Shown here one piece after another: positions 1 through 60,783 of a DNA stretch of 60,783 bases; position 1 is the first letter of the stretch, and every line of letters starts with the position of its first letter. The notes below the pieces were generated by a model, which saw nothing but the letters and a program-made list of their open reading frames with translations, was not told where the DNA came from and did not search any database. The DNA is from Candidatus Obscuribacterales bacterium (GTDB lineage: Bacteria; Cyanobacteriota; Vampirovibrionia; Obscuribacterales; Obscuribacteraceae). The position numbers were made by a program, and so were the translations under genes. The stretch covers positions 1 to 60,783 of the forward strand of contig JAGVKB010000047.1 of NCBI GenBank assembly GCA_020050835.1, in the 5' to 3' direction.

Positions 1-608
1 CGACGCCGGTTCCGGTCAGCGGCGGTGGCAGCGGCGGCGGTAGTCGCAACAAGGGTGGCGGCAATCCAGGCGGTGGTGGTCCAGTCGGAGCGCCAGCACC
101 TGTCAAGATAGGTAGCGGTGGTGGCGGCGGCGGTGGACCGCAGGGCGGCGGTCCGGTCGCAGTTATGCCTAAAGGCGGTGGTGGCGGTCCAGTCGGCGGT
201 GCCGCTCGCCCGTCCGGTGGTGGCGGCGAAGGCTCTCGCGGCAATCCCGATGCCAACAACAATCCTAACAGTAGACCATCAGTGGGTGCCCAGGCTGATG
301 TCGATTTCGGTCCCTACATGGCCGACCTGCAGCGCCGCATCAAGCGTGCCTGGTTTCCACCGAAAGGGCAGGAATCCAAGCGGGTAATGGTAATTTTCAA
401 GATACACCGAGGTGGCGAGCTCTCACACTTGCGCTTAGAACGCTCATCCGGCAATGCAATTGCCGACCAGGCCGCTTTGAAAGCGGTTGAAAACGCAGCA
501 CCGTTTCGACCGTTGCCGAACGGCGCGCCGGACGATGTTGATATCCAATTTACGTTCGATTACAACGTATTTGGTGGTGGGGGACGTGGTACCTTCCGTC
601 AATTCTGA
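1..608 (+). CDS. TonB-family protein, C-terminal part (5' end outside window)
   Basis: The frame is open from base 3 to the TGA at 606-608, so the start lies upstream of the window. The visible first ~85 residues are an extreme Gly-rich linker with scattered Pro. The last ~100 residues are a TonB C-terminal domain: a tyrosine-containing helix (YMADLQRRIKRAW), a strand with FKIHRGGEL, then SSGNAIADQAALKAVENA and the PFRPLP turn. By family, TonB passes energy from ExbB-ExbD across the periplasm to outer-membrane receptors. exbB and exbD follow directly, so one operon is likely. The linker is glycine-rich where classical TonB is proline-rich. Any N-terminal membrane anchor is not visible. Sure of the domain, not of the substrate. 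Confidence 0.85.
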   Translation, partial: TPVPVSGGGSGGGSRNKGGGNPGGGGPVGAPAPVKIGSGGGGGGGPQGGGPVAVMPKGGGGGPVGGAARPSGGGGEGSRGNPDANNNPNSRPSVGAQADVDFGPYMADLQRRIKRAWFPPKGQESKRVMVIFKIHRGGELSHLRLERSSGNAIADQAALKAVENAAPFRPLPNGAPDDVDIQFTFDYNVFGGGGRGTFRQF

Positions 609-697
609 TAGACTCTCAACAGCTTAGGGGCCGGCAACTCGACCGGGGAGGTCGAGGGCGATAGTTTGAAGTGATTGCACTTTGACCAGGAGAAAAA

Positions 698-1339
698 ATG
701 GAAAGTAAATTCTTCACCTTCTTTATGGAGTTTATGATCAAGGACTGGTTTGCTTCAGTCCCGATTACGATCTGCTCTATCTTGACCGTGGCAGTAATTA
801 TCGAGCGGTATCTCTACTATCAAAAAAATCGTCGGGACGTCTCTGCGTTCATTCACCAGCTGCAACGCGAGTTGGAAAGAAATCAATTGCAAGCCGCTCA
901 GGCGACCTGCAGCCGGTTGGGCGGCGTTGTCGGCGAAGTGGCTGAAGAAGGCGTGCGCTTGATGGCTGAGCAAAAGGAAGACTTCTCCAAAGCTTTTGAC
1001 ATCACAGTTGGTTTGGTCACTCGTAAGTTGGAGAAGCACCTGGCTATTCTTGGTACTATCGGCGCTACCGCTCCGTTTATCGGGTTGTTTGGTACGGTGG
1101 TTGGTGTGGTTTTCACGCTCGACCAACTTGGTGTCGGCGGTGGTGGCACACCGGTCGTAGTCGTTGGTGTGGCGAAAGCTCTGATCGCTACCGGATACGG
1201 ATTGCTCGTGGCTATCATGGCGGTTATCTTCAACAACTTGTATACCAATACGGTTAAGCGTTTCGATGACGACTTCCTGCTCTTGAAACTTCTCTTCATG
1301 AGTTTCGTCGGTGCTGAGTCAGCCGGACATTCCCGTTAA
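698..1339 (+). CDS. exbB: ExbB/TolQ/MotA-type proton channel subunit
   Basis: 213 residues, preceded by an AGGAG ribosome site at about -9. It has a transmembrane segment near residues 19-38 and a cytoplasmic region around 45-110. The hallmark channel segment LGTIGATAPFIGLFGTVVGVV sits near 118-138, and a final hydrophobic segment near 158-180. ExbB forms the pentameric inner-membrane channel that uses the proton motive force to drive TonB or TolA. It lies between tonB-like and exbD genes, which favours ExbB over TolQ, but the two cannot be separated by sequence inspection alone. Confidence 0.92.
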   Translation: MESKFFTFFMEFMIKDWFASVPITICSILTVAVIIERYLYYQKNRRDVSAFIHQLQRELERNQLQAAQATCSRLGGVVGEVAEEGVRLMAEQKEDFSKAFDITVGLVTRKLEKHLAILGTIGATAPFIGLFGTVVGVVFTLDQLGVGGGGTPVVVVGVAKALIATGYGLLVAIMAVIFNNLYTNTVKRFDDDFLLLKLLFMSFVGAESAGHSR

Positions 1340-1407
1340 GGAAGTCCGGGTTGCAGCTGGAGCTGAGCGATTGGGCTTGTTCCATCGGAAAAGGAGGTGA
1401 GTGAAAG

Positions 1408-1854
1408 ATGGCAATGGGGGGTAGTGGGTCCGGTCAAGTATTCACGGAGATCAACGTCACGCCCCTGACGGATGTGTTTCTTGTGCTCCTGGTTATCATG
1501 ATCTTGATCGCTCCATTAATCGACAAATCAGACCTCAAAATCAAACCGCCTGAAACTCGCAACGCTAAGAAAGATGACGAGAGCAAAGCGATCTTCATCG
1601 ATATCGATAAGGAAGGTCAGATCGCCATCAACGGCAAGTTCGTCGAGAAAAAAGGTGAAGATGTCGCTCTGGCAGATGAGTTGACCAAACGTATAAAGGA
1701 CCTTCAAACCAGACAGGGCAGAGATGATGTTCCGGTTACCGTCAATGCCGACGGCGACGCCAAACAGAGGGACGTGGTGGCGGTCATGAGCGCTGCTGCT
1801 GCTGCCGGGATCAAGCGCATGCGTGTGTCTACGATTCAGCAGACTCAGTATTAA
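1408..1854 (+). CDS. exbD: ExbD/TolR-type channel subunit
   Basis: 148 residues with a strong AAGGAGGTGA ribosome site. A single N-terminal transmembrane helix (about 20-40) carries the essential membrane aspartate (Asp22 in PLTDVFLVLLVIMI). The rest is a periplasmic domain with the usual IDIDKEGQIAINGK strand region. ExbD partners ExbB as the stator and proton path. Its TAA stop overlaps the ATG of the next gene, aroE, so an unrelated biosynthetic gene is translationally coupled behind the energy-transduction genes. Confidence 0.92.
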   Translation: MAMGGSGSGQVFTEINVTPLTDVFLVLLVIMILIAPLIDKSDLKIKPPETRNAKKDDESKAIFIDIDKEGQIAINGKFVEKKGEDVALADELTKRIKDLQTRQGRDDVPVTVNADGDAKQRDVVAVMSAAAAAGIKRMRVSTIQQTQY

Positions 1855-2714
1855 TGCGCTATCTGCTCGGCTTGGTTGGGCATCCGGTCAGTCATTCGCT
1901 TTCGCCGCTGATGCACAAAGCAGCGCTTGCTCATTATGGACTCGACGGCGATTACAAATTGATCGATCTCCGACCGGAGATGCTTGGCAAGGGTATTGAG
2001 AAACTGGTAGCCGATCGATATACCGGGTTCAATGTGACACTGCCTCACAAGCGAACGGTGGCAGCTTTGGCCGGGGAGCTTACGGCGGAGGGCAAGCTAC
2101 TTGGTGCGGTCAATACGGTCAGGATCAACCAGTCCGGCGTGCTGGTCGGACACAATACCGATCTCGCTGGCTTCTTGATGGCTCTGAGCGATGCCTGGAC
2201 GAAAGGCTTCCCTGGCGAGCTGGCAGTCGTTATGGGCGCCGGTGGGGCGGCTAGAGCAGCAGTCTGGGCCCTGGTCAATCTCGGCTGGTCGAGAATCTCC
2301 GTCGTATCCCGAATCTCGCAGACGGCTAAATCATTGGCCGATGAAGTGAGCCGCTTGCTGGCATCGCAAGAGCCGCGAAAGGAAAATGTAATTGTCGATG
2401 CACCAGCGGTCGCAACGGTCCGGAAGCCGGTGCCTGACCTGGTCGTAAACTGCACTCCGGTTGGACTGGGCGATGACATCGTGCCGGATTGGATGGCGCA
2501 GCAGTTGGCTGGATTAGCCAGTGAAGGATTGTTTTATGACATGGTCTATCGCCGGGACGAGATCGGCACGCCTCTGGTGAAAATGGCTCGTGCACTAAAT
2601 TTAGCCGCTAGCGACGGCTCAGGTATGTTGGTTCATCAGGCGGCGCTCGCCTTCAATTTTTGGACCGGCAAGGCCGGCCCGGTCGATGTGATGAGAGCGG
2701 CGATTGCAAGGTAA
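1854..2714 (+). CDS. aroE: Shikimate dehydrogenase
   Basis: 286 residues, a normal AroE length. It reduces 3-dehydroshikimate to shikimate with NADPH in aromatic amino-acid synthesis in the cytoplasm. The substrate motif GHPVSHSLSP is at residues 9-18, the catalytic lysine is Lys66 in NVTLPHK, and Asp103 lies in HNTDLAGF. The NADP-binding glycine loop GAGGAARA is near 128-135, and the C-terminal MLVHQAALAFNFWTG motif is intact. The ATG overlaps the stop of exbD by one base (TAATG). Confidence 0.95.
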   Translation: MRYLLGLVGHPVSHSLSPLMHKAALAHYGLDGDYKLIDLRPEMLGKGIEKLVADRYTGFNVTLPHKRTVAALAGELTAEGKLLGAVNTVRINQSGVLVGHNTDLAGFLMALSDAWTKGFPGELAVVMGAGGAARAAVWALVNLGWSRISVVSRISQTAKSLADEVSRLLASQEPRKENVIVDAPAVATVRKPVPDLVVNCTPVGLGDDIVPDWMAQQLAGLASEGLFYDMVYRRDEIGTPLVKMARALNLAASDGSGMLVHQAALAFNFWTGKAGPVDVMRAAIAR

Positions 2715-2798
2715 TCATCTCTGGCAGTCGTTGTATAAAACGCGGCCGGCTTTCCCTGGCCGCTTGCTTTTGCGACTGTTCAACGCTTATGACGCCTC

Positions 2799-2804
2799 TA
2801 TAAT
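2799..2804 (+). promoter_or_regulatory. Possible -10 box ahead of the CvpA-like gene
   Basis: TATAAT lies 24 bases before the ATG at 2828. No good -35 hexamer is found at 16-18 bases upstream, so this is only a candidate. If used, transcription would start near 2811, which excludes the upstream in-frame start at 2804 and supports 2828. Confidence 0.3.
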
Positions 2805-2827
2805 TGTTATGGCGAGGGAGGACGTTA

Positions 2828-3436
2828 ATGCTTTGGGACGGACTGATTTTAGTGATGACCGTAGTCCTGGCGGTCAACGGCTATAAACGTGGGTTGTTTG
2901 CTTCCTGGCGCGGTCCGATCGCTATGATACTGGCGACATTTGCCGTCCAGCAGTTCTATATAGACTTTGCGGCCTGGGTGGCTGCGCGCCTTCGGATTGC
3001 GCCCGAGCCGGCTGTGATGGTCGGCTACCTTATGCTCTGGTTTACGATTGAAATCGTCTTAGAGCTGGTGCTTGGTCTTCTTTTGAAAGGGGGCCCTCAA
3101 AGACGGCCGGGAGCTTTCAATCGAATCTTGGGCTTAACTTACGGTTTGTGCAAGGCGCTTGTGATCGCCTTATTGCCCTTAATGGCGGTGTCAGTGGAAT
3201 TGAAGATCCCGCAGCCGCCACCGGATAAATCGGGACTGGTGGTGCCTCAGTTTGCGGCTTTGGAGGGGTCTTATCTGATTCCGAATCTGAAGAACGTCGC
3301 AGCGGCGATGGTGCCACTGTGCGGACCATTGGTAGTGTCGACCAAGGCACCGTCTTTCAAGCCTGACTATTCAACGCCGGCTTCCGCCGGTGGCAAAGAA
3401 GCTACAAAAAAGGACATCGAGGAAGTCCTTAAATGA
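2828..3436 (+). CDS. CvpA-family membrane protein
   Basis: 202 residues from the ATG at 2828, chosen because GAGGGAGG sits just upstream; an in-frame start at 2804 has no ribosome site. It opens with the CvpA-like segment WDGLILVMTVVLAVNGYKRG, followed by hydrophobic helices near 25-45, 65-90 and 105-125, then a polar tail. CvpA proteins are inner-membrane proteins linked to colicin V export and envelope stress tolerance; their mechanism is not settled. The last bases overlap the end of the convergent SCP2-like gene. Confidence 0.75.
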   Translation: MLWDGLILVMTVVLAVNGYKRGLFASWRGPIAMILATFAVQQFYIDFAAWVAARLRIAPEPAVMVGYLMLWFTIEIVLELVLGLLLKGGPQRRPGAFNRILGLTYGLCKALVIALLPLMAVSVELKIPQPPPDKSGLVVPQFAALEGSYLIPNLKNVAAAMVPLCGPLVVSTKAPSFKPDYSTPASAGGKEATKKDIEEVLK

Positions 3437-3803
3437 AAGGCGCCTGTCCTTCGAAGAAGATTGGAACGAGCTGCATCGCCAGTCCGAGCTCGCCTTCAAT
3501 TGCTAACATGCCGGATAATGCCGCGGTCATCGCCGTCAGCCGTCCGTCCATGATCATTTCGAGATCTTCCGATGTCACTGATATCTTGCAGTCCGGCTCG
3601 AAGGTCAATTGATTGCTGTCCTGGGCAATGAATTCACATTTGCCGTCGGCAATCTTGGTGAGCCATGTCCCACCGTTTTGCCCTTGAATAGAAATAAGAT
3701 AGGTCGCCGCGATATTCCTTGCGGCATCAGGATTGAACCGTTTGCGTAGTTCTTCGATTGCATTTTCGGTAGGCACAGAGCGCTTCCTCATAAGATTGTC
3801 CAT
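3429..3803 (-). CDS. SCP2 sterol-binding-domain protein
   Basis: 124 residues, nearly all one SCP2-like domain: YLISIQGQNGGTWLTKIADGKCEF, then DCKISVTSEDLEMIMDGRLTAMTAALSGMLAIEGELGLAMQL. The family folds around a lipid-binding tunnel, and small bacterial members are thought to bind or carry hydrophobic ligands; no ligand can be named here. It overlaps the tail of the CvpA-like gene by 8 bp on the opposite strand. No signal peptide is visible, so it is probably cytoplasmic. Confidence 0.75.
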   Translation of the reverse strand: MDNLMRKRSVPTENAIEELRKRFNPDAARNIAATYLISIQGQNGGTWLTKIADGKCEFIAQDSNQLTFEPDCKISVTSEDLEMIMDGRLTAMTAALSGMLAIEGELGLAMQLVPIFFEGQAPFI

Positions 3804-3917
3804 GCATCACGCCCGGAAACCGGCTGGACAGGCAGATTATAACTCATGTTCACAAGAGCAAATGAAGATGAGGAAATTTGTAGAATCCAGGCGCAATAAA
3901 TTGGCTAATCTGTCGTT

Positions 3918-4658
3918 ATGAAGTTTACGAAAGACAGTCAAAAGGACGAATCGACATCGCCGTCGAAATCCGGCGGTAAGGCGGAGCCACAGCCGGAAGG
4001 ATTGCGCCGCCGGCAACAGTTTGGCGGCAAGGCGAGAAATTTCAAAAGAGTAAATTATGTGCTCAACAATGTGATGACGAAGCTCGGCTTGGAACGGCGA
4101 CTGCGAGAGCACACGCTGATGAGCCTCTGGCCGACATTAGTTGGACCGCCCTGGTCGAACCGATCCAGACCGCTTTTCATCGATGCCGAGTTCAAACTGG
4201 TGGTCTCTGTCTCGGATGCCGCTACCGGTCAGGAGCTCAGTTTGTTGAAAAGCGATATCTTGACTAAGGTAAAGGCAGCCGGGCGGGCTGTCGGCGTTAC
4301 GATCACCGGTCTCAGATTCGATCTCAAGCATTACTACGGTAGTCAAGCCGAAGAGCTGCTAAGCCAAGCCGTTTCACCCTCTTTGCCAGAGCCGACCGCT
4401 GCCGAGCTGGCTTCGATTGAGCTTTCCGAGCACAACCTGGCTGAGCTGGCTGTTCTGAAGACCGACCTGGAGAATTCTACTGCTGGCGCTGCCAATCCTT
4501 TGCCGGCCAGGATTTTGATTGTTTTTGAAAACGAGCTGAGAAGGAGAGAATGGATGCGGCAAAAAGGCTTTCCGACTTGCGCACAGTGCCGGCATCCAGT
4601 ACGCACTTTGCATGGACGGGAAAGGCTCTGTCCCGCCTGCTTTTGGGGTGCCAGATAA
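3918..4658 (+). CDS. DciA-like (DUF721) protein with C-terminal zinc ribbon
   Basis: 246 residues. After a charged N-terminus, residues ~50-150 match the DUF721/DciA domain: VNYVLNNVMTKLGLERRLREHTLMSLWPTLVGP, then FIDAEFKLVVSVSDAATGQELSLLK. DciA is the ancestral bacterial loader of the replicative helicase DnaB, so a replication role is likely. Unusually, the C-terminus has Cys221-x2-Cys224 and Cys238-x2-Cys241, a probable zinc ribbon not found in short DciA proteins. It sits 117 bp before ftsE, placing replication and division genes side by side. Confidence 0.75.
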   Translation: MKFTKDSQKDESTSPSKSGGKAEPQPEGLRRRQQFGGKARNFKRVNYVLNNVMTKLGLERRLREHTLMSLWPTLVGPPWSNRSRPLFIDAEFKLVVSVSDAATGQELSLLKSDILTKVKAAGRAVGVTITGLRFDLKHYYGSQAEELLSQAVSPSLPEPTAAELASIELSEHNLAELAVLKTDLENSTAGAANPLPARILIVFENELRRREWMRQKGFPTCAQCRHPVRTLHGRERLCPACFWGAR

Positions 4659-4775
4659 CGACGGTGGATGATTGGCCGCGAGACAATTTCGGCATTGTTT
4701 AATCGCTTCAATTCTTCCTCGTGACTACTGTGTTATGATGACCGACTGTTTTGGGAGGCGTCTGTAGAAACAACC

Positions 4776-5474
4776 GTGATTCGACTTCAAAACGTCTACA
4801 AAGATTACGGTGGGCGCCCGGCGTTAGTTAACGTCAACCTGCATATCGGAATGGGCGAATTTGCCTTTCTGGTCGGCCCGTCCGGCGCCGGCAAGTCAAC
4901 TGTCATGCGTCTCTTGTATCGAGAAGAGAAGCCGACCAGCGGGCAGGTATTGATTGGCGGCATCGACATTACCAGGCTCGATCGCGGTCAGGTGCCGCTG
5001 CTCAGGCGCCGACTCGGCATCGTCTTCCAAGATTACAAACTGCTTGACAAGCAAACTGTCTTCGACAATGTCGCTTACATTTTGCGCGCGCTTGGAGTGG
5101 ATAATCGGGAGATAGCCAAGAGAGTTGAAAGCGCGCTTTGCGTGGTCAATCTCGAAGATAAAGGGGATGCTTATCCCGACGAGCTTTCGGGCGGTGAGCA
5201 GCAACGCGTGGGAATTGCCAGGGCGATAGTCAACGGTCCGCCGGTATTGCTGGCAGACGAGCCGACCGGAAATTTGGATCCGGTCACCTCACTCGAAATC
5301 GTCCAGCTGCTGGAGAAGATCAGCCAAAGAGGGACGACCGTTCTGATCAGCACGCACGATCAGTTTATCGTCAACTCCTTGCGCCGCCGCGTAATCAGTC
5401 TCAAAAACGGCCAGCTTGCCGGAGATGTGGATAGCGGCGTCTACGACATGGAGGCGATCGGCCAAACCGTATGA
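4776..5474 (+). CDS. ftsE: Cell-division ABC transporter ATPase FtsE
   Basis: 232 residues from a GTG start. Walker A GPSGAGKS is near residues 36-43, the signature LSGGEQQRVGIARA near 137-150, and Walker B VLLADEPTG near 158-166. FtsE binds ATP and drives FtsX, which activates periplasmic or extracellular cell-wall hydrolases during division. The stop overlaps the start of ftsX (ATGA), the usual coupled arrangement. A possible extended -10 (TGTTATGAT) lies at 4731-4739. Confidence 0.95.
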   Translation: MIRLQNVYKDYGGRPALVNVNLHIGMGEFAFLVGPSGAGKSTVMRLLYREEKPTSGQVLIGGIDITRLDRGQVPLLRRRLGIVFQDYKLLDKQTVFDNVAYILRALGVDNREIAKRVESALCVVNLEDKGDAYPDELSGGEQQRVGIARAIVNGPPVLLADEPTGNLDPVTSLEIVQLLEKISQRGTTVLISTHDQFIVNSLRRRVISLKNGQLAGDVDSGVYDMEAIGQTV

Positions 5475-6340
5475 GAAAGTTGCGCATTCTTTCAGGGGTG
5501 GCTACCGAGACCGGTCAAGGGCTCAGACGAGGCGGCTGGTCTAACTGGCTGGTTGTAAGCATTCTGGCGATCGCCCTCACCATATTTGGTGGCGTGCTCC
5601 AGCTGACGATGACTCTGAAAAATGTAGTCTCTTCCTGGGGATCGCAGCTGGAGATCTCCGCCTATCTCAAGGATGGATACGAGCCGCGCAGCGTGGCGCG
5701 TGAAGTCAGTCAGATGCCCGACGTCAAGTTGGTCGAAATCGTCCCGAAAGAAGTGGCCTGGCAGGAGATGCAACAAGCGTTCAAGGTGGCTGCCCTAAAC
5801 AACCCGCTGCCAAACACGCTGCACATTCAGCTGACCAACGTGGATTCCGTGGAAAAGACAGCCAATCGATTGAAGACCGTTGACTCAATCGAGCACGTCC
5901 GCTATCCGTTGACCGTCGCAAAGAATCTCAACCGTTTCCGCCATTTCATCGAAGCCGCCGGCGTAGCGGTTACGGCGGCGCTGACGGCGGCAACTTTGAT
6001 GGTGATCGGCAACACTATCCAGCTGGTGATTCAATCACGACACAAAGAGATTGAAATCCAATCGCTGATGGGTGTTAGCCCCTGGTACATCAAAGGTCCG
6101 CTCGTCCTGCAGGGCGCGGTCTACGGCTTTGCATCCGCGCTGGTCGCCACTGCGGTGATCTGGGCTGTGCGTGCTTATATGGATTGCTACGTCACCGGCC
6201 AGTTAGTGGGCCTGCTGCCGCTCTTGCCGGCTGAAGTGGGCTATGGAATGGTTCCGACATTTCTCGTCTTACTTTCGCTGGGAACGGCTGTCGGAGCCGG
6301 CGGCAGCGCCTGGACCTCCGGACGTTATATCAAAGTCTAG
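5471..6340 (+). CDS. ftsX: Cell-division ABC transporter permease FtsX
   Basis: 289 residues with the FtsX layout. A cytoplasmic N-terminus is followed by TM1 near 27-48 (WLVVSILAIALTIFGGVLQL). The extracytoplasmic domain (~55-150) contains ISAYLKDGYEPRSVAREV. Three C-terminal TM segments lie near 165-187, 215-240 and 255-280. It pairs with FtsE to signal across the membrane to peptidoglycan hydrolases. Start overlaps ftsE by 4 bases. Confidence 0.94.
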   Translation: MRKLRILSGVATETGQGLRRGGWSNWLVVSILAIALTIFGGVLQLTMTLKNVVSSWGSQLEISAYLKDGYEPRSVAREVSQMPDVKLVEIVPKEVAWQEMQQAFKVAALNNPLPNTLHIQLTNVDSVEKTANRLKTVDSIEHVRYPLTVAKNLNRFRHFIEAAGVAVTAALTAATLMVIGNTIQLVIQSRHKEIEIQSLMGVSPWYIKGPLVLQGAVYGFASALVATAVIWAVRAYMDCYVTGQLVGLLPLLPAEVGYGMVPTFLVLLSLGTAVGAGGSAWTSGRYIKV

Positions 6341-6470
6341 GCGCTCTTGGATAGGCCGTCTTCGAAGGACGGACGTTCCAAACTGTCGGGGTCATGCCAG
6401 GCAAGACCCGGGCGATGCATCACATCGCCGCATGTGCGCGGCTTGAGGGACAAGCGAAAGTCTCTGTTGC

Positions 6471-6944
6471 TTACTTAGCTGCTGTTTCCAGCACCGTAAC
6501 GCTATTCATTTTGTCGCCGGCGCGCAGCTCTTTTGCATGTTCCAACCCTTCGACGACCTTACCGAAGACAGCGTATTGCATGTCGAGAAAGGAGGCGCCG
6601 CCGAGCGTAATATAGAACTGCGAGCTGGCGGAATTAGGCTCGTTGGAGCGGGCCATCGCCACAATTCCGGCTGCATTATGCTTGAGGTTGGGCTTCACTT
6701 CGAGTTGAATCCGGCGCTCTTTCCCGGTCTGCGGGTCGATGAAACCGCCTGTGCCTGTGCCTTTGGGGCAGCCACCCTGAATTACAAAGCCTGGTTCGTA
6801 ACGGTGGAAGGTAAGACCATTGTAGAAACCGCGCAGAACGAGATCCAAGAAGTTGTCGGCGGTTACCGGCGCTTCAGTCTTAAATACTTGAATCTTGATG
6901 GTGCCTTTGGTGGTTTCCAGTACTACTGTCGGATCGTTTGTCAT
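6471..6944 (-). CDS. Cyclophilin-type peptidyl-prolyl isomerase, cytoplasmic
   Basis: 157 residues, a compact cyclophilin with no signal peptide: [29 protein letters not shown] with the catalytic arginine and phenylalanine, [16 protein letters not shown], and [10 protein letters not shown]. It should catalyse cis-trans isomerisation of X-Pro bonds. It is a close tandem paralogue of the exported cyclophilin at 7050-7673 on the same strand, with long identical stretches, so a local duplication is likely. The tryptophan of cyclosporin-binding cyclophilins is replaced by Phe-Leu (ASFLD), common in bacteria. Confidence 0.92.
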
Positions 6945-7049
6945 AACATCTACTTTCCCGGCGCTGGCTGCTTTGGATGAATTGCCGGCGCGGAGGGAAT
7001 CTCCTTTGAATAGATAAAGTACCCAATTAAATTGCCGTGCTGCTTGGAA

Positions 7050-7673
7050 TTACTTGGATTCCAGTTCGTAGACCTTCGTCATCTTGTCACCGGCGCGCAA
7101 TTGTTGGACAGCGCTCATTCCATCGATTACTTTGCCAAAAACGGCATAGTTGCCATCGAGAAATGAAGCCGGTCCAAGTGTGATGTAGAACTGGCAACTG
7201 GCTGAGTTAGGATCGTTGGATCTGGCCATCGCCACCACCCCGGCTGCATCGTGCTTGAGTCCAGCTTGTACTTCCAGCGGAATAGTTCTCTTCTTGTGTG
7301 TCTGCGGATCCGTGAAGTCGCCGGTGCCATTGCCGTTTGGATCGCCGCCTTGAATCACGAAGCCCGGCTCGTATCGGTGAAAGGTAAGACCGTTGTAAAA
7401 GTTGCGGCGAACGAGGTCCAAGAAATTGCCGGAAGTGATCGGAGCCTCGTTGCGATAAAGTTGAATCTTGATAGTGCCCTTGGTCGTCTCGAGCACTACA
7501 ATCGCGCTGCCTGCTGGAGCTTTCTCCTTCTTGGTGGCAGCCAACAACGTGTGCTTCTCGGATTGTCCCGCTTGTGATTGTAGCGACGAGCAAATCAGCA
7601 GACCGAAGAGTGATACTACGAGCGCCACCACACCGATAATCGGTCTGAGCGACTCTTTCCCAAAAACGTGCAT
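7050..7673 (-). CDS. Cyclophilin-type peptidyl-prolyl isomerase, exported
   Basis: 207 residues: an N-terminal hydrophobic segment (about 12-31, [20 protein letters not shown]) that is a signal peptide or anchor, a short linker, then a full cyclophilin domain from about residue 58 ([14 protein letters not shown]), with [16 protein letters not shown] and [11 protein letters not shown]. It probably folds proteins in the periplasm. The paralogue just downstream on the same strand lacks the export sequence, giving the cell one copy for each compartment. Confidence 0.92.
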
Positions 7674-7829
7674 GCGCTTGATTACTCCGTCAAGAGAGAT
7701 GTTTACCTACGGCACAGATTTTAGCAAGAATGGCGCAATCAGTTGTTTTTCAAAGCTTAAGGAGCGAAACAGCAGGCCGGCCAGTTGATTTGTCAAGCGG
7801 CGGCGAGTGCTGCCTGGTGCGGCTTAACG

Positions 7830-8546
7830 CTATTTGCCGTCCTTCAGCTGATTAGACTTGGCTTGATCCGAAGGTATATCTATTGGTAACGAAATGAGCC
7901 CGCTCTTATTGCCGCCGCTTACCGGAAGCTTGAGTACGGCGGAATTGGTCTTGTCTGACGACTTGAAACAGAACCAACCGTCGGTCTCATCACCTTGTAA
8001 AAGCAGTCGCTTGCCGAACTGCCTTCCTTCGATCTCATGTCTGATGCCATCATCCATGAAGCCGAAGCCTTTGTTAAAAAAATAGTTTTCGCGCTTATTG
8101 GTCATCATCTCGTAAAGAATCGGCCCCGGCAATCCAATCACCGCCAGGCTCGCCATGGTGAGAGTGACAGCGGCCGGAACGGACATCCGGCAGCAGGAGG
8201 CTTTGGTAATTTGCTGTGAACTGCGGGGATCTACTAAAGAGCCGGCAATCTCCAGCTTCGCGTTTTCGCCGTCGACTGTAATTGCCTGGTCGCTGTTGTT
8301 CTTCAACTTAATGAGCACGCACTGAAAGTCGCGTCCCCGGCAGATCGAAAGAAGATAGGGCTTGATTTCGGCGACCGTCGCAGAGACATTGCCGAACTCG
8401 GCTGTCCCTCTCAAGGCCGGTTGTGATGTCGATTCCTGACCGGTTGCGGGCAGCGCCGGCGAGTGCAGGAAAAGCAGGCTGCAACAGAAGGCGATGAGAG
8501 TGGTCCTGCCGTTTTGACCGGTTAACTGTGCTGGACCTGCTGCCAT
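7830..8546 (-). CDS. Exported protein of unknown function
   Basis: 238 residues, not recognised. A signal peptide is likely at residues ~14-34 (RTTLIAFCCSLLFLHSPALPA), followed by a beta-rich region (QCVLIKLKNNSDQAITVDG) that resembles small envelope beta-sandwich proteins. A second hydrophobic stretch near 122-147 (VPAAVTLTMASLAVIGLPGPIL) could be a membrane segment. The C-terminal ~90 residues are polar. It lies between the tRNA and the cyclophilins on the same strand. No function proposed. Confidence 0.6.
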   Translation of the reverse strand: MAAGPAQLTGQNGRTTLIAFCCSLLFLHSPALPATGQESTSQPALRGTAEFGNVSATVAEIKPYLLSICRGRDFQCVLIKLKNNSDQAITVDGENAKLEIAGSLVDPRSSQQITKASCCRMSVPAAVTLTMASLAVIGLPGPILYEMMTNKRENYFFNKGFGFMDDGIRHEIEGRQFGKRLLLQGDETDGWFCFKSSDKTNSAVLKLPVSGGNKSGLISLPIDIPSDQAKSNQLKDGK

Positions 8547-8583
8547 CCGTTCATCAACCTTGTGGCCTGATGTTTGTAAAATG

Positions 8584-8655
8584 TGGCTCCGACAGGATTC
8601 GAACCTGTAGCCTGGCGATTATGAGTCGCTTGCTCCACCATTGAGCTACGGAGCC
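8584..8655 (-). tRNA. tRNA with CAT anticodon (Met, or possibly Ile2)
   Basis: On the minus strand a full 72-base cloverleaf is present: acceptor GGCTCCG/CGGAGCC, D-stem GCTC/GAGC, anticodon loop CTCATAA, and T-arm ACAGG-TTCGAAT-CCTGT. The anticodon is CAT. The paired first base (G1-C72) excludes an initiator tRNA. The acceptor stem and T-loop resemble elongator tRNA-Met, while the anticodon stem GCGA/TCGC resembles tRNA-Ile2, whose C34 is modified to lysidine by TilS, so the amino acid is not certain. The 3' CCA is not encoded. Confidence 0.93.
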
Positions 8656-8676
8656 TCGAGCAGTTATCTTATCATT

Positions 8677-10029
8677 TCACTTAACTTCATGCGGAGTCAT
8701 GTGCTTTTCGATAAAGTCGGTTGAGACTTCGCCGCGCCGAAAGTGAGCGTTGGCCAACACTTTCTGATGGAAGGGGATGGTGGTTTTGATACCGGTGATG
8801 GCATACTCGTCTAACGCTCTGTTCATTCTTTGCATTGCTTCATCGCGATCTTTGCCCCAGACAATCAGTTTGCTGACAAGTGAATCGTAGAAGGGCGGTA
8901 TCGAATAACCCGGATAGCAGTGACTGTCTACTCTTACGCCGTTTCCGCCGGGCGCGATGTAAGCATCGATTTTGCCCGGGCAGGGCAGGAAATTGCGGTC
9001 GGGATCTTCGGCATTGATGCGGCACTCGATCGAGTGGCCTTTCAATATTATGTCCTCTTGCTTAAAGGAGAGAGGCAGACCGGAAGCTGCTTTCAGCTGT
9101 TCCTTGACGAGGTCGAAACCGGTTACCATTTCAGTGACCGGATGCTCGACTTGAATTCTTGTGTTCATCTCCATGAAGTAAAACTTGTCGCCGGCAAGGA
9201 TGAACTCGACAGTTCCGGCCCCTTCATAGTTGATTGACTTAGCCGCCAGAACCGCGGCCGCGCCCATCTTGGATCGCAATTCATCTGTCAGGGCCGGGCT
9301 AGGAGCTTCTTCAATCAGCTTTTGATGGCGGCGTTGAACGGAGCAATCGCGCTCGCCGAAGTGCACGCAGTTGCCGTGACTGTCGGCCATAACTTGAATT
9401 TCCACGTGGCGGATCGGCTTCAGGTATTTTTCGATGTACACTCCACCATCGCCGAATGCAGCTGCCGCTTCGGCGCGTGCCGCGGAGATTGAGCGGGCGA
9501 GCTGTACGGAGTCCTGTGCAACCCGCATGCCGCGACCGCCACCACCGGCAGTAGCTTTCACAATTACCGGATAACCGATCTCGGCGGCGATTTTGAAAGC
9601 GTCGGCCTCATTCATCACCAGCCCTTCGGTACCGGGCACTACCGGCACTCCCGCTTTGCGCATCCGATCGCGGGCTGAGGACTTGTCACCCATCGCCTGG
9701 ATCGCTTCGACGCTCGGCCCGATGAACTTTATTTTGTGATCGGCGCAAATTTCGGCGAAGTTGGCATTTTCAGAGAGGAAGCCGTAGCCAGGGTGGATCG
9801 CGTCAGCGCCAGTTACAACGGCGGTGCTGATCAATGCCGGAATATGCAGATAGCTTCGCGTCGATACCGGTGGACCGATACAAAATGCTTCATCGGCCAA
9901 CTTTACATGCAGTGACTCAGCATCGGCCTGCGAATAGACGGCGACTGTCCGGATTCCCAGCTCCCGGCACGCTCGAATCACCCTGAGAGCGATCTCCCCC
10001 CGGTTTGCTATGAGTACTTTCTCAATCAT
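8677..10029 (-). CDS. accC: Acetyl-CoA carboxylase, biotin carboxylase subunit
   Basis: 450 residues, the standard AccC length. It carboxylates the biotin on AccB using ATP and bicarbonate, the first step of fatty-acid synthesis. The N-terminal [20 protein letters not shown], the ATP-grasp glycine loop [12 protein letters not shown] (about 159-170), HVEIQV, and the active-site [14 protein letters not shown] are all intact. It follows accB by 33 bp in an efp-accB-accC cluster. Confidence 0.97.
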
Positions 10030-10062
10030 AAAGGTAATTTGGACGACAAAAAAGGTAGAGAC

Positions 10063-10563
10063 TTATCCGTTGGGATCGAGCATGAACAACGCTTGGCCAT
10101 ACTCCACGGTTGTGCCATTTTCTGCGCATACTTTCACTATGCGCCCGGCAACTTCAGCGGGCATGTCGTTCATCAGTTTCATCGCTTCGATAATACAGAC
10201 TGTTTGGCCGACCGCTATGCGGTCACCGATGTCCACAAAGGCCGGAGCGCTGGGAGAAGGAGAGCGATAGAAGGTGCCGACCATTGGCGAGGCAATCGGA
10301 ACCAGACCATTGCTGGATGGCTCGTCGCTTAGATCTACCGTCTGTGCCGATGCCAATTCCATCTGGGCGACATTGGCGAGAACGGCGGTTGGAGTATGTG
10401 TAACCGGAATCTCTACGAGTGTGGATGCTTGCTGCAATCCGACACCGGGATTGGACTTCTTGACAGTGATCTTCTCTTCGCCCGACTCGATCGTCAGCTC
10501 AGTAATATCCGTCAGGCTGACAACTGCCAGCAATTCCCGGATCTGATCGAAATCTATTTTCAC
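10063..10563 (-). CDS. accB: Biotin carboxyl carrier protein of acetyl-CoA carboxylase
   Basis: 166 residues. An N-terminal helical region (FDQIRELLAVVSLTDITELTIESGEEKITVKK) is followed by a flexible linker, then a biotinyl domain from about residue 88. The biotinylation site is Lys129 in EAMKLMND, and the thumb-type APMVGTFYRSP-like segment (ASPMVGTFYRSPSPSAPAFV) is present. It carries carboxybiotin between AccC and the carboxyltransferase. It lies 23 bp after efp and 33 bp before accC, so co-transcription is likely. Confidence 0.95.
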   Translation of the reverse strand: MKIDFDQIRELLAVVSLTDITELTIESGEEKITVKKSNPGVGLQQASTLVEIPVTHTPTAVLANVAQMELASAQTVDLSDEPSSNGLVPIASPMVGTFYRSPSPSAPAFVDIGDRIAVGQTVCIIEAMKLMNDMPAEVAGRIVKVCAENGTTVEYGQALFMLDPNG

Positions 10564-10586
10564 CGAACCGCCTCGCCGCTCTTGTC

Positions 10587-11147
10587 TTAAACTCTGGTTA
10601 TGTACTTTCTGGTACGCGTATCAACTTTTACTTTGTCGCCTTGTTTGATGTGGAATGGGACCGTTACGGTCGCTCCAGTTTCCAGTTTGGCCGGTTTGCC
10701 GCCACCAGAGCTGGTATCACCACGTTCATCGGGTACGGTCTCGACGATCTCCAGCTCGACTGTATTGGGTAGGTCTACGCCGATCACCCGGCCTTCGTAG
10801 CGCATGACGTTGATGCCTTCGAGCCCTTCCTTCAAGAACTCAACTGCATCGCCTATTTGTTCGGCATCCAGCTCAAACTGCTCGAAGCTGACGGCGTCCA
10901 TCATCGTGTACTTTTCCGCAGCTCTGAAGAGATACTGCATTTCAGATTTTTCAATCACCGCCGAAGGAACTTTCTCTCCAGCACGAAACGTATTTTCCAT
11001 TGTATTGCCGGTCTCGATGTTCTTCATCTTGGTCCGAACGAAGGCGGAGCCTTTGCCTGGTTTTACGTGCATCGCCTCAACAATCTGCCAGAGTCCGTTG
11101 TTGTAAACGATAGTGATGCCAGGTCGAAAATCGTTGCTTGAGATCAT
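10587..11147 (-). CDS. efp: Translation elongation factor P
   Basis: 186 residues with the three EF-P beta-barrel domains, beginning MISSNDFRPGITI. EF-P rescues ribosomes stalled at polyproline. The tip of the domain-I loop is PGKGSAF with Lys32 in the position that is modified in other bacteria. Lysine suggests either the EpmA (beta-lysine) or an unmodified/other route, not EarP rhamnosylation, which needs arginine. It leads the efp-accB-accC cluster. Confidence 0.96.
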   Translation of the reverse strand: MISSNDFRPGITIVYNNGLWQIVEAMHVKPGKGSAFVRTKMKNIETGNTMENTFRAGEKVPSAVIEKSEMQYLFRAAEKYTMMDAVSFEQFELDAEQIGDAVEFLKEGLEGINVMRYEGRVIGVDLPNTVELEIVETVPDERGDTSSGGGKPAKLETGATVTVPFHIKQGDKVKVDTRTRKYITRV

Positions 11148-11322
11148 GAGCTGTTCCTGTGTATCCGAAAGGCGCGCACCGGGTCGTCAAGTAGGAATGA
11201 CTGCCTCAGGCCATCGGAGATTTTAACAGACCTTGGGGCTGACCTCTAAGGGATGGGAACGCATTAACAGCCTGTTTTTTACATTTCGCTCGTGAGTAAA
11301 TATTCACCCGGTTCGGCGCAAA

Positions 11323-11328
11323 TATAAT
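11323..11328 (+). promoter_or_regulatory. Possible -10 box ahead of valS
   Basis: TATAAT in the AT-rich 220-bp gap between the divergent efp and valS genes, about 50 bases before valS. The matching -35 position is poor, so confidence is low. No T-box leader features were seen upstream of this tRNA synthetase gene. Confidence 0.3.
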
Positions 11329-11368
11329 TACACTTCATGCATACGTCAATTTAAATAATCCCGGAAAA

Positions 11369-14077
11369 GTGAGCGCCATGCCAGAAGCTAAGGAAATCGA
11401 AGTGAAGCCAACCGAGTCAAAGTCAGCCTACAACCCGAAAGAGGTGGAGGCTAAGTGGACTAAATTCTGGTTTGACGAAGACCTTTTCTCGGTGGACATG
11501 AATCCCGACAAGCCGGGCTTCTCTGTCGCGTTGCCGCCTCCCAACATCACAGGTAATCTGCACCTCGGTCATGCTCTCAACGGCACGTTGCAGGATGTGC
11601 TCATTCGCTGGAAAAGGATGCAGGGATACAACATTCTCTGGCAACCTGGCACCGATCATGCCGGCATCGCTACTCAAATGGTTGTAGAGCGAGAATTAAA
11701 GAAGCAGGGCGGCAACAGGCATCAGCTCGGCCGGGAGAAATTCCTTGAAAAGGTCTGGCAGTGGCGCAATCAGTACGGCAATAACATTTTGTCCCAGTAC
11801 AAGCGGCTGGGAGTTAGCTTTAGCTGGAATCGCATGGCCTTTACGATGGATGAGAATTATGTCAAGGCGATCATGAAAGCCTTTTGCATCTTGTTCAAGG
11901 AAGGCTACATCTACCGGGGCAATCGCGTCACCAACTGGTGTCCGCGCTGCTTAACCAGCCTTTCGGATCTGGAAGTCGAACATGATGAGACTAAGGGGCA
12001 TCTTTACTTCATTAAATACGCGCTCGAGGACAAGTCCGGATTCCTGACCGTTGCAACAACCAGACCGGAGTCAATCTTTGCTGATGTGGCGGTGGCTGTG
12101 AATCCAAGGGACAACCGCTACACGGACTTTGTGGGCAGGAAAGTTGCTCTGCCGCTGACTGGACGCCTGCTTCCCGTAATTGCCGATGATTATGTCGATC
12201 TGGAGTTCGGGACCGGTGCCCTTAAAATAACCCCAGCCCACGACGCCAATGACTTCGAAGTCGGTCAGCGACATAATTTGCCGATGCCGGCGGTGATCGA
12301 CCAGCACGGAAAGTTGATGGATCACGAGTACGTGCCCTCTCAGTGGCACGGCAAAGAGCGATTCGCTGTTCGCAAAGAGGTAGTCGAGGAGCTGGATTCG
12401 ACCGGTTTGTTAGCCGAGGATCGAGATTATGTTCACGGCCTTGGTTATTGCGAGCGTTGCCACACTGTAATCGAGCCGTTGCTGTCCGAGCAGTGGTATG
12501 TACGCATGAAAGAGCTCGCCGAGCCGGCGATTAAGGTGGTTGAAGAGGAGCGGATCGTCTTTATTCCAGAGCGTCATGCGGCTACTTATCTGGATTGGAT
12601 GCGTAACATCAGAGACTGGTGTGTCAGCCGGCAGCTCTGGTGGGGGCATCGTATTCCAGTCTGGACCTGCAAGCAATGCGGCAAGGTGGATGCGTACGAG
12701 CAAGCTCCCAGCCAGTGTCCTTGCGGCTCTGAAGCGCTCGAACAAGACTCTGATGTGTTGGACACCTGGTTCAGTTCGGCGCTCTGGCCGTTTGCAACGC
12801 TCGGCTGGCCGGATGAGACGCCGGAGTTGAAGACCTTCTATCCAACCACAGTGCTGTCTACGGCTCGGGAGATCATCAATCTCTGGGTTGCCCGCATGAT
12901 CTTTACCAGTTTGAAATTCGTCGGAAAGATTCCGTTTAAGCACGTGCTAATTCATCCAGTGATTCAAACAGCCGATGGAAAGCGGATGTCTAAATCGAAG
13001 GGCAATGCGATCGACCCGCTGGACATGATCGAGAAGTATGGTGCTGACGCTAATCGCTTCCTGTTCGCGTCGCTGGGCGTGAAGGGTGACCAGGATGTGC
13101 GATTTCGTGAAGACCGGCTGGAGGAGTACAAACGCTTCGCAAACAAGCTGTGGAACGCCGGACGCTTCGTGCTGGACCAGCTCAAAGACTTCAAACCGGC
13201 AGGCATCGAGCGCGACAAGCTTACTCTTGCCGATCGTTGGATCCTTCATAAATATAGTTGCTTGCTCAGAGATGTTCACGACGGGTTGCGCAATTATGAC
13301 TTTCATGATGTTTGTCGTGACTTTTACGAATTCATTTGGGACTATTATTGCGACTGGTATCTGGAGATCGCCAAAATTCAAATTGGGCGTGATGATACCG
13401 GCAATGGTGGCGGGCAGACTCGCAAGGTGCTGCATTATATCTTCGAGGGCTTGATGCGTGCCCTGCATCCGGTGATGCCTTTCATTACGGAAGATCTTTG
13501 GTCCCGCACTCCCAAATTTGCGCTCTACAATCAACTCGCATCCATAATGTTCGCTCCTTATCCGCGTGAAGACGAGACGCTTATGGATTCAGTAGCGGAA
13601 GAGCAGATGGCCCTTCTGATCAAGACGATCCGATCGGTCCGCAATATCAGGCAGACCTACAATGTTCCAGCTGCCTCTGAAGCCGAGGCGCTAATCAATT
13701 GCCCTGATGATAAAGAGCGTCAATGCCTGGAAGCCGGCGCCGATTACATCAAACGTCTGGCTAGAGTCAATCCGCTCAAGATATCGGTTGACACGGAAGC
13801 ACCAGCGATGTCGGCCTGGGAGATTATCTCGGGCGCTAAAGTCTACGTGCCGCTGGCCAATTTGATTGATGTCGAGAAAAGCAAGACGAAATTGCTGCAG
13901 CGCCGCGACGCAATCGAGAAGGAATTGCTTAAGGTCAAGCAAATTCTGGACAATGCGGATTTTAGAGCCAAAGCCCCCAAGGAGAAAGTCGATGGGCTGC
14001 TGGCTCAGTTGAGCGATTTCGAAGCCCAGATGGCCAGCGTTGAAGGCCAGTTGAAAGTACTGGCAGACGCAGCTTAA
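11369..14077 (+). CDS. valS: Valyl-tRNA synthetase
   Basis: 902 residues, a typical ValRS. It charges tRNA-Val and edits misacylated threonine. The class I signature PPPNITGNLHLGHAL is near residues 57-71, the KMSKS loop is KRMSKSKGN near 535, the editing domain has TTRPESIFADVAVAV, and WCPRC/CERC/CKQC zinc-type pairs are visible. A coiled-coil arm ends the protein (KTKLLQRRDAIEKELLKVKQIL). The start could be the GTG at 11369 or the ATG at 11378; the ATG has GTGAG at a better distance. It converges on the GMC oxidoreductase. Confidence 0.97.
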   Translation: MSAMPEAKEIEVKPTESKSAYNPKEVEAKWTKFWFDEDLFSVDMNPDKPGFSVALPPPNITGNLHLGHALNGTLQDVLIRWKRMQGYNILWQPGTDHAGIATQMVVERELKKQGGNRHQLGREKFLEKVWQWRNQYGNNILSQYKRLGVSFSWNRMAFTMDENYVKAIMKAFCILFKEGYIYRGNRVTNWCPRCLTSLSDLEVEHDETKGHLYFIKYALEDKSGFLTVATTRPESIFADVAVAVNPRDNRYTDFVGRKVALPLTGRLLPVIADDYVDLEFGTGALKITPAHDANDFEVGQRHNLPMPAVIDQHGKLMDHEYVPSQWHGKERFAVRKEVVEELDSTGLLAEDRDYVHGLGYCERCHTVIEPLLSEQWYVRMKELAEPAIKVVEEERIVFIPERHAATYLDWMRNIRDWCVSRQLWWGHRIPVWTCKQCGKVDAYEQAPSQCPCGSEALEQDSDVLDTWFSSALWPFATLGWPDETPELKTFYPTTVLSTAREIINLWVARMIFTSLKFVGKIPFKHVLIHPVIQTADGKRMSKSKGNAIDPLDMIEKYGADANRFLFASLGVKGDQDVRFREDRLEEYKRFANKLWNAGRFVLDQLKDFKPAGIERDKLTLADRWILHKYSCLLRDVHDGLRNYDFHDVCRDFYEFIWDYYCDWYLEIAKIQIGRDDTGNGGGQTRKVLHYIFEGLMRALHPVMPFITEDLWSRTPKFALYNQLASIMFAPYPREDETLMDSVAEEQMALLIKTIRSVRNIRQTYNVPAASEAEALINCPDDKERQCLEAGADYIKRLARVNPLKISVDTEAPAMSAWEIISGAKVYVPLANLIDVEKSKTKLLQRRDAIEKELLKVKQILDNADFRAKAPKEKVDGLLAQLSDFEAQMASVEGQLKVLADAA

Positions 14078-14084
14078 AGCCGCT

Positions 14085-14112
14085 GGCAGCAGCCTAATTG
14101 ATATTGGCTGCC
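14085..14112. terminator. Weak hairpin between converging valS and GMC oxidoreductase genes
   Basis: GGCAGC (14085-14090) can pair with GCTGCC (14107-14112) around a 16-base loop. The right arm lies inside the 3' end of the GMC gene. The stem is short and has no long T-run, so it is only a possible shared terminator. Confidence 0.3.
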
Positions 14113-15767
14113 GTTTCTACCAGCCGGTGGCGGTAGAATTCGTGCTCCAGCGGTGGCAGCGGGGTGTTGCCCAGAATAATGTCGGCAGCCTTTTCGGCGA
14201 TCATCATGATCGGTGCGTAGAGATTTCCGTTGGTAATATATGGCATCACCGAGGCATCGACTACGCGCAACCCATCTACTCCGTGCACCCGCATGGTCAG
14301 TGGGTCAATCACGGACATCTGATCGACTCCCATCTTGAGAGTGCAAGATGGGTGCAGCGCCGTCTCGCTGTCACGCGCAATCCAATCGATTATCTGCTTT
14401 TCGCTTTCAATTGCCGGTCCGGGAGACGTTTCGCCGCCGTTAAACTCGTCCATAGCTGATTGATTCAAGATGCGCCGGGCGCAGCGCACGGCTTCTACCC
14501 ATTCACGGCGGTCCTTCTTTGTGGATAAGTAATTAAAGCGCAGGCTTGGATAGACAGTCGGGTCTAGAGACTTGATCTTGACAGAGCCGCGAGCATCCGA
14601 GTTCATCGGTCCGACATGGACCTGGTAGCCATGACCGCCCGCCGGCGACGTTCCATCATATCTCACCGCCAACGGTAGAAAGTGGAATTGAAGATTGGGA
14701 TACTCGACGTCCTGATTGCTTCGTACAAAGCCGCCGGCCTCGAAGTGATTTGTGGCGGCCGGCCCTTTGCGCAGGAACAGCCACTGAAAGCCGATCCAAG
14801 GGCGGTTGTACCATTTGAGCGCAGGATACATGCTGACCGGCTGCTTGCAGGCGTATTGAACGTAAACCTCCAGGTGATCCTGCAGATTCTCACCGACGCC
14901 GGGCAAGTCCATCACAACCGGAATGCCGAGCTTGCTAAGCTCGCTTGCATTGCCGATGCCAGAGAGTTGAAGCAATTGCGGTGAGTTGATGGCGCCACCG
15001 CAACAGATTACTTCACGAGCATAGGCGCTGTAAGTTCTGCCGTTCTTTACATACTCCACCCCGACTGCACGGCGTCCTTCAAATAGTAATCGCGTCGTAA
15101 GCGCATTGCAGATCACGGAGAGATTTTGGCGATCTTTCATGACTGGATGCAAATAAGCACGCGCTGCTGAATGCCGGCGTCCGTTCTTGATGTTGCGGTC
15201 AAACGGTGCGAAGCCTTCTTGCTTCGGCCCGTTTACATCGCTGGTAAGCGGATAACCGGCTTCCTGTACCGCTTTGAAGAATGCTTTGAACAGTGGATTC
15301 TCGCAAGGTCCCGTTTCGAGCACCAGCGGGCCGGTTTGGCCGTGATAAGCATCGACTCCTTTCACCCGCTTTTCCGATCGGATGAAATAAGGCAGGCAAT
15401 GCGCGTAGTCCCAGGTTCGCATGCCGGGGTCGGCGGACCATTTCTCGAAATCGAGCGGATTACCCCGAATAAAGATCATGCCGTTGATGGAGCTGGATCC
15501 ACCCAGAAGCTTTCCGCGGGCGTGGGCTACCCGCCTGCCGTTCATGAAAGGCTCCGGCTCGGATTGATAGCACCAGTCGTAGAGTTTATTGCCAAGAGGG
15601 ATCATCAAGCCAGCCGGCATGTGAATGAAAATATCCCAGAGCGAATCGGTGCGACCAGCTTCGAGCACCAGAATGCGCTGACTGCTCTCTTCGCTCAAAC
15701 GATTAGCCAGAACGCAGCCGGCTGATCCGCCGCCGACAATGATGGTGTCGTAGCTCTCTTGCTTCAT
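14094..15767 (-). CDS. GMC-family FAD oxidoreductase (choline dehydrogenase-like)
   Basis: 557 residues. The FAD-binding motif [15 protein letters not shown] is near residues 12-26, the GMC signature region [20 protein letters not shown] near 84-103, and [17 protein letters not shown] near 258-274. The C-terminal active-site segments [11 protein letters not shown] and [17 protein letters not shown] are present. Family members oxidise primary or secondary alcohols, including choline. No betaine-aldehyde dehydrogenase or betaine transporter is adjacent, so the substrate is open. No signal peptide is obvious. Confidence 0.9.
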
Positions 15768-16085
15768 TACCTTCTACCCGGCTTAAGTACTACTGTCCTG
15801 CGTATCATATCAAGGTCGACTATTTTGAATCTGTGTGGTTGTCTTATCCACTGCTCATCTGAATGAAATATAGTTTCAGACAACCTCAACTGCAGATGCC
15901 ATTACCGTTGAGACTTGCCTGCCTGGCACTGGCTATCTCGCTTTCCCGGGTTCAGTTGGCCGGCATGGTTGCCAGAGGCGGAGCGTCAGGCTGTACATTA
16001 GTGGTGTAACTTGAGCGTTATCCGTCGTAAAATAGCTGCTTTCAGCTACCTGAGGCGCTTACTTCGCAATTAGGATGGTGTTTTG
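15768..16085. other. Divergent intergenic region, 318 bp
   Basis: It separates the divergent GMC oxidoreductase and amidase genes and should hold both promoters, though none is clear by eye. It contains a 37-codon ORF on the plus strand (ATG 15896, TAA 16007-16009) with a hydrophobic N-terminal half. That ORF has no convincing ribosome site and no recognisable motif, so it is not called as a gene. Confidence 0.4.
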
Positions 16086-17549
16086 ATGTCCGTTACAGAT
16101 GACGACTGGATGAGCTGGGATGCGCTTGCAATGGCTCGCCTGGTCAAGCAACGTAAGGTATCGGCTGCCGAGCTGGTCGAGTATGCGCTGGCGAGGATCG
16201 ACAAGTTGAATCCGTCTGTCAACGCGATTGTCCGGTTGGATGCTGAAGAAGCACGGATAGGCGCTGCCGCCTCTCCCGGCGATCGACCTTTCGAAGGGGT
16301 GCCTTTCCTCTTCAAGGAAGTCGGTCCGACCGAAGCCGGTAAACCGGTCAGTTTCTCTTCTCGATTTTTCGACGGGTTTTTGGGCTCGACGGACAGCACC
16401 ATCCTCAAGCGATATCGAATGGCAGGTCTGCTTAATCTGGGCCGCACGTCCGCTCCCGAGCTTGGCCTTTGCCCGGCGACAGAGCCGGCTATGTTCGGAC
16501 CATGTCGCAATCCCTGGAATCTCAATATGCAAAGCGGTGGGTCGTCTGGCGGCGCCGCCGCAGCGGTAGCTGCCCGCCTGGTGCCGATCGCGCAGGGCAG
16601 CGATGGTGGTGGATCGATCAGATTGCCGGCCTCGCATTGCGGGGTCTACGGAATGAAGCCCTCGCGCGGAAGAACTCCCTACGGTCCTTATCTTGGGGAA
16701 GGTTGGGGAGGCTTTGTCGCCATGCATGTGCTCACGCTTTCGGTGCGCGATAGTGCGGCAGCGCTTGATGCTACGCACGGCGCGGAAGTCGGCGATCCTT
16801 ATGCAGCGCCGCCGGTGCCTCGCCCTTATCTCGAAGAGATCGAGCGAGACTCGGGTAAACTGCGCGTTGCAGTCGTGACTCGCTCTGCCGCCGGCGTGCT
16901 GGCCCACTCGGAGGTTTGTGCGGCGGTGGAAGAGACGGCGCGCTTACTGGAGAGTATGGGGCACTCGGTTGAGCCGTTTGAATTGCCTTATGACGAACGC
17001 CTGCATCTCGACGATTTCTGGGTAATCGTCAAAGCAAATGCTGCAGCGTTGATAGCCGCTCGGGCCGCAGAACTTGGTCGGCAACCGACGCTCCAGGAGC
17101 TGGAGCCGATTACGCACGGCTTGTATCGGGAAGCGAAGCTAGTCGATTCAGTGCGCTATGCCGCGTCGATTCAACGTTGTCATAACCTCGGTCGGAGGTT
17201 CGGACAGATGTTCGAGCGTTTCGACGTTCTTTTGTCGCCGGTCTTTGCTGAGCCGCCACAAATGCTGGGAACGTTCTCGATGCAACGCTCAGATACAGAA
17301 GCGTACTTCGAGGAATGCCGTCAAGGCATGCCGTTTACCTGGTGGTTTAATGTCACAGGCTGTCCGGCTGCGTCTCTGCCCTTAGGCATGACGAAGGATG
17401 GATTGCCTGTCGGGGTGCAAATCGGCTGCGCCTACGGCCGCGACGATCTGGTGCTCAATCTGTCTGCCAAGCTGGAGGCAGCTAAGCCGTGGATCAAGCG
17501 GATGCCGGCGCTTGCGCAGACCGGCGCTGCGGGGGCGGCTAACCGTTAA
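16086..17549 (+). CDS. Amidase signature family hydrolase
   Basis: 487 residues from ATG 16086; an upstream in-frame TTG at 16083 is also possible. The amidase-signature Ser-cisSer-Lys triad is visible: Lys77 in FKEVG, cis-Ser153 in GGSSGG, and the nucleophile Ser177 in DGGGSIR, with the 24-residue spacing expected for the family. It hydrolyses a carboxamide; the substrate cannot be read from sequence. GatB and GatC are not nearby and the C-terminus differs from GatA, so tRNA amidation is unlikely. Confidence 0.9.
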   Translation: MSVTDDDWMSWDALAMARLVKQRKVSAAELVEYALARIDKLNPSVNAIVRLDAEEARIGAAASPGDRPFEGVPFLFKEVGPTEAGKPVSFSSRFFDGFLGSTDSTILKRYRMAGLLNLGRTSAPELGLCPATEPAMFGPCRNPWNLNMQSGGSSGGAAAAVAARLVPIAQGSDGGGSIRLPASHCGVYGMKPSRGRTPYGPYLGEGWGGFVAMHVLTLSVRDSAAALDATHGAEVGDPYAAPPVPRPYLEEIERDSGKLRVAVVTRSAAGVLAHSEVCAAVEETARLLESMGHSVEPFELPYDERLHLDDFWVIVKANAAALIAARAAELGRQPTLQELEPITHGLYREAKLVDSVRYAASIQRCHNLGRRFGQMFERFDVLLSPVFAEPPQMLGTFSMQRSDTEAYFEECRQGMPFTWWFNVTGCPAASLPLGMTKDGLPVGVQIGCAYGRDDLVLNLSAKLEAAKPWIKRMPALAQTGAAGAANR

Positions 17550-17642
17550 GCCTGTCGACCTTGCCTGCCAGAACCCGCGCGTGTCGAGCAAAGGAAAAGT
17601 TATCCTCTCGTTGGGTAGGCTGCATTTTGCAGTGTTCTTCTG

Positions 17643-17663
17643 GGGCGATGCCGGGCATCGCCC
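17643..17663. repeat. Hairpin sharing the GGGCGATGC word with the terminator downstream
   Basis: GGGCGATGC and GCATCGCCC form a perfect 9-bp stem around CGG. The same GGGGCGATGC word recurs at 17713-17722 within the terminator stem, so the two structures look related. No T-run follows this one. Confidence 0.55.
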
Positions 17664-17708
17664 TGGTCATGCATGGCTGAAACCTTGTATGTTGATTCGT
17701 AGAATTGC

Positions 17709-17739
17709 AAAAGGGGCGATGCATCGGCTCGCCCCTTTT
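17709..17739. terminator. Bidirectional intrinsic terminator
   Basis: A perfect 11-bp stem (AAAAGGGGCGA / TCGCCCCTTTT) with a 9-base loop, A-tract on one side and T-tract on the other. It sits between the convergent amidase and six-repeat-protein genes and can end transcription from both. Confidence 0.85.
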
Positions 17740-17799
17740 GACAAAACAGCCAGTTACTCGCAGATTGCTGAATGCGCCTGCTTGGTCGTTCCAGTTCGT

Positions 17800-19473
17800 T
17801 TAACGGTACGGTCTGTTGCGCCCGCTGTGCCAACGCGGACTTCTGCTGGTTTCTCCGTCGTTGAGCTCTTGCAGAAGGGCGGTCGATAGTTTGTCCAGCT
17901 CGCCCAAGATGCGAGTCCTGTCCATCCGGTCGAGCCTGCCATTCCTGGCCAGCTGCTGCTCCAATGCGTTGATACGGTTGAATTCATTACGCAGCGTGAG
18001 CGATTCCATGGAGGTCAAGCGGCCGTCGGCAGCACCTTTTTGAATCTGGTTCATCAAGTCAGCTTTGCGGGTCGGAATGTCTGGACCGGCAGGAGTGCTG
18101 CCGCCGTCTATGCGACTGAGTTTCGCTGCCACCCGGTCGAGATCGCTGTTGAGCCGTTCAGCTTCGGACGCATCTAAAGTGCCTCCGGACTGTCTCAAAG
18201 AGGATTCGACCATATCGATCCAATCAAGGGTGGAGCGTAGTTTGGAAGCTTCAAATGAATTCAGCGCTCCGGAGTTAGCGCCTATGTCTATCTTTCGCCG
18301 CAGTTCGGATTGCTTGGTGTCAATTTCAGGGAATGAGTTGGCGACGTCTTTCAATTTAACGTTGAGATCTACCAGTATTCGGTTTAGTCCGCTTTGCAGA
18401 ATTTCCAATTCTCTGGGGGCCAGTACACCATCGGAGCGATAAGAGCTCTCCAGCTGTTCAAGGCGGCGGACGCTCCAGCGCAGATCATCGGCCTCGTCCC
18501 TGGTGAGTTGGCCGGAAGAAAGGCCTCGTTCAATGCGGGGCATAATCACATTCTTGCGATTATCGAATGCGCCGGGCGTTACAACGGTGCTGGCGGTGCT
18601 TGAGTTGTTGAGGCTCGAATCGATCCGCTGCCGCAGGCTGTCAAGAGCGCTCGCCAATCCCAAGGTTTCGTTCAATTGAAGACCGTTCGAGCGTGCTCTC
18701 GCTTCGTTTGCGGCAATAAGATCTGATTCGTTCTTAAGTCTGTTGTACTCGTCTTGGGTCAATTTCCCTGACGACAGCCCTTCGCTTAAGCGCTGGGCAA
18801 GCAGCGCTTGCTGTCCGTCGATGCCCGGCCAGGCTTGCGAGTCGTGAGTGTTCGAGCCGATCTTGCGTTCGAGCTGGGCGAGCGAATCGTTGATGGTGAC
18901 TTGCTCTTCAGGCGAAAGTACTCCGTCGGATTTGAGCGAGTTCTTTTGACTGAGCGCTCGCTCGTAATCATTTTTAAGGCTTTGTACTTCGGGAATGGTT
19001 AGTCGACCGTTTGCCAGAGATCTCGTAATCTTCCTCGATAGCTCTGCAAACCGTGCATCCGTTGTGTCCGGCACGATGCCGGTATTGATTCCGGTTGCGC
19101 TCCCGAGCATCTGATCCAGAGATGTTTCTACTTTAGCCAGCTCAGAATTGAGAGTGGCTGTTTCAATTGAATCGAGCTCATTGTTTGTTCCGCGGTATGT
19201 CTTTTCCAGCTCCTTCATGCTGTCGAGCATATCTTTCAGAGTCTGACTCTGACTGGAGCTCAACTTGTTGTTGTTAATTGCATCGATAATTCTGTTAGTC
19301 ACCGCCGCTTCCCGTTGATCAATTTGATCGACCGGGCGCCCGGTCGTCTGATTTATCAAGAAATTCTTGAAGAGATCTACAAACTCTCCGCTCCAAGCGG
19401 GCTGGACCAGCGAAACCAATGACAAGCTGCTGGCTGCGACAGCCAGAGCAGCGAAGCGACCTCTCTTAAACAT
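17800..19473 (-). CDS. Exported protein with six tandem helical repeats, unknown function
   Basis: 557 residues from the ATG at 19473, which has AGGTGA eight bases upstream; the frame stays open further up without a ribosome site. A signal peptide spans residues 1-28 (ending PAWSG). The mature part is about six repeats of ~80 residues, beginning near 54, 141, 220, 305, 386 and 468. Each repeat has two half-units built on xGxLTxxExxxL followed by a helix; examples are SGKLTQDEYNRL and SGQLTRDEADDL. Loops such as SDGVLSPEE recall an EF-hand but lack its full acidic ligand set. The tail is basic (RSPRWHSGRNRPYR). No family recognised. Confidence 0.75.
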   Translation of the reverse strand: MFKRGRFAALAVAASSLSLVSLVQPAWSGEFVDLFKNFLINQTTGRPVDQIDQREAAVTNRIIDAINNNKLSSSQSQTLKDMLDSMKELEKTYRGTNNELDSIETATLNSELAKVETSLDQMLGSATGINTGIVPDTTDARFAELSRKITRSLANGRLTIPEVQSLKNDYERALSQKNSLKSDGVLSPEEQVTINDSLAQLERKIGSNTHDSQAWPGIDGQQALLAQRLSEGLSSGKLTQDEYNRLKNESDLIAANEARARSNGLQLNETLGLASALDSLRQRIDSSLNNSSTASTVVTPGAFDNRKNVIMPRIERGLSSGQLTRDEADDLRWSVRRLEQLESSYRSDGVLAPRELEILQSGLNRILVDLNVKLKDVANSFPEIDTKQSELRRKIDIGANSGALNSFEASKLRSTLDWIDMVESSLRQSGGTLDASEAERLNSDLDRVAAKLSRIDGGSTPAGPDIPTRKADLMNQIQKGAADGRLTSMESLTLRNEFNRINALEQQLARNGRLDRMDRTRILGELDKLSTALLQELNDGETSRSPRWHSGRNRPYR

Positions 19474-19619
19474 AGCAATTTCACCTATAGATATTTCGGA
19501 AAACGGCACTAAGCATACGCTCTTTGCGGGGGTTGTGTTGATGCTTAACAACTGCAAAAGCGCTATTTTAATGGGAGAACTTAGAATTTCAGTAGAACCC
19601 CGCATGTCTTGTCAACCAG

Positions 19620-20138
19620 GTGAAGACGCCTTCCCTTTTACTTCTGCTTTCAACGCTTGTGATGGGCGCCGCCGGTGCTCGGGAGCCAGAAGCTGCTTTG
19701 AACGAACAGGCAGCGCCTGCGCCTGTCCGGGCAAAAGTATTCCAAAGTCGCTTCAATCTCGGCGCCGCCGACAACAATTTAGCTTGGAAACGTTGGCATC
19801 GTCGCGTTGCAAAGGCGCTGTCGAGGCGAACAAAACTTAGCGCGGGACCGAATATCGGAACTGTGTTGCTTAGAATCACGATTTACCGGGACAGGGAGTT
19901 GAGAGTCGATCTGCTCAGCTCAAGCAATCAACGGCTAGGCGACAATTGCCTGAAGGCGGCACGAACTCTCAATGGAGATCCCCTTCTCGCTTTTCCAGAA
20001 GGCTCAAAACGAGAAGAGATGCTGTTCAACTTCCAGTTCAACAATAAATTGTTCACGTTTCCAAGGACAGATTACATAAAAGACGACCTCGAAAAGATTG
20101 ACCAAGAAAGAGCCGAGCAAGACAAGAACGATCGCTGA
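19620..20138 (+). CDS. Small exported protein with TonB-C-like domain
   Basis: 172 residues from a GTG start. A signal peptide covers ~1-20 (MKTPSLLLLLSTLVMGAAGA). Residues ~55-155 look like a TonB C-terminal fold: a helix with WKRWHRRVAKAL, strand VLLRITIYRDRELRVDLLSSS, then CLKAARTLNGDPLLAFPEGSK and a final strand FNFQFNNKLF. Unlike TonB it lacks an obvious membrane anchor and long linker, so it may act as a free periplasmic domain. The ribosome site is poor and the start is uncertain. No partner genes are adjacent. Confidence 0.6.
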   Translation: MKTPSLLLLLSTLVMGAAGAREPEAALNEQAAPAPVRAKVFQSRFNLGAADNNLAWKRWHRRVAKALSRRTKLSAGPNIGTVLLRITIYRDRELRVDLLSSSNQRLGDNCLKAARTLNGDPLLAFPEGSKREEMLFNFQFNNKLFTFPRTDYIKDDLEKIDQERAEQDKNDR

Positions 20139-20170
20139 CTGTGGGGGGCAGCTGTTGTGGCAGTTCGGCC

Positions 20171-20212
20171 GGAGGGGGAATTCCACCATAATTAATGGGA
20201 TTACCCCCCTCC
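20171..20212. other. Inverted repeat GGAGGGGG/CCCCCTCC
   Basis: An 8-bp stem (20171-20178 with 20205-20212) separated by 26 AT-richer bases, 30 bp after the TonB-C-like gene. No T-run follows, so it may be a weak terminator or a protein site. Confidence 0.35.
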
Positions 20213-20314
20213 TCTGACGATGGTGATCAAAAATAATATCTGAGTCGCTCGGTCAAGCAATCCCAACTTCGTGCTGTAAGTCACGATCATAAGAAGACCA
20301 AGGAAGTTCGAGCT

Positions 20315-21406
20315 ATGGGCGACGGTCGTTTTTCCTCCAATTCAAAAGAATCGCAAGCAGGCGAAAAGGGGCGATTCGATGGAATCATTCCCGATTTTGG
20401 CGATGCTCAGTTCGGCGCACCGCCGGCAGGCGATGGCAAGAAATCAGTTGCGGCGGACGCGGTTACTCCGCCACCAGCTCCTCCTGCTGACAAGCAAGAA
20501 CCCCGCACCGCACCGGGCGTGGGTGGTGATGATACAAAGATCTCCTTAAATGCCACCAACTTGGGAGTGGCTGAAACGCCACCGACTTACAAAGAAGCGC
20601 TCGAGTACCGGCGCGCTGAGATTAGCGATCTGGCGGCCGAAAGGGACAGAAACAGCTATCGGATTGGCCAGCTGTTCACTAACTCTGCTTTGGCATGTGG
20701 TTTTGCGCGGTGGATCGAGCCGGCAACTGCCTGGGAGACCAGTCAGCTGACTTCTATCCGCAATACTGTCAACGCGGGGGGACTTGCCCCCGGTCAACTT
20801 TCCGGGCTTGCCCGGGATCGCCAGTACATCAATGACGTCCGGACATTTAGAGGTCGTTGGAAAGGACCGTTGATGGTTGCCGGCGTAACTGTTGCCGATG
20901 CAGCTGTAGATCAAGTGCTGTTTCCCAATGATCAGATCAAAATGGGAACTATCGCTGCTGATTTTGTCGGCGCCGCTGCTGTCATGTTTGGGCAAACACC
21001 GTGGCGGTACAAGGCCGCTTGTATGGTGGGTCTCCATGCCACCGGCAGAATTGTGGATCATTTCCTGCAAAGCGGGGAGCGAACAAATGCTGGAAAGCCT
21101 GTCCCAGCCGGCGTTGAGTCGCGTAGAATTCAACGAGCATTGGAAGGGGTAACAGCGCCAGTCGATCCAGCCACAATCAAACCGGTGTATCAGGCGCCAA
21201 ATTCAGATCTCGTAAATAAGAACGCCGTCTCAGATCAACAATCGCGCGAGCAGAACGCGGCCGAGCAAAGGAAGAATCAGGACGAGGCCCAAAGGCGCTT
21301 CCAGGAATGGCAGGAAGCACTGAGGCAGTGGAGACTGGCCAATCCTGGCGGACAGCCGTCGCGCGAAGCGGAGTTCATGCGCGATTGGTACAAGAAGAAC
21401 AGATAA
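20315..21406 (+). CDS. Protein of unknown function
   Basis: 363 residues, not recognised. Residues 1-90 are polar, Pro/Ala/Gly-rich and probably disordered. A helical region follows at ~90-170 (YKEALEYRRAEISDLAAERDRNSYRIGQLF). A more hydrophobic stretch at ~188-240 (GPLMVAGVTVADAAVDQVLF, DFVGAAAVMFG) could be membrane-associated. The C-terminal ~60 residues are highly charged and Gln-rich, possibly coiled coil (QQSREQNAAEQRKNQDEAQRRFQEW). No signal peptide is seen. AAGGAAG lies upstream of the ATG. Confidence 0.6.
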   Translation: MGDGRFSSNSKESQAGEKGRFDGIIPDFGDAQFGAPPAGDGKKSVAADAVTPPPAPPADKQEPRTAPGVGGDDTKISLNATNLGVAETPPTYKEALEYRRAEISDLAAERDRNSYRIGQLFTNSALACGFARWIEPATAWETSQLTSIRNTVNAGGLAPGQLSGLARDRQYINDVRTFRGRWKGPLMVAGVTVADAAVDQVLFPNDQIKMGTIAADFVGAAAVMFGQTPWRYKAACMVGLHATGRIVDHFLQSGERTNAGKPVPAGVESRRIQRALEGVTAPVDPATIKPVYQAPNSDLVNKNAVSDQQSREQNAAEQRKNQDEAQRRFQEWQEALRQWRLANPGGQPSREAEFMRDWYKKNR

Positions 21407-21481
21407 TCGGCTAAATGCTGGCGCTGGTAAAGCAGCTATACTTGATCTGTCCTGTCCCTAGTAACTAGGAGATGCGCAGCA

Positions 21482-22138
21482 ATGGCGGCCTTCTTAGTGG
21501 GTGATTCATTAGAGACCGCCTGGTCGACTGTGGCGAAGAATTTCTGGCTGTGCTGCGGTTGCGTGGTCGGCGTTTTCTTGGTGCCTGGTGTCTCGGAAGC
21601 GTTGCTTTTGAGCTTTGTTGATTCAATCACCAAAGGAGAGGCAAATAGCTGGCCGCTCTTAAAGTTGGTGATGAGCCTTGCAGTCTTCCTCCTTCAATCA
21701 GGATTGCAGGTCGGAATTTTGCATACTGCGCTCAAGCTCTTGGACAAGGGCGAAGCGGATCTTTCGGACCTCTTGGCTTGCGTGGATAAAGTGCCAAGCT
21801 ACTTGCTGAGCACGTTGGTTTTTATGATTCTTGTCACGGTCGGATTTTGGCTGCTTTTGGTGCCTGGCATTTTCCTTATGATGAGACTTGGCTTTTATCC
21901 ATTTTTGATCGTCGATAAGGGGATGGGACCAATCGAGGCGCTGAAGTACAGCTATGAAATCACGAAGGGTTCCACCTGGAAGCTCTTCGGATTGCTCGTG
22001 ATGCTGGTGTTGATCTTTATTGCTGGATTGCTCTGTTTGATCGTCGGGCTGATTCCGGCTGCGGCCATGTCTGTTTTGGCTGTCGCATTTACTTATCGGC
22101 AGCTGACAACAGATAAGGTAGAAGCAGTTTCTCGATAA
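21482..22138 (+). CDS. Multi-pass membrane protein, unknown function
   Basis: 218 residues with about five hydrophobic segments (near 22-40, 60-82, 110-140, 168-190 and 192-205) and an AGGAGA ribosome site. The segment LLVPGIFLMMRLGFYPFLIVDKGMGPIEALKYSYEITKGSTWKLFGLL resembles the conserved core of DUF975/YciC-type membrane proteins, where a Pro-Gly-Ile turn is followed by an AL.YS...TKG helix. The role of those families is unknown. A very strong terminator follows 58 bp after the stop. Confidence 0.65.
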   Translation: MAAFLVGDSLETAWSTVAKNFWLCCGCVVGVFLVPGVSEALLLSFVDSITKGEANSWPLLKLVMSLAVFLLQSGLQVGILHTALKLLDKGEADLSDLLACVDKVPSYLLSTLVFMILVTVGFWLLLVPGIFLMMRLGFYPFLIVDKGMGPIEALKYSYEITKGSTWKLFGLLVMLVLIFIAGLLCLIVGLIPAAAMSVLAVAFTYRQLTTDKVEAVSR

Positions 22139-22196
22139 GGTCGATCCGGCTGTATATGCTTTCGGCCCGGTCGACTGAAATCGCTGCCAGATGAGC

Positions 22197-22243
22197 AAAA
22201 TGATCGATCGGATCGAAAGCATATCGATCCGATCGATCATTTT
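22197..22243 (+). terminator. Perfect 20-bp hairpin rich in GATC
   Basis: Bases 22197-22216 are the exact reverse complement of 22224-22243, with a 7-base loop (AAGCATA). The outer ends are AAAA and TTTT, so it fits a bidirectional intrinsic terminator. It separates the membrane-protein gene from the riboswitch-nrdAB unit. The stem is built largely from repeated GATCGATC. Confidence 0.8.
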
Positions 22244-22424
22244 CTATGCGATCGACCGCAGATTCTGTATGCGGCGAATCCCGCTCCCTGTGCCGGTTTT
22301 CATGGGTTCAAATTTTATCTCGTGAAATCTTGCTTTCGATTTCTGTCGGTGATAACTTTCAAGCAATTGATTCGGGCAGCAAGGAGAGCAGCCTAAAGGA
22401 TATATCTGAGCATTCAGAAGTATC

Positions 22425-22535
22425 GGGATTATCGATTGGTAATCCGGTGGGGGAAGCGTGGTGAAAGTCCAGCACTGTCCCGCAACTGTGAGCAGCTTAG
22501 CTGCAAGTCAGACTTCCCACCTGAATGCGTCAGAC
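22425..22535 (+). promoter_or_regulatory. Cobalamin (adenosylcobalamin-type) riboswitch
   Basis: The conserved core is readable in order: GGGGGAAGC (22449-22457), GGTGAAAGTCC (22460-22470), CCCGCAACTGTG (22479-22490), a small stem AGCAGCTTAGCTGC, and AGTCAGA (22506-22512), the B12-box equivalent. A closing stem pairs GGTGGG (22446-22451) with CCCACC (22516-22521). Roughly 150 bases separate it from the nrdA ATG. That stretch contains GGGT-ATCT-ACCC within a possible CGAG/CTCG helix; I cannot tell whether the switch acts by terminator or by hiding the ribosome site. Confidence 0.92.
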
Positions 22536-22682
22536 GATTCCTCTTCGAGACAAGGAGGACCGTCAAGCGAGCGCGGGTATCTACCCGACGTAGACTCGAC
22601 AGCCATCCTGGTTCGAAGGGACTGGGATTCTCTTTTTTCACTGGACCGCGGCGCCGGGACCCTCTACTAGGAGACGTAAACC

Positions 22683-25493
22683 ATGACCCAGACTACGACC
22701 ATCATTTCACCGCAAGATGGTGCAGTGGACTCGTTGTATGCCGCCTACAAGGTGATGCGACGCAATGGCAGCGTAGTGGCGTTCGAGCCTAACAAAATTT
22801 CGGTGGCGATGACAAAGGCGTTTCTTGCCACTACCGGTGGTAGCGGAGCCGCCAGCTCGCGCGTGCATGATCTGGTGCCTAAATTAACCGAGCAAGTCGT
22901 GCAAACCTTGCTGAAGAGGAATCCCGGTGGCGGCACCCTGCACATCGAGCAGATTCAAGACCAGGTAGAGCTTGCGCTGATGCGCTCCGGCGAGCAAGAT
23001 GTCGCGCGCCGTTATGTGCTTTACAGAGAATCCCGCGCGCAGGAGCGAGCTAAGCAGACCAGCGATCAGACACCGGCGGCAGCCGGGCTTGTCCATGTCA
23101 CCAAACCGGACGGCACCAGACAGCCGCTGGACTATGCACGTCTGCGGACAGTGATTGAAGAGTCCTGTGCGGACCTCGGCGAAGCGGTTTCAGTAAAAGC
23201 AATTTTCGATGGCACCGTCGCCAATCTCTATGATGGCGTCGCCGAAGAAGACGTGTTCAAGTCGGCTATCTTGACTGCGCGGGCGGCAATCGAGCGCGAT
23301 CCTGCATACACCTATGCGACGGCGCGGTTGTTGCTCGATCAGATCCGCCACGAGGTGCTCGGAGAAGCAGTGACACACGGGCAGATGGCCAGTCGTTATC
23401 CCGAGTACTTTGTCGAATACGTAAGCAAAGGAGTTGAAGCTGGCAGAATCGATCCCAAGCTCGCTCAGTTCGATCTCGAGCGCATCGGTTCGGCGCTCAA
23501 GGCAGACCGCGATCTGAAGTTCCAGTACCTCGGCTTGCAAACTCTCTACGATCGTTATTTGTTGCATATCAGTGGACGCCGCTTTGAGCTTCCGCAGGCG
23601 TTCTGGATGCGGGTCGCCATGGGTCTGGCGATTAATGAAGTCGAGCGCGAGGCTCGAGCAATTGAGTTCTATGAGATTCTGTCGAGCTTCGATTTTGTCT
23701 CGTCTACGCCGACGCTTTTCAATTCCGGCACCAATCGACCGCAATTGTCGTCTTGCTTCTTAACTACGGTCAGCGACGACTTGTCCGGAATCTATGATGC
23801 AATCAAAGAGAACGCGTTGCTCTCCAAGTACAGCGGCGGTCTCGGCAATGACTGGACTCCGGTCCGAGCTTTGGGTGCCCATATCCAGGGTACTAACGGC
23901 AAGAGCCAAGGTGTCGTCCCATTCCTCAAGGTCGTAAATGATACTGCGGTAGCCGTGAATCAAGGTGGCAAGCGTAAAGGAGCGGTCTGTTCCTACCTGG
24001 AGACCTGGCATATCGATATCGAGGAATTTCTCGAACTGAGGAAAAACACCGGCGACGATCGCCGCCGCACGCACGACATGAACACCGCCAATTGGGTGCC
24101 CGACTTGTTTATGCAACGGGTGATGAAGAACGAGCAGTGGACGTTGTTCAGTCCGGACGAAGTGCCGGATCTGCACGACCGGTTCGGCGTTCAGTTCAAA
24201 GCTGCTTATGAGCGCTACGAGCGGCTCGCCGACGAGGGACAGATCAAACTGTTCAAGAAGGTGTCGGCTGTGGTAATTTGGCGGAAAATGCTCTCAATGG
24301 TCTTCGAGACCGGCCATCCCTGGATTACATTCAAGGATCCCTGCAATCTCAGAAGTCCGCAGCAACACGTCGGTGTCGTGCATAGCTCAAATCTCTGCAC
24401 TGAAATCACCCTTAATACCAGCCAGAGAGAGACAGCTGTTTGCAATCTCGGCTCTGTCAACCTGGTGGCGCACGTCGACGAAAAAGGTTTGAATCTGAAA
24501 AAGCTGGAGCGTACATGCAAGACGGCGATGCGCATGTTGGACAACGTAATCGACATTAACTATTACAGCGTTCCAAAAGCGCGTGAATCCAACTTGAAGC
24601 ATCGACCGGTCGGCCTCGGGTTCATGGGATTCCAGGATGCCTTGCTCAAACTGCGTATTGCATACGCTTCCGAAGCAGCGGTCGAATTCGCGGACAACAG
24701 CATGGAAGCGGTAAGCTACTTCTCGATTTTGGCCAGCAGCGAGTTGGCTCGCGAGCGCGGCTCATATTCCAGCTACAAAGGCTCGTTGTGGGACAAGGGC
24801 GTTCTGCCGATTGACAGCCTTGAGCTTCTTGCTCAATCACGCAGCAGCGAGTTCATGGACTGCGATCGTCAGAGTCGGTTGGACTGGACGCCGGTACGCG
24901 AGCATATCGCTCGCTGGGGAATGCGAAACAGCAACTGTATGGCGATTGCGCCAACTGCCACCATATCCAATATCGTCGGCGTCAGTCAATCAATCGAGCC
25001 AACCTTCCAGAATCTGTTCGTAAAGTCCAACCTGTCCGGCGATTTCACTGTTCTAAACACATACCTGGTGGAGGACTTGAAGCAACGGGGACTCTGGGAT
25101 GAGGTGATGGTTCACGATCTGAAGTATTTCGATGGTTCTGTCATGCCGATCGAGCGCATACCTTCCGAACTGAAGCAGCTCTACGCGACGGCATTCGAGG
25201 TGGAACCGCGCTGGCTGATTGAAGCAGCTTCCCGGAGACAGAAGTGGATCGATCAAGCGCAGAGCTTGAATCTCTATATGTCGGAGCCAAGTGGGCGCAA
25301 GCTTGACGATATGTACAAGCTGGCTTGGTTAAAGGCGCTCAAGACCACTTATTATCTGCGCACCACCAGCGCTACGAATGCCGAAAAATCCACGGTGCAG
25401 AGCAGTAAACTCAATGCCGTCTCAAATGCCGCACCGATTACGGTAGGAAAGGTCTGTTCGACAGCCGATCCCGAGTGCGAATCCTGCCAGTAA
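22683..25493 (+). CDS. nrdA: Ribonucleotide reductase class I, alpha subunit
   Basis: 936 residues, CTAGGAG ribosome site. It reduces ribonucleoside diphosphates to deoxy forms, with the radical supplied by NrdB. An N-terminal ATP-cone (about 24-118, [17 protein letters not shown]) is followed by a second, more degenerate cone (about 136-222). Catalytic residues are intact: Cys358 (SSCFL), Asn570-x-Cys572-x-Glu574 (NLCTE), and Cys587 (AVCNLGS). The radical-transfer Tyr-Tyr pair lies in KTTYYLRT. The C-terminal shuttle pair is Cys932-x2-Cys935. It lies under a cobalamin riboswitch and is followed 44 bp later by nrdB. Confidence 0.97.
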
Positions 25494-25537
25494 CCCTCTT
25501 TGCCACGTACGCTCCAAAAATCCACAGGAGACAGACA

Positions 25538-26662
25538 ATGCTCAACTTTGAAGATTTCACTCCAACCCAGTCACCGGCGGGCACAAAAGCTCAGCCTGGG
25601 GCGGGAAGCGGGGCGACCGGGCTGGAGGAGATCTCGTTCAACGCCAATCGCGTTCGTGTCGACGAAAAGAAGATCATTAACTGCCGCGCCGACTTGAACC
25701 AACTGGTGCCGTTCAAGTATGAATGGGCGTGGCAGAAGTATCTTGATGCTTGCGCGAACCACTGGATGCCGCAAGAAGTCAGTATGAGCAGGGACATCGC
25801 CTTATGGAAGGATCCCAATGGTCTGACCGAAGACGAGCGCAGAATAATCAAGCGCAACCTCGGCTTTTTCGTGACCGCTGATTCGCTTGTGGCAAACAAT
25901 CTTGTTTTTGCTATTTATCGACACATTACTAATCCCGAGTGCCGGCAGTATCTGCTTCGTCAGGCTTTCGAAGAAGCTTTGCATACGCACGCTTACCAAT
26001 ATGTCGTCGAGAGCTTGGGGCTTGATGAGGGAGAAATCTTCAACATGTATCGGGAGATTCCCAGTATCCATGACAAAGATGTCTTCCAGTTGCAGTTCAC
26101 CAGCGAGCTGGCTGACCCTAATTTCAACACAGGAACGTTTGAGACCGACCAGAGATTGCTCCGTAATTTGATCGGCTATTACATAATCATGGAAGGCCTC
26201 TTCTTCTACGTCGGATTTGTGCAGATGCTCAGCTTCGGAAGACAAAATAAGATGACCGGTGCCTCGGAAGAATTTCAATACATTCTGCGCGACGAATCTA
26301 TGCACCTGAATTTCGGAGTGGATGTAATCAATCAGATTAAGATCGAGAATCCTCACTTGTGGACGCCGGAGTTCCAAAAGGAGCTATCCGAGCTGATCCA
26401 ACAGGGAGTCGAGCTGGAGTACCGTTACGCCATCGATTCGATGCCTCGCGGAGTGCTCGGACTGAACGTTTCAATGTTCCATGACTATCTGCGCTTCGTT
26501 GCGAACCGTCGTTGCAAGCAGATCGGCTTAACCGAGCAGTATCCCGGAGTAATGAATCCGTTTCCCTGGATGAGTGAGATGCTCGATTTGAAGAAAGAGA
26601 AGAATTTCTTTGAAACAAGGGTGATTGATTATCAAACCGGTGGAGCATTGAGTTGGGACTAA
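25538..26662 (+). CDS. nrdB: Ribonucleotide reductase class I, beta subunit (chlamydial-type clade)
   Basis: 374 residues from ATG 25538, chosen for its CAGGAGA ribosome site; the frame extends upstream into nrdA. Metal ligands are Asp115 (FVTAD), Glu146 and His149 (EALH), Glu219 (IIMEG), Glu253 and His256 (RDESMH). Tyr153 (THAY) sits at the radical-tyrosine position. The sequence closely resembles Chlamydia trachomatis NrdB as I recall it: [29 protein letters not shown], and [23 protein letters not shown]. The chlamydial class Ic protein, however, has Phe instead of this Tyr and Glu instead of this Asp. Confidence 0.96.
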
Positions 26663-26836
26663 GCCGCTAACGACTTAATGGCATTCGCGTAAGAATAGCT
26701 GGCAAATTAAGAATCCGTTATCTTGTGTCGCTGCCGTTGCGTCTATCTGAGAATAGGCAAAAGTCCGGGCCCGTTGGCAGTGCTAAAATAAGCCGCTATT
26801 CAGACTATTGCCTGTTCTTCAGGCAGCTTCGCGAAA

Positions 26837-28513
26837 ATGACTCACGCTATTCCAACAGCTCAAAGCGACTTCCGGTCGCAGGATTCTAGAGCGAAAACGC
26901 CAAAGTGGTCGACTCTTGCCTGGCCATTCCTCTGCTTGTTGCTGCTGGAGCTTGTTACGTTCGGAATTAACGTCAAGCGCGTCGGCGTCTATCAAGATGA
27001 GTGGATTTACTTTGGATATCTTCATTTCGTACCGCATACGTTAGTCGACATCGTGTCGAGTCTCTTCTGGGATCCGCGGATTATTGTCCGTCCGATCGAA
27101 GCTTTGTACTATGGCTGTCTCTACTTTCTGCTCTGGGAGAAGCCGCTCTGGTACCACGTCGCTTGCTACGGATGGGAGCTTATCGGTTGCTGGTTCCTCT
27201 ATCTGTTCGTGGCGAGACTGGGGGGAAGCAGGCTGACAGCTCTTGCCGCTGCGGTCTTGTTCATGCTCTATCCGAACCACGATTCAACTCATTACTACAT
27301 CACGGCCTCGGTTGAACAGGTAAGCGCTTCCTTCTTTACGCTCAGCCTATGGCTATTCCTGAAGGGAATTGATGAGAGGCGAACTGGGTTGCTGCTGTGG
27401 GCAGGGTTGGCCTATCTCTTGAGCGTTCATTTCTACGAGCAGACCTTGCCGCTGGCAGTTCTTTATCCGTTGCTGTCGCTGCTCTGCTTTCGGTCTGAAG
27501 ATAGACCGCCGAGCCGGTTTGGAAGGTTTGTCATTTTCCAGATTCCATTTGTTTTTGTGGCTGTCAGTATGATCTGGTATCGTTCCTGGCTCTTGCCGCA
27601 GCTTGGTCTCGGTTGGCGATATTCGACCAATTATTCCCTCTCCCACTTCTTGAAGGTGATGGCTGCTGGTGTGAATGTAAGTATCTCGCCGCATGTTGCC
27701 GGATTTTGCGCAGCGCTGATCGGTGATGCCTTGAAAGCCGGACTGCCGGCCTTCTCCTGGCTCTGTCTTACGGCTGCGGCGACTGCTGTCCTGTTTTGTG
27801 CAACTCAAGCAAAAGACGATTTGCCGTCGGTCAGAAAGTGTTGGAGTTTGATATTGCTGGGAGTCGTGACGTTGCTCTTCGCCTATACCATCTTCGGTAT
27901 AAGCGCGGAGCACATGCCGGTAATCGACTCCTGGCGGAATCGGGTAAATATCGGAGGCTCGTTGGGAGCCTGTTTGATCCTGGCTGGCTTGCTCGGCCTT
28001 GCTCATGATGTTTGTGGATCGGTAGCTAAAAGTTTGGGCCGGGCTCTGGTTCCGTCTGCATTGGCGCTCTTGACAGTGGCTCTCATCTTGGTCGACTGGG
28101 AGTTCGCTAAATACTGGATTGTGTCCTGGAATTCTCAAAAGGACATGATGTTCATCTTGCGCAAACATGCCGACGAATTCAAATCGGGAGATTCCATCTT
28201 GATCGGTGATATCACTCGTTATGCCAGATGGGCGCCGGTGGTTGATGGAGTTTGGGATTTCCAAAATCTGGTCAGAACTACACTAAACGATCGCAGCCTC
28301 AATGCAACGGTCGTAACGGAGCGGCTGGTCGCCGAAGAGGATGCAGTAATAGACCGCACCGGATCGCTTACTCTGGCCACGCTGCCCTATCGGAGATTGA
28401 TACTTTACTCTCCGCTTAAGCGTCGATGGATTAGAGTGCAATCACGTGCCGAATTCTTCGAGCAAGCCAGAGCTCTCGGTTGGCCGATAGCCAATGGTGA
28501 AACTGATCGATAG
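26837..28513 (+). CDS. Multi-pass membrane protein, GT-C glycosyltransferase-like
   Basis: 558 residues, with a hydrophobic segment near 28-46 and about ten more to ~420, then a ~135-residue soluble C-terminal domain. The first outer loop carries YQDEWIYF; an acidic pair in this loop is typical of GT-C glycosyltransferases that use lipid-linked sugars. A conserved-looking HYYITASVEQVS follows. That makes transfer of sugar to lipid or protein a reasonable guess, not a demonstrated function. A methyltransferase gene follows, compatible with surface-glycan modification. Confidence 0.6.
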   Translation: MTHAIPTAQSDFRSQDSRAKTPKWSTLAWPFLCLLLLELVTFGINVKRVGVYQDEWIYFGYLHFVPHTLVDIVSSLFWDPRIIVRPIEALYYGCLYFLLWEKPLWYHVACYGWELIGCWFLYLFVARLGGSRLTALAAAVLFMLYPNHDSTHYYITASVEQVSASFFTLSLWLFLKGIDERRTGLLLWAGLAYLLSVHFYEQTLPLAVLYPLLSLLCFRSEDRPPSRFGRFVIFQIPFVFVAVSMIWYRSWLLPQLGLGWRYSTNYSLSHFLKVMAAGVNVSISPHVAGFCAALIGDALKAGLPAFSWLCLTAAATAVLFCATQAKDDLPSVRKCWSLILLGVVTLLFAYTIFGISAEHMPVIDSWRNRVNIGGSLGACLILAGLLGLAHDVCGSVAKSLGRALVPSALALLTVALILVDWEFAKYWIVSWNSQKDMMFILRKHADEFKSGDSILIGDITRYARWAPVVDGVWDFQNLVRTTLNDRSLNATVVTERLVAEEDAVIDRTGSLTLATLPYRRLILYSPLKRRWIRVQSRAEFFEQARALGWPIANGETDR

Positions 28514-28626
28514 ATAATCAGGGCGGTACTCAGCGAACTCAGACCGATGATTACCGAACTGATCTTGAAAAGAGGCAGTTGGAATTGCTAGATTAATTCG
28601 TTGATGAAAATTGTCGCTCACTGCAC

Positions 28627-29529
28627 TTGTCCCCGGTAAGCGATTGTGGCACTAGTGTAAGAATTCGGGCAGAGCCCCGGGATGTGGTCTTGACTTCCAC
28701 TTTGAAACCTTACCCCAAAGCTCCCAAGCCATACACGAATGCTTTCTATGACGAGACCCAGATGATCTCTGTCCGTTCAGCTGAGCAGATTGTGCCGCTG
28801 GTCTTGGAGCTGCTGGATGTCCAAAGCGCTGTGGACCTGGGTTGCGGAACCGGCAGTTGGCTTTCTGTGTTTGGCAGGCACGGAGTGTCTGAGCTTCTGG
28901 GCGTAGATGGTGGTTGGGCCGGAGCAGTTGACCTTCTAATTCCAAAGAGTGAGTACCGCGTTCATGATCTTAAGCAGCCTCTTAAATTGGACCGAAAGTT
29001 CGACCTGGTAATCTCGCTTGAAGTCGCAGAGCATCTACCGGAAGCCTGTGCCGAATCTTTTGTGCGGACGCTTACGGATCTGGGACCGGTAGTTTTATTC
29101 TCGGCGGCAGTGCCATTCCAGGGTGGTACCAATCACATCAATGAGCAATGGCCAGAGTATTGGGCAAGGTTGTTTATGGACCTCGGCTATCAGCCGGTCG
29201 ATTGCTTCCGAAATCGGATTTGGCAGAACGAAAATGTTGCCTATTGGTTCGCTCAGAATCTTTTGCTGTTCGTGAAGACCAGTTATCTAAACGGCAGTCC
29301 ACGTCTACTTGAATATGCCAGTCGCACTGAACCGAATTTTCTAAGTCGCGTCCATCCGAAAATGTTCTTGAAGTCGCGTGAAGCGCTTTCGAGCCCGAAA
29401 GCGATCGTAATGCGTAGATTGTGGAATTTGCTGCCGCGCTTTATGCGCGTGCGCTTGATCAAGTATCTCGCTCATCATTTCTGGGAGCAAGTAAGCGCAA
29501 AGTACAGCGTCGGCGACACAGTCAAATAG
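28627..29529 (+). CDS. SAM-dependent class I methyltransferase
   Basis: 300 residues from a TTG; a GTG at 28684 is an alternative, and the true start is uncertain. Motif I is AVDLGCGTGSWL, the acidic end of strand 2 is LLGVDGG, and motif IV is FDLVISLEVAEHLP, as in class I Rossmann methyltransferases. WPEYWARLFMDLGYQPVDCFRNRIWQN follows, as in a widespread group often found near polysaccharide genes. The substrate is unknown; the neighbouring GT-C-like gene hints at a glycan or lipid. Confidence 0.8.
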   Translation: MSPVSDCGTSVRIRAEPRDVVLTSTLKPYPKAPKPYTNAFYDETQMISVRSAEQIVPLVLELLDVQSAVDLGCGTGSWLSVFGRHGVSELLGVDGGWAGAVDLLIPKSEYRVHDLKQPLKLDRKFDLVISLEVAEHLPEACAESFVRTLTDLGPVVLFSAAVPFQGGTNHINEQWPEYWARLFMDLGYQPVDCFRNRIWQNENVAYWFAQNLLLFVKTSYLNGSPRLLEYASRTEPNFLSRVHPKMFLKSREALSSPKAIVMRRLWNLLPRFMRVRLIKYLAHHFWEQVSAKYSVGDTVK

Positions 29530-29584
29530 CTCGGTCGGCTCAAGGTTGAAGTTCGAGAAGACTGTCGCTCTCTTTCGCTCAGAT

Positions 29585-30460
29585 TTAGTAGCACTGCGAG
29601 ATCATCCAAGCCTTTTCAAATCGGCGCGCTGCTAAATCATCTTCCTTGATCCAGATGTACAATCTGCCACCATCACCCCACATCATGTCTGACTGTTCGA
29701 CTTCTGTGTCGATCTGCATCAACAGGTGCCAGCTTCGGGAGCTGCGCTCGAACTCGTTTCGACGTACGTCTGAGTAACTTCTGGAATCACCGGTGTAAAG
29801 CCCGTTGGTCACCATCTCGCATTCCAGCTCCATCGGATTTTGAATCGGCTCTGCGTAGCCCAGTAATCGGTGGTGGCAGCCAAGCGATTCTAACAGCTCA
29901 TAGTAAGGGTCGGCCAGGCTCTCTTCGAGCTTCAGGTCAGCAAAGTCTGGCAATACTAAAGCAGGCTCGAAATTGAGGGCGCAAGCGCGAAACTGTTTGA
30001 CCTTCTGCTCTCTCTTAAGCAGTCCGAACAACAGCTCCTTTGCCGGCAGTTCGGGCGGGGCTGTGCGTCTCAGGGCGCTGGCGTCGCAATCAAAGTAGAC
30101 GACTCGAAAGCCATGTCCGTCTTTCGGGTCGAAGCCCCAGATTTCGAGATTGTAGAAGACGGAAAGCAGCCCATTGGCCGGCAAGCGCCCACGTTCTGCG
30201 AACGCGGGAATCTCCGACAGATTGATTTGAATGATGAAGGAAAGCGGGTGTTCTCTTGCATCCAACGGCCAGCCATAATTCACAGGCAGATCAGGCTTTC
30301 CTCCGAGCTTTGATCGCCCAAGCGGAATTTGATCGTCGGCGCGACTGTTTGGATGCATTGCTGCAACTTCTTTACTGGCTGCCAGGAGAGTATCCAGATG
30401 ACCATCGAGCTTCTGCGCGATTAACTTGGTTCTGAATGAATCAACCGAGCTTTCTAGCAT
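29585..30460 (-). CDS. YwqG-family (DUF1963) protein
   Basis: 291 residues. Family features are the KLGGKPDLPVNYGWPLD opening, LSFIIQINLSEIPAF, LLSVFYNLEIWGFDPKDG, then HRLLGYAEPIQNPME, and the closing WHLLMQIDTE plus MMWGDGGRLYIWIKEDDL. YwqG-type proteins are cytoplasmic and widespread; their function is not established. It follows the receiver-kinase gene on the same strand with a gap of about 96 bp. Confidence 0.85.
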   Translation of the reverse strand: MLESSVDSFRTKLIAQKLDGHLDTLLAASKEVAAMHPNSRADDQIPLGRSKLGGKPDLPVNYGWPLDAREHPLSFIIQINLSEIPAFAERGRLPANGLLSVFYNLEIWGFDPKDGHGFRVVYFDCDASALRRTAPPELPAKELLFGLLKREQKVKQFRACALNFEPALVLPDFADLKLEESLADPYYELLESLGCHHRLLGYAEPIQNPMELECEMVTNGLYTGDSRSYSDVRRNEFERSSRSWHLLMQIDTEVEQSDMMWGDGGRLYIWIKEDDLAARRFEKAWMISQCY

Positions 30461-30556
30461 TGTATTTACGCCCAGTAATCAGGAACTTAAAGGATTAAGA
30501 TAGTGGGCCCGGTATTGGCTTGGGCAGCCATCGCCGTTGACTCTTGTAAGAAGAAG

Positions 30557-31843
30557 CTAGGCAGTCGATTTCGAGAGGATCTGCTCGAGAGCCGCCTGGA
30601 GATCTGCCATTGATTGCCATCGTTTACTCGGAGATTTTGCCAGAGCGGTAAGCAGGAGCGGCTCCAGTTCAGGCGGAAACTGCAAATCTGGTCGCACGAA
30701 AGCAAGCGGCTTTACCTCCTCTTCCAGGTGCATGAACATAGTGTCTGCTGGGTTGTTGCCCAGGAATGGTGCGTAGCCGGTGACCATTTCGTATATGACA
30801 CAGCCGACAGAGTAGATGTCGGAGCGCTCGTCGATAGGCCGGCCTCGCACCTGTTCTGGACTCATGTAAGGGGGGCTGCCGAACACACTTCCTTCGCGTG
30901 TCAGAGCGACCGCTTCCTGTCCGGCCATGTCCTTCAGTTTGCCGCAACCGAAGTCGAGTATCTTTGCGATCGGCGGTTGATCGGTTGCATTTTTCAACAT
31001 GATATTGCTCGGCTTTAGGTCGCGGTGAAGAATGCCTCGATTGTGAGCATGACTGATCGCGCTGGCTGCCTGACGAGCGATATCGAGCGCCGTGAAAGTC
31101 GGAATGTAGTCTTCCTGATAGACAACTTCGTCGACACTTTTCCCTTGAATGTACTCCATTATCATGAATGATTGTCCCCGCTCTGTTACGCCAAAGTCGT
31201 AGACGGCGGCTATATTTGGATGCTCCAAGCGGCTGATTAGTTTGGCTTCTTGCTCGAAACGCAGGCGGATCTCTTCTTTTAATCCAGGAATTAAAAGCAT
31301 TTTGATTGCAACAAGTTTGTCCAGCTTGGGATGTTTTGCCTTAAACACAATGCCGGTGCCGCCTTCACCCAGCACGCTGATAAACTCGTACTGTGAGGCG
31401 AGCGTGGTTCCCAGCAGATTGGCGCGATTCAACAGATCGCTGTTGCCGGTGCCCAACGGCTTGGGCGCTTGCGGGATGGCTGCTTGCTTCCTGAGCGTCG
31501 AACGGATGCGCGCTGATAACTCTTCGATATCGAACGGCTTGGTTACAAAGTCGTCTGCTCCGAGATCGAGCCCGAGAACCTTGTCCTTGGCCGTGTTGTG
31601 TCCAGTCAGCATCAACACTGGCGTCATGCCGCCTGTTTCTCGGAACTTTCGTAATACCTCGATGCCATTCATCCCTGGCATGTCCCAGTCGAGCACAACT
31701 AAATCGTAGTGTCCTGAGCTCAGAAGTTGCCAGCCTTGGTTGCCATCGGCTGCCTCTTCGACTGTGTACTGCTCGAATACGAGCCAGTCTTTGACCGTCG
31801 TTCGTAGTGCGGTGTCATCATCTACTAACAAGATCTTGGACAT
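30557..31843 (-). CDS. Receiver-Ser/Thr protein kinase fusion
   Basis: 428 residues from ATG 31843 (GAGG at -8; an in-frame TTG lies three bases earlier). Residues 2-120 are a receiver domain with the acidic pair Asp8/Asp9, phospho-acceptor Asp52 (VVLDWDMPG), Thr80 and Lys102 (VTKPF), all intact. From ~150 a Hanks-type kinase follows: GEGGTGIVFKA, Lys181 in AIKML, HRDLKPSN with Asp275, DFG, and GSPPYMSPEQ. No membrane segment, so it should be cytoplasmic. It joins His-Asp phosphorelay input to Ser/Thr phosphorylation output. It lies 15 bp after a four-cysteine membrane protein and ~1.3 kb after a histidine kinase on the same strand. Confidence 0.92.
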   Translation of the reverse strand: MSKILLVDDDTALRTTVKDWLVFEQYTVEEAADGNQGWQLLSSGHYDLVVLDWDMPGMNGIEVLRKFRETGGMTPVLMLTGHNTAKDKVLGLDLGADDFVTKPFDIEELSARIRSTLRKQAAIPQAPKPLGTGNSDLLNRANLLGTTLASQYEFISVLGEGGTGIVFKAKHPKLDKLVAIKMLLIPGLKEEIRLRFEQEAKLISRLEHPNIAAVYDFGVTERGQSFMIMEYIQGKSVDEVVYQEDYIPTFTALDIARQAASAISHAHNRGILHRDLKPSNIMLKNATDQPPIAKILDFGCGKLKDMAGQEAVALTREGSVFGSPPYMSPEQVRGRPIDERSDIYSVGCVIYEMVTGYAPFLGNNPADTMFMHLEEEVKPLAFVRPDLQFPPELEPLLLTALAKSPSKRWQSMADLQAALEQILSKSTA

Positions 31844-31858
31844 CAAGCCTCAATTCCG

Positions 31859-32911
31859 TTAATGCTTTTCCCATATATACGGAGAGTTCGCTCGCGGCGG
31901 TGAAGGCGATGAGCCATCGGCTCCAGCTGGAGCCGATGGCGGTTGTTGGTTTGGCTCAGTTGCCGGCGGCGTTTCGCTCGCTGCGCTTTGACCTGCACCC
32001 GATGGCAGCGGTGCGGCGCCTGTTTGAGCCGGCTGAGCCGGTGGGTTGGCCGGGCTGGCTGTCGTCTGGACTGGACTCAGCGTCGGTTGCGCTGCCGGCG
32101 CCGGATTCTGGATTAAAGGCGATGGTAACGTTGCCGGACTGCCGTCTTCCATGTATACGCGAATCGTTCGGCTTGCAGGTCTTGCCGCTTGCGGATTCGA
32201 CCCAGTTCTAGCTGCGCTGCCGGTTGAGTTCGCTGGAGTCCGCGCTGTTCCGGCAGCATTGTCTGCGTTAGATTGCACTGGCGCCGGTACAGGCTCCGGA
32301 TGAGGAGTCATAATCGCAACTGCAATGAGCGCCACCACCAATAGTGCTCCACCGACGATCGCCAGCAGTCTCGTCTGAGCGGCTTTGGCTCCGACCGGAC
32401 AATCGCTGGTAAGAAATCTGCCGTCGTTTCGCTTATAGAGAGTGACGTCCTTCTTCGCCTCCATTTTAAAGATAGTCTCTTCTGCTTCGGGCAACTCAAC
32501 CGAATTGAAGTCGTAGACTTGATGCTGGCAGCGTTTGCAAAAGCGAACGCGGGCGGTTCCTTCCATCTGCTCCCAGGCAGCGGAGCAGGGCGACGCCGGC
32601 CGGAAATTCTCGATTGCTTGAAACGGTTTGACTGCTTCGACTGAGGGAGCGCTCTGAAACGATCTGTCTTGAACCTGCTGCTCTTTCTCCGCCACCTTTT
32701 TTGCGGCCACCTCTCGGCAGGCATCGAGATCTAAGGCAGTCCTGGCCTCAACCGGTTGAGTCTTTCTCATGCCGGCCGGATTTGGGCTGGCCGGAGCGGC
32801 CGGCGGCGAATTGGCTGAAGCGTTGTTCGGTCGATTGACCGGACTTGGGCTGCCGGAAAGTTGTTCTCTTTCCGGTTGAGTCGGATTGTCATTGCCTGAA
32901 TTCTCAGTCAT
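31859..32911 (-). CDS. Single-pass membrane protein with four-Cys module and Pro/Ala-rich tail
   Basis: 350 residues. Residues 1-60 are Pro/Ala/Ser-rich. Residues ~105-175 form a compact module: CSAAWEQMEG (Cys109), RFCKRCQHQVYDFN (Cys125, Cys128), then TLYKRNDGRFLTSDCPVG (Cys171). This pattern recurs in uncharacterised bacterial proteins and looks zinc-binding. A transmembrane helix spans ~182-201, and ~150 Pro/Ala/Gln-rich residues follow, probably across the membrane. The layout suggests a cytoplasmic zinc module with an extracytoplasmic disordered tail. It sits between a histidine kinase and the receiver-kinase. Confidence 0.7.
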   Translation of the reverse strand: MTENSGNDNPTQPEREQLSGSPSPVNRPNNASANSPPAAPASPNPAGMRKTQPVEARTALDLDACREVAAKKVAEKEQQVQDRSFQSAPSVEAVKPFQAIENFRPASPCSAAWEQMEGTARVRFCKRCQHQVYDFNSVELPEAEETIFKMEAKKDVTLYKRNDGRFLTSDCPVGAKAAQTRLLAIVGGALLVVALIAVAIMTPHPEPVPAPVQSNADNAAGTARTPANSTGSAARTGSNPQAARPASRTIRVYMEDGSPATLPSPLIQNPAPAAQPTLSPVQTTASPANPPAQPAQTGAAPLPSGAGQSAASETPPATEPNQQPPSAPAGADGSSPSPPRANSPYIWEKH

Positions 32912-33103
32912 GGCTGCCTTCGTCGAGGTTTATGGTCAGGCGCTTCCTGCTTAGAGCTTGATTTGCATTGGGGTCCCTGGCTGCAGACGCCGTGGACAAG
33001 CAGCGCCGACGCTTAAGCTAGTATTCCCGGTTCTTCGGTGCTTTTATCAAGTTGCTTCAACCTGCGACGATCTGAATTGCCGAAGCGGCCATTCACATAC
33101 CAT

Positions 33104-34897
33104 TCAGCTGAGCGGTACTGTGAACCAGAAAATGCTGCCTGAGTCGAGTTTGCTTCGCACTCCGATTTCACCGCCCAATTGCTCGACTATCGCTTTGCAG
33201 ATAGCTAATCCCAGCCCGGTGCCGCCTTTTTCAGTAGCATCAGCTGATTCGACCTGGCCGAAGCGATCGAAAATCGCTGAAAGCTTACTTTCCGGTATTC
33301 CTCGGCCAAAGTCTTTGACCTCGACTTTCAAATGCAGATCCTGCCGGCAAGCGATAAGAACTACTGACTTGCCTGAAGTGGAGAATTTCACAGCGTTACC
33401 GACCAGATTAACCATGACCTGAACGAGCCTGCGTTCGTCCGCTTTGATCACTGCGTCGCAAGGGTTAATGACCAGTTCTATCCCTGCTTCTTCGGCGCTT
33501 GCTCCGATGGCATTGGCGGTCTGGTCGAACACCGATTGAATCAAGACGTCTCGAATCTCCATTTCAAGTTTGCCCGATTCCATCTTCTCTATTTCCAAAA
33601 GGTCGTTGATCAAGGCGATCAATCTGACCAGCTCTAAGTTTGCCGATTGAAGCTTGGCGCTTGCCGCCTCCGGTACCTGCCCGTAAACGCCTTTGATTAA
33701 TGAAGCGTGCATCACCTTGAGCGAGCTGAGCGGAGCTCTCAGGTCGTGGCTGAGAGTAGAAACAAATTGCTGCTTGACTCTTAGCATCTCTTTCGACGCC
33801 GATATATCGTGGATGACGCAAAAAAGCTGCTGCTCATCCTCGGACCAGTGGGCCGACCACAACGTGTCGATCGGGCGGCCATCTTTATGTTTCATCTGGT
33901 TCTCAAAAGTTCCGGTGGACTTGTTTTGAATGATTGAATTCAATGCTCGCTCAGTCGATTGCAGCGCCGCCGGCAGAACGATTCGAACTGAGCTCTTGCC
34001 GATCAGCTCGTTGGGTTCGTAGCCAAGTACGTCGGTGGCGGCCGGATTTACAGCGGTGAAATTTCCCAGTGAGTCAATTGAGCAGATAACATCTGAAGCG
34101 TTGTCCAGGATCGCTCTTTCCTTCTTGATCGCCAGCTCCAGCTCCTCAGCCATCCTATGAATTGTCTGGTCGAGATGAGCCAGCTCGTCGGTGCCGATCA
34201 ACGCTGGAGAAAGGCGCTCCCGCCGTCCCAGTTTGAGCGTATTCTCCATCAAAATTTTCAATCGAGCGGCAGTACTCTTGTTGAAGTAAACGACCAGCGC
34301 AAGCGCTAACAATACATTTACGGCAACGCCGGCAAAAACACACTGCTGGACTAATCTTCTGGCTTTGCGCTCGTTTTCGGAGGACTCGCGTTGGGTTTCA
34401 GTTTGCTTTCGAGAGACGACTCGCAAGTCGGCTACCAATTCTGAGAGAAGCTGCTGCGACTCCTCGATATTAATGTCTTGCCAGGCGCCCTTATCGACCG
34501 ACTCATGAACTTGATTGAGCAAGCGGAGCGTTCGGTCGACAGTTCTTTCAAATCTCATCATGGCAGCCGTTTGATTGCGCTCGCCGCCGGTCAATGAATG
34601 AAGCGCTCCAAGGTGGTCCCGAATCCGCTTCACAACGTCATCAAATCGATTGTTAAGAGCAGCTGTTTTACCAGCTGCTGCCGTAATGTTGGTAGTGACT
34701 GCCTCATAGAAAAGGCTGGCTAAGATGTTTACCTCAGTGAGAATGTCCTTCGAGCGAGACAGTCTGGCCGCTTCAATCTCGGTTTGATGTTGCAGTCCGC
34801 TCAAAGACAACACAAAAACCAGCTCGAAGACCAAAGGGATTGAAACCAGGACCAGACCCTGATGAGCAAGTTTGAGGTTGGTTTTGAACGGTGCCAT
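33104..34897 (-). CDS. Membrane sensor histidine kinase (HAMP-PAS-HisKA-HATPase)
   Basis: 597 residues. TM1 is near 13-34, an extracytoplasmic helical sensor region 35-185, TM2 186-206, HAMP ~206-258, PAS ~262-370, HisKA with phospho-acceptor His384 (STLSHDLRAPLSSLK), then an HATPase domain with NLVGNAVKFS, DFGRGIPE and GGTGLGLAICKAIVEQLGG. All catalytic boxes are present. There is no classical response regulator next to it; the nearest receiver is the kinase fusion two genes downstream, a plausible partner. Confidence 0.93.
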   Translation of the reverse strand: MAPFKTNLKLAHQGLVLVSIPLVFELVFVLSLSGLQHQTEIEAARLSRSKDILTEVNILASLFYEAVTTNITAAAGKTAALNNRFDDVVKRIRDHLGALHSLTGGERNQTAAMMRFERTVDRTLRLLNQVHESVDKGAWQDINIEESQQLLSELVADLRVVSRKQTETQRESSENERKARRLVQQCVFAGVAVNVLLALALVVYFNKSTAARLKILMENTLKLGRRERLSPALIGTDELAHLDQTIHRMAEELELAIKKERAILDNASDVICSIDSLGNFTAVNPAATDVLGYEPNELIGKSSVRIVLPAALQSTERALNSIIQNKSTGTFENQMKHKDGRPIDTLWSAHWSEDEQQLFCVIHDISASKEMLRVKQQFVSTLSHDLRAPLSSLKVMHASLIKGVYGQVPEAASAKLQSANLELVRLIALINDLLEIEKMESGKLEMEIRDVLIQSVFDQTANAIGASAEEAGIELVINPCDAVIKADERRLVQVMVNLVGNAVKFSTSGKSVVLIACRQDLHLKVEVKDFGRGIPESKLSAIFDRFGQVESADATEKGGTGLGLAICKAIVEQLGGEIGVRSKLDSGSIFWFTVPLS

Positions 34898-35048
34898 TGG
34901 CTTACAATCGTAATACAGTCAGATCACTTTTGACACGATCATCTGAATTAACACTAGCCGGTAGATAACAGTTCTTGCAATTGATCATCTCAACCTTGCC
35001 GCATTCTTGACTGGTGCAATCAACGGAGCTTAACGGCGAGAATTAATA

Positions 35049-36842
35049 ATGAAGCTTTCGACTGTGCCCAGAAGCGTGCCAGAACAACCGGATCTATTGA
35101 AGAGTTCTGGCTGGTTGAGCTGGTTTTGGCTCTGCTTAGCGATTGTCTATAGCAGCGTGATGCTCTACTTGTATTGGTCATTGTCTGCCAGTTTTGAAAG
35201 GGACGAACGATTTTATCGCTGGCAGAGCTTCTGCCAGGAGGCGGACGAGGCGAGCTCTGCTGGACACGGTTCTCAAGCTTTGCAGCTGTATACGAAGGCG
35301 CTAACCGAAGCGCGACAAGGCGATTTGGCAGCGGCCAAAATCTCGACGCTCGGCAGCCTGGCCCGCAGCTATCTAGTCGATGGCAAGCCGAAGCAGGCGG
35401 CGGCTGCCTTGAAAGACCGAGTCGCCCTGGTGCGTGATGTTTATGGTGCCGACGGACCGGAGATGTACTACGCGTTAGCGGACTTCGCTGATAGCAGCAA
35501 ACTTTCAGGCGACCTTCCTGCTGCAATCTCCGGCTATAAGATCGCCTATCAGCTTCTGAATCAAAACGATCGGCTGCCCTTCGCTGAAAAGACTACCCTG
35601 CTCAGGAACTTTGCGTCGGCTTTGACCGAACACGGAGAGGTTGACGAGGCGAAGAACCTCAGTTTGGAGCTGGCCGATCTGCCTCAGCCGGCGATTGCAA
35701 AGCTGCCGATTCTCAATCTTTCGCGCGACAGGCGCTCGCCCTATCTGCGTGACTGGGAAAAACTGGTGCAACTGGCCAAAACGGAAGCGACCGGCACTCA
35801 GATGGAAGCCGCAAAGGCTCATTACAGGCAAGCGCTCGAGCTCATTCCGAAATTCTATGCCGGTGAAGATGCGGGCAACCAGCGCTCAGTCGCCACCATT
35901 GCGTGCCTGGTGGCAATCTATCAACAACAGAACAATTACCAGGATGCAGCTGATACTTTTGGAGAATTCTTGAAGCAGTACGATGCGGCCGTTGGTGTGG
36001 AAGATGATTGTGTCGCCAACGCTAGCCGGGAGTACGCAATCGGTTTGTGGAAAAAGAATAAGTATCCGGAAGCGGTTGCTGCGCTTAAGCGTACTTTGAA
36101 GATTCAAGATTCAGCGAAGGTCAAGGATGGGGCGAGCATTTCATGGACGTTGCATCTGTTTGGCATCATCGCCGATGGAGCGGGCAAGCGAGAAGAAGCT
36201 GATAAAGCTTTCGATCGCGCGGTCAAGCTGAGAGAAAAGTTGTTGAAGCCAGACGATCGTGCCTTGGCCGATACGATTCTGGCATCCGGTTTCCTCAAGC
36301 AGCGAATGGGCAAGGACCGGGAAGCAGAGGTGCTAATGCGTAAGGCTCTGTCGATTTACAAGAAACGTGGCGACATGAAAGTTTCAGAACCGGGTACCAG
36401 CTGTCTGATTAGCATCGCTCAGATTCAGCGTGGCCAGTGTCAGTATGTTAAGGCCGAGCGCACTTTCACTGAAGTGCTCAGGCGAAATCAACATTTCTTC
36501 GGGCTTCACTCGCTGCAAAATGGCGGTGTTTTCGGTGAGTTAGGGTACATACAGCTCTCTACCAAGCGTCCCCGCGCTGCAATCGCCACTTTGAATCAGG
36601 CGATTGAGATTTTCAAACAGTATCACCGGCCGGTCGACCTGGGTGCGATTGCAGTTTACTACATGTGGATCGGTCACGCCCGCTGCAATCTAAGAGAGTA
36701 TGCCGAAGGCAGAGATGCTTATCTCAAGGGCCTGGAAATTGGAAAGTACTGCCTGCCCAAAGATTCTCCGCAGATGAAGGAGATGGCAGCGGCTTTAGCA
36801 AAGGTCGACAGCAAGTTGGGCGGTAGCAGGCAGAAAGATTAG
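35049..36842 (+). CDS. Membrane-anchored TPR-repeat protein
   Basis: 597 residues. One transmembrane helix near 22-43 (WLSWFWLCLAIVYSSVMLYLYW), then ~550 residues of helical repeats. TPR-type units are visible: EADEASSAGHGSQALQLYTKAL, TQMEAAKAHYRQALELIPKFY, KRPRAAIATLNQAIEIFKQY and YAEGRDAYLKGLEIGKYC. TPR proteins scaffold protein complexes; no partner is identifiable. It runs opposite to the sensor kinase, with a divergent promoter region of ~150 bp, and ends 3 bp before the convergent TadE-like gene. Confidence 0.82.
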   Translation: MKLSTVPRSVPEQPDLLKSSGWLSWFWLCLAIVYSSVMLYLYWSLSASFERDERFYRWQSFCQEADEASSAGHGSQALQLYTKALTEARQGDLAAAKISTLGSLARSYLVDGKPKQAAAALKDRVALVRDVYGADGPEMYYALADFADSSKLSGDLPAAISGYKIAYQLLNQNDRLPFAEKTTLLRNFASALTEHGEVDEAKNLSLELADLPQPAIAKLPILNLSRDRRSPYLRDWEKLVQLAKTEATGTQMEAAKAHYRQALELIPKFYAGEDAGNQRSVATIACLVAIYQQQNNYQDAADTFGEFLKQYDAAVGVEDDCVANASREYAIGLWKKNKYPEAVAALKRTLKIQDSAKVKDGASISWTLHLFGIIADGAGKREEADKAFDRAVKLREKLLKPDDRALADTILASGFLKQRMGKDREAEVLMRKALSIYKKRGDMKVSEPGTSCLISIAQIQRGQCQYVKAERTFTEVLRRNQHFFGLHSLQNGGVFGELGYIQLSTKRPRAAIATLNQAIEIFKQYHRPVDLGAIAVYYMWIGHARCNLREYAEGRDAYLKGLEIGKYCLPKDSPQMKEMAAALAKVDSKLGGSRQKD

Positions 36843-36845
36843 AGC

Positions 36846-37646
36846 TTACTGCGAAATGCCGCCGAGATTTGGAGTTGTGTCGGGGTTCGTTGGTCCTTCA
36901 ACTAGATGAGGATCCCATTGCACCGGCGGTGGCAGCGGTAGCCCTCTGAAGTATTTGGGAGCGACATTGCCGAGTTGACCGAAGTTGTTCGGCAGCGGCA
37001 CTGCGGCACCATAGCCGCCCTGGACATTCTGGGGGTCATTGAAAGCATTTGGATTGGAGTTAATGCCTCTGAAGAATCCATAGACTGGGATAGAAACGCC
37101 ATCCCACTGATTGGGGGTCAACGTGCTGGCATGAATGTTGATGGCCGCATAGATCCGTTGCTTTGGTTGAAACGAAATGCCAGTGCCCTGCACGCCGATG
37201 AAATTCGGAAATACTTGATCGATCTTAAACGGCAGCGGCAGGCTGGATACTGTCACGACTACCTGGTTGTAATCGCCGGAGTCGTCGCTTGGTATGTCCG
37301 GAAATGTAACGTTTGGGTTGGGCAAACCGAGCCGCTGACAGAGTCTTTGCGCCACCTGGGTCGCTGAGGCATGCGCTGAGTTTGCGTCGTAGTCTGGTCG
37401 CTCCATACCCAACCAATAGCGATTCGCTGCTACGACTTTTGCGGCTTCGGAGGCTACCACATTCACTTTCGCCGACCATTGCGTCACGAAAAAGGCGTTG
37501 ATACCGAAGGCGACCATCAGCACGAACGCTGCAACCAGGAGCATAAGTGCGACGGTCCCTTCCGCTAGAGCTTGACCGGAGCAGCGGCGGTAGGCTGTTT
37601 GGGCTGAAACCCGTCTAGCCTTGAAGAGGCGGGTGTGGTGGGACAT
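36846..37646 (-). CDS. TadE-like pseudopilin-type protein
   Basis: 266 residues with a strong AGGAGGT ribosome site. After a basic N-terminus, GQALAEGTVALMLLVAAFVLMVAFGINAFF (about 24-53) resembles the prepilin-like helix of TadE/TadG proteins, with the glutamate of the processed segment present. The rest is extracytoplasmic, ending in a Pro/Asn-rich tail (PLPPPVQWDPHLVEGPTNPDTTPNLGG). TadE-type proteins are minor pilins of Flp/Tad pili. No tad ATPase or secretin genes are nearby, so it may be a stand-alone surface protein. Confidence 0.65.
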   Translation of the reverse strand: MSHHTRLFKARRVSAQTAYRRCSGQALAEGTVALMLLVAAFVLMVAFGINAFFVTQWSAKVNVVASEAAKVVAANRYWLGMERPDYDANSAHASATQVAQRLCQRLGLPNPNVTFPDIPSDDSGDYNQVVVTVSSLPLPFKIDQVFPNFIGVQGTGISFQPKQRIYAAINIHASTLTPNQWDGVSIPVYGFFRGINSNPNAFNDPQNVQGGYGAAVPLPNNFGQLGNVAPKYFRGLPLPPPVQWDPHLVEGPTNPDTTPNLGGISQ

Positions 37647-37774
37647 CTTATGTTACCTCCTGGTCGCGCAGCTTCCAGCTGAAAGTGCCGACGGTAAATT
37701 TATCGGCCTTGTCCGAAAAATAGCAACGAGCTTTTGTATCACATGTACCACCGAGCGAAAGGCTTCAATCTAGG

Positions 37775-38452
37775 CTAGAAAAGCTTGAGCGCTGGCGCTG
37801 TGCATTCCTCGTCGTCTATCGCCGGGGAGTTTACGCGGGGAGATACTTCGTAGGCTGCCATTTTCTCCTCCGGATATGATTGAAGCAGATTCGAGAGTTT
37901 GGCAACATCTCTTTCACTTTCAGTCAACCAAAGCTCTTCACTGTCCTCATTCAATATGGCAGGCATTCGGTTGTGAATCTCGGACATCAATTTATTGGGA
38001 GCAACCGTGATGATGGCGCAAGTTCGTAAAACCTCGCCGTCAGGTGAAGTCCATTGCTCCCACAAGCCGGCGAAGCTAAACGGGCCCTCGCCGGTCGGCT
38101 TGATGTACATCGGTACGCGAGCCTTGGACAGTCCCTTCCATTCATAGAAGCCGTCGGCCGGAATGATGCAGCGCCTTCGAGCAAGCGCCTGTTTGAAAGA
38201 AGGTTTTTCGGACAGGCTCTCGGCCCGGGCGTTGATTAGCGGCTTGGTCTTGCTCAAATCTCTTACCCAATGCGGTATGAGACCCCACTTTAGACCGTCG
38301 AGTATTCGCGAACTGTTAGATGACATCACAACCGGCACCAGCTGCGATGGCGCAATATTATAGCGGTGGTTCAGCTCGAACAGGCATTGCTGAATCCCGT
38401 ATCTCAGCAGGATGTCCTTCGTGGAGCGACCGAGAGTGTAGCGTCCGCACAT
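37775..38452 (-). CDS. SRAP-domain protein (HMCES/YedK family)
   Basis: 225 residues, the standard SRAP length. After removal of Met1, Cys2 (MCGRYTLG) forms a stable thiazolidine crosslink with abasic sites in single-stranded DNA, protecting them during replication. Other active-site segments are present: INARAESL (Asn), PADGFYEWKG (Glu) and HNRMPAIL (His). It lies 26 bp after a HerA-like ATPase gene on the same strand, suggesting a joint DNA-repair context. Confidence 0.95.
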   Translation of the reverse strand: MCGRYTLGRSTKDILLRYGIQQCLFELNHRYNIAPSQLVPVVMSSNSSRILDGLKWGLIPHWVRDLSKTKPLINARAESLSEKPSFKQALARRRCIIPADGFYEWKGLSKARVPMYIKPTGEGPFSFAGLWEQWTSPDGEVLRTCAIITVAPNKLMSEIHNRMPAILNEDSEELWLTESERDVAKLSNLLQSYPEEKMAAYEVSPRVNSPAIDDEECTAPALKLF

Positions 38453-38478
38453 GGTTTTGTTGCTCCGTTGTCATCGTT

Positions 38479-41001
38479 TTATCGCCAGATTGGAATCACG
38501 GTTCCATCTTGTTGCTGCCAATTCGGCACCCAGGCCAGAGCGAGTAGCTTCACCGTTATGTTGCTCTTTTTTGGTAGAACAGCCGTTGTCTCGAGCGGCT
38601 CAGATTGCGCATCGAACTTTCGCTCAATATGCGACAGCTCAGTTTTGAATTCGGACTCAACTTGAAGAAGCTGTTGTGTCAGGGCCTGCAGATTTTCTTC
38701 GGAATGCGACGCCTCTCGTTGCTTCCGCGAAGCTCTGCCAACTCCGCGCGCAGCCGACGAGGCTCTTTCAAGCGTGCTTGCGCTCAAGCGGCGCCTGCCT
38801 GTGAAAGCTCCTAGCAAAGTGGCACCGACCGAAATCGCCGAATTGAGCTGCTCGTCTCTGGCGGCCTGCGAGTCGAGTTCTAATGCTTGTTCTGCTCGAC
38901 GAATGTGGTCTTGCAGGGCAGACAGCTTGGGACCGTACTTGTTTCGCAACTTCTGCGACTGGCGGTCGCGTTCTTCGCGAGCGAGTTGGCTTAACCTGAT
39001 GCGAAACTCGCGCTCCCCTTCCGACGGTTTCGAAAGTTCACCAAATAAGGTGCTCTTAAGAAGCCAGAGTTTCTGAGTTTCATAGAGCCAGTTGCCGAAC
39101 TCCTTGCTCCAGGCTTTATAATTGGCCGGCAGCGCTGCCGGTGATGGCATGGTGGCAAAGCACGCCATCTTTTCCGGAGACTCTTCAAGTGCTCCGGCGC
39201 CCAGCCGTACTCGCACACTATCAGACCAACTGACTGGGTTAGCTTGGGCGGTAACAGGAACGAGATAAGTCAATTCTTGGGTCGTCTCGATTTGCATTTT
39301 TGAGTCGGCGAATCGCACTGTTCCAGAGGCCAAAATGATCGGACTGTAGAGCAGTCTGGCTCCTGAAGGTCGGTCGCCGCTAACCGGCAGGAAGAATTGC
39401 GAAATTCCTGGCGGAAGCACCGGCCGAACTGCTCCGGCATCTGAGCTTGGCGCTTTTGAGGACGAGGAAACGGATGCTGATTGCGGCTCGACTTCATTAA
39501 AACGATTTGCCGGTTGGGCTGACGAAGGCGCTCCTGGCGTGAGGTCTGGCTTCTCTGGCTTGACCGGCTTGGGGGGCGAGGCAAGCTCCTTTTGCGGTTT
39601 CATCAGGGCGGCTATCTGTTGCCGAGTCATGGGTCCACGTAGATACGAGAGCGTCCAACGCGTCTCGAAAATCTCCGGATTTTCAGCATGTATGTTGTTC
39701 ATCAGAAAGATTCGACTGCCCAGCGATGCAAGCAACCTGTCCATCTGCTGGCGGTCGAACCGGGCGCCATTGGTGGCAGCTGCCCCTTCCAACCCGTCCA
39801 GCAGGCGCAGCTTGTCTCGTTCTGTTTGTAAGCGACCGATAAACCAGGTGCCGGTGTTGGACAAACCCTTATAATCAAGATCGACCGGATTCTGGCTTGC
39901 CAGCACTACTCCTACTCCGAAGGCCCGAGCCTGCTTCAAAAGAGTGATTAGCGGTGCTTTCGATGGTGGTGCCGCCACCGGTGGAAAGTAGCCGAAGATC
40001 TCATCCATGAACACAATCGCCCGCAAGCTGGTTGTTCCTGATTGGGCGCGCATCCAGGTCACTATCTGGTTGAGCAAGAGCGTGACGAAAAACATTCGTT
40101 CGCTGTCGCTTAAGTGCGAGATTGAAAAAACTGAGATTCTCGGTTTGCCCTGACCACCATAAAGTATCTTGTCGATGTCGAGCGCGTCACCTTGTAGCCA
40201 GGCTTGGAAGCCTGGTGCGGCCAGTAAATTGTTGAGAGACATGGCCAGGGCAAATCGTTCTTTCGCTGGAAAGAACGATTCAAGATCGAAAGCTCCAATT
40301 TGGCTGAAGGGAGGATTTTGAATCTGTTGAATCAGGCTGATCAGCGTCAAGTCTTGTCCTTGGCGCCAGAGCGCATTGAGAATATTGGACAAGAGGATGT
40401 GCTGGCGTGACTGAAGTGGGTCGGCCTCGATACCCAAGAGGGTAAGCAGGCTGGTCGCGCCGGCGTTTACACTGTCTCGCCAAAGATCGCTGTCATCGCC
40501 AGCCGCATCGGCCGGCGGCGCAAGTGATTTCAAGATTGAAATTGGCAAGCCGGCCGTGCTGCCGGGTGTATAAATTGCAAACTCTGCCGCATCCGAGAGC
40601 AGCTTTATCCGCTCAGCGGATTGTCCGAACTGTTCGAGACCGGATTTCCACCGCTGCGCTTGCTGGCTGGCAAATTCTTCCTTCGATTGCGCCAGCTTTC
40701 GCGCATCATCCGCGTTGACCCAGGGCAAAAACTCGCTGGCGGACAGGTTTGGAAATCTCAATAGAAGATTGGAAAGGTCGCCTTTGGGATCGATTGCGAT
40801 CACTGGAATGCCGTCGATCGCTGCCTCTTCCAAAAGGCTGATGCACAGTCCAGTTTTGCCGCTGCCGGTCATGCCGACGCAGATGGCGTGCGTCAAGAGA
40901 TCGCGCGAATCATACAAAAATGCGCCAGCCTTCGGCCGCTTGTTCTCAAGATCGTAAGGACGTCCGAGGTAGAAGACGCCTAACTTCTCGAAATCCTCCA
41001 C
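38479..41001 (-). CDS. HerA/VirB4-like P-loop ATPase
   Basis: 840 residues from a GTG start. Walker A GMTGSGKT is at 43-50, followed by PVIAIDPKGDLSNLL as in HerA/FtsK-like DNA-pumping ATPases. The Walker B strand is RAIVFMDEIFGYFPP (near 325), then LASQNPVDLDYKGLSNTGTWFIGRLQTERDK, a typical sensor region of this superfamily. The last ~250 residues are helical with coiled-coil stretches (YGPKLSALQDHIRRAEQALELD) around a short hydrophobic part. It may translocate DNA or act as a conjugation-like ATPase; no NurA-type nuclease is adjacent. It precedes the SRAP gene. Confidence 0.8.
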   Translation of the reverse strand: MEDFEKLGVFYLGRPYDLENKRPKAGAFLYDSRDLLTHAICVGMTGSGKTGLCISLLEEAAIDGIPVIAIDPKGDLSNLLLRFPNLSASEFLPWVNADDARKLAQSKEEFASQQAQRWKSGLEQFGQSAERIKLLSDAAEFAIYTPGSTAGLPISILKSLAPPADAAGDDSDLWRDSVNAGATSLLTLLGIEADPLQSRQHILLSNILNALWRQGQDLTLISLIQQIQNPPFSQIGAFDLESFFPAKERFALAMSLNNLLAAPGFQAWLQGDALDIDKILYGGQGKPRISVFSISHLSDSERMFFVTLLLNQIVTWMRAQSGTTSLRAIVFMDEIFGYFPPVAAPPSKAPLITLLKQARAFGVGVVLASQNPVDLDYKGLSNTGTWFIGRLQTERDKLRLLDGLEGAAATNGARFDRQQMDRLLASLGSRIFLMNNIHAENPEIFETRWTLSYLRGPMTRQQIAALMKPQKELASPPKPVKPEKPDLTPGAPSSAQPANRFNEVEPQSASVSSSSKAPSSDAGAVRPVLPPGISQFFLPVSGDRPSGARLLYSPIILASGTVRFADSKMQIETTQELTYLVPVTAQANPVSWSDSVRVRLGAGALEESPEKMACFATMPSPAALPANYKAWSKEFGNWLYETQKLWLLKSTLFGELSKPSEGEREFRIRLSQLAREERDRQSQKLRNKYGPKLSALQDHIRRAEQALELDSQAARDEQLNSAISVGATLLGAFTGRRRLSASTLERASSAARGVGRASRKQREASHSEENLQALTQQLLQVESEFKTELSHIERKFDAQSEPLETTAVLPKKSNITVKLLALAWVPNWQQQDGTVIPIWR

Positions 41002-41173
41002 TGTTGCCGAATCTCCCTGGTTGACTTGCTGCTTTACGCGCCCTTGCGAATCTTGGCGCTATCCTGAATTCAAATTATCGCAGCATTTCAGGAAGGCTGT
41101 CGCTTCACATTTTTTCGAGCCGGCAGCTATGTTAGGCGTGGTATACAAGAGTAGTCGACCTCGAGGTTGAGCG

Positions 41174-41671
41174 ATGAAGGAAGCTGATAACAGAAAGCCT
41201 GGGTCTGAAGCTAGTGCGCAGGGTCAATCTGCCAAGGATGACGATTCGCCCAATCAGGCTAACGACCAAAACGCCGAAGACGGCTCCGGAATCAGCAAAT
41301 GGGAGCGCGATCTTTTCCGCGATGCACTCTCCAATGTCAATCAAACTCTGCGTTATCAGATTTCGCTGGGGGTACCTTTGCTGGCTGCTTGTGTCACGGT
41401 TTTGAACCTTGTTCCGCCCCAGGAGCATCAGGAGCTGTTGAACTACTTGGACAAATGGGTTTTCATTCCGGTCTTGGTTGGCATGGGCGTTGCCTACGCC
41501 GGGCTCGAGCAGTGGTGGTATATGGACAAGCAGAAGAGCAAGCCGGATGACAATCTCGATAGCCTATACGGTATTGTCAGATACAAGTATCACATGGTGC
41601 ATATCTCGATTTTTCTACAAGGTCTGGGCCTCGTGCTCTTGATGATCTTCGTCCTGATCGAATTCAAGTAA
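41174..41671 (+). CDS. Small membrane protein, unknown function
   Basis: 165 residues, not recognised. Residues 1-60 are polar and charged. Three hydrophobic segments follow near 66-82 (LGVPLLAACVTVLNLVP), 91-107 (WVFIPVLVGMGVAYAGL) and 143-163 (ISIFLQGLGLVLLMIFVLIEF). It sits between the HerA-like gene (divergent) and another unknown on the same strand. Confidence 0.6.
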   Translation: MKEADNRKPGSEASAQGQSAKDDDSPNQANDQNAEDGSGISKWERDLFRDALSNVNQTLRYQISLGVPLLAACVTVLNLVPPQEHQELLNYLDKWVFIPVLVGMGVAYAGLEQWWYMDKQKSKPDDNLDSLYGIVRYKYHMVHISIFLQGLGLVLLMIFVLIEFK

Positions 41672-41698
41672 ACCGGACTTTAGGCGGCCGGTCAATCG

Positions 41699-42145
41699 AT
41701 GCAAAATCAGCGTGCCGAGTTTAGAGAATATGAATACAAGATACAGGTCGCCGGTGCCGCTCTTTTCCTTTGCGACGACAATGCACGATTTGACGCCGCC
41801 GAGCTCTGGAGCGATATCTCCGACCAGCAAGCGTTGGTTGCAGGCGACGGCGTATTGTCCGTGCGAGCTGAACCGGACAGCAGCGTGCGTTTGCTGGTGG
41901 ATGTTCGAGAAGTTGAGCAGCTGGACCCGGACGCCGGCTTTCATCCGATTGGGCGTTGTCTGCTTGATGTTCCTTCCGGCCTGATAGTGGTAGCCGGCAG
42001 CGCTGATTTCTATGGCGATGCGGCTCGCATTCCGGTCAGACCGGCGCTCTATCAGGTAGCCGTTTACGCCGGATCGCTCGATACTATATATAGTGGCTTA
42101 CGGCGATCGCAAAATTGCTTGAAGGTAGTGCTGTCCCTCTGTTAA
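41699..42145 (+). CDS. Small cytoplasmic protein, unknown function
   Basis: 148 residues, not recognised. It appears beta-rich with no signal peptide or membrane helix (YEYKIQVAGAALFLCDD, SSVRLLVDVREVEQL, PSGLIVVAGSADF, ALYQVAVYAG). It starts 27 bp after the small membrane protein gene, so the two may be co-transcribed. Its end overlaps the end of the convergent PotD-like gene by 4 bases. Confidence 0.55.
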   Translation: MQNQRAEFREYEYKIQVAGAALFLCDDNARFDAAELWSDISDQQALVAGDGVLSVRAEPDSSVRLLVDVREVEQLDPDAGFHPIGRCLLDVPSGLIVVAGSADFYGDAARIPVRPALYQVAVYAGSLDTIYSGLRRSQNCLKVVLSLC

Positions 42146-43239
42146 TAGCACTTCAATTCTGTCCACATCCTGTCGTAGGCGAAGATTGCCGAGCCGATTT
42201 CGCCGATCTCTTCGCATTTGTCCAGGGTAGCTTGCGGCGGGTAAAGGCTCTTGCTGGCTAGCAGCTCTGGCTGGACGTATTTCAGTGCCGAATCATTGGG
42301 GGTGGCGTACCAGGTATAGTTGGCAATCGCCGCTGAAATGCGAGGCTCCATCATGAAATTTAGCCATAGATGTGCGTTTTCAGGATGCGGGGCTGACTTG
42401 GGCACACAAAGATTATCAACCCACATCGAGGCGCCGCTCTCGGGAATGATGTATTTCACGTCGCCGTTCTGCCGGGCCGCCTGTTGGGCATCGCCGCTGA
42501 AAGCCAGCGACAGCAGGCTGTCTCCGCTTGCCAGATAGACGATGACTTGATCTGACGTGTAACACATGGTAAGCGGTTTCTGTCGCTTCAATTCGGCACA
42601 TGCGGCTGCTATCTCTTCGGTCGCCACTGAATTGAGTGAGTAGCCGAGATGCTTGAGCGCCAGTCCGACAGTTTCTCGCGGGTCATCCAACAATGTCATG
42701 CGGCCGGACAGGCGCCTGTCCCAGAAGACATCCCAGTCTCTGGGCTCGTCTTTCTCATTACGCCCAAAGGCGGACTGGTTGAATCCGATTCCGGTAGTTC
42801 CAAAGGTATACGGAATCGAATACTGGCAACCAGAGTCGAAAAGCGATGTGCTGAAACGTTTTGCAATGTGCTTGAAATTGGGCAGTCTGTCCTTGTCCAG
42901 CGGCTGGAGCAGGTCCATGTTTTTCAATTGCTTGACCATGTACCCTGACGGCACGACGATATCGTAATTGGAGGCCCCGGCTTGAAACTTGGCCAGCAGC
43001 GCTTCGTTAGAAGAGACGGTGTCGTAGATGACTTTGATGCCGTAGCGTTGCTCGAACTCAGGGATGATTGCAGGGTCTATGTAGTCCGGCCAACTGTAGA
43101 CGTTCAACTGGCTGGGATCTTTCGGGGCGGAAGTTCGAATCGTGCAGCCTGCCAGGGAAAAAGCACCGCTTGCGCAAGCTGACACAGCACCGGCTAAAAA
43201 TTGTCGCCTGCTGCACCGCCGGTAGTGGCGGGGTCTCAT
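42142..43239 (-). CDS. PotD-like polyamine-type substrate-binding lipoprotein, Tat-exported
   Basis: 365 residues from ATG 43239, chosen because it overlaps the stop of the upstream receiver gene (ATGA). A twin-arginine signal SRRQFLAG (10-17) is followed by a lipobox ending at Cys32 (SLAGC), so it should be exported folded and anchored as a lipoprotein. The mature domain matches spermidine/putrescine binding proteins: LNVYSWPDYIDPAIIPEFEQRYGIKVIYDT, YDIVVPSGYMV, and WVDNLCVPKSAPHPENAHLWLNFMMEP. No permease or ATPase genes lie in the window, so it is an orphan here. Confidence 0.88.
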   Translation of the reverse strand: MRPRHYRRCSRRQFLAGAVSACASGAFSLAGCTIRTSAPKDPSQLNVYSWPDYIDPAIIPEFEQRYGIKVIYDTVSSNEALLAKFQAGASNYDIVVPSGYMVKQLKNMDLLQPLDKDRLPNFKHIAKRFSTSLFDSGCQYSIPYTFGTTGIGFNQSAFGRNEKDEPRDWDVFWDRRLSGRMTLLDDPRETVGLALKHLGYSLNSVATEEIAAACAELKRQKPLTMCYTSDQVIVYLASGDSLLSLAFSGDAQQAARQNGDVKYIIPESGASMWVDNLCVPKSAPHPENAHLWLNFMMEPRISAAIANYTWYATPNDSALKYVQPELLASKSLYPPQATLDKCEEIGEIGSAIFAYDRMWTELKCY

Positions 43240-43637
43240 TCCGGGCTTTCCTCGGGGCGTGACTGCTTTCGCTCTTTCAGATATGGGCTGATGGCTTGCA
43301 AAAACTGGTGGGTGCTGACCGGTCTGGTGATGAACCGGTCGGCTCCCAGTGCCAATCCCGCTTGTTGCAGGCTGGAGTCCTTGCTGGGGCACACGAAGAC
43401 AAAGGGGATGTTTCGGAGCTCCTCGTCTGCTTTAACTTCACGTAAAAGGTCCAGACCGTTGCCGTCCACCATTTCATGGCTAGACAGGATCAAGTCGGGC
43501 AAACTCTTATGGGCAAGAAACAAGCCGAGCGAGATGCTTGTAGCCGGACTTACCTCGCAGTCGAGCGGGCCGAGGACCGACCGAGCCAAGTCGGTAGTGG
43601 CGCGAGAATTGCCGATCACCAAGACACGTATGGACAT
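43236..43637 (-). CDS. Degenerate receiver-domain protein (pseudo-receiver)
   Basis: 133 residues with receiver-fold spacing, but the phosphorylation chemistry is lost. Compared with the intact receiver at 30557-31843, the acidic pair is Gly9-Asn10, the acceptor Asp is Ser53 (LILSSHEM), the Thr is Cys83 (FVFVCPS), and the Lys is Arg105 (FITRPV). It cannot be phosphorylated in the usual way and may act as a binding or scaffolding domain. Its stop overlaps the start of the PotD-like gene by 4 bases, so their translation is coupled. Confidence 0.82.
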   Translation of the reverse strand: MSIRVLVIGNSRATTDLARSVLGPLDCEVSPATSISLGLFLAHKSLPDLILSSHEMVDGNGLDLLREVKADEELRNIPFVFVCPSKDSSLQQAGLALGADRFITRPVSTHQFLQAISPYLKERKQSRPEESPE

Positions 43638-43774
43638 GAGTTCAGAGAATTACCCGGCTAGGTTGGGATGGCCAGTGAAGCGGAAAGTTAGATTGAGTGT
43701 GGCTGTGAGAGGCTGCTTTCTCAGCCGCCCCTCACAGCCGACTTTCGCTCAACCTGTCCTGGCAAGAGCTGTCC

Positions 43775-44341
43775 TTATTTGCCGGAAGTTTTGGCGTCCG
43801 GATTCTTAACAGGCAGCCCGATCGCGCTGGCGCCTTTTTCAGTCTCTTTGACTGCGCCCTTGCCGAGCTTCTCAGCGCCTTTCAGCACGTCCTTGGTGAC
43901 GGTTTCGGTGCCCTTGACCGCGCCTTTACCGACCTTTTCAGTGCCCTTCGCTACGTCTTTGGTAATCTTGCCAGTGCCTTTGACGAGGTCTTTTCCTACC
44001 GTTTCGGTTCCCTTGACGGTATCCTTGCCAACCTTCGCTGTCCCACCGACAACGTCTTTGCCAAGTGTTTCGGTGCCCTTGCCGACTTCCTTGACGCCTT
44101 TGCCTAACGCTCCGGCTCCCTTTTTAGCGCCGTGCTCGAGTGCTTCAGCGCCCTTTTCTAATTCGGAACCGATGCCCTTAATCACCTTGCCGGTACCCTT
44201 GCCGACCGTTTCGGCGCCATTCTTAATGTCAGAGCCGACTGCTTTTGCTCCCTTTTCCAACTTATTCTCATCGGCTATCGCCGCACTGAAACTCACGGTT
44301 GTCAATGCAGTCAGGGCTAGCAGCGCTACGCTTTTTTTCAT
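43775..44341 (-). CDS. Exported Lys/Gly-rich 11-mer repeat protein (LEA-like)
   Basis: 188 residues. A signal peptide covers 1-23 (MKKSVALLALTALTTVSFSAAIA). The remainder is a tandem of about a dozen ~11-residue units of the type KGTETVGKDVV, with Gly and Lys at fixed positions and a recurring Val/Ile/Leu. This gives a hydrophilic, amphipathic, probably disordered chain like group 3 LEA or hydrophilin proteins, which protect membranes and proteins during drying. No homologue recognised. Ribosome site AGGTTTAGGA is upstream. Function inferred from composition only. Confidence 0.7.
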   Translation of the reverse strand: MKKSVALLALTALTTVSFSAAIADENKLEKGAKAVGSDIKNGAETVGKGTGKVIKGIGSELEKGAEALEHGAKKGAGALGKGVKEVGKGTETLGKDVVGGTAKVGKDTVKGTETVGKDLVKGTGKITKDVAKGTEKVGKGAVKGTETVTKDVLKGAEKLGKGAVKETEKGASAIGLPVKNPDAKTSGK

Positions 44342-44642
44342 TTCCTAAACCTCGAAGAAAAACAGACAAATCCGCACAGAAGTCATCTTAACCGGACGGA
44401 GCAGCGCTTGACCGGTTTGGCCGCAGATTTAAAACTCAATTTACGTCAATCTCACACTTGGCTGCCGGGCGATCTGCCATCTGGTTGCCCACCCGATCGC
44501 TTAAGCGATAGACATCGTCGGTAAGCAGAATTTTGCGACGTCACGCAGATATACTATAAGAGCCGGATGAGCCGGGCTGAACATTGGCCGGCCAGGCTAT
44601 GTATCTCAAAGACGTTTCTATCCCTATCGATCTCTTTTTGGC
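44342..44642. other. Divergent intergenic region, about 300 bp
   Basis: Between the 11-mer repeat protein (minus) and the first MshEN-like paralogue (plus). It probably holds both promoters. The only clear structure is a perfect 14-base palindrome, ATCGCTTAAGCGAT, at 44496-44509. No RNA gene is seen. Confidence 0.4.
44496..44509. promoter_or_regulatory. Perfect 14-bp palindrome, possible operator
   Basis: ATCGCTTAAGCGAT equals its own reverse complement. It lies ~135 bp before the first MshEN-like paralogue and ~155 bp before the repeat-protein gene on the other strand. A dimeric regulator could bind it, but a chance palindrome is possible. Confidence 0.25.
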
Positions 44643-45677
44643 ATGACTCAATCCACCAACGAACCTGATAACCGCCGCCATCGTATGACGGTTCAACATG
44701 CAACTCCGGAGCGAAAGCTGATCGAAGAGATGCTGACAGAGGTTCAACGATCCGCCGACAGGCTGATCGAGTTGCCAATAGAAATTCCTGGCTTCCCAGA
44801 GCCATTCATGCTTACTGCCGAGCGAGAAATGGGGGGAGACCGTCCGATTTGGACGCTCCTTTCCGGACAAGGGGCGGGCCGGACCGAGCATTGGAGCTAT
44901 ACGTTTTCGGATACCGACATGATTCATGAGATTCTGTCGCTTTCTCTGTCCACGCCGCCGGCGGCAACAGGCTCGGGTGTCGAGGCGAAATCAATGGTTG
45001 ATGTAAAAGACAGCTTGCTTGATCCGCTGCCTTTCCTCGAAAAGAATCAACCAAATATATTGCTGGGGCATATTTTGGTCGACTCCGGAATCATTCCGGA
45101 GCCGGTGTTGGATGCAGCGCTCAATCTGCAGGAATTGGCCAGGAGCGGGGAGCTCGATGGTGACGAGGCGACTGAAACATTGCGAACAATGCATGTGCAT
45201 GGCGTCGACTTGCAAGAGGCAGTAGCCAGCATCAAGAGCAAGCGGCAAAAGAAAGCAACACCGGATGCTGTCGACCTCTTGCAAAAGGCCGGGTATGTCA
45301 ACGAGCAAGATATCAGCAAAGCAAAAACAGTGGTCGAGCAGCTTCGCAAGGCTGGGTTGGATACAGCCCAGGGAGCCGAACTGGCAAAGTCCTTGATCGA
45401 CTTGTTAAAGATCTCCGGATTGATCGGCGATCAGGACCTCAAGAGGTCTGCCGTTGCCGCGGCCGATTATCCGCTCGATATGTGTAAGGCTCTTCTGTCG
45501 TCCGGGGCGGTCGATTCTTTGACTTTCGAGGTCGCTTCCAGGTTCATAAAACATGTCAGGCGCGGGCAGTTTAAACAGGAGCAAGCGATCATCGCTTTGC
45601 ACTACTGCCAGCGCTGCCGGACTGGCTTTGAAGAAACCGTTCATGCTATGGGCTGGCAGGTGCCGAGCGAATTCTGA
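44643..45677 (+). CDS. MshEN-like repeat protein, paralogue 1
   Basis: 344 residues, no signal peptide. The N-terminal domain (~20-102) is unrecognised (ADRLIELPIEIPGFPEPF, DTDMIHEILSLS). Residues 140-163 (LLGHILVDSGIIPEPVLDAALNLQ) match the MshEN/GspE N-terminal helical motif, LGxxLVxxGxIxxxxLxxAL. Weaker versions recur at ~211-235, ~252-272 and ~282-303. The C-terminus contains VRRGQFKQEQAIIALHYCQRCRTGFEETVHAMGW. A second copy with the same architecture follows at 45804-46985. MshEN domains in type II secretion/pilus ATPases can bind cyclic di-GMP; that role is only a hypothesis here, as the leading Arg is missing. Confidence 0.7.
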   Translation: MTQSTNEPDNRRHRMTVQHATPERKLIEEMLTEVQRSADRLIELPIEIPGFPEPFMLTAEREMGGDRPIWTLLSGQGAGRTEHWSYTFSDTDMIHEILSLSLSTPPAATGSGVEAKSMVDVKDSLLDPLPFLEKNQPNILLGHILVDSGIIPEPVLDAALNLQELARSGELDGDEATETLRTMHVHGVDLQEAVASIKSKRQKKATPDAVDLLQKAGYVNEQDISKAKTVVEQLRKAGLDTAQGAELAKSLIDLLKISGLIGDQDLKRSAVAAADYPLDMCKALLSSGAVDSLTFEVASRFIKHVRRGQFKQEQAIIALHYCQRCRTGFEETVHAMGWQVPSEF

Positions 45678-45803
45678 CCGATACCATTGATGGTGCCTAG
45701 TCTGGGAATTTTCGCCTGCAGAGAAATGTTTCTCTTTCTAAGCGGTTGTAGGGAATCTTGGTATTGGCTGCCGCTTAAGGTTTTATACTGAATTAAATAG
45801 CCG

Positions 45804-46985
45804 ATGGATCTCAAGAGACGAGCGATGGACGACAGGGCAGACAAGAAAGAACCGACTAAGCACACCCGTGAGCGACTGACGGTGCAGACCGCCGCGCCTC
45901 CCCAAGATCTGATATATGACATGTGGTGGCGAGCGCAAAGAGCTCCAGGCCGGCTAATCGAGCTACCGTTTGATGTACCTGGTTGTCAGACGATGACATT
46001 GACCGTCGAGACTAACATCGATGGCGAGCGACCGCAGTGGACCTTTTATTCTGGAGATGGCGTATTGTGGAGCTATGTCCTGAGCGACACGGAGATGATC
46101 TGGGAGATCCTGACGCTTTCTATTACACCGGCGGGTGGCCAAAGTTCGAGCCGAGAGCCATCCGCACCGCTGCCGACCAAACCGATTACTCCTGCCAAGG
46201 TGAGTGCAACGCCGGCTGCAGCACCGGCCAAGGAGAGTCGCAGTTCGGCGCCGGAGCCTGCCGCTGCGCCCCCGACCAAACCGGCCGCGGCCAAGCCGAA
46301 GGAGTCTGGCAAGAACGTTTCGCCGGTTTCCTATATCCAGCAAGGCGTACCGAATCTCATGTTAGGACGCATTCTGGTCGATTCCGGATTGATTCCCAAG
46401 GATGTTCTGGAGGCGGCGCTCAATTTGCAGGAGCTCGTTCGCAAATCAGGCTTGACCCCGGTGGAAGCTACCGATGTGCTTCGAAAGGTACAGACGCAGG
46501 GCAAGAAGATTGAGCAAGTAATCGCCGAGCTGAAAGGTCAAGAGTATTCCGTTCCCGAGCCTCCTAAATCGGATGCGGTCGATCTGCTGAAACAAGCTGG
46601 ATTCGTAAGCGAACAGGACATCATCAAAGCCAAGCATGTTGCCGTGCAGTTGCAAAAAGCCGGACTGGATTCGCCCAAGGGAGCAGAAACTGCTAAGTCG
46701 CTGCTCGAGCTGTTGCGGCTGGCTGGATTTATTACTGATGACGATATCCGGAAGGCGTCTGCCAGCAGCTCCAACAATCCGACCGAAATTTGCAAAGCGC
46801 TGCTGTCGTCCGGAGCGATTGACGCGCTTTCATTTGAAGTGGCATCACGCTTCGTAAAGCATGTGCGCCGGCAGACTTTTAAGCAAGAGCAGGCGATTAT
46901 CGCTCTGCATTACTCGCAACGGTCACGAACCGGATTTGAAGAGACCGTGCACGCGCTCGGCTGGAAAGTGCCGATCGAATCTTAA
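45804..46985 (+). CDS. MshEN-like repeat protein, paralogue 2
   Basis: 393 residues; ATG 45825 is an alternative that fits the N-terminus of paralogue 1 better. It shares the full architecture of the preceding gene: the N-terminal domain (GRLIELPFDVPGC, SDTEMIWEILTLS), the strong MshEN motif LMLGRILVDSGLIPKDVLEAAL (185-206), a block with DAVDLLKQAGFVSEQDIIKAK, then ICKALLSSGAIDALSFEVASRFVKHVRRQTFKQEQAIIALHYSQRSRTGFEETVHALGWKVP. The difference is a Pro/Ala-rich linker (~110-175). Local duplication is evident. The two are separated by 126 bp. Confidence 0.7.
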   Translation: MDLKRRAMDDRADKKEPTKHTRERLTVQTAAPPQDLIYDMWWRAQRAPGRLIELPFDVPGCQTMTLTVETNIDGERPQWTFYSGDGVLWSYVLSDTEMIWEILTLSITPAGGQSSSREPSAPLPTKPITPAKVSATPAAAPAKESRSSAPEPAAAPPTKPAAAKPKESGKNVSPVSYIQQGVPNLMLGRILVDSGLIPKDVLEAALNLQELVRKSGLTPVEATDVLRKVQTQGKKIEQVIAELKGQEYSVPEPPKSDAVDLLKQAGFVSEQDIIKAKHVAVQLQKAGLDSPKGAETAKSLLELLRLAGFITDDDIRKASASSSNNPTEICKALLSSGAIDALSFEVASRFVKHVRRQTFKQEQAIIALHYSQRSRTGFEETVHALGWKVPIES

Positions 46986-47042
46986 GTGATACTACAGGCA
47001 GTGCGAACTGCCGATTTGACAGGAGAAGGAAGGGAGTAGCTT

Positions 47043-47567
47043 ATGTCCATCATGCGCCTGGCGGAAGCAGGGTATCGATTGCTAATCCTGGTGGGGGATC
47101 TTTTCCAGCATGTCCTCTTGCTCGTCTTTCGGTTGAACTGGGGCTGGCAGTTATTCATCAACGGGAAAGGAAAACTGGCGAATCATGGCGATATCGTTGA
47201 TTTCTTCAAGAGTTTGAATCTGCCGTTTCCGGATTTTACAGCCTGGTTTGTCGGAGGCGTCGAGTGTCTGGGCGGACTGGCTCTAGTAGCTGGTTTTGGC
47301 TCGCGCGCTGTCGGCTTGATCCTGACTATCAACATGACTGTCGCTTACTTGAGCGTTCCTGATGATCGCCAAAAGGTCTTCAATATCCTCAAAGAGCAGG
47401 ACCCATTCCTGCAAGCTGATCCCTTCTTCTACTTACTTACCGCGATTGTTGTTTTCGTATTCGGCAGCGGTTTCTTTTCGGTCGACCAGCTGTTGAAAAG
47501 CTTCGTATTCGAGAAGAAGGGCTCGCCTGCGCAAGCTGATGATCAGACAATTGAAAGCAAGAACTGA
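47043..47567 (+). CDS. DoxX-family membrane protein
   Basis: 174 residues with about four hydrophobic segments, including LLLVFRLNWGWQLFINGKGKL near the N-terminus, FVGGVECLGGLALVAGFGSRAVGLILTINMTVAYL in the middle and PFFYLLTAIVVFVFGSGFFSVDQL at the end, all typical of DoxX/DoxD-like proteins. Family members are linked to quinone or oxidative-stress functions, but biochemical roles differ. A purine-rich AGGAGAAGG ribosome site lies upstream. It ends 25 bp before the convergent kinase. Confidence 0.85.
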   Translation: MSIMRLAEAGYRLLILVGDLFQHVLLLVFRLNWGWQLFINGKGKLANHGDIVDFFKSLNLPFPDFTAWFVGGVECLGGLALVAGFGSRAVGLILTINMTVAYLSVPDDRQKVFNILKEQDPFLQADPFFYLLTAIVVFVFGSGFFSVDQLLKSFVFEKKGSPAQADDQTIESKN

Positions 47568-47592
47568 ACAGTTATGACCTGGCGCCCATCAC

Positions 47593-49683
47593 TCATTTGG
47601 ATTGCTGCTCGATAGATGCCTGTTTGCTCGCCGCAATTGACTTGGCAGTCATACCGACCTGGAATGCCTGAAGCAGGTCGCCGCGTTGATAGAGCAACTC
47701 TGAATATGTCTGCAGAATGCCGGCATAGTCACGGCTGTCTTTGCCGAGTGGACCTTTGAGGAGATCGACTGCGCTGCGGCACTGTTCGGTTGCTTCGGCG
47801 GTGAGACCTTTAGCCTTCAAGGACAGCGCTCGATAATAGTCGATAATTCCTGTCTGTAAGTCGTGATTAACCTGAAGTCTAGACCAGTACTTGCCGGCTC
47901 GATTGTAGTCGGCAAGCGCTGGAGACCAGTCGAGACGATGACGGAAAAAATCGCCGCGCTTGCTGTAGAACAAAGCGAGCGTTTCCGGTGCGATCATTCC
48001 TTCCGGAAAGCGGCCTTCGTTGAAGCGGCGCTCAATCCATTGATAACTTTTCCAGGCCCCGTTCGCATCGTTGTCGAGAAAGAAGCAATCTGCCATCCGC
48101 GCGTAGGCGTCGAACATCATTTGTGGTGGTGGTGAAGGATACATGATGTAATTGTCGATTGCATTTTGATACAACTTAGCGGCATCTTTGTAGCGACCGA
48201 GCATGTAAGAGCAGTGAGCCATTTTGGTGTAAAGCTCCGCCCAGTCCGCGCGCGCTTCGAGATCTAACGATTCGATTAACGGCTGAGAGTGAGAGTTACT
48301 CCTGCTAACCTTGACGAGCTGATCGAAATAGGTAGATGCTTGAGTGTAGTGCCCATATTTGTAGTAGAAATAGGCCGATGACTTAAGGCAGCGAGCCAGG
48401 ATTGATCGGTTGTTGGCTGCGGTCCGTCTGGCGTGATCCAAAAGTTTGGATCGCTTTATCTCTTCGATTGCAAAATCCTCTGGTGGTTGGCTATGCTCGG
48501 TTGGATAGATCGGCCAGGGTACTTCATGATAAGCCGGAAGCTTTGATGACCCGAAGAGCGAATAGGTCATCCATCCGGATAGCAGGCTGAGCACCAATAT
48601 GATTGCGGACAAGACGGAAAGGAGGCGAATCGGCAAACGTTTCCTAAGCGGAGCTGATCTGATCTTGAGCAGATCGAAATTAGCGGTCAATTGAGAGAGC
48701 CAGCTTTTGCGCAAACCGCGTGCCACGAGCTCGAGATCGTCCTTTAGCTGGGCCATAGTTTGGTAACGCTGGTCGGCACTTTTTGCCAGACATTTGAAAA
48801 CGATCTGCTCCAATTGTCCGAGCTTGGGAAGGTCTGGCTTAGTTTGAGCAAGTCCGGGGGGCAGCTCGTTGATCTGCTTGTAAATCGTATCGTAAAGGTT
48901 GCCACCTACCAGCGGCGGTGAGCCGGTTAGCGATTCATAGATCAGACATCCCATCGAATAGATGTCGGACCGGCCGTCGAGCTCGGTGCCCAAGCACTGT
49001 TCCGGACTCATGTACACCGGGCTGCCAAAGACTTCGCCGGTCTGCGTCAGCTTGAGCACGTCGCCGCCTTCCTGCGGAAGCATCTTGGCGATGCCGAAAT
49101 CGACGATTTTGACGATGTCGTAGTCATTTTCGTTGGCGGCCAGCATGATGTTGCTGGGCTTCAAGTCGCGATGTATGACGCCGTTGGTGTGCGCATGCTG
49201 CAAAGCGTCGCAGGCTTGAATGAAAATGTGCATTGCGCGCTCGACCGGCAAGGGACCGTTTTCATCAATTACTTCGGCCAGCGACTTGCCCTCCAGGCAC
49301 TCAATCACTTGATAGGCTTGAGCATCTGGAGTGATGCCGAAATCGAAAACTTTGACGATATTTTGATGAGAAAGCGTATTTGCGGTACGTGCTTCCTGTT
49401 GAAATCTCATCAAGCTTTGACTGCTGCGCACGAGATGTTTGTGCAGCATCTTAAGCGCCACGTTCTTGTTCATCAACTGGTGGCGTGCTTTGTACACCAC
49501 GCCCATGCCACCAGTTCCGAGCAAGGCAAGAATTCGATACTTATCGGCTACCAGAGTTCCGACTGCAAGTATCTCTGTCTCAGAATGAGCCGTCTTCTCG
49601 GCTGGGCCTTCTACTTGCTCCGGTTCGTTGAGATCCACAAGAAACTTTCTAAAGTATGATGGTTCACGTAGTTGTTGCAACAA
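47593..49683 (-). CDS. Membrane Ser/Thr protein kinase with C-terminal TPR region
   Basis: 696 residues from a TTG; a GTG at 49638 is an alternative and neither has a good ribosome site. The kinase domain (~48-320) has GTGGMGVVYKA, Lys78 in ALKML, HRDLKPSN with Asp173, DFGIAKML, and GSPVYMSPEQ. A transmembrane helix lies near 352-374. The outer ~310 residues are helical repeats of TPR type (YTQASTYFDQLVKV, YKDAAKLYQNAIDNY, WSPALADYNRAGKYW). The outer TPRs may sense or assemble partners that control the inner kinase. Substrate unknown. Confidence 0.92.
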   Translation of the reverse strand: MLQQLREPSYFRKFLVDLNEPEQVEGPAEKTAHSETEILAVGTLVADKYRILALLGTGGMGVVYKARHQLMNKNVALKMLHKHLVRSSQSLMRFQQEARTANTLSHQNIVKVFDFGITPDAQAYQVIECLEGKSLAEVIDENGPLPVERAMHIFIQACDALQHAHTNGVIHRDLKPSNIMLAANENDYDIVKIVDFGIAKMLPQEGGDVLKLTQTGEVFGSPVYMSPEQCLGTELDGRSDIYSMGCLIYESLTGSPPLVGGNLYDTIYKQINELPPGLAQTKPDLPKLGQLEQIVFKCLAKSADQRYQTMAQLKDDLELVARGLRKSWLSQLTANFDLLKIRSAPLRKRLPIRLLSVLSAIILVLSLLSGWMTYSLFGSSKLPAYHEVPWPIYPTEHSQPPEDFAIEEIKRSKLLDHARRTAANNRSILARCLKSSAYFYYKYGHYTQASTYFDQLVKVSRSNSHSQPLIESLDLEARADWAELYTKMAHCSYMLGRYKDAAKLYQNAIDNYIMYPSPPPQMMFDAYARMADCFFLDNDANGAWKSYQWIERRFNEGRFPEGMIAPETLALFYSKRGDFFRHRLDWSPALADYNRAGKYWSRLQVNHDLQTGIIDYYRALSLKAKGLTAEATEQCRSAVDLLKGPLGKDSRDYAGILQTYSELLYQRGDLLQAFQVGMTAKSIAASKQASIEQQSK

Positions 49684-49700
49684 GAACGAGCTCGAAGAAG

Positions 49701-50507
49701 ATGGCCCGGCTCCCTAAAAAGAAGACGCTCTTCTACACCTCTTTCGTCATGATGATCGGTTTTGCCGTGGTTGTCAACTCAGGGAATTCGGAGGCTAAGG
49801 GGCAGGGGTGGGTTTTCGAGCAGAAAAGCGAGTACTACGGACGTCACACGACAACCGTTTCTGACGTCGGTTGCAAATTGAGTTCTCAGAAGCTCGGGAT
49901 TACACTGGTCACGCATGCGCCAGGCTGGCAGATACTAGCCTGCAACGCCAGAAAGAAAGAGTTTCTCGAATTGAGCCAGGAGCAGTGGCAGCGAAAAATG
50001 GGCGGGCATCGCAGCCGGGAATGGCACCGCTACAGCTGGATAAAAAAAGTAGGTGAGGAGACGATCGCCGGTCTGAGAGCAGAACATTATCAGGCTTTCG
50101 ACGAAAAAATGCATGACAAAGTGCGAAGAAACAAGGGCCGGGTCGATGGCGACAAGAATCAGATTTACAACTCGGAAATCTGGGTTGCTCGCGACGTCAA
50201 GGCGCCGCCGCAGGCTGCCGCAATGACTTCCGGACTTGGTGGCTTGCCGATGGAGTTGGGATTTGTCTTGCGCATTTATCAATTCAAGATACCCGGGCAA
50301 AAGCTAATCGCACTTGATACCGTTAAGTCCGAGCATAAGAAGCTTTCGCCGGCAGACTTTGTGCTTCCCAAAGGGTATAAGCGAGTCAAGGACGAATTCG
50401 ATTTGATGATGGACGAAGGCGGCGTCAATGATGCGGCGTCTTTGTTGTTGCAAGACTCAGGAGTTTCAAAGGACTTTCTCAACAACACGAGTCGTTCGAA
50501 ACGATAG
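49701..50507 (+). CDS. Exported protein of unknown function
   Basis: 268 residues from ATG 49701; ATG 49656 in the same frame is possible. A signal peptide is clear: basic MARLPKKK, then a hydrophobic stretch ending near NSGNSEAKG. The mature part looks beta-rich, with a lipoprotein-carrier-like rhythm (WVFEQKSEYYGRHTTTVSDVGCKL, GLRAEHYQAFDEK, NSEIWVARDVKAPPQAAAM, GFVLRIYQFKIPGQKLIALDTV, FVLPKGYKRVKDEFDLMMDEG). That pattern resembles DUF4412/LolA-like periplasmic proteins, but I cannot assign it. It is divergent from the membrane kinase. Confidence 0.65.
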   Translation: MARLPKKKTLFYTSFVMMIGFAVVVNSGNSEAKGQGWVFEQKSEYYGRHTTTVSDVGCKLSSQKLGITLVTHAPGWQILACNARKKEFLELSQEQWQRKMGGHRSREWHRYSWIKKVGEETIAGLRAEHYQAFDEKMHDKVRRNKGRVDGDKNQIYNSEIWVARDVKAPPQAAAMTSGLGGLPMELGFVLRIYQFKIPGQKLIALDTVKSEHKKLSPADFVLPKGYKRVKDEFDLMMDEGGVNDAASLLLQDSGVSKDFLNNTSRSKR

Positions 50508-50552
50508 CTTTGAGAGCGCGCAGTCGAGATGGTACCACGAGCGGTGGCAATT

Positions 50553-51314
50553 TCAGCCTTGCCATTCGATGTTTGCTTTAGAGAGCTCTCTTTGCCTTCT
50601 CAGTTTTTCCTGCGCGGAGGCCAGCCGTTTCAGACATGTCAGAGTGCGTTCGTTGCTTGGACCGAGTGTCGCTCTCAAGGTGGCAAAGGCCGATCGCAGG
50701 CAGCTTTCCTCTTTCGCGATGTTTTTTAGATCTTCATATAAGTCAGCCAGTTCCAGCAGAATTAAAGCGATCTCGTGATGTTCCGCCCCCAGAATTTCAC
50801 TCTTTACCGCCAAGAGTTTCAAGAGAATCACTTGCAGATCTTGATGCCGCTCCTGCTCCTTATACATATCAGCCAGTGCGTCGAGTACTTGAATTAGATC
50901 AGGGTAAAGGGCAATGTCGTCATTTTGCGCTCTCGAGAGCAGCCTGAGATAAAGTGATTCGGCTTGCAAATCTTTGCCTTGCACCTGGTAAAGCAAGGCG
51001 AGGCTCTTGCCGCAGCGCATGACGCTGACGTGATGCTCACCAAGCTGGCGCTCGAGGATGGAAACAGCTTTGACATAACATTGTTCTGCCTGCTCCGATT
51101 GCCACTGCATTTCGTAATTTCTTGCTTCGGCAATCAGTCGTTCGGCTAGTTCTACACAGTCGCCGCCGGCTTCTTCTCCTGTCGCCGGTCTGCCGGTCTC
51201 CTGCTCGATCGACCTTTCGTTAAGCTCCGCATCGGTGCTTTCTGGTGGCGCAGTACTTTCCGGTTCAACGGTCGCGGTTTGAGCGACCGGCTGGTTCACC
51301 TTACTGTCATTCAC
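50553..51314 (-). CDS. TPR-repeat protein
   Basis: 253 residues from a GTG at 51314, chosen because GGGGG lies eight bases upstream; an in-frame TTG at 51320 has no spacing for one. After ~50 acidic residues, TPR-type helices fill the rest: RNYEMQWQSEQAEQCYVKAVSILERQLGEHHVSVMRCGKSLALLYQ, then LQAESLYLRLLSRAQ, and NIAKEESCLRSAFATLRATLGPSNERTLTCLKRLASAQEKL. These 42-residue units resemble kinesin-light-chain-type TPRs. No signal peptide. It lies next to the kinase-TPR locus and may interact with it. Confidence 0.75.
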   Translation of the reverse strand: MNDSKVNQPVAQTATVEPESTAPPESTDAELNERSIEQETGRPATGEEAGGDCVELAERLIAEARNYEMQWQSEQAEQCYVKAVSILERQLGEHHVSVMRCGKSLALLYQVQGKDLQAESLYLRLLSRAQNDDIALYPDLIQVLDALADMYKEQERHQDLQVILLKLLAVKSEILGAEHHEIALILLELADLYEDLKNIAKEESCLRSAFATLRATLGPSNERTLTCLKRLASAQEKLRRQRELSKANIEWQG

Positions 51315-51617
51315 TGCCAATACCCCCTGAGTTGCCTCTCCGATTGAAAGACAACACTTCTGATTTGAAATCTCAGGTTCCCGGCCCTAATTCCCTAGTG
51401 TCTTGCGTACTTACCTGGATAAACCCATATCCAAATTTCTTTAGAGGCGCTAATCTCTCCAAAGCTCCGCATTATAGAGATGCCCAGAAACGCCGTTCTG
51501 ATATACGTTTGCCGATAAGAAAATGCCAATTAAGGAGCGGTCTGGAGATAAAGTACTGTTAATCAATCCTTCGCCCGGACCCTCGGTAAATTGAGCTTCC
51601 CCTGATGTCTTCTTGCT
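51315..51617. other. Intergenic region, about 300 bp
   Basis: It separates the TPR gene and the SRPBCC gene, both on the minus strand. I see no RNA gene, strong hairpin or likely coding ORF in it. Confidence 0.4.
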
Positions 51618-52166
51618 TTAGTGCGGTACTTCGGTGAGCTTTCGTTTCGGTTGAGTCTCGACGATTTTCTTGACTTCCTGCAGCCGGCTGTGAACGTTCC
51701 TCATGGTGGCCATGTTGGTTATCTGATGGACAAATGGGATACACAAGCCGGTATCGATGTAAGAGGAGAGTTCGACTACCGTCTGTGCTCCTGAATCAGT
51801 CGGGGTCAAGACCCAGCTGCCTTCGAACGCTTTGAAATGATCCGATTCGATCATTCGATAATCAATGCGCTCGAATGGCTTGTAGACCTCCCGATAGCGG
51901 CACTTCGCTTTTCCAATCACCGGCAGGTCGTCGAAAGTCTCTTCCAAAATGTCCTCTTCGGCGCTCTGGGAGATTGTTCGAACGTCGTCCGGACTGCCGT
52001 CTCGGAGATCTCGAATCGCCTTCCATACGCGTTGCGGATTGCTGCGCATAATGATTTTGGCGCTCACCCCTTTGAAGTCTTTTGCGGCTGCCGATACAGG
52101 CGAGAGATTGGTTGTTAAACAGAGAGCTGCGCAGGCGATGGAGGCAGCAAGAGCGGATAGTTTCAT
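51618..52166 (-). CDS. Exported SRPBCC (START/Bet v 1-type) domain protein
   Basis: 182 residues from ATG 52166, preferred over the longer frame because a signal peptide (MKLSALAASIACAALCLTTNLSPVSA) begins there. The mature domain has SRPBCC features: AKIIMRSNPQRVWKAIRDL at the start, a beta-sheet middle (CRYREVYKPFERIDYRMIES, FEGSWVLTPTDSGAQTVVELSSYIDTG), and a long C-terminal helix (NVHSRLQEVKKIVETQ). These folds bind hydrophobic ligands in a deep cavity. The ligand is unknown; periplasmic location is inferred. Confidence 0.8.
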   Translation of the reverse strand: MKLSALAASIACAALCLTTNLSPVSAAAKDFKGVSAKIIMRSNPQRVWKAIRDLRDGSPDDVRTISQSAEEDILEETFDDLPVIGKAKCRYREVYKPFERIDYRMIESDHFKAFEGSWVLTPTDSGAQTVVELSSYIDTGLCIPFVHQITNMATMRNVHSRLQEVKKIVETQPKRKLTEVPH

Positions 52167-52496
52167 CGAAAGGAGGTCCTCGATCACTCTAGTCTTTGGC
52201 TGCTCTGGAAATCTCCGGATCAGCAAACGGCACAGTAGAATTTTGTACCACATCCAGCGGTGGTTGCTGAGCAAGCTTTAGCGCAGGTGAAAATAGTTTC
52301 GACTGCCGAAAGTGCAACCAGCAGCTGTGGTCGTCTTTTCCTTCCGAAACCGCTGAGCCAACTGTCGGCGTGCAGTTAGTTGAGATCCGTTTAATTAAAG
52401 CGTAATTAAGAACATAGTCATGTTAGCTTGTGTATGCCTGGAGCCGCCGGTCCTGAGCCGTACGTGGTCTGGATGTCAATCGGGAGAATTCCTCTG
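52167..52496. other. Divergent intergenic region, 330 bp
   Basis: Between the SRPBCC gene (minus) and the POT transporter (plus). An AT-rich segment at 52380-52415 holds a plausible promoter for the transporter. No structured RNA is seen. Confidence 0.4.
52380..52408 (+). promoter_or_regulatory. Possible promoter of the POT transporter gene
   Basis: TTGAGA (52380-52385) and TAATTA (52403-52408) are 17 bases apart, resembling a housekeeping sigma promoter, ~90 bases before the chosen start at 52497. Confidence 0.35.
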
Positions 52497-53885
52497 ATGA
52501 GCTCATCAATAACTGCGCGTAAAGAGCCTGATGTTGTGTCCGAGTCTGAGAGTTTCGCCGGTCACCCTGCCGGTCTGAGAACACTTTTTTTCACCGAGCT
52601 ATGGGAGCGCTTCAGTTACTACGGTATGCGGGCGATCCTGATGCTGTACATGGTTGCTCCCGCCGCTGAAGGTGGCCTCGGATTCGACATAAAGCAAGCC
52701 GGCTTCATCTACGGGATGTATACGATGCTTGTTTATATGGGAGCGATACCGGGAGGTTTCGTCGCCGATCGTCTCTTGGGTGCGCGTCTGTCCGTGCTGG
52801 TCGGTGGCGTGATCATTGCTTGCGGTCATTTCGCCCTGGCATTTCCGCAATTGCCGTCGTTCTACTTCGGGCTGGTTTTAATCATTGTGGGAACCGGACT
52901 CCTAAAGCCAAACATTAGCGCAATGGTCGGCAGCCTGTATGGACCGGGCGATCAGCGCCGTGACAGTGGTTTTTCGATTTTCTACATGGGGATCAATATT
53001 GGCGGTTTTATCGCGCCGCTTGTTTGCGGATATCTGGCTCAATCAGGCGAGTTCAAAAAAATGCTCATGTCAGCGGGTCTTCGCCCGGAAGGCAGCTGGC
53101 ACTGGGGGTTCGCTGCTGCTGGTGTGGGAATGGTCTTGGGCTTGATCCAATACCTGGTCTATCGCCGACATCTGTGCGAGGTGGGCTTAAGACCGCAAAA
53201 AACGACCGGCCTGACGGCAGAGAGTAAAACACCGCTGACTCGCCAGGAATGGCTAAGAGTGGCGGCGATCATGGTTTTCTTCGCGTTCACGATCATATTC
53301 TGGGCGGTTTATGAGCAGGCTGGAACTAGTTTGAATCTGTTTGTCGATCGTCTGACCAGAAATGAATTGTTCGGCTGGCAGTATCCATCGAGCTGGTTTC
53401 AATCGCTCAATGCAATTTATGTAATCCTTCTGGCGCCTGTCTTTTCCGTATTGTGGATCAAATTGGGCGGTAGGCAGCCGTCCAGTCCAGCCAAATTCAC
53501 AATTGGACTGCTGTTCGTCGGGCTGGGAATCGCCGTGATGGTACCGGCTTCGCTTCTGGCCGCGCACGGTAAGGTAAGCGCAATCTGGCTGGTTTTGGTT
53601 TATTTTTTGCAGGTGATCGGCGAGATGTGCTTGAGTCCGGTCGGATTGAGCACTGTCACCAAGCTCGCTCCCGGCAAGTTAGTGGGATTGATGATGGGAG
53701 TTTGGTTTCTGGCCGCCTCGCTCGGCAATATGTTGGCCGGCTGTCTCGGTGGCTTCTTTGACGATAAAGATCCCCATCTCCTGGTCATGCTCTTCGGATC
53801 GATGGCGGCAGTAGCTATAGTTGCAGCCGGATTGCTTGCCCTTTTGACTCCTTCTGTTCGCAAGCTGATGGGCACTGTCCATTGA
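52497..53885 (+). CDS. Proton-dependent oligopeptide transporter (POT/PTR, MFS)
   Basis: 462 residues from ATG 52497 (GGGAGA upstream); in-frame starts at 52428 and 52473 are possible. The POT signature is near the N-terminus: ELWERFSYYGMRAILMLYM, which contains the proton-coupling ExxERFxYY motif. About 12-14 transmembrane helices follow, with the second signature GTGLLKPNISAMVGSLY and FSIFYMGINIGGFIAPLVCGYL. It imports di- and tripeptides with protons. The C-terminal GEMCLSPVGLSTVTKLAP block is also typical. Confidence 0.95.
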   Translation: MSSSITARKEPDVVSESESFAGHPAGLRTLFFTELWERFSYYGMRAILMLYMVAPAAEGGLGFDIKQAGFIYGMYTMLVYMGAIPGGFVADRLLGARLSVLVGGVIIACGHFALAFPQLPSFYFGLVLIIVGTGLLKPNISAMVGSLYGPGDQRRDSGFSIFYMGINIGGFIAPLVCGYLAQSGEFKKMLMSAGLRPEGSWHWGFAAAGVGMVLGLIQYLVYRRHLCEVGLRPQKTTGLTAESKTPLTRQEWLRVAAIMVFFAFTIIFWAVYEQAGTSLNLFVDRLTRNELFGWQYPSSWFQSLNAIYVILLAPVFSVLWIKLGGRQPSSPAKFTIGLLFVGLGIAVMVPASLLAAHGKVSAIWLVLVYFLQVIGEMCLSPVGLSTVTKLAPGKLVGLMMGVWFLAASLGNMLAGCLGGFFDDKDPHLLVMLFGSMAAVAIVAAGLLALLTPSVRKLMGTVH

Positions 53886-54191
53886 GAGACCGTACGAAAT
53901 GAAAGCTGGTGACTTTCCCCTAAGGTTGCGGCGTGCCGCGCCGAGTGCCAGGCTATTACGAAAACCGGATCGAGCAGACCGAGCTTTTCAGCTCGTGATC
54001 GGGGGAAAGGTCGGTGTGCCGTTATCCGATTGGAATTTATGTTTCGTGATGTGGATGCCCACATAAAAGTTGCCGACTCGCGTATGCTTAAGCGTCTTTG
54101 CTGGGCATGACGATAGGGGTGGCCTTAGATTTCAGTGGCATTTTAGAAAAAATCAAAGGTCGGTAGGAAATTTCGGGAGATTAATCCAGGC
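53886..54191. other. Intergenic region with a folded element, 306 bp
   Basis: Between the POT transporter and ppk1, both on the plus strand. It contains a nested inverted-repeat structure at 53911-54012, listed separately, and then ~180 bases with no clear feature ahead of ppk1. Confidence 0.4.
53911..54012 (+). ncRNA. Candidate structured RNA element upstream of ppk1
   Basis: An outer stem pairs GACTTTCCCC (53911-53920) with GGGGAAAGGTC (54002-54012), ten pairs with one bulged G. Inside it are two further hairpins: GCGGC-GT-GCCGC near 53928-53939 and GAGCT-TTTC-AGCTC near 53981-53994. The latter is flanked by GATC/GATC that can pair. This suggests a multi-branched RNA, but it matches no riboswitch or small-RNA consensus I know, and no T-run follows. 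Confidence 0.3.
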
Positions 54192-56384
54192 ATGACATCC
54201 ACATCGAGATCCGGAAAGGCTGAATCGAAGCGTTCCTCAAACAAAACGGCTGAAGACTTCAGTCCTCATGTCGATGCCTTTGCCGAAATCTCCTCTCCGG
54301 ACGACTCTCGCCTTTACTTCAACCGGGAGCTGAGCCTGCTGTCCTTTCAGTATCGAGTGCTGGAAGAAGCCGAGGATGAATCGAATCCGTTACTCGAACG
54401 TTTCAAGTTTCTGTCGATCGTCGGCTCCAACATGGAAGAGTTTTTCATGGTACGAGTGGCCGGGCTTAAACATCAACTCGAAGCCGGCGCTCTGGTGGCC
54501 GGTCCGGATGGACTCACACCCAATCATCAATTAATGGCTATCCGGGGCGAAGTGCAGGACCTTTATCGAAGGACCTATTCCTGCCTCAATGAAGGACTGT
54601 TCCCTGCTTTGAAGCAGTCCAATATTGATCTGCTCAAATATGACGAGCTTTCCACGGATTTGAAGCAGCAGTTGCAACAGTACTTTCTGCAGAATATCTT
54701 TCCGGTGCTTACGCCGCTTGCTTTCGATCCGGGGCATCCATTTCCGCACATCTCCAATCTCAGCCTCAACCTGGCGGTTTTGATTCGTGATACCAAAGGC
54801 GAGGAAAGATTTGCGCGAGTGAAAGTTCCGGACACATTGCCGCAACTGATTGCGCTCGATCGTTTCGCGAGCCGAGTCCCGAAACAATCGGAAGGCAGCA
54901 AGGACCAACCATTTATCTGGCTTGATGAGTTGATTACACATAACCTCGATGCGTTGTTTCCCGGCATGACCGTGCTCGAGGCTCACCCATTTCAAGTTAC
55001 CCGCGACGCTGAAGTAGAGATTCAAGAATGGGAAGCGGAAGATCTCCTCGAGACGACCGAAGAAGGGATTCGACAGCGGCGCTTCGGCGAAGTGGTGCGT
55101 TTGACGGTCGACCATGCAATGCCGGGCCGGCTGCTGGAGATACTCATCAGCAATCTGGAGCTTCAAGCTGAAGACGTCTATCGGGTGGAAGGTCGCATGC
55201 CGCTTTCCAGTTTGAAATTTATTGCTGCAATCGACCGGCCTGACCTGAAGGATACACCGTTTCTACCGGCCGTTCCAAGCGCGCTCAACCCAGATACTCA
55301 AGAGGAGGATACGTTTGCAGCAATCAGGCGTCGCGACATACTTCTGCAGCATCCGTTCGACTCGTTTCAGCCGGTGGTGAATTTCTTGCATCTGGCGGCG
55401 CGAGACCCGCAGGTGCTCGCAATCAAGATGACGCTTTATCGAGTCGGCAGCAAATCGCCGGTGGTTGAAGCGCTGCTCGAAGCAATGGAGAACGGCAAGC
55501 AGGTAGCTGTCTTGGTCGAGCTAAAAGCAAGGTTTGATGAAGAGAGCAATATTGAATGGGCGAAGGCGCTGGAACGGCATGGCGTGCATATTGTCTACGG
55601 GCTGATCGGGTTGAAGATCCATTCTAAGGTGGCGCTGGTGGTGCGGCGTGAAGGTGAAGCGATCAGGCGTTATGTCCATTTGAGCACCGGCAATTACAAC
55701 CCAGTGACTGCACACCTGTATACCGATCTCGGCATGTTTACCTGCGATGAGGAGATTGGATCGGATGTCACGGATCTGTTTAATTACTTGACCGGGTATT
55801 CGGCCAAGCGCGATTATCGAAAGCTGCTAGTGGCTCCAATCAATCTCAAGGATAGAATCGAGCAGCTGATCAGGCGAGAGATCGAACATCAACAGAAAGG
55901 TCGAGGCGGTCACCTCATCTTAAAGATGAACGCGCTGGTCGATGAGTGGTTCATTCGGCTCTTGTATGAAGCCTCGCAAGCCGGTGTCAAAATCGATCTC
56001 CTGGTGCGCGGGATCTGCTGCTTACGTCCTGGCATTCCTGGCATCTCGGAGAGTATACGAGTGACCAGCATTATCGGCCGGTTCTTGGAGCATAGCCGGA
56101 TTTTTTACTTTAACAATGGTGGCGACGAAGAGATTTACCTCGGCAGCGCTGATATGATGCCCCGCAACCTTTATCGTCGGGTGGAAGTTGTCTTTCCAGT
56201 TGAAGACCAGCGCCTCTTGCGATTCTTGCGAGATGAAGTGCTGGCAAGATATCTGGCGGATTGCATCAAGGCGCGCTACATGCAGCCGGATGGCACTTAT
56301 ATGCGTTGCCAGCACAAGCACACGGAAGAATGCATGAATGCGCAGTACTCTTTTATCGGACACAAGCCGCCCTGGGAGCGCTAA
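54192..56384 (+). CDS. ppk1: Polyphosphate kinase 1
   Basis: 730 residues, the usual PPK1 length. It polymerises the gamma phosphate of ATP into polyphosphate, reversibly. The N-terminal domain has LYFNRELSLLSFQYRVLEEA and NMEEFFMVRVAGLKHQ. The autophosphorylated histidine is His477 (KIHSKVALVVRREG), followed by YVHLSTGNYNPVTA. The second catalytic histidine is His634 (RFLEHSRIFYF), and SADMMPRNLYRRVEVVFPV is intact. An intrinsic terminator follows. A PPK2-family gene lies 490 bp away, convergent. Confidence 0.97.
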   Translation: MTSTSRSGKAESKRSSNKTAEDFSPHVDAFAEISSPDDSRLYFNRELSLLSFQYRVLEEAEDESNPLLERFKFLSIVGSNMEEFFMVRVAGLKHQLEAGALVAGPDGLTPNHQLMAIRGEVQDLYRRTYSCLNEGLFPALKQSNIDLLKYDELSTDLKQQLQQYFLQNIFPVLTPLAFDPGHPFPHISNLSLNLAVLIRDTKGEERFARVKVPDTLPQLIALDRFASRVPKQSEGSKDQPFIWLDELITHNLDALFPGMTVLEAHPFQVTRDAEVEIQEWEAEDLLETTEEGIRQRRFGEVVRLTVDHAMPGRLLEILISNLELQAEDVYRVEGRMPLSSLKFIAAIDRPDLKDTPFLPAVPSALNPDTQEEDTFAAIRRRDILLQHPFDSFQPVVNFLHLAARDPQVLAIKMTLYRVGSKSPVVEALLEAMENGKQVAVLVELKARFDEESNIEWAKALERHGVHIVYGLIGLKIHSKVALVVRREGEAIRRYVHLSTGNYNPVTAHLYTDLGMFTCDEEIGSDVTDLFNYLTGYSAKRDYRKLLVAPINLKDRIEQLIRREIEHQQKGRGGHLILKMNALVDEWFIRLLYEASQAGVKIDLLVRGICCLRPGIPGISESIRVTSIIGRFLEHSRIFYFNNGGDEEIYLGSADMMPRNLYRRVEVVFPVEDQRLLRFLRDEVLARYLADCIKARYMQPDGTYMRCQHKHTEECMNAQYSFIGHKPPWER

Positions 56385-56418
56385 AGCAAAAGCGCCTCCC
56401 TGCTAGCTGGTCTGCCCA

Positions 56419-56440
56419 GCGCCTCGGAAAGGCGCGTTTT
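56419..56440 (+). terminator. Intrinsic terminator of ppk1
   Basis: GCGCCT (56419-56424) pairs with AGGCGC (56430-56435) around a CGGAA loop, followed by GTTTT. It lies 35 bp after the ppk1 stop. Confidence 0.7.
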
Positions 56441-56521
56441 GAGCTGAATCAAGTGTTTGGCAACAAAGGACGAGGCGGGCTCAGAGCTGATGGGCTGGCG
56501 GTGCGGAGGAAAGAGCCGGCG

Positions 56522-56764
56522 TTAATTATCGCCGCCCTTGTCCTTGTCTGAATCGTCTTTTGGTTGTTCCTTTTTGCTGTCCTGATCGTCGGAATCCTTG
56601 TCCTTCTTGTCGCCGCCCTGATCTGCCGCTGGCTTATCGTCGCTGTCTTGCAGATAAGTGCTGGGCGGGTTCGCCTGGTAAGGATTGGCCTTGACTTGCG
56701 GAGCTTGCGAGACCGCGACGAAGCTAAATGCCAAGCTCAGTGCGAACAGTCTTTGGAGTTGCAT
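56522..56764 (-). CDS. Small exported charged protein, unknown function
   Basis: 80 residues with a strong AGGAGGT ribosome site five bases before the ATG. A signal peptide covers 1-25 (MQLQRLFALSLAFSFVAVSQA). The mature ~55 residues start with Asn/Pro/Tyr-rich sequence, then a long Asp/Lys/Gln run (DDKPAADQGGDKKDKDSDD), probably disordered and acidic overall. Acidic disordered tails may bind cations. It is downstream of the PPK2-family gene on the same strand. No family recognised. Confidence 0.6.
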   Translation of the reverse strand: MQLQRLFALSLAFSFVAVSQAPQVKANPYQANPPSTYLQDSDDKPAADQGGDKKDKDSDDQDSKKEQPKDDSDKDKGGDN

Positions 56765-56873
56765 GTACTACCTCCTTGGGGGTATGTCCAAAACATGGAG
56801 TGTTTAAGGATAGTTGTACCCCACCTTTATCATCAGCAGCAACTTTTAAATCGAGAATCCTAACTGTGAGTTG

Positions 56874-57779
56874 TTATTTGTCGCTGTCGCTTACTAAGAG
56901 CGCCTTAGCCTTTTGCAACAGTTGCCGAGCTGTTTTGTCTACCTGCGGATAGCTCAGATTGAGTGACTCCAGCTTCTTTTGAATGAGATAACCGACAGCC
57001 AAGCGAGTAAACGGTTTATTGTCGGCCGGCACTATATGCCAGGGGGCCCAATCGGTGCTGGTCTGATTAAAGCAGTCCTCGTAAGCTTGCTGATAATCCT
57101 TCCAGTATTGCCGTTCCTTGGCATCGCTGATTGAGAATTTCCAATTTTTCTCGGGCAGTTCGATCCTGGCCAGGAATCGGCGCTTCTGCTCCTCTTTGGA
57201 GACATTGAGGAAGATCTTGAGCACTACGATGCCATTATTAACCAGATACTTCTCGAAGTTGTTGATCTCTTCATAACGCCTTTTCCAGAGATTGCCTTTG
57301 CTGATATTTCCTGGCAGCCTTTGCCGCCCCAGGATTTCAGGATGAACTCTGGCAATCAATACCTCTTCATAGTAAGAGCGGTTGAAAATTCCGATCATTC
57401 CGCGGGCCGGCAGAGCGCATGCGCAGCGCCAAAGATAATCGTGATCGAGCTCTTCTTCGGAAGGCGCTTTGAAGCTTGTGATGTTACAGCCTTGCGGGTT
57501 GACTCCGGACATCACATGCTTGATCGTGCCGTCCTTGCCAGCAGCATCAAGCGCTTGCAAGACTACCAGCAGCGCATAAGTATTCTGGGCGTAAAGCTTG
57601 TCTTGCTCCTTGGCCAATTGAAGCACACCGGTCTTTAGCAGCTCGGCTGCCTCCAGCTTGCTGAGCGATTCGATGTGAAAGCTGGGATCGAAGTCCTTCT
57701 TCAAAGAGATCTTCGAACCTGGCTTGACGACAAACTCTTTCATCATGTCGTCGACCTGCTTGCGATTGAACTTTTTCAT
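56874..57779 (-). CDS. PPK2-family polyphosphate:nucleotide phosphotransferase
   Basis: 301 residues from ATG 57779, chosen for GGAG nine bases upstream; ATG 57794 is also in frame. Walker A is DAAGKDGT (78-85), followed by IKHVMSGVNPQG, ELDHDYLWR, and the lid/Walker B segment GIFNRSYYEEVLIARVHPE. These match the single-domain PPK2 type that phosphorylates AMP or ADP with polyphosphate. The C-terminal WAPWHIVPADNKPFTRLAV is also characteristic. It would let the cell recover nucleotides from stored polyphosphate made by the nearby PPK1. It lies 58 bp after the aminotransferase gene on the same strand. Confidence 0.93.
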   Translation of the reverse strand: MKKFNRKQVDDMMKEFVVKPGSKISLKKDFDPSFHIESLSKLEAAELLKTGVLQLAKEQDKLYAQNTYALLVVLQALDAAGKDGTIKHVMSGVNPQGCNITSFKAPSEEELDHDYLWRCACALPARGMIGIFNRSYYEEVLIARVHPEILGRQRLPGNISKGNLWKRRYEEINNFEKYLVNNGIVVLKIFLNVSKEEQKRRFLARIELPEKNWKFSISDAKERQYWKDYQQAYEDCFNQTSTDWAPWHIVPADNKPFTRLAVGYLIQKKLESLNLSYPQVDKTARQLLQKAKALLVSDSDK

Positions 57780-57837
57780 CTTGCATTGCTCCATGGATGA
57801 CAGGTTTTTGCATCGATATCGTCTGGGCTGAACCGGC

Positions 57838-59001
57838 TCAACCGCTTCGCAATGCTGATTTCATTCTTTCCAGTGCGTCTAGCATTAATGAAGTCGGGCA
57901 GCCGAAATTGAATCGGACGAATCCGGCACCACCGACTCCGAAAGTGGCGCCGTCATTCAGTGCCACCTTCGAATTGTTGAGAAAAAACCGGTATGGGCTG
58001 CCTTCGATTCCGGCTTGACGACAATCCAGCCAGGCGAGATAGGTGGCCTCCGGAACCGTTGTCTTGAGCTCGGGAAGTTCTTTGGTGATGAAGGCGAACA
58101 GCAGGTCGCGATTGTTGCGCAGGTAAGCGAGCACTTCGGACAGCCAGAGATCGCCTTTCCCGTAGGCCGCCTTGAAAGCCGAGATGCCGAAAATATTGAT
58201 CTCTGGAATCAAGCCGGCGGCTGCTTTTTTCATGCGCTTTCTCAAATCAGGGTTTTGGACGACCGCATAGCTAGCCCCCAGTCCCGACATATTGTAGGTT
58301 TTGCTCGGTGCCATCAAAGTAATGCAGCGTGCAGCTACTTCCGTCGACAAGGAGGCTGTAGGCGTGTGTTTGATCTCTGACATGAGTAAATCGCAGTGAA
58401 TCTCGTCCGAGCAGATCAAAATGTCATGTTCGATGCAGATCTCTGAAATCCTGGTCAGCTCCTGACTTGTGAAATCTCTTCCGGTCGGATTGTGAGGGTG
58501 GCAGAGCATGAGCAGTTTTGTCTGGGCAGTGATAGTCGAGGCGATTCGGTCAAAATCAATCTCGTAACGCAAAATCGAACCATTGGACGCTGCCTTCAGC
58601 TCGACAGTTTGCAACTCCATCTCCTGATTAGTGGGCGCGGCAAGAAAGGGTGGATAAATCGGTGTCAAAGTGAGAGCCGCGTCGCCCGGCTTGCCGAAGG
58701 CATGACACACAAGATTCAGTCCGCAAACTATTCCAGGCAGGAATATCACCTCTTCCGGTAATACTTTCCAATGGTAGAGCCGCTCTAGTCGCGCGCAGAT
58801 CAGTTCGGCCAAGTCTCGGCGCGGCCATTCATAGCCGAACACTCCTTCTGCCACTTTCTGCTGAAGTGCAGCCGCGATCGGGTCCGGCGAGCGGAAGTCC
58901 ATGTCGGCAACCCAGAGCGGTAAGACATCTTCAGCGTAATCATTCCACTTGATAGAGCCAGAAGTTCTTCGGTCGATCAACTCATCGAAGTTGTAAGTCA
59001 T
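57838..59001 (-). CDS. MalY/PatB-type PLP aminotransferase (C-S lyase-like)
   Basis: 387 residues, class I/II aminotransferase fold. The N-terminal FDELIDRRTSGSIKWNDYAEDVLPLWVADMDFRSP is the MalY/PatB opening. The substrate motif CHPHNPTGRDF, LICSDEIHCDLLMS and the PLP-lysine segment APSKTYNMSGLGASYAV are present. MalY/PatB enzymes cleave cystathionine and other C-S bonds; a plain transaminase activity cannot be excluded. It sits between the M50B pair and the PPK2 gene with gaps of ~45-58 bp, suggesting one transcript. Confidence 0.9.
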   Translation of the reverse strand: MTYNFDELIDRRTSGSIKWNDYAEDVLPLWVADMDFRSPDPIAAALQQKVAEGVFGYEWPRRDLAELICARLERLYHWKVLPEEVIFLPGIVCGLNLVCHAFGKPGDAALTLTPIYPPFLAAPTNQEMELQTVELKAASNGSILRYEIDFDRIASTITAQTKLLMLCHPHNPTGRDFTSQELTRISEICIEHDILICSDEIHCDLLMSEIKHTPTASLSTEVAARCITLMAPSKTYNMSGLGASYAVVQNPDLRKRMKKAAAGLIPEINIFGISAFKAAYGKGDLWLSEVLAYLRNNRDLLFAFITKELPELKTTVPEATYLAWLDCRQAGIEGSPYRFFLNNSKVALNDGATFGVGGAGFVRFNFGCPTSLMLDALERMKSALRSG

Positions 59002-59046
59002 TCAGTATGTTTCCAGCAGCAGTATTTATTCACCTGGTATTCTAGC

Positions 59047-59958
59047 TCATGGAGAATTCGGATCGGCAAAGCCTTCCGGCCCTTGTTCGTGTGGAGTGAT
59101 AACCACCGACGGTGCCACTGCTTGATCGGACTTGTCGGACGGTTTTCGATAGGACAACCAGAAGGACAGCACAAACAGGGACAAGGAGAGCAGCGACCAG
59201 CTCACCGTCCAGAACAGCGAGGGTAGTCCGGTCAATTCCTCCAGCGCTTTCGAATCGCCACTGCCGCCCGCCATCGCGCTGGCTAAAACCATGTCCTTCA
59301 GGCTAATCATTGCATCCAGGCTGGTCTGTACTGCCAAAAAGATCAAGAAGAAGTGGCAGAAGTGTTCGCTGGCAACCGAAGCGATCGCCAGCAGAGCCGT
59401 GGCCACCAGGAGCATCATCAAGAAATTCGTCATGGTGCCGCTGCCGTAGAACAAAGTGATGGCAAGCATCGCTATCCCGATTGATTGCAAAGTGAACCGC
59501 GCCTCTTTCGGCTTTCTTCCCCACCAGATCAGGAGCGCTCCAAATACTGCCAAACCCAAGTAGCCGGATAATGTGATCAAAATGGCATTGCCGCCGCGTG
59601 TCAGCGTGACGCCGTAAGCGTCGGGGGTGGGATTGAGCGCGATTGCGCTGACATGCCCGCCGGTCAAACGTGCCATCAAAGCATGACCGGATTCATGAAT
59701 CATCGTTTTGAACATTGCAAAAGGATAGAGCAACTCTTTGATGACAGGCAGATCTCCGCAAGCCGCAGTGAGCACCAAGATTAGCACCATCAGTTGAACT
59801 GTTCTTTCCGTTAAGACTGAGCGCCAGATATCGGAGGCGACGAGCCGCAGATGGGAGGCCGCTGTATCTTTTAAAGATTCGGCTTGCCTGGCGGCGGCCG
59901 CCGAGGCTGCTTTCGCTCCCCTTGCCGCTGCTTTTTTTAGCCTGTCGTTTCGCTCCAA
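59047..59958 (-). CDS. M50B-like membrane metalloprotease, active-site motif intact
   Basis: 303 residues from a TTG start with AGGAAAGG upstream. After a ~50-residue Ala/Lys-rich N-terminus, several transmembrane segments follow (near 54-68, 125-145, 160-200, 230-250 and 255-275). The zinc motif is HESGH (His88, Glu89, His92) in TMIHESGHALMARLTGG, and the next blocks VTLTRGGNAILITLSGYLGLAVFGALLIWWGR fit M50B-like proteins. M50 proteases cut within membranes. A paralogue that has lost this motif lies 61 bp upstream. Confidence 0.85.
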   Translation of the reverse strand: MERNDRLKKAAARGAKAASAAAARQAESLKDTAASHLRLVASDIWRSVLTERTVQLMVLILVLTAACGDLPVIKELLYPFAMFKTMIHESGHALMARLTGGHVSAIALNPTPDAYGVTLTRGGNAILITLSGYLGLAVFGALLIWWGRKPKEARFTLQSIGIAMLAITLFYGSGTMTNFLMMLLVATALLAIASVASEHFCHFFLIFLAVQTSLDAMISLKDMVLASAMAGGSGDSKALEELTGLPSLFWTVSWSLLSLSLFVLSFWLSYRKPSDKSDQAVAPSVVITPHEQGPEGFADPNSP

Positions 59959-60019
59959 GCGCCTTTCCTCTCATACTCTTGATGCTTAAATGCCAATTTC
60001 ACGCGGGGCGAGCGCTGTC

Positions 60020-60783
60020 TTATGAGTGATTAGTTGGTGCGGCTTGATCTGGTCGATAGGCCAGCCAAAACGAAAAGAACAGGATAACCGCCGAGGCGAG
60101 ACCCCACAACAGTGCCCAGACCAAGGACGGTACTCCGGTAAGATTTTGCATGATGGTGGCCTCGGTGGTCTGACTGGCAGAAGCGCTGCTGACGACATAG
60201 TCCAATGCTCGGAAAAACGCTGCCAGTGTGGACTGCACCGCGATCGTCATGAGCAGGACGTGGCAGAGCTTGTCCGAGCCTTTTGTTGAAGCAAAGAGCA
60301 CCGCTAAAGCTGTTAGCGCCATCAAGCTCATGAGCAGAAAGGGAATGTCAGCGTAGAAAACGGTCAAGACAAGCATGACAATTCCCAGCGCCCTGAGCGC
60401 ATGACGGGCCTCCTTTTGGCTGCGTCCCCAATAAATCAGTAAACCGCCGACGATTGAAGTGCCGAGTGCACCGGCTGTGGCGGTCAGGGCCTGGTTGCCA
60501 CCGTGGAAGGATGACAGCGCGCCGGATGGGTCGATGATGAGCGCTTCGACCGTACCGCCGGTTAAGCGTGCTGCGAGCACCGCGCAGGACTGACCGATCG
60601 TGCTCACCAGAATCTTGAACGGATAGAGTATCAAATTTGCTGTTGGCACATTCCACAAGATCAAACTGGCAACCAACAAGAGAACCAGCAATTGAACTTG
60701 CCGGTCTGTCTTGAGCGCTGTACGCAAGTCGGCGATCACAATCTGGGCATGACTTAAGGCTGCTCCTTTGGTCTGTCCGGCAG
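60020..60783 (-). CDS. M50B-like membrane protein with lost active site, 5' end outside window
   Basis: At least 253 residues; the frame is open to the window edge. A GTG at 60739 is in frame, but upstream codons (GQTKGAALSHAQIV) align with the paralogue at 59047-59958, so the true start is probably outside. The sequence aligns throughout with that paralogue, but the HESGH motif is replaced: ILVSTIGQSCAVLAARLTGG has Gly-Gln-Ser-Cys-Ala where the paralogue has His-Glu-Ser-Gly-His. It should be inactive as a protease and may regulate or dimerise with its neighbour. Confidence 0.8.
   Translation of the reverse strand, partial: AGQTKGAALSHAQIVIADLRTALKTDRQVQLLVLLLVASLILWNVPTANLILYPFKILVSTIGQSCAVLAARLTGGTVEALIIDPSGALSSFHGGNQALTATAGALGTSIVGGLLIYWGRSQKEARHALRALGIVMLVLTVFYADIPFLLMSLMALTALAVLFASTKGSDKLCHVLLMTIAVQSTLAAFFRALDYVVSSASASQTTEATIMQNLTGVPSLVWALLWGLASAVILFFSFWLAYRPDQAAPTNHS

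Follow-up and report, generated by a model that had tools for sequence, protein, structure and literature searches.

The overlapping genes for a pseudo-receiver and a PotD-like lipoprotein in this DNA are best explained, with a probability of roughly two in three, as two functionally separate genes that were joined by one relocation. The PotD would be the lipoprotein that binds polyamines for a normal importer of the PotABCD type, the genes of which are dispersed in this lineage, and the receiver would be a docking protein that works without phosphorylation. Both genes lie on the minus strand of the window, by which we mean the whole stretch of 60,783 nucleotides that was analysed, and all of the details read from the letters in the sequence-only reading hold.

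The receiver gene (43236-43637, minus strand) encodes a single domain of 133 amino acids that matches Pfam Response_reg (PF00072) at 6.9e-11. It lacks the intact phosphorylation quintet of a canonical response regulator, since all five residues are replaced by G9, N10, S53, C83 and R105 (DD to GN, D to S, T to C and K to R). The earlier claim that every catalytic residue was lost while the fold spacing was kept holds, and an AlphaFold2 model gave a standard receiver with a complete (beta-alpha)5 fold (pLDDT 85.5); when the receiver was modelled by itself, its C-terminal tail had low confidence. The nearest folds found by Foldseek were DivK, RR468 and RpaA (TM about 0.8-0.85), and FrzS was the top pseudo-receiver among the matches. 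The receiver stop overlaps the potD start in the tetranucleotide ATGA (43236-43239, minus strand), as had been noticed from the sequence. A Shine-Dalgarno-like element, GAGGAAAG (43246-43253, minus strand), lies in the last receiver codons just before the potD ATG and places a GAGG just upstream of the overlap. Scans for promoters and terminators gave results at or below the shuffle level. Judging from this junction, the receiver and potD are probably co-transcribed here and possibly translationally coupled.

The downstream gene (42142-43239, minus strand) encodes a predicted polyamine-binding lipoprotein of 365 amino acids. It matches Pfam SBP_bac_8 (8.1e-31), and its best NCBIfam model is PotD (2e-63, residues 33-363), although the score of 214 bits is below the equivalog cut-off of 582. 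It shares full-length homology with the PotD/PotF proteins of PotABCD/PotFGHI importers (Listeria Lmo0810, 4GL0, 1.5e-73; E. coli PotD, 1POT, 3.3e-57; also 4EQB). In E. coli PotD, the polyamine is contacted by W34, E36, Y37, D168, E171, W229, W255 and D257 (PMC11414716). The aromatic and acidic contact positions are kept here as W50, Y53, D186, E189, W273, D275 and Y311, and two differ conservatively from the E. coli protein, with D52 in place of E36 and F247 in place of W229 (Phe/Tyr at this position). The N-terminal signal, CSRRQFLAGAV...LAGC, combines the twin-arginine motif (SRRQFLAG) that had been reported with a lipobox (LAGC), and TatC is encoded in the genome. The protein would be exported in folded form by Tat and anchored by lipid; there it may bind spermidine or putrescine and hand it to PotB/PotC, through which PotA, encoded elsewhere, would drive import. 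The Tat signal and lipid anchor, as well as the scattering of the genes, set it apart from the known PotD/PotF importers. The PotDs of family f1 all have the RR signal and the cysteine lipobox, with or without a receiver nearby, so that export through Tat is independent of a receiver.

The history of potD can be followed in the relatives. In 26 of them, including all three genomes of the second family, potD adjoins potA; a pucR-type regulator is found 5' of potA where the contig extends that far, and the string pucR-potA-potD is followed downstream by a methyltransferase and a GGDEF gene. We take pucR-potA-potD as the ancestral order, as this comparison of gene strings indicates. In the source genome, the corresponding locus (L126, on contig C13) has kept pucR-potA-(gap)-methyltransferase-GGDEF intact and only potD is missing. 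No second PotD copy that could account for the emptied slot was found in the genome, in which the gene at 42142-43239 is the sole potD. It appears that potD left the pucR-potA-potD operon in one clade and came to lie directly 3' of the gene for the receiver. The receiver-linked PotDs belong to one clade of nine members (support 100/97), in which the receiver is adjacent in five, separated by one gene in two and unlinked in two; between the genera that keep the adjacency, PotD is about 60% identical. A single relocation of potD next to the receiver within this nine-genome clade would be the simplest account of the pattern. Conservation of the pair across related genomes, which had been proposed as a check, was largely not observed, as the two genes are linked in only seven of the 38 receiver-bearing genomes and directly adjacent in five.

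Candidates for the other importer subunits were identified by their best NCBIfam models: PotA (C13:42543-43658), which adjoins the pucR-like regulator, PotB (C74:99977-100852) and PotC (on C141; L115:4838-5629). All four Pot proteins, PotD included, score under the strict E. coli-type cut-offs of NCBIfam. Among the first 36 family genomes, PotD and PotB occur together in 25 and are both missing from nine; the two discordant genomes (G018 and G029) are both incomplete. Their presence or absence together is the pattern of one system. The statement that no ABC transporter genes stand beside the pair is correct for the immediate neighbourhood, and there is no PF00528 permease near the window, but it does not apply to the genome, where the PotABC candidates are encoded elsewhere. 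Most of the other PF00528 proteins in the genome seem to be of the oligopeptide or molybdate type, judging by their neighbours. The regulator encoded with potA is PucR/AdeR-like (in L126 of the source genome, G000:C13, and in L074-L081), and the genes after it specify the methyltransferase and a large GAF-GGDEF-type protein. Its position with potA suggests that it controls polyamine uptake.

A different role for the pair would be regulation of uptake from the cytoplasm: the receiver, co-translated with PotD, would bind PotA/PotBC or the pucR-like regulator and tune the import. We regard this as unlikely. The ATGA overlap of two genes on the same strand speaks for it, as does the adjacency in five of the nine clade members, with near linkage in two more. 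However, genomes that have neither PotD nor PotB (G001, G005, G007, G020 and G033) also carry the receiver in conserved form; at least seven genomes encode the receiver but no PotD (in one of these, G040, PotD only was examined), and it is unlinked in most genomes that have PotD. The same receiver motif and tail occur in genomes with and without PotD, and a receiver in the cytoplasm can have no direct contact with a lipoprotein that is exported. Since the gene order around the pair is partly common to the nine-member clade, the lasting adjacency alone is weak evidence of joint function. There may nevertheless be a functional reason for the co-expression of the receiver and potD, because the adjacency extends across several genera and is kept in the source genome, with a 4-nt overlap, despite changed neighbours.

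We aligned homologs of the receiver with the same signature, encoded as standalone genes in 38 genomes. In none of the 38 is the second acidic residue retained, and the first is missing in 36; the conserved lysine is missing in 37, one of them by a gap, and is kept in one, the Thr/Ser position is lost in 33, and 21 members retain Asp at the phospho-aspartate position. A search for relatives with an intact quintet among these 38 genomes found none. Going by the alignment, the receiver cannot perform normal phosphoryl chemistry, and this is a property of the family rather than of one decayed copy. Outside the catalytic site, L6, L41, K44, P47, P78 and the terminal E133 are invariant, while N45 and R127 are each present in 37 members, with Ser at position 45 only in the copy of the window. 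The conserved elements are an alpha2 motif at residues 36-47 (FLA.KN.P) and a C-terminal tail, R127...E133. Of the 38 receivers, 36 carry the tail motif, R-x3-[ST]-[PS]-E-COOH, which is absent from all 630 further ORFs of these regions. Among closely related receiver copies of other genomes, dN/dS was 0.02-0.10, and by this measure the family is under strong purifying selection and not decaying.

The family is, as far as the scans reach, restricted to Obscuribacterales. When about 85,000 species were scanned for the motif, the matches were contigs of the Obscuribacterales type and one other, from Lachnospiraceae (26% identity), which we treated as a chance match. In a profile search of a phylum sample in which the copy of the window was the sole member of the family, it scored 166 bits, and the other sampled genomes gave at most 80 bits, from generic receivers. 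Neither the receiver family nor the receiver-PotD pair was found described in the open-access literature, and this family of standalone pseudo-receivers is apparently undescribed.

Since the family as a whole has lost the quintet but keeps a helix face and the tail constant, the receiver is most likely a phosphorylation-independent protein-docking module. It would offer its alpha2/beta3 face and the C-terminal peptide R-x3-[ST]-[PS]-E-COOH to a partner. The receiver of FrzS (2I6F/2GKG) functions without being phosphorylated, by way of a surface on which proteins dock (Bourret et al. 2025, PMC12632262), and the present family has in common with such pseudo-receivers and aspartate-less receivers the fold, the lost catalytic residues and the retained selection. 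It differs from these in being standalone and in having a lineage-specific alpha2 motif and tail, and it has lost the lysine (kept in one of 38) and the second acidic residue (kept in none) more completely than the average pseudo-receiver of that survey. The single-domain regulators DivK, CheY and RR468 are similar in length and fold (TM about 0.82-0.85) and likewise have no output domain, but they have the phosphorylation quintet and not the extra conserved C-terminal peptide. As a more specific and tentative proposal, which we hold to be less likely than not, these order-specific receivers signal by docking alone, through the alpha2 face and the C-terminal peptide to a dedicated partner, may be switched by a Ser/Thr kinase, and were recruited into a potD operon in one clade. 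A stricter dependence on kinases, in which Hanks-type enzymes, a kind that these genomes encode, phosphorylate the Ser/Thr of the [ST]-[PS]-E tail as the switch of a phospho-tuned module, seems quite unlikely to us. The antepenultimate residue is Ser/Thr in 37 of the 38 members and kinase-like genes are present in the window at 30557-31846 and 47593-49683, but the conserved Arg127 and the terminal Glu suggest a docking peptide at least equally.

The sequence-only reading had suggested that the pair may be a sensing system and not an importer; PotD would then be a non-transporting polyamine sensor that signals via the pseudo-receiver. The lack of adjoining ABC genes speaks for it, but we rejected it as very improbable, on the grounds that a full set of PotABC candidates is encoded elsewhere in the genome and PotD tracks PotB; moreover, the ancestral potD was in the pucR-potA operon, and no transmembrane protein is encoded with the pair to bridge its periplasmic and cytoplasmic halves. 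That the receiver is a pseudogene, the degenerating remnant of a response regulator, might be suggested by the loss of all five catalytic residues, but this is hardly credible and is rejected for the family in view of the dN/dS values of the relatives, the intact fold, the 38 standalone full-length members and the invariant non-catalytic positions and tail.

It is an open question by what means pseudo-receivers work in bacteria (PMC12632262). The docking receivers proposed here provide a clean natural case: they stand alone, have no phosphorylation chemistry, are strongly selected and contain short invariant stretches that hint at where the working surfaces probably lie. The pot genes call for caution, since a binding protein that looks like an orphan next to a regulator can turn out to be one subunit, relocated, of a transporter that is complete although its genes are dispersed. 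Of the present results, the family of pseudo-receivers, together with its C-terminal motif, is what most deserves to be kept.

Some further observations concern the surroundings of the receiver. In nine of the 20 unlinked loci (L083, L085, L086, L087, L088, L089, L094, L099 and L100), a divergent aldo/keto reductase gene directly adjoins the receiver, and this gene, not potD, is the commonest neighbour there. The arrangement suggests shared regulation, possibly from a shared promoter, which is too little for assigning a role. Within the window, the gene at 30557-31846 (minus strand) encodes a receiver with the full quintet fused to a Ser/Thr kinase, which makes it a useful counterpart to the pseudo-receiver that lies 12 kb from it. 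On the same strand as the receiver and 137 nt upstream of it, 43775-44341 (minus strand) encodes a secreted protein of 188 amino acids with short repeats like VGKDTVKGTETVGKD (LEA-like) and no Pfam match. Two tandem paralogs (44643-45677 and 45804-46985, plus strand) share the motif ILVDSG(I/L)IP...ALNLQEL, and related genes turn up repeatedly close to the receiver-PotD region of several genomes.
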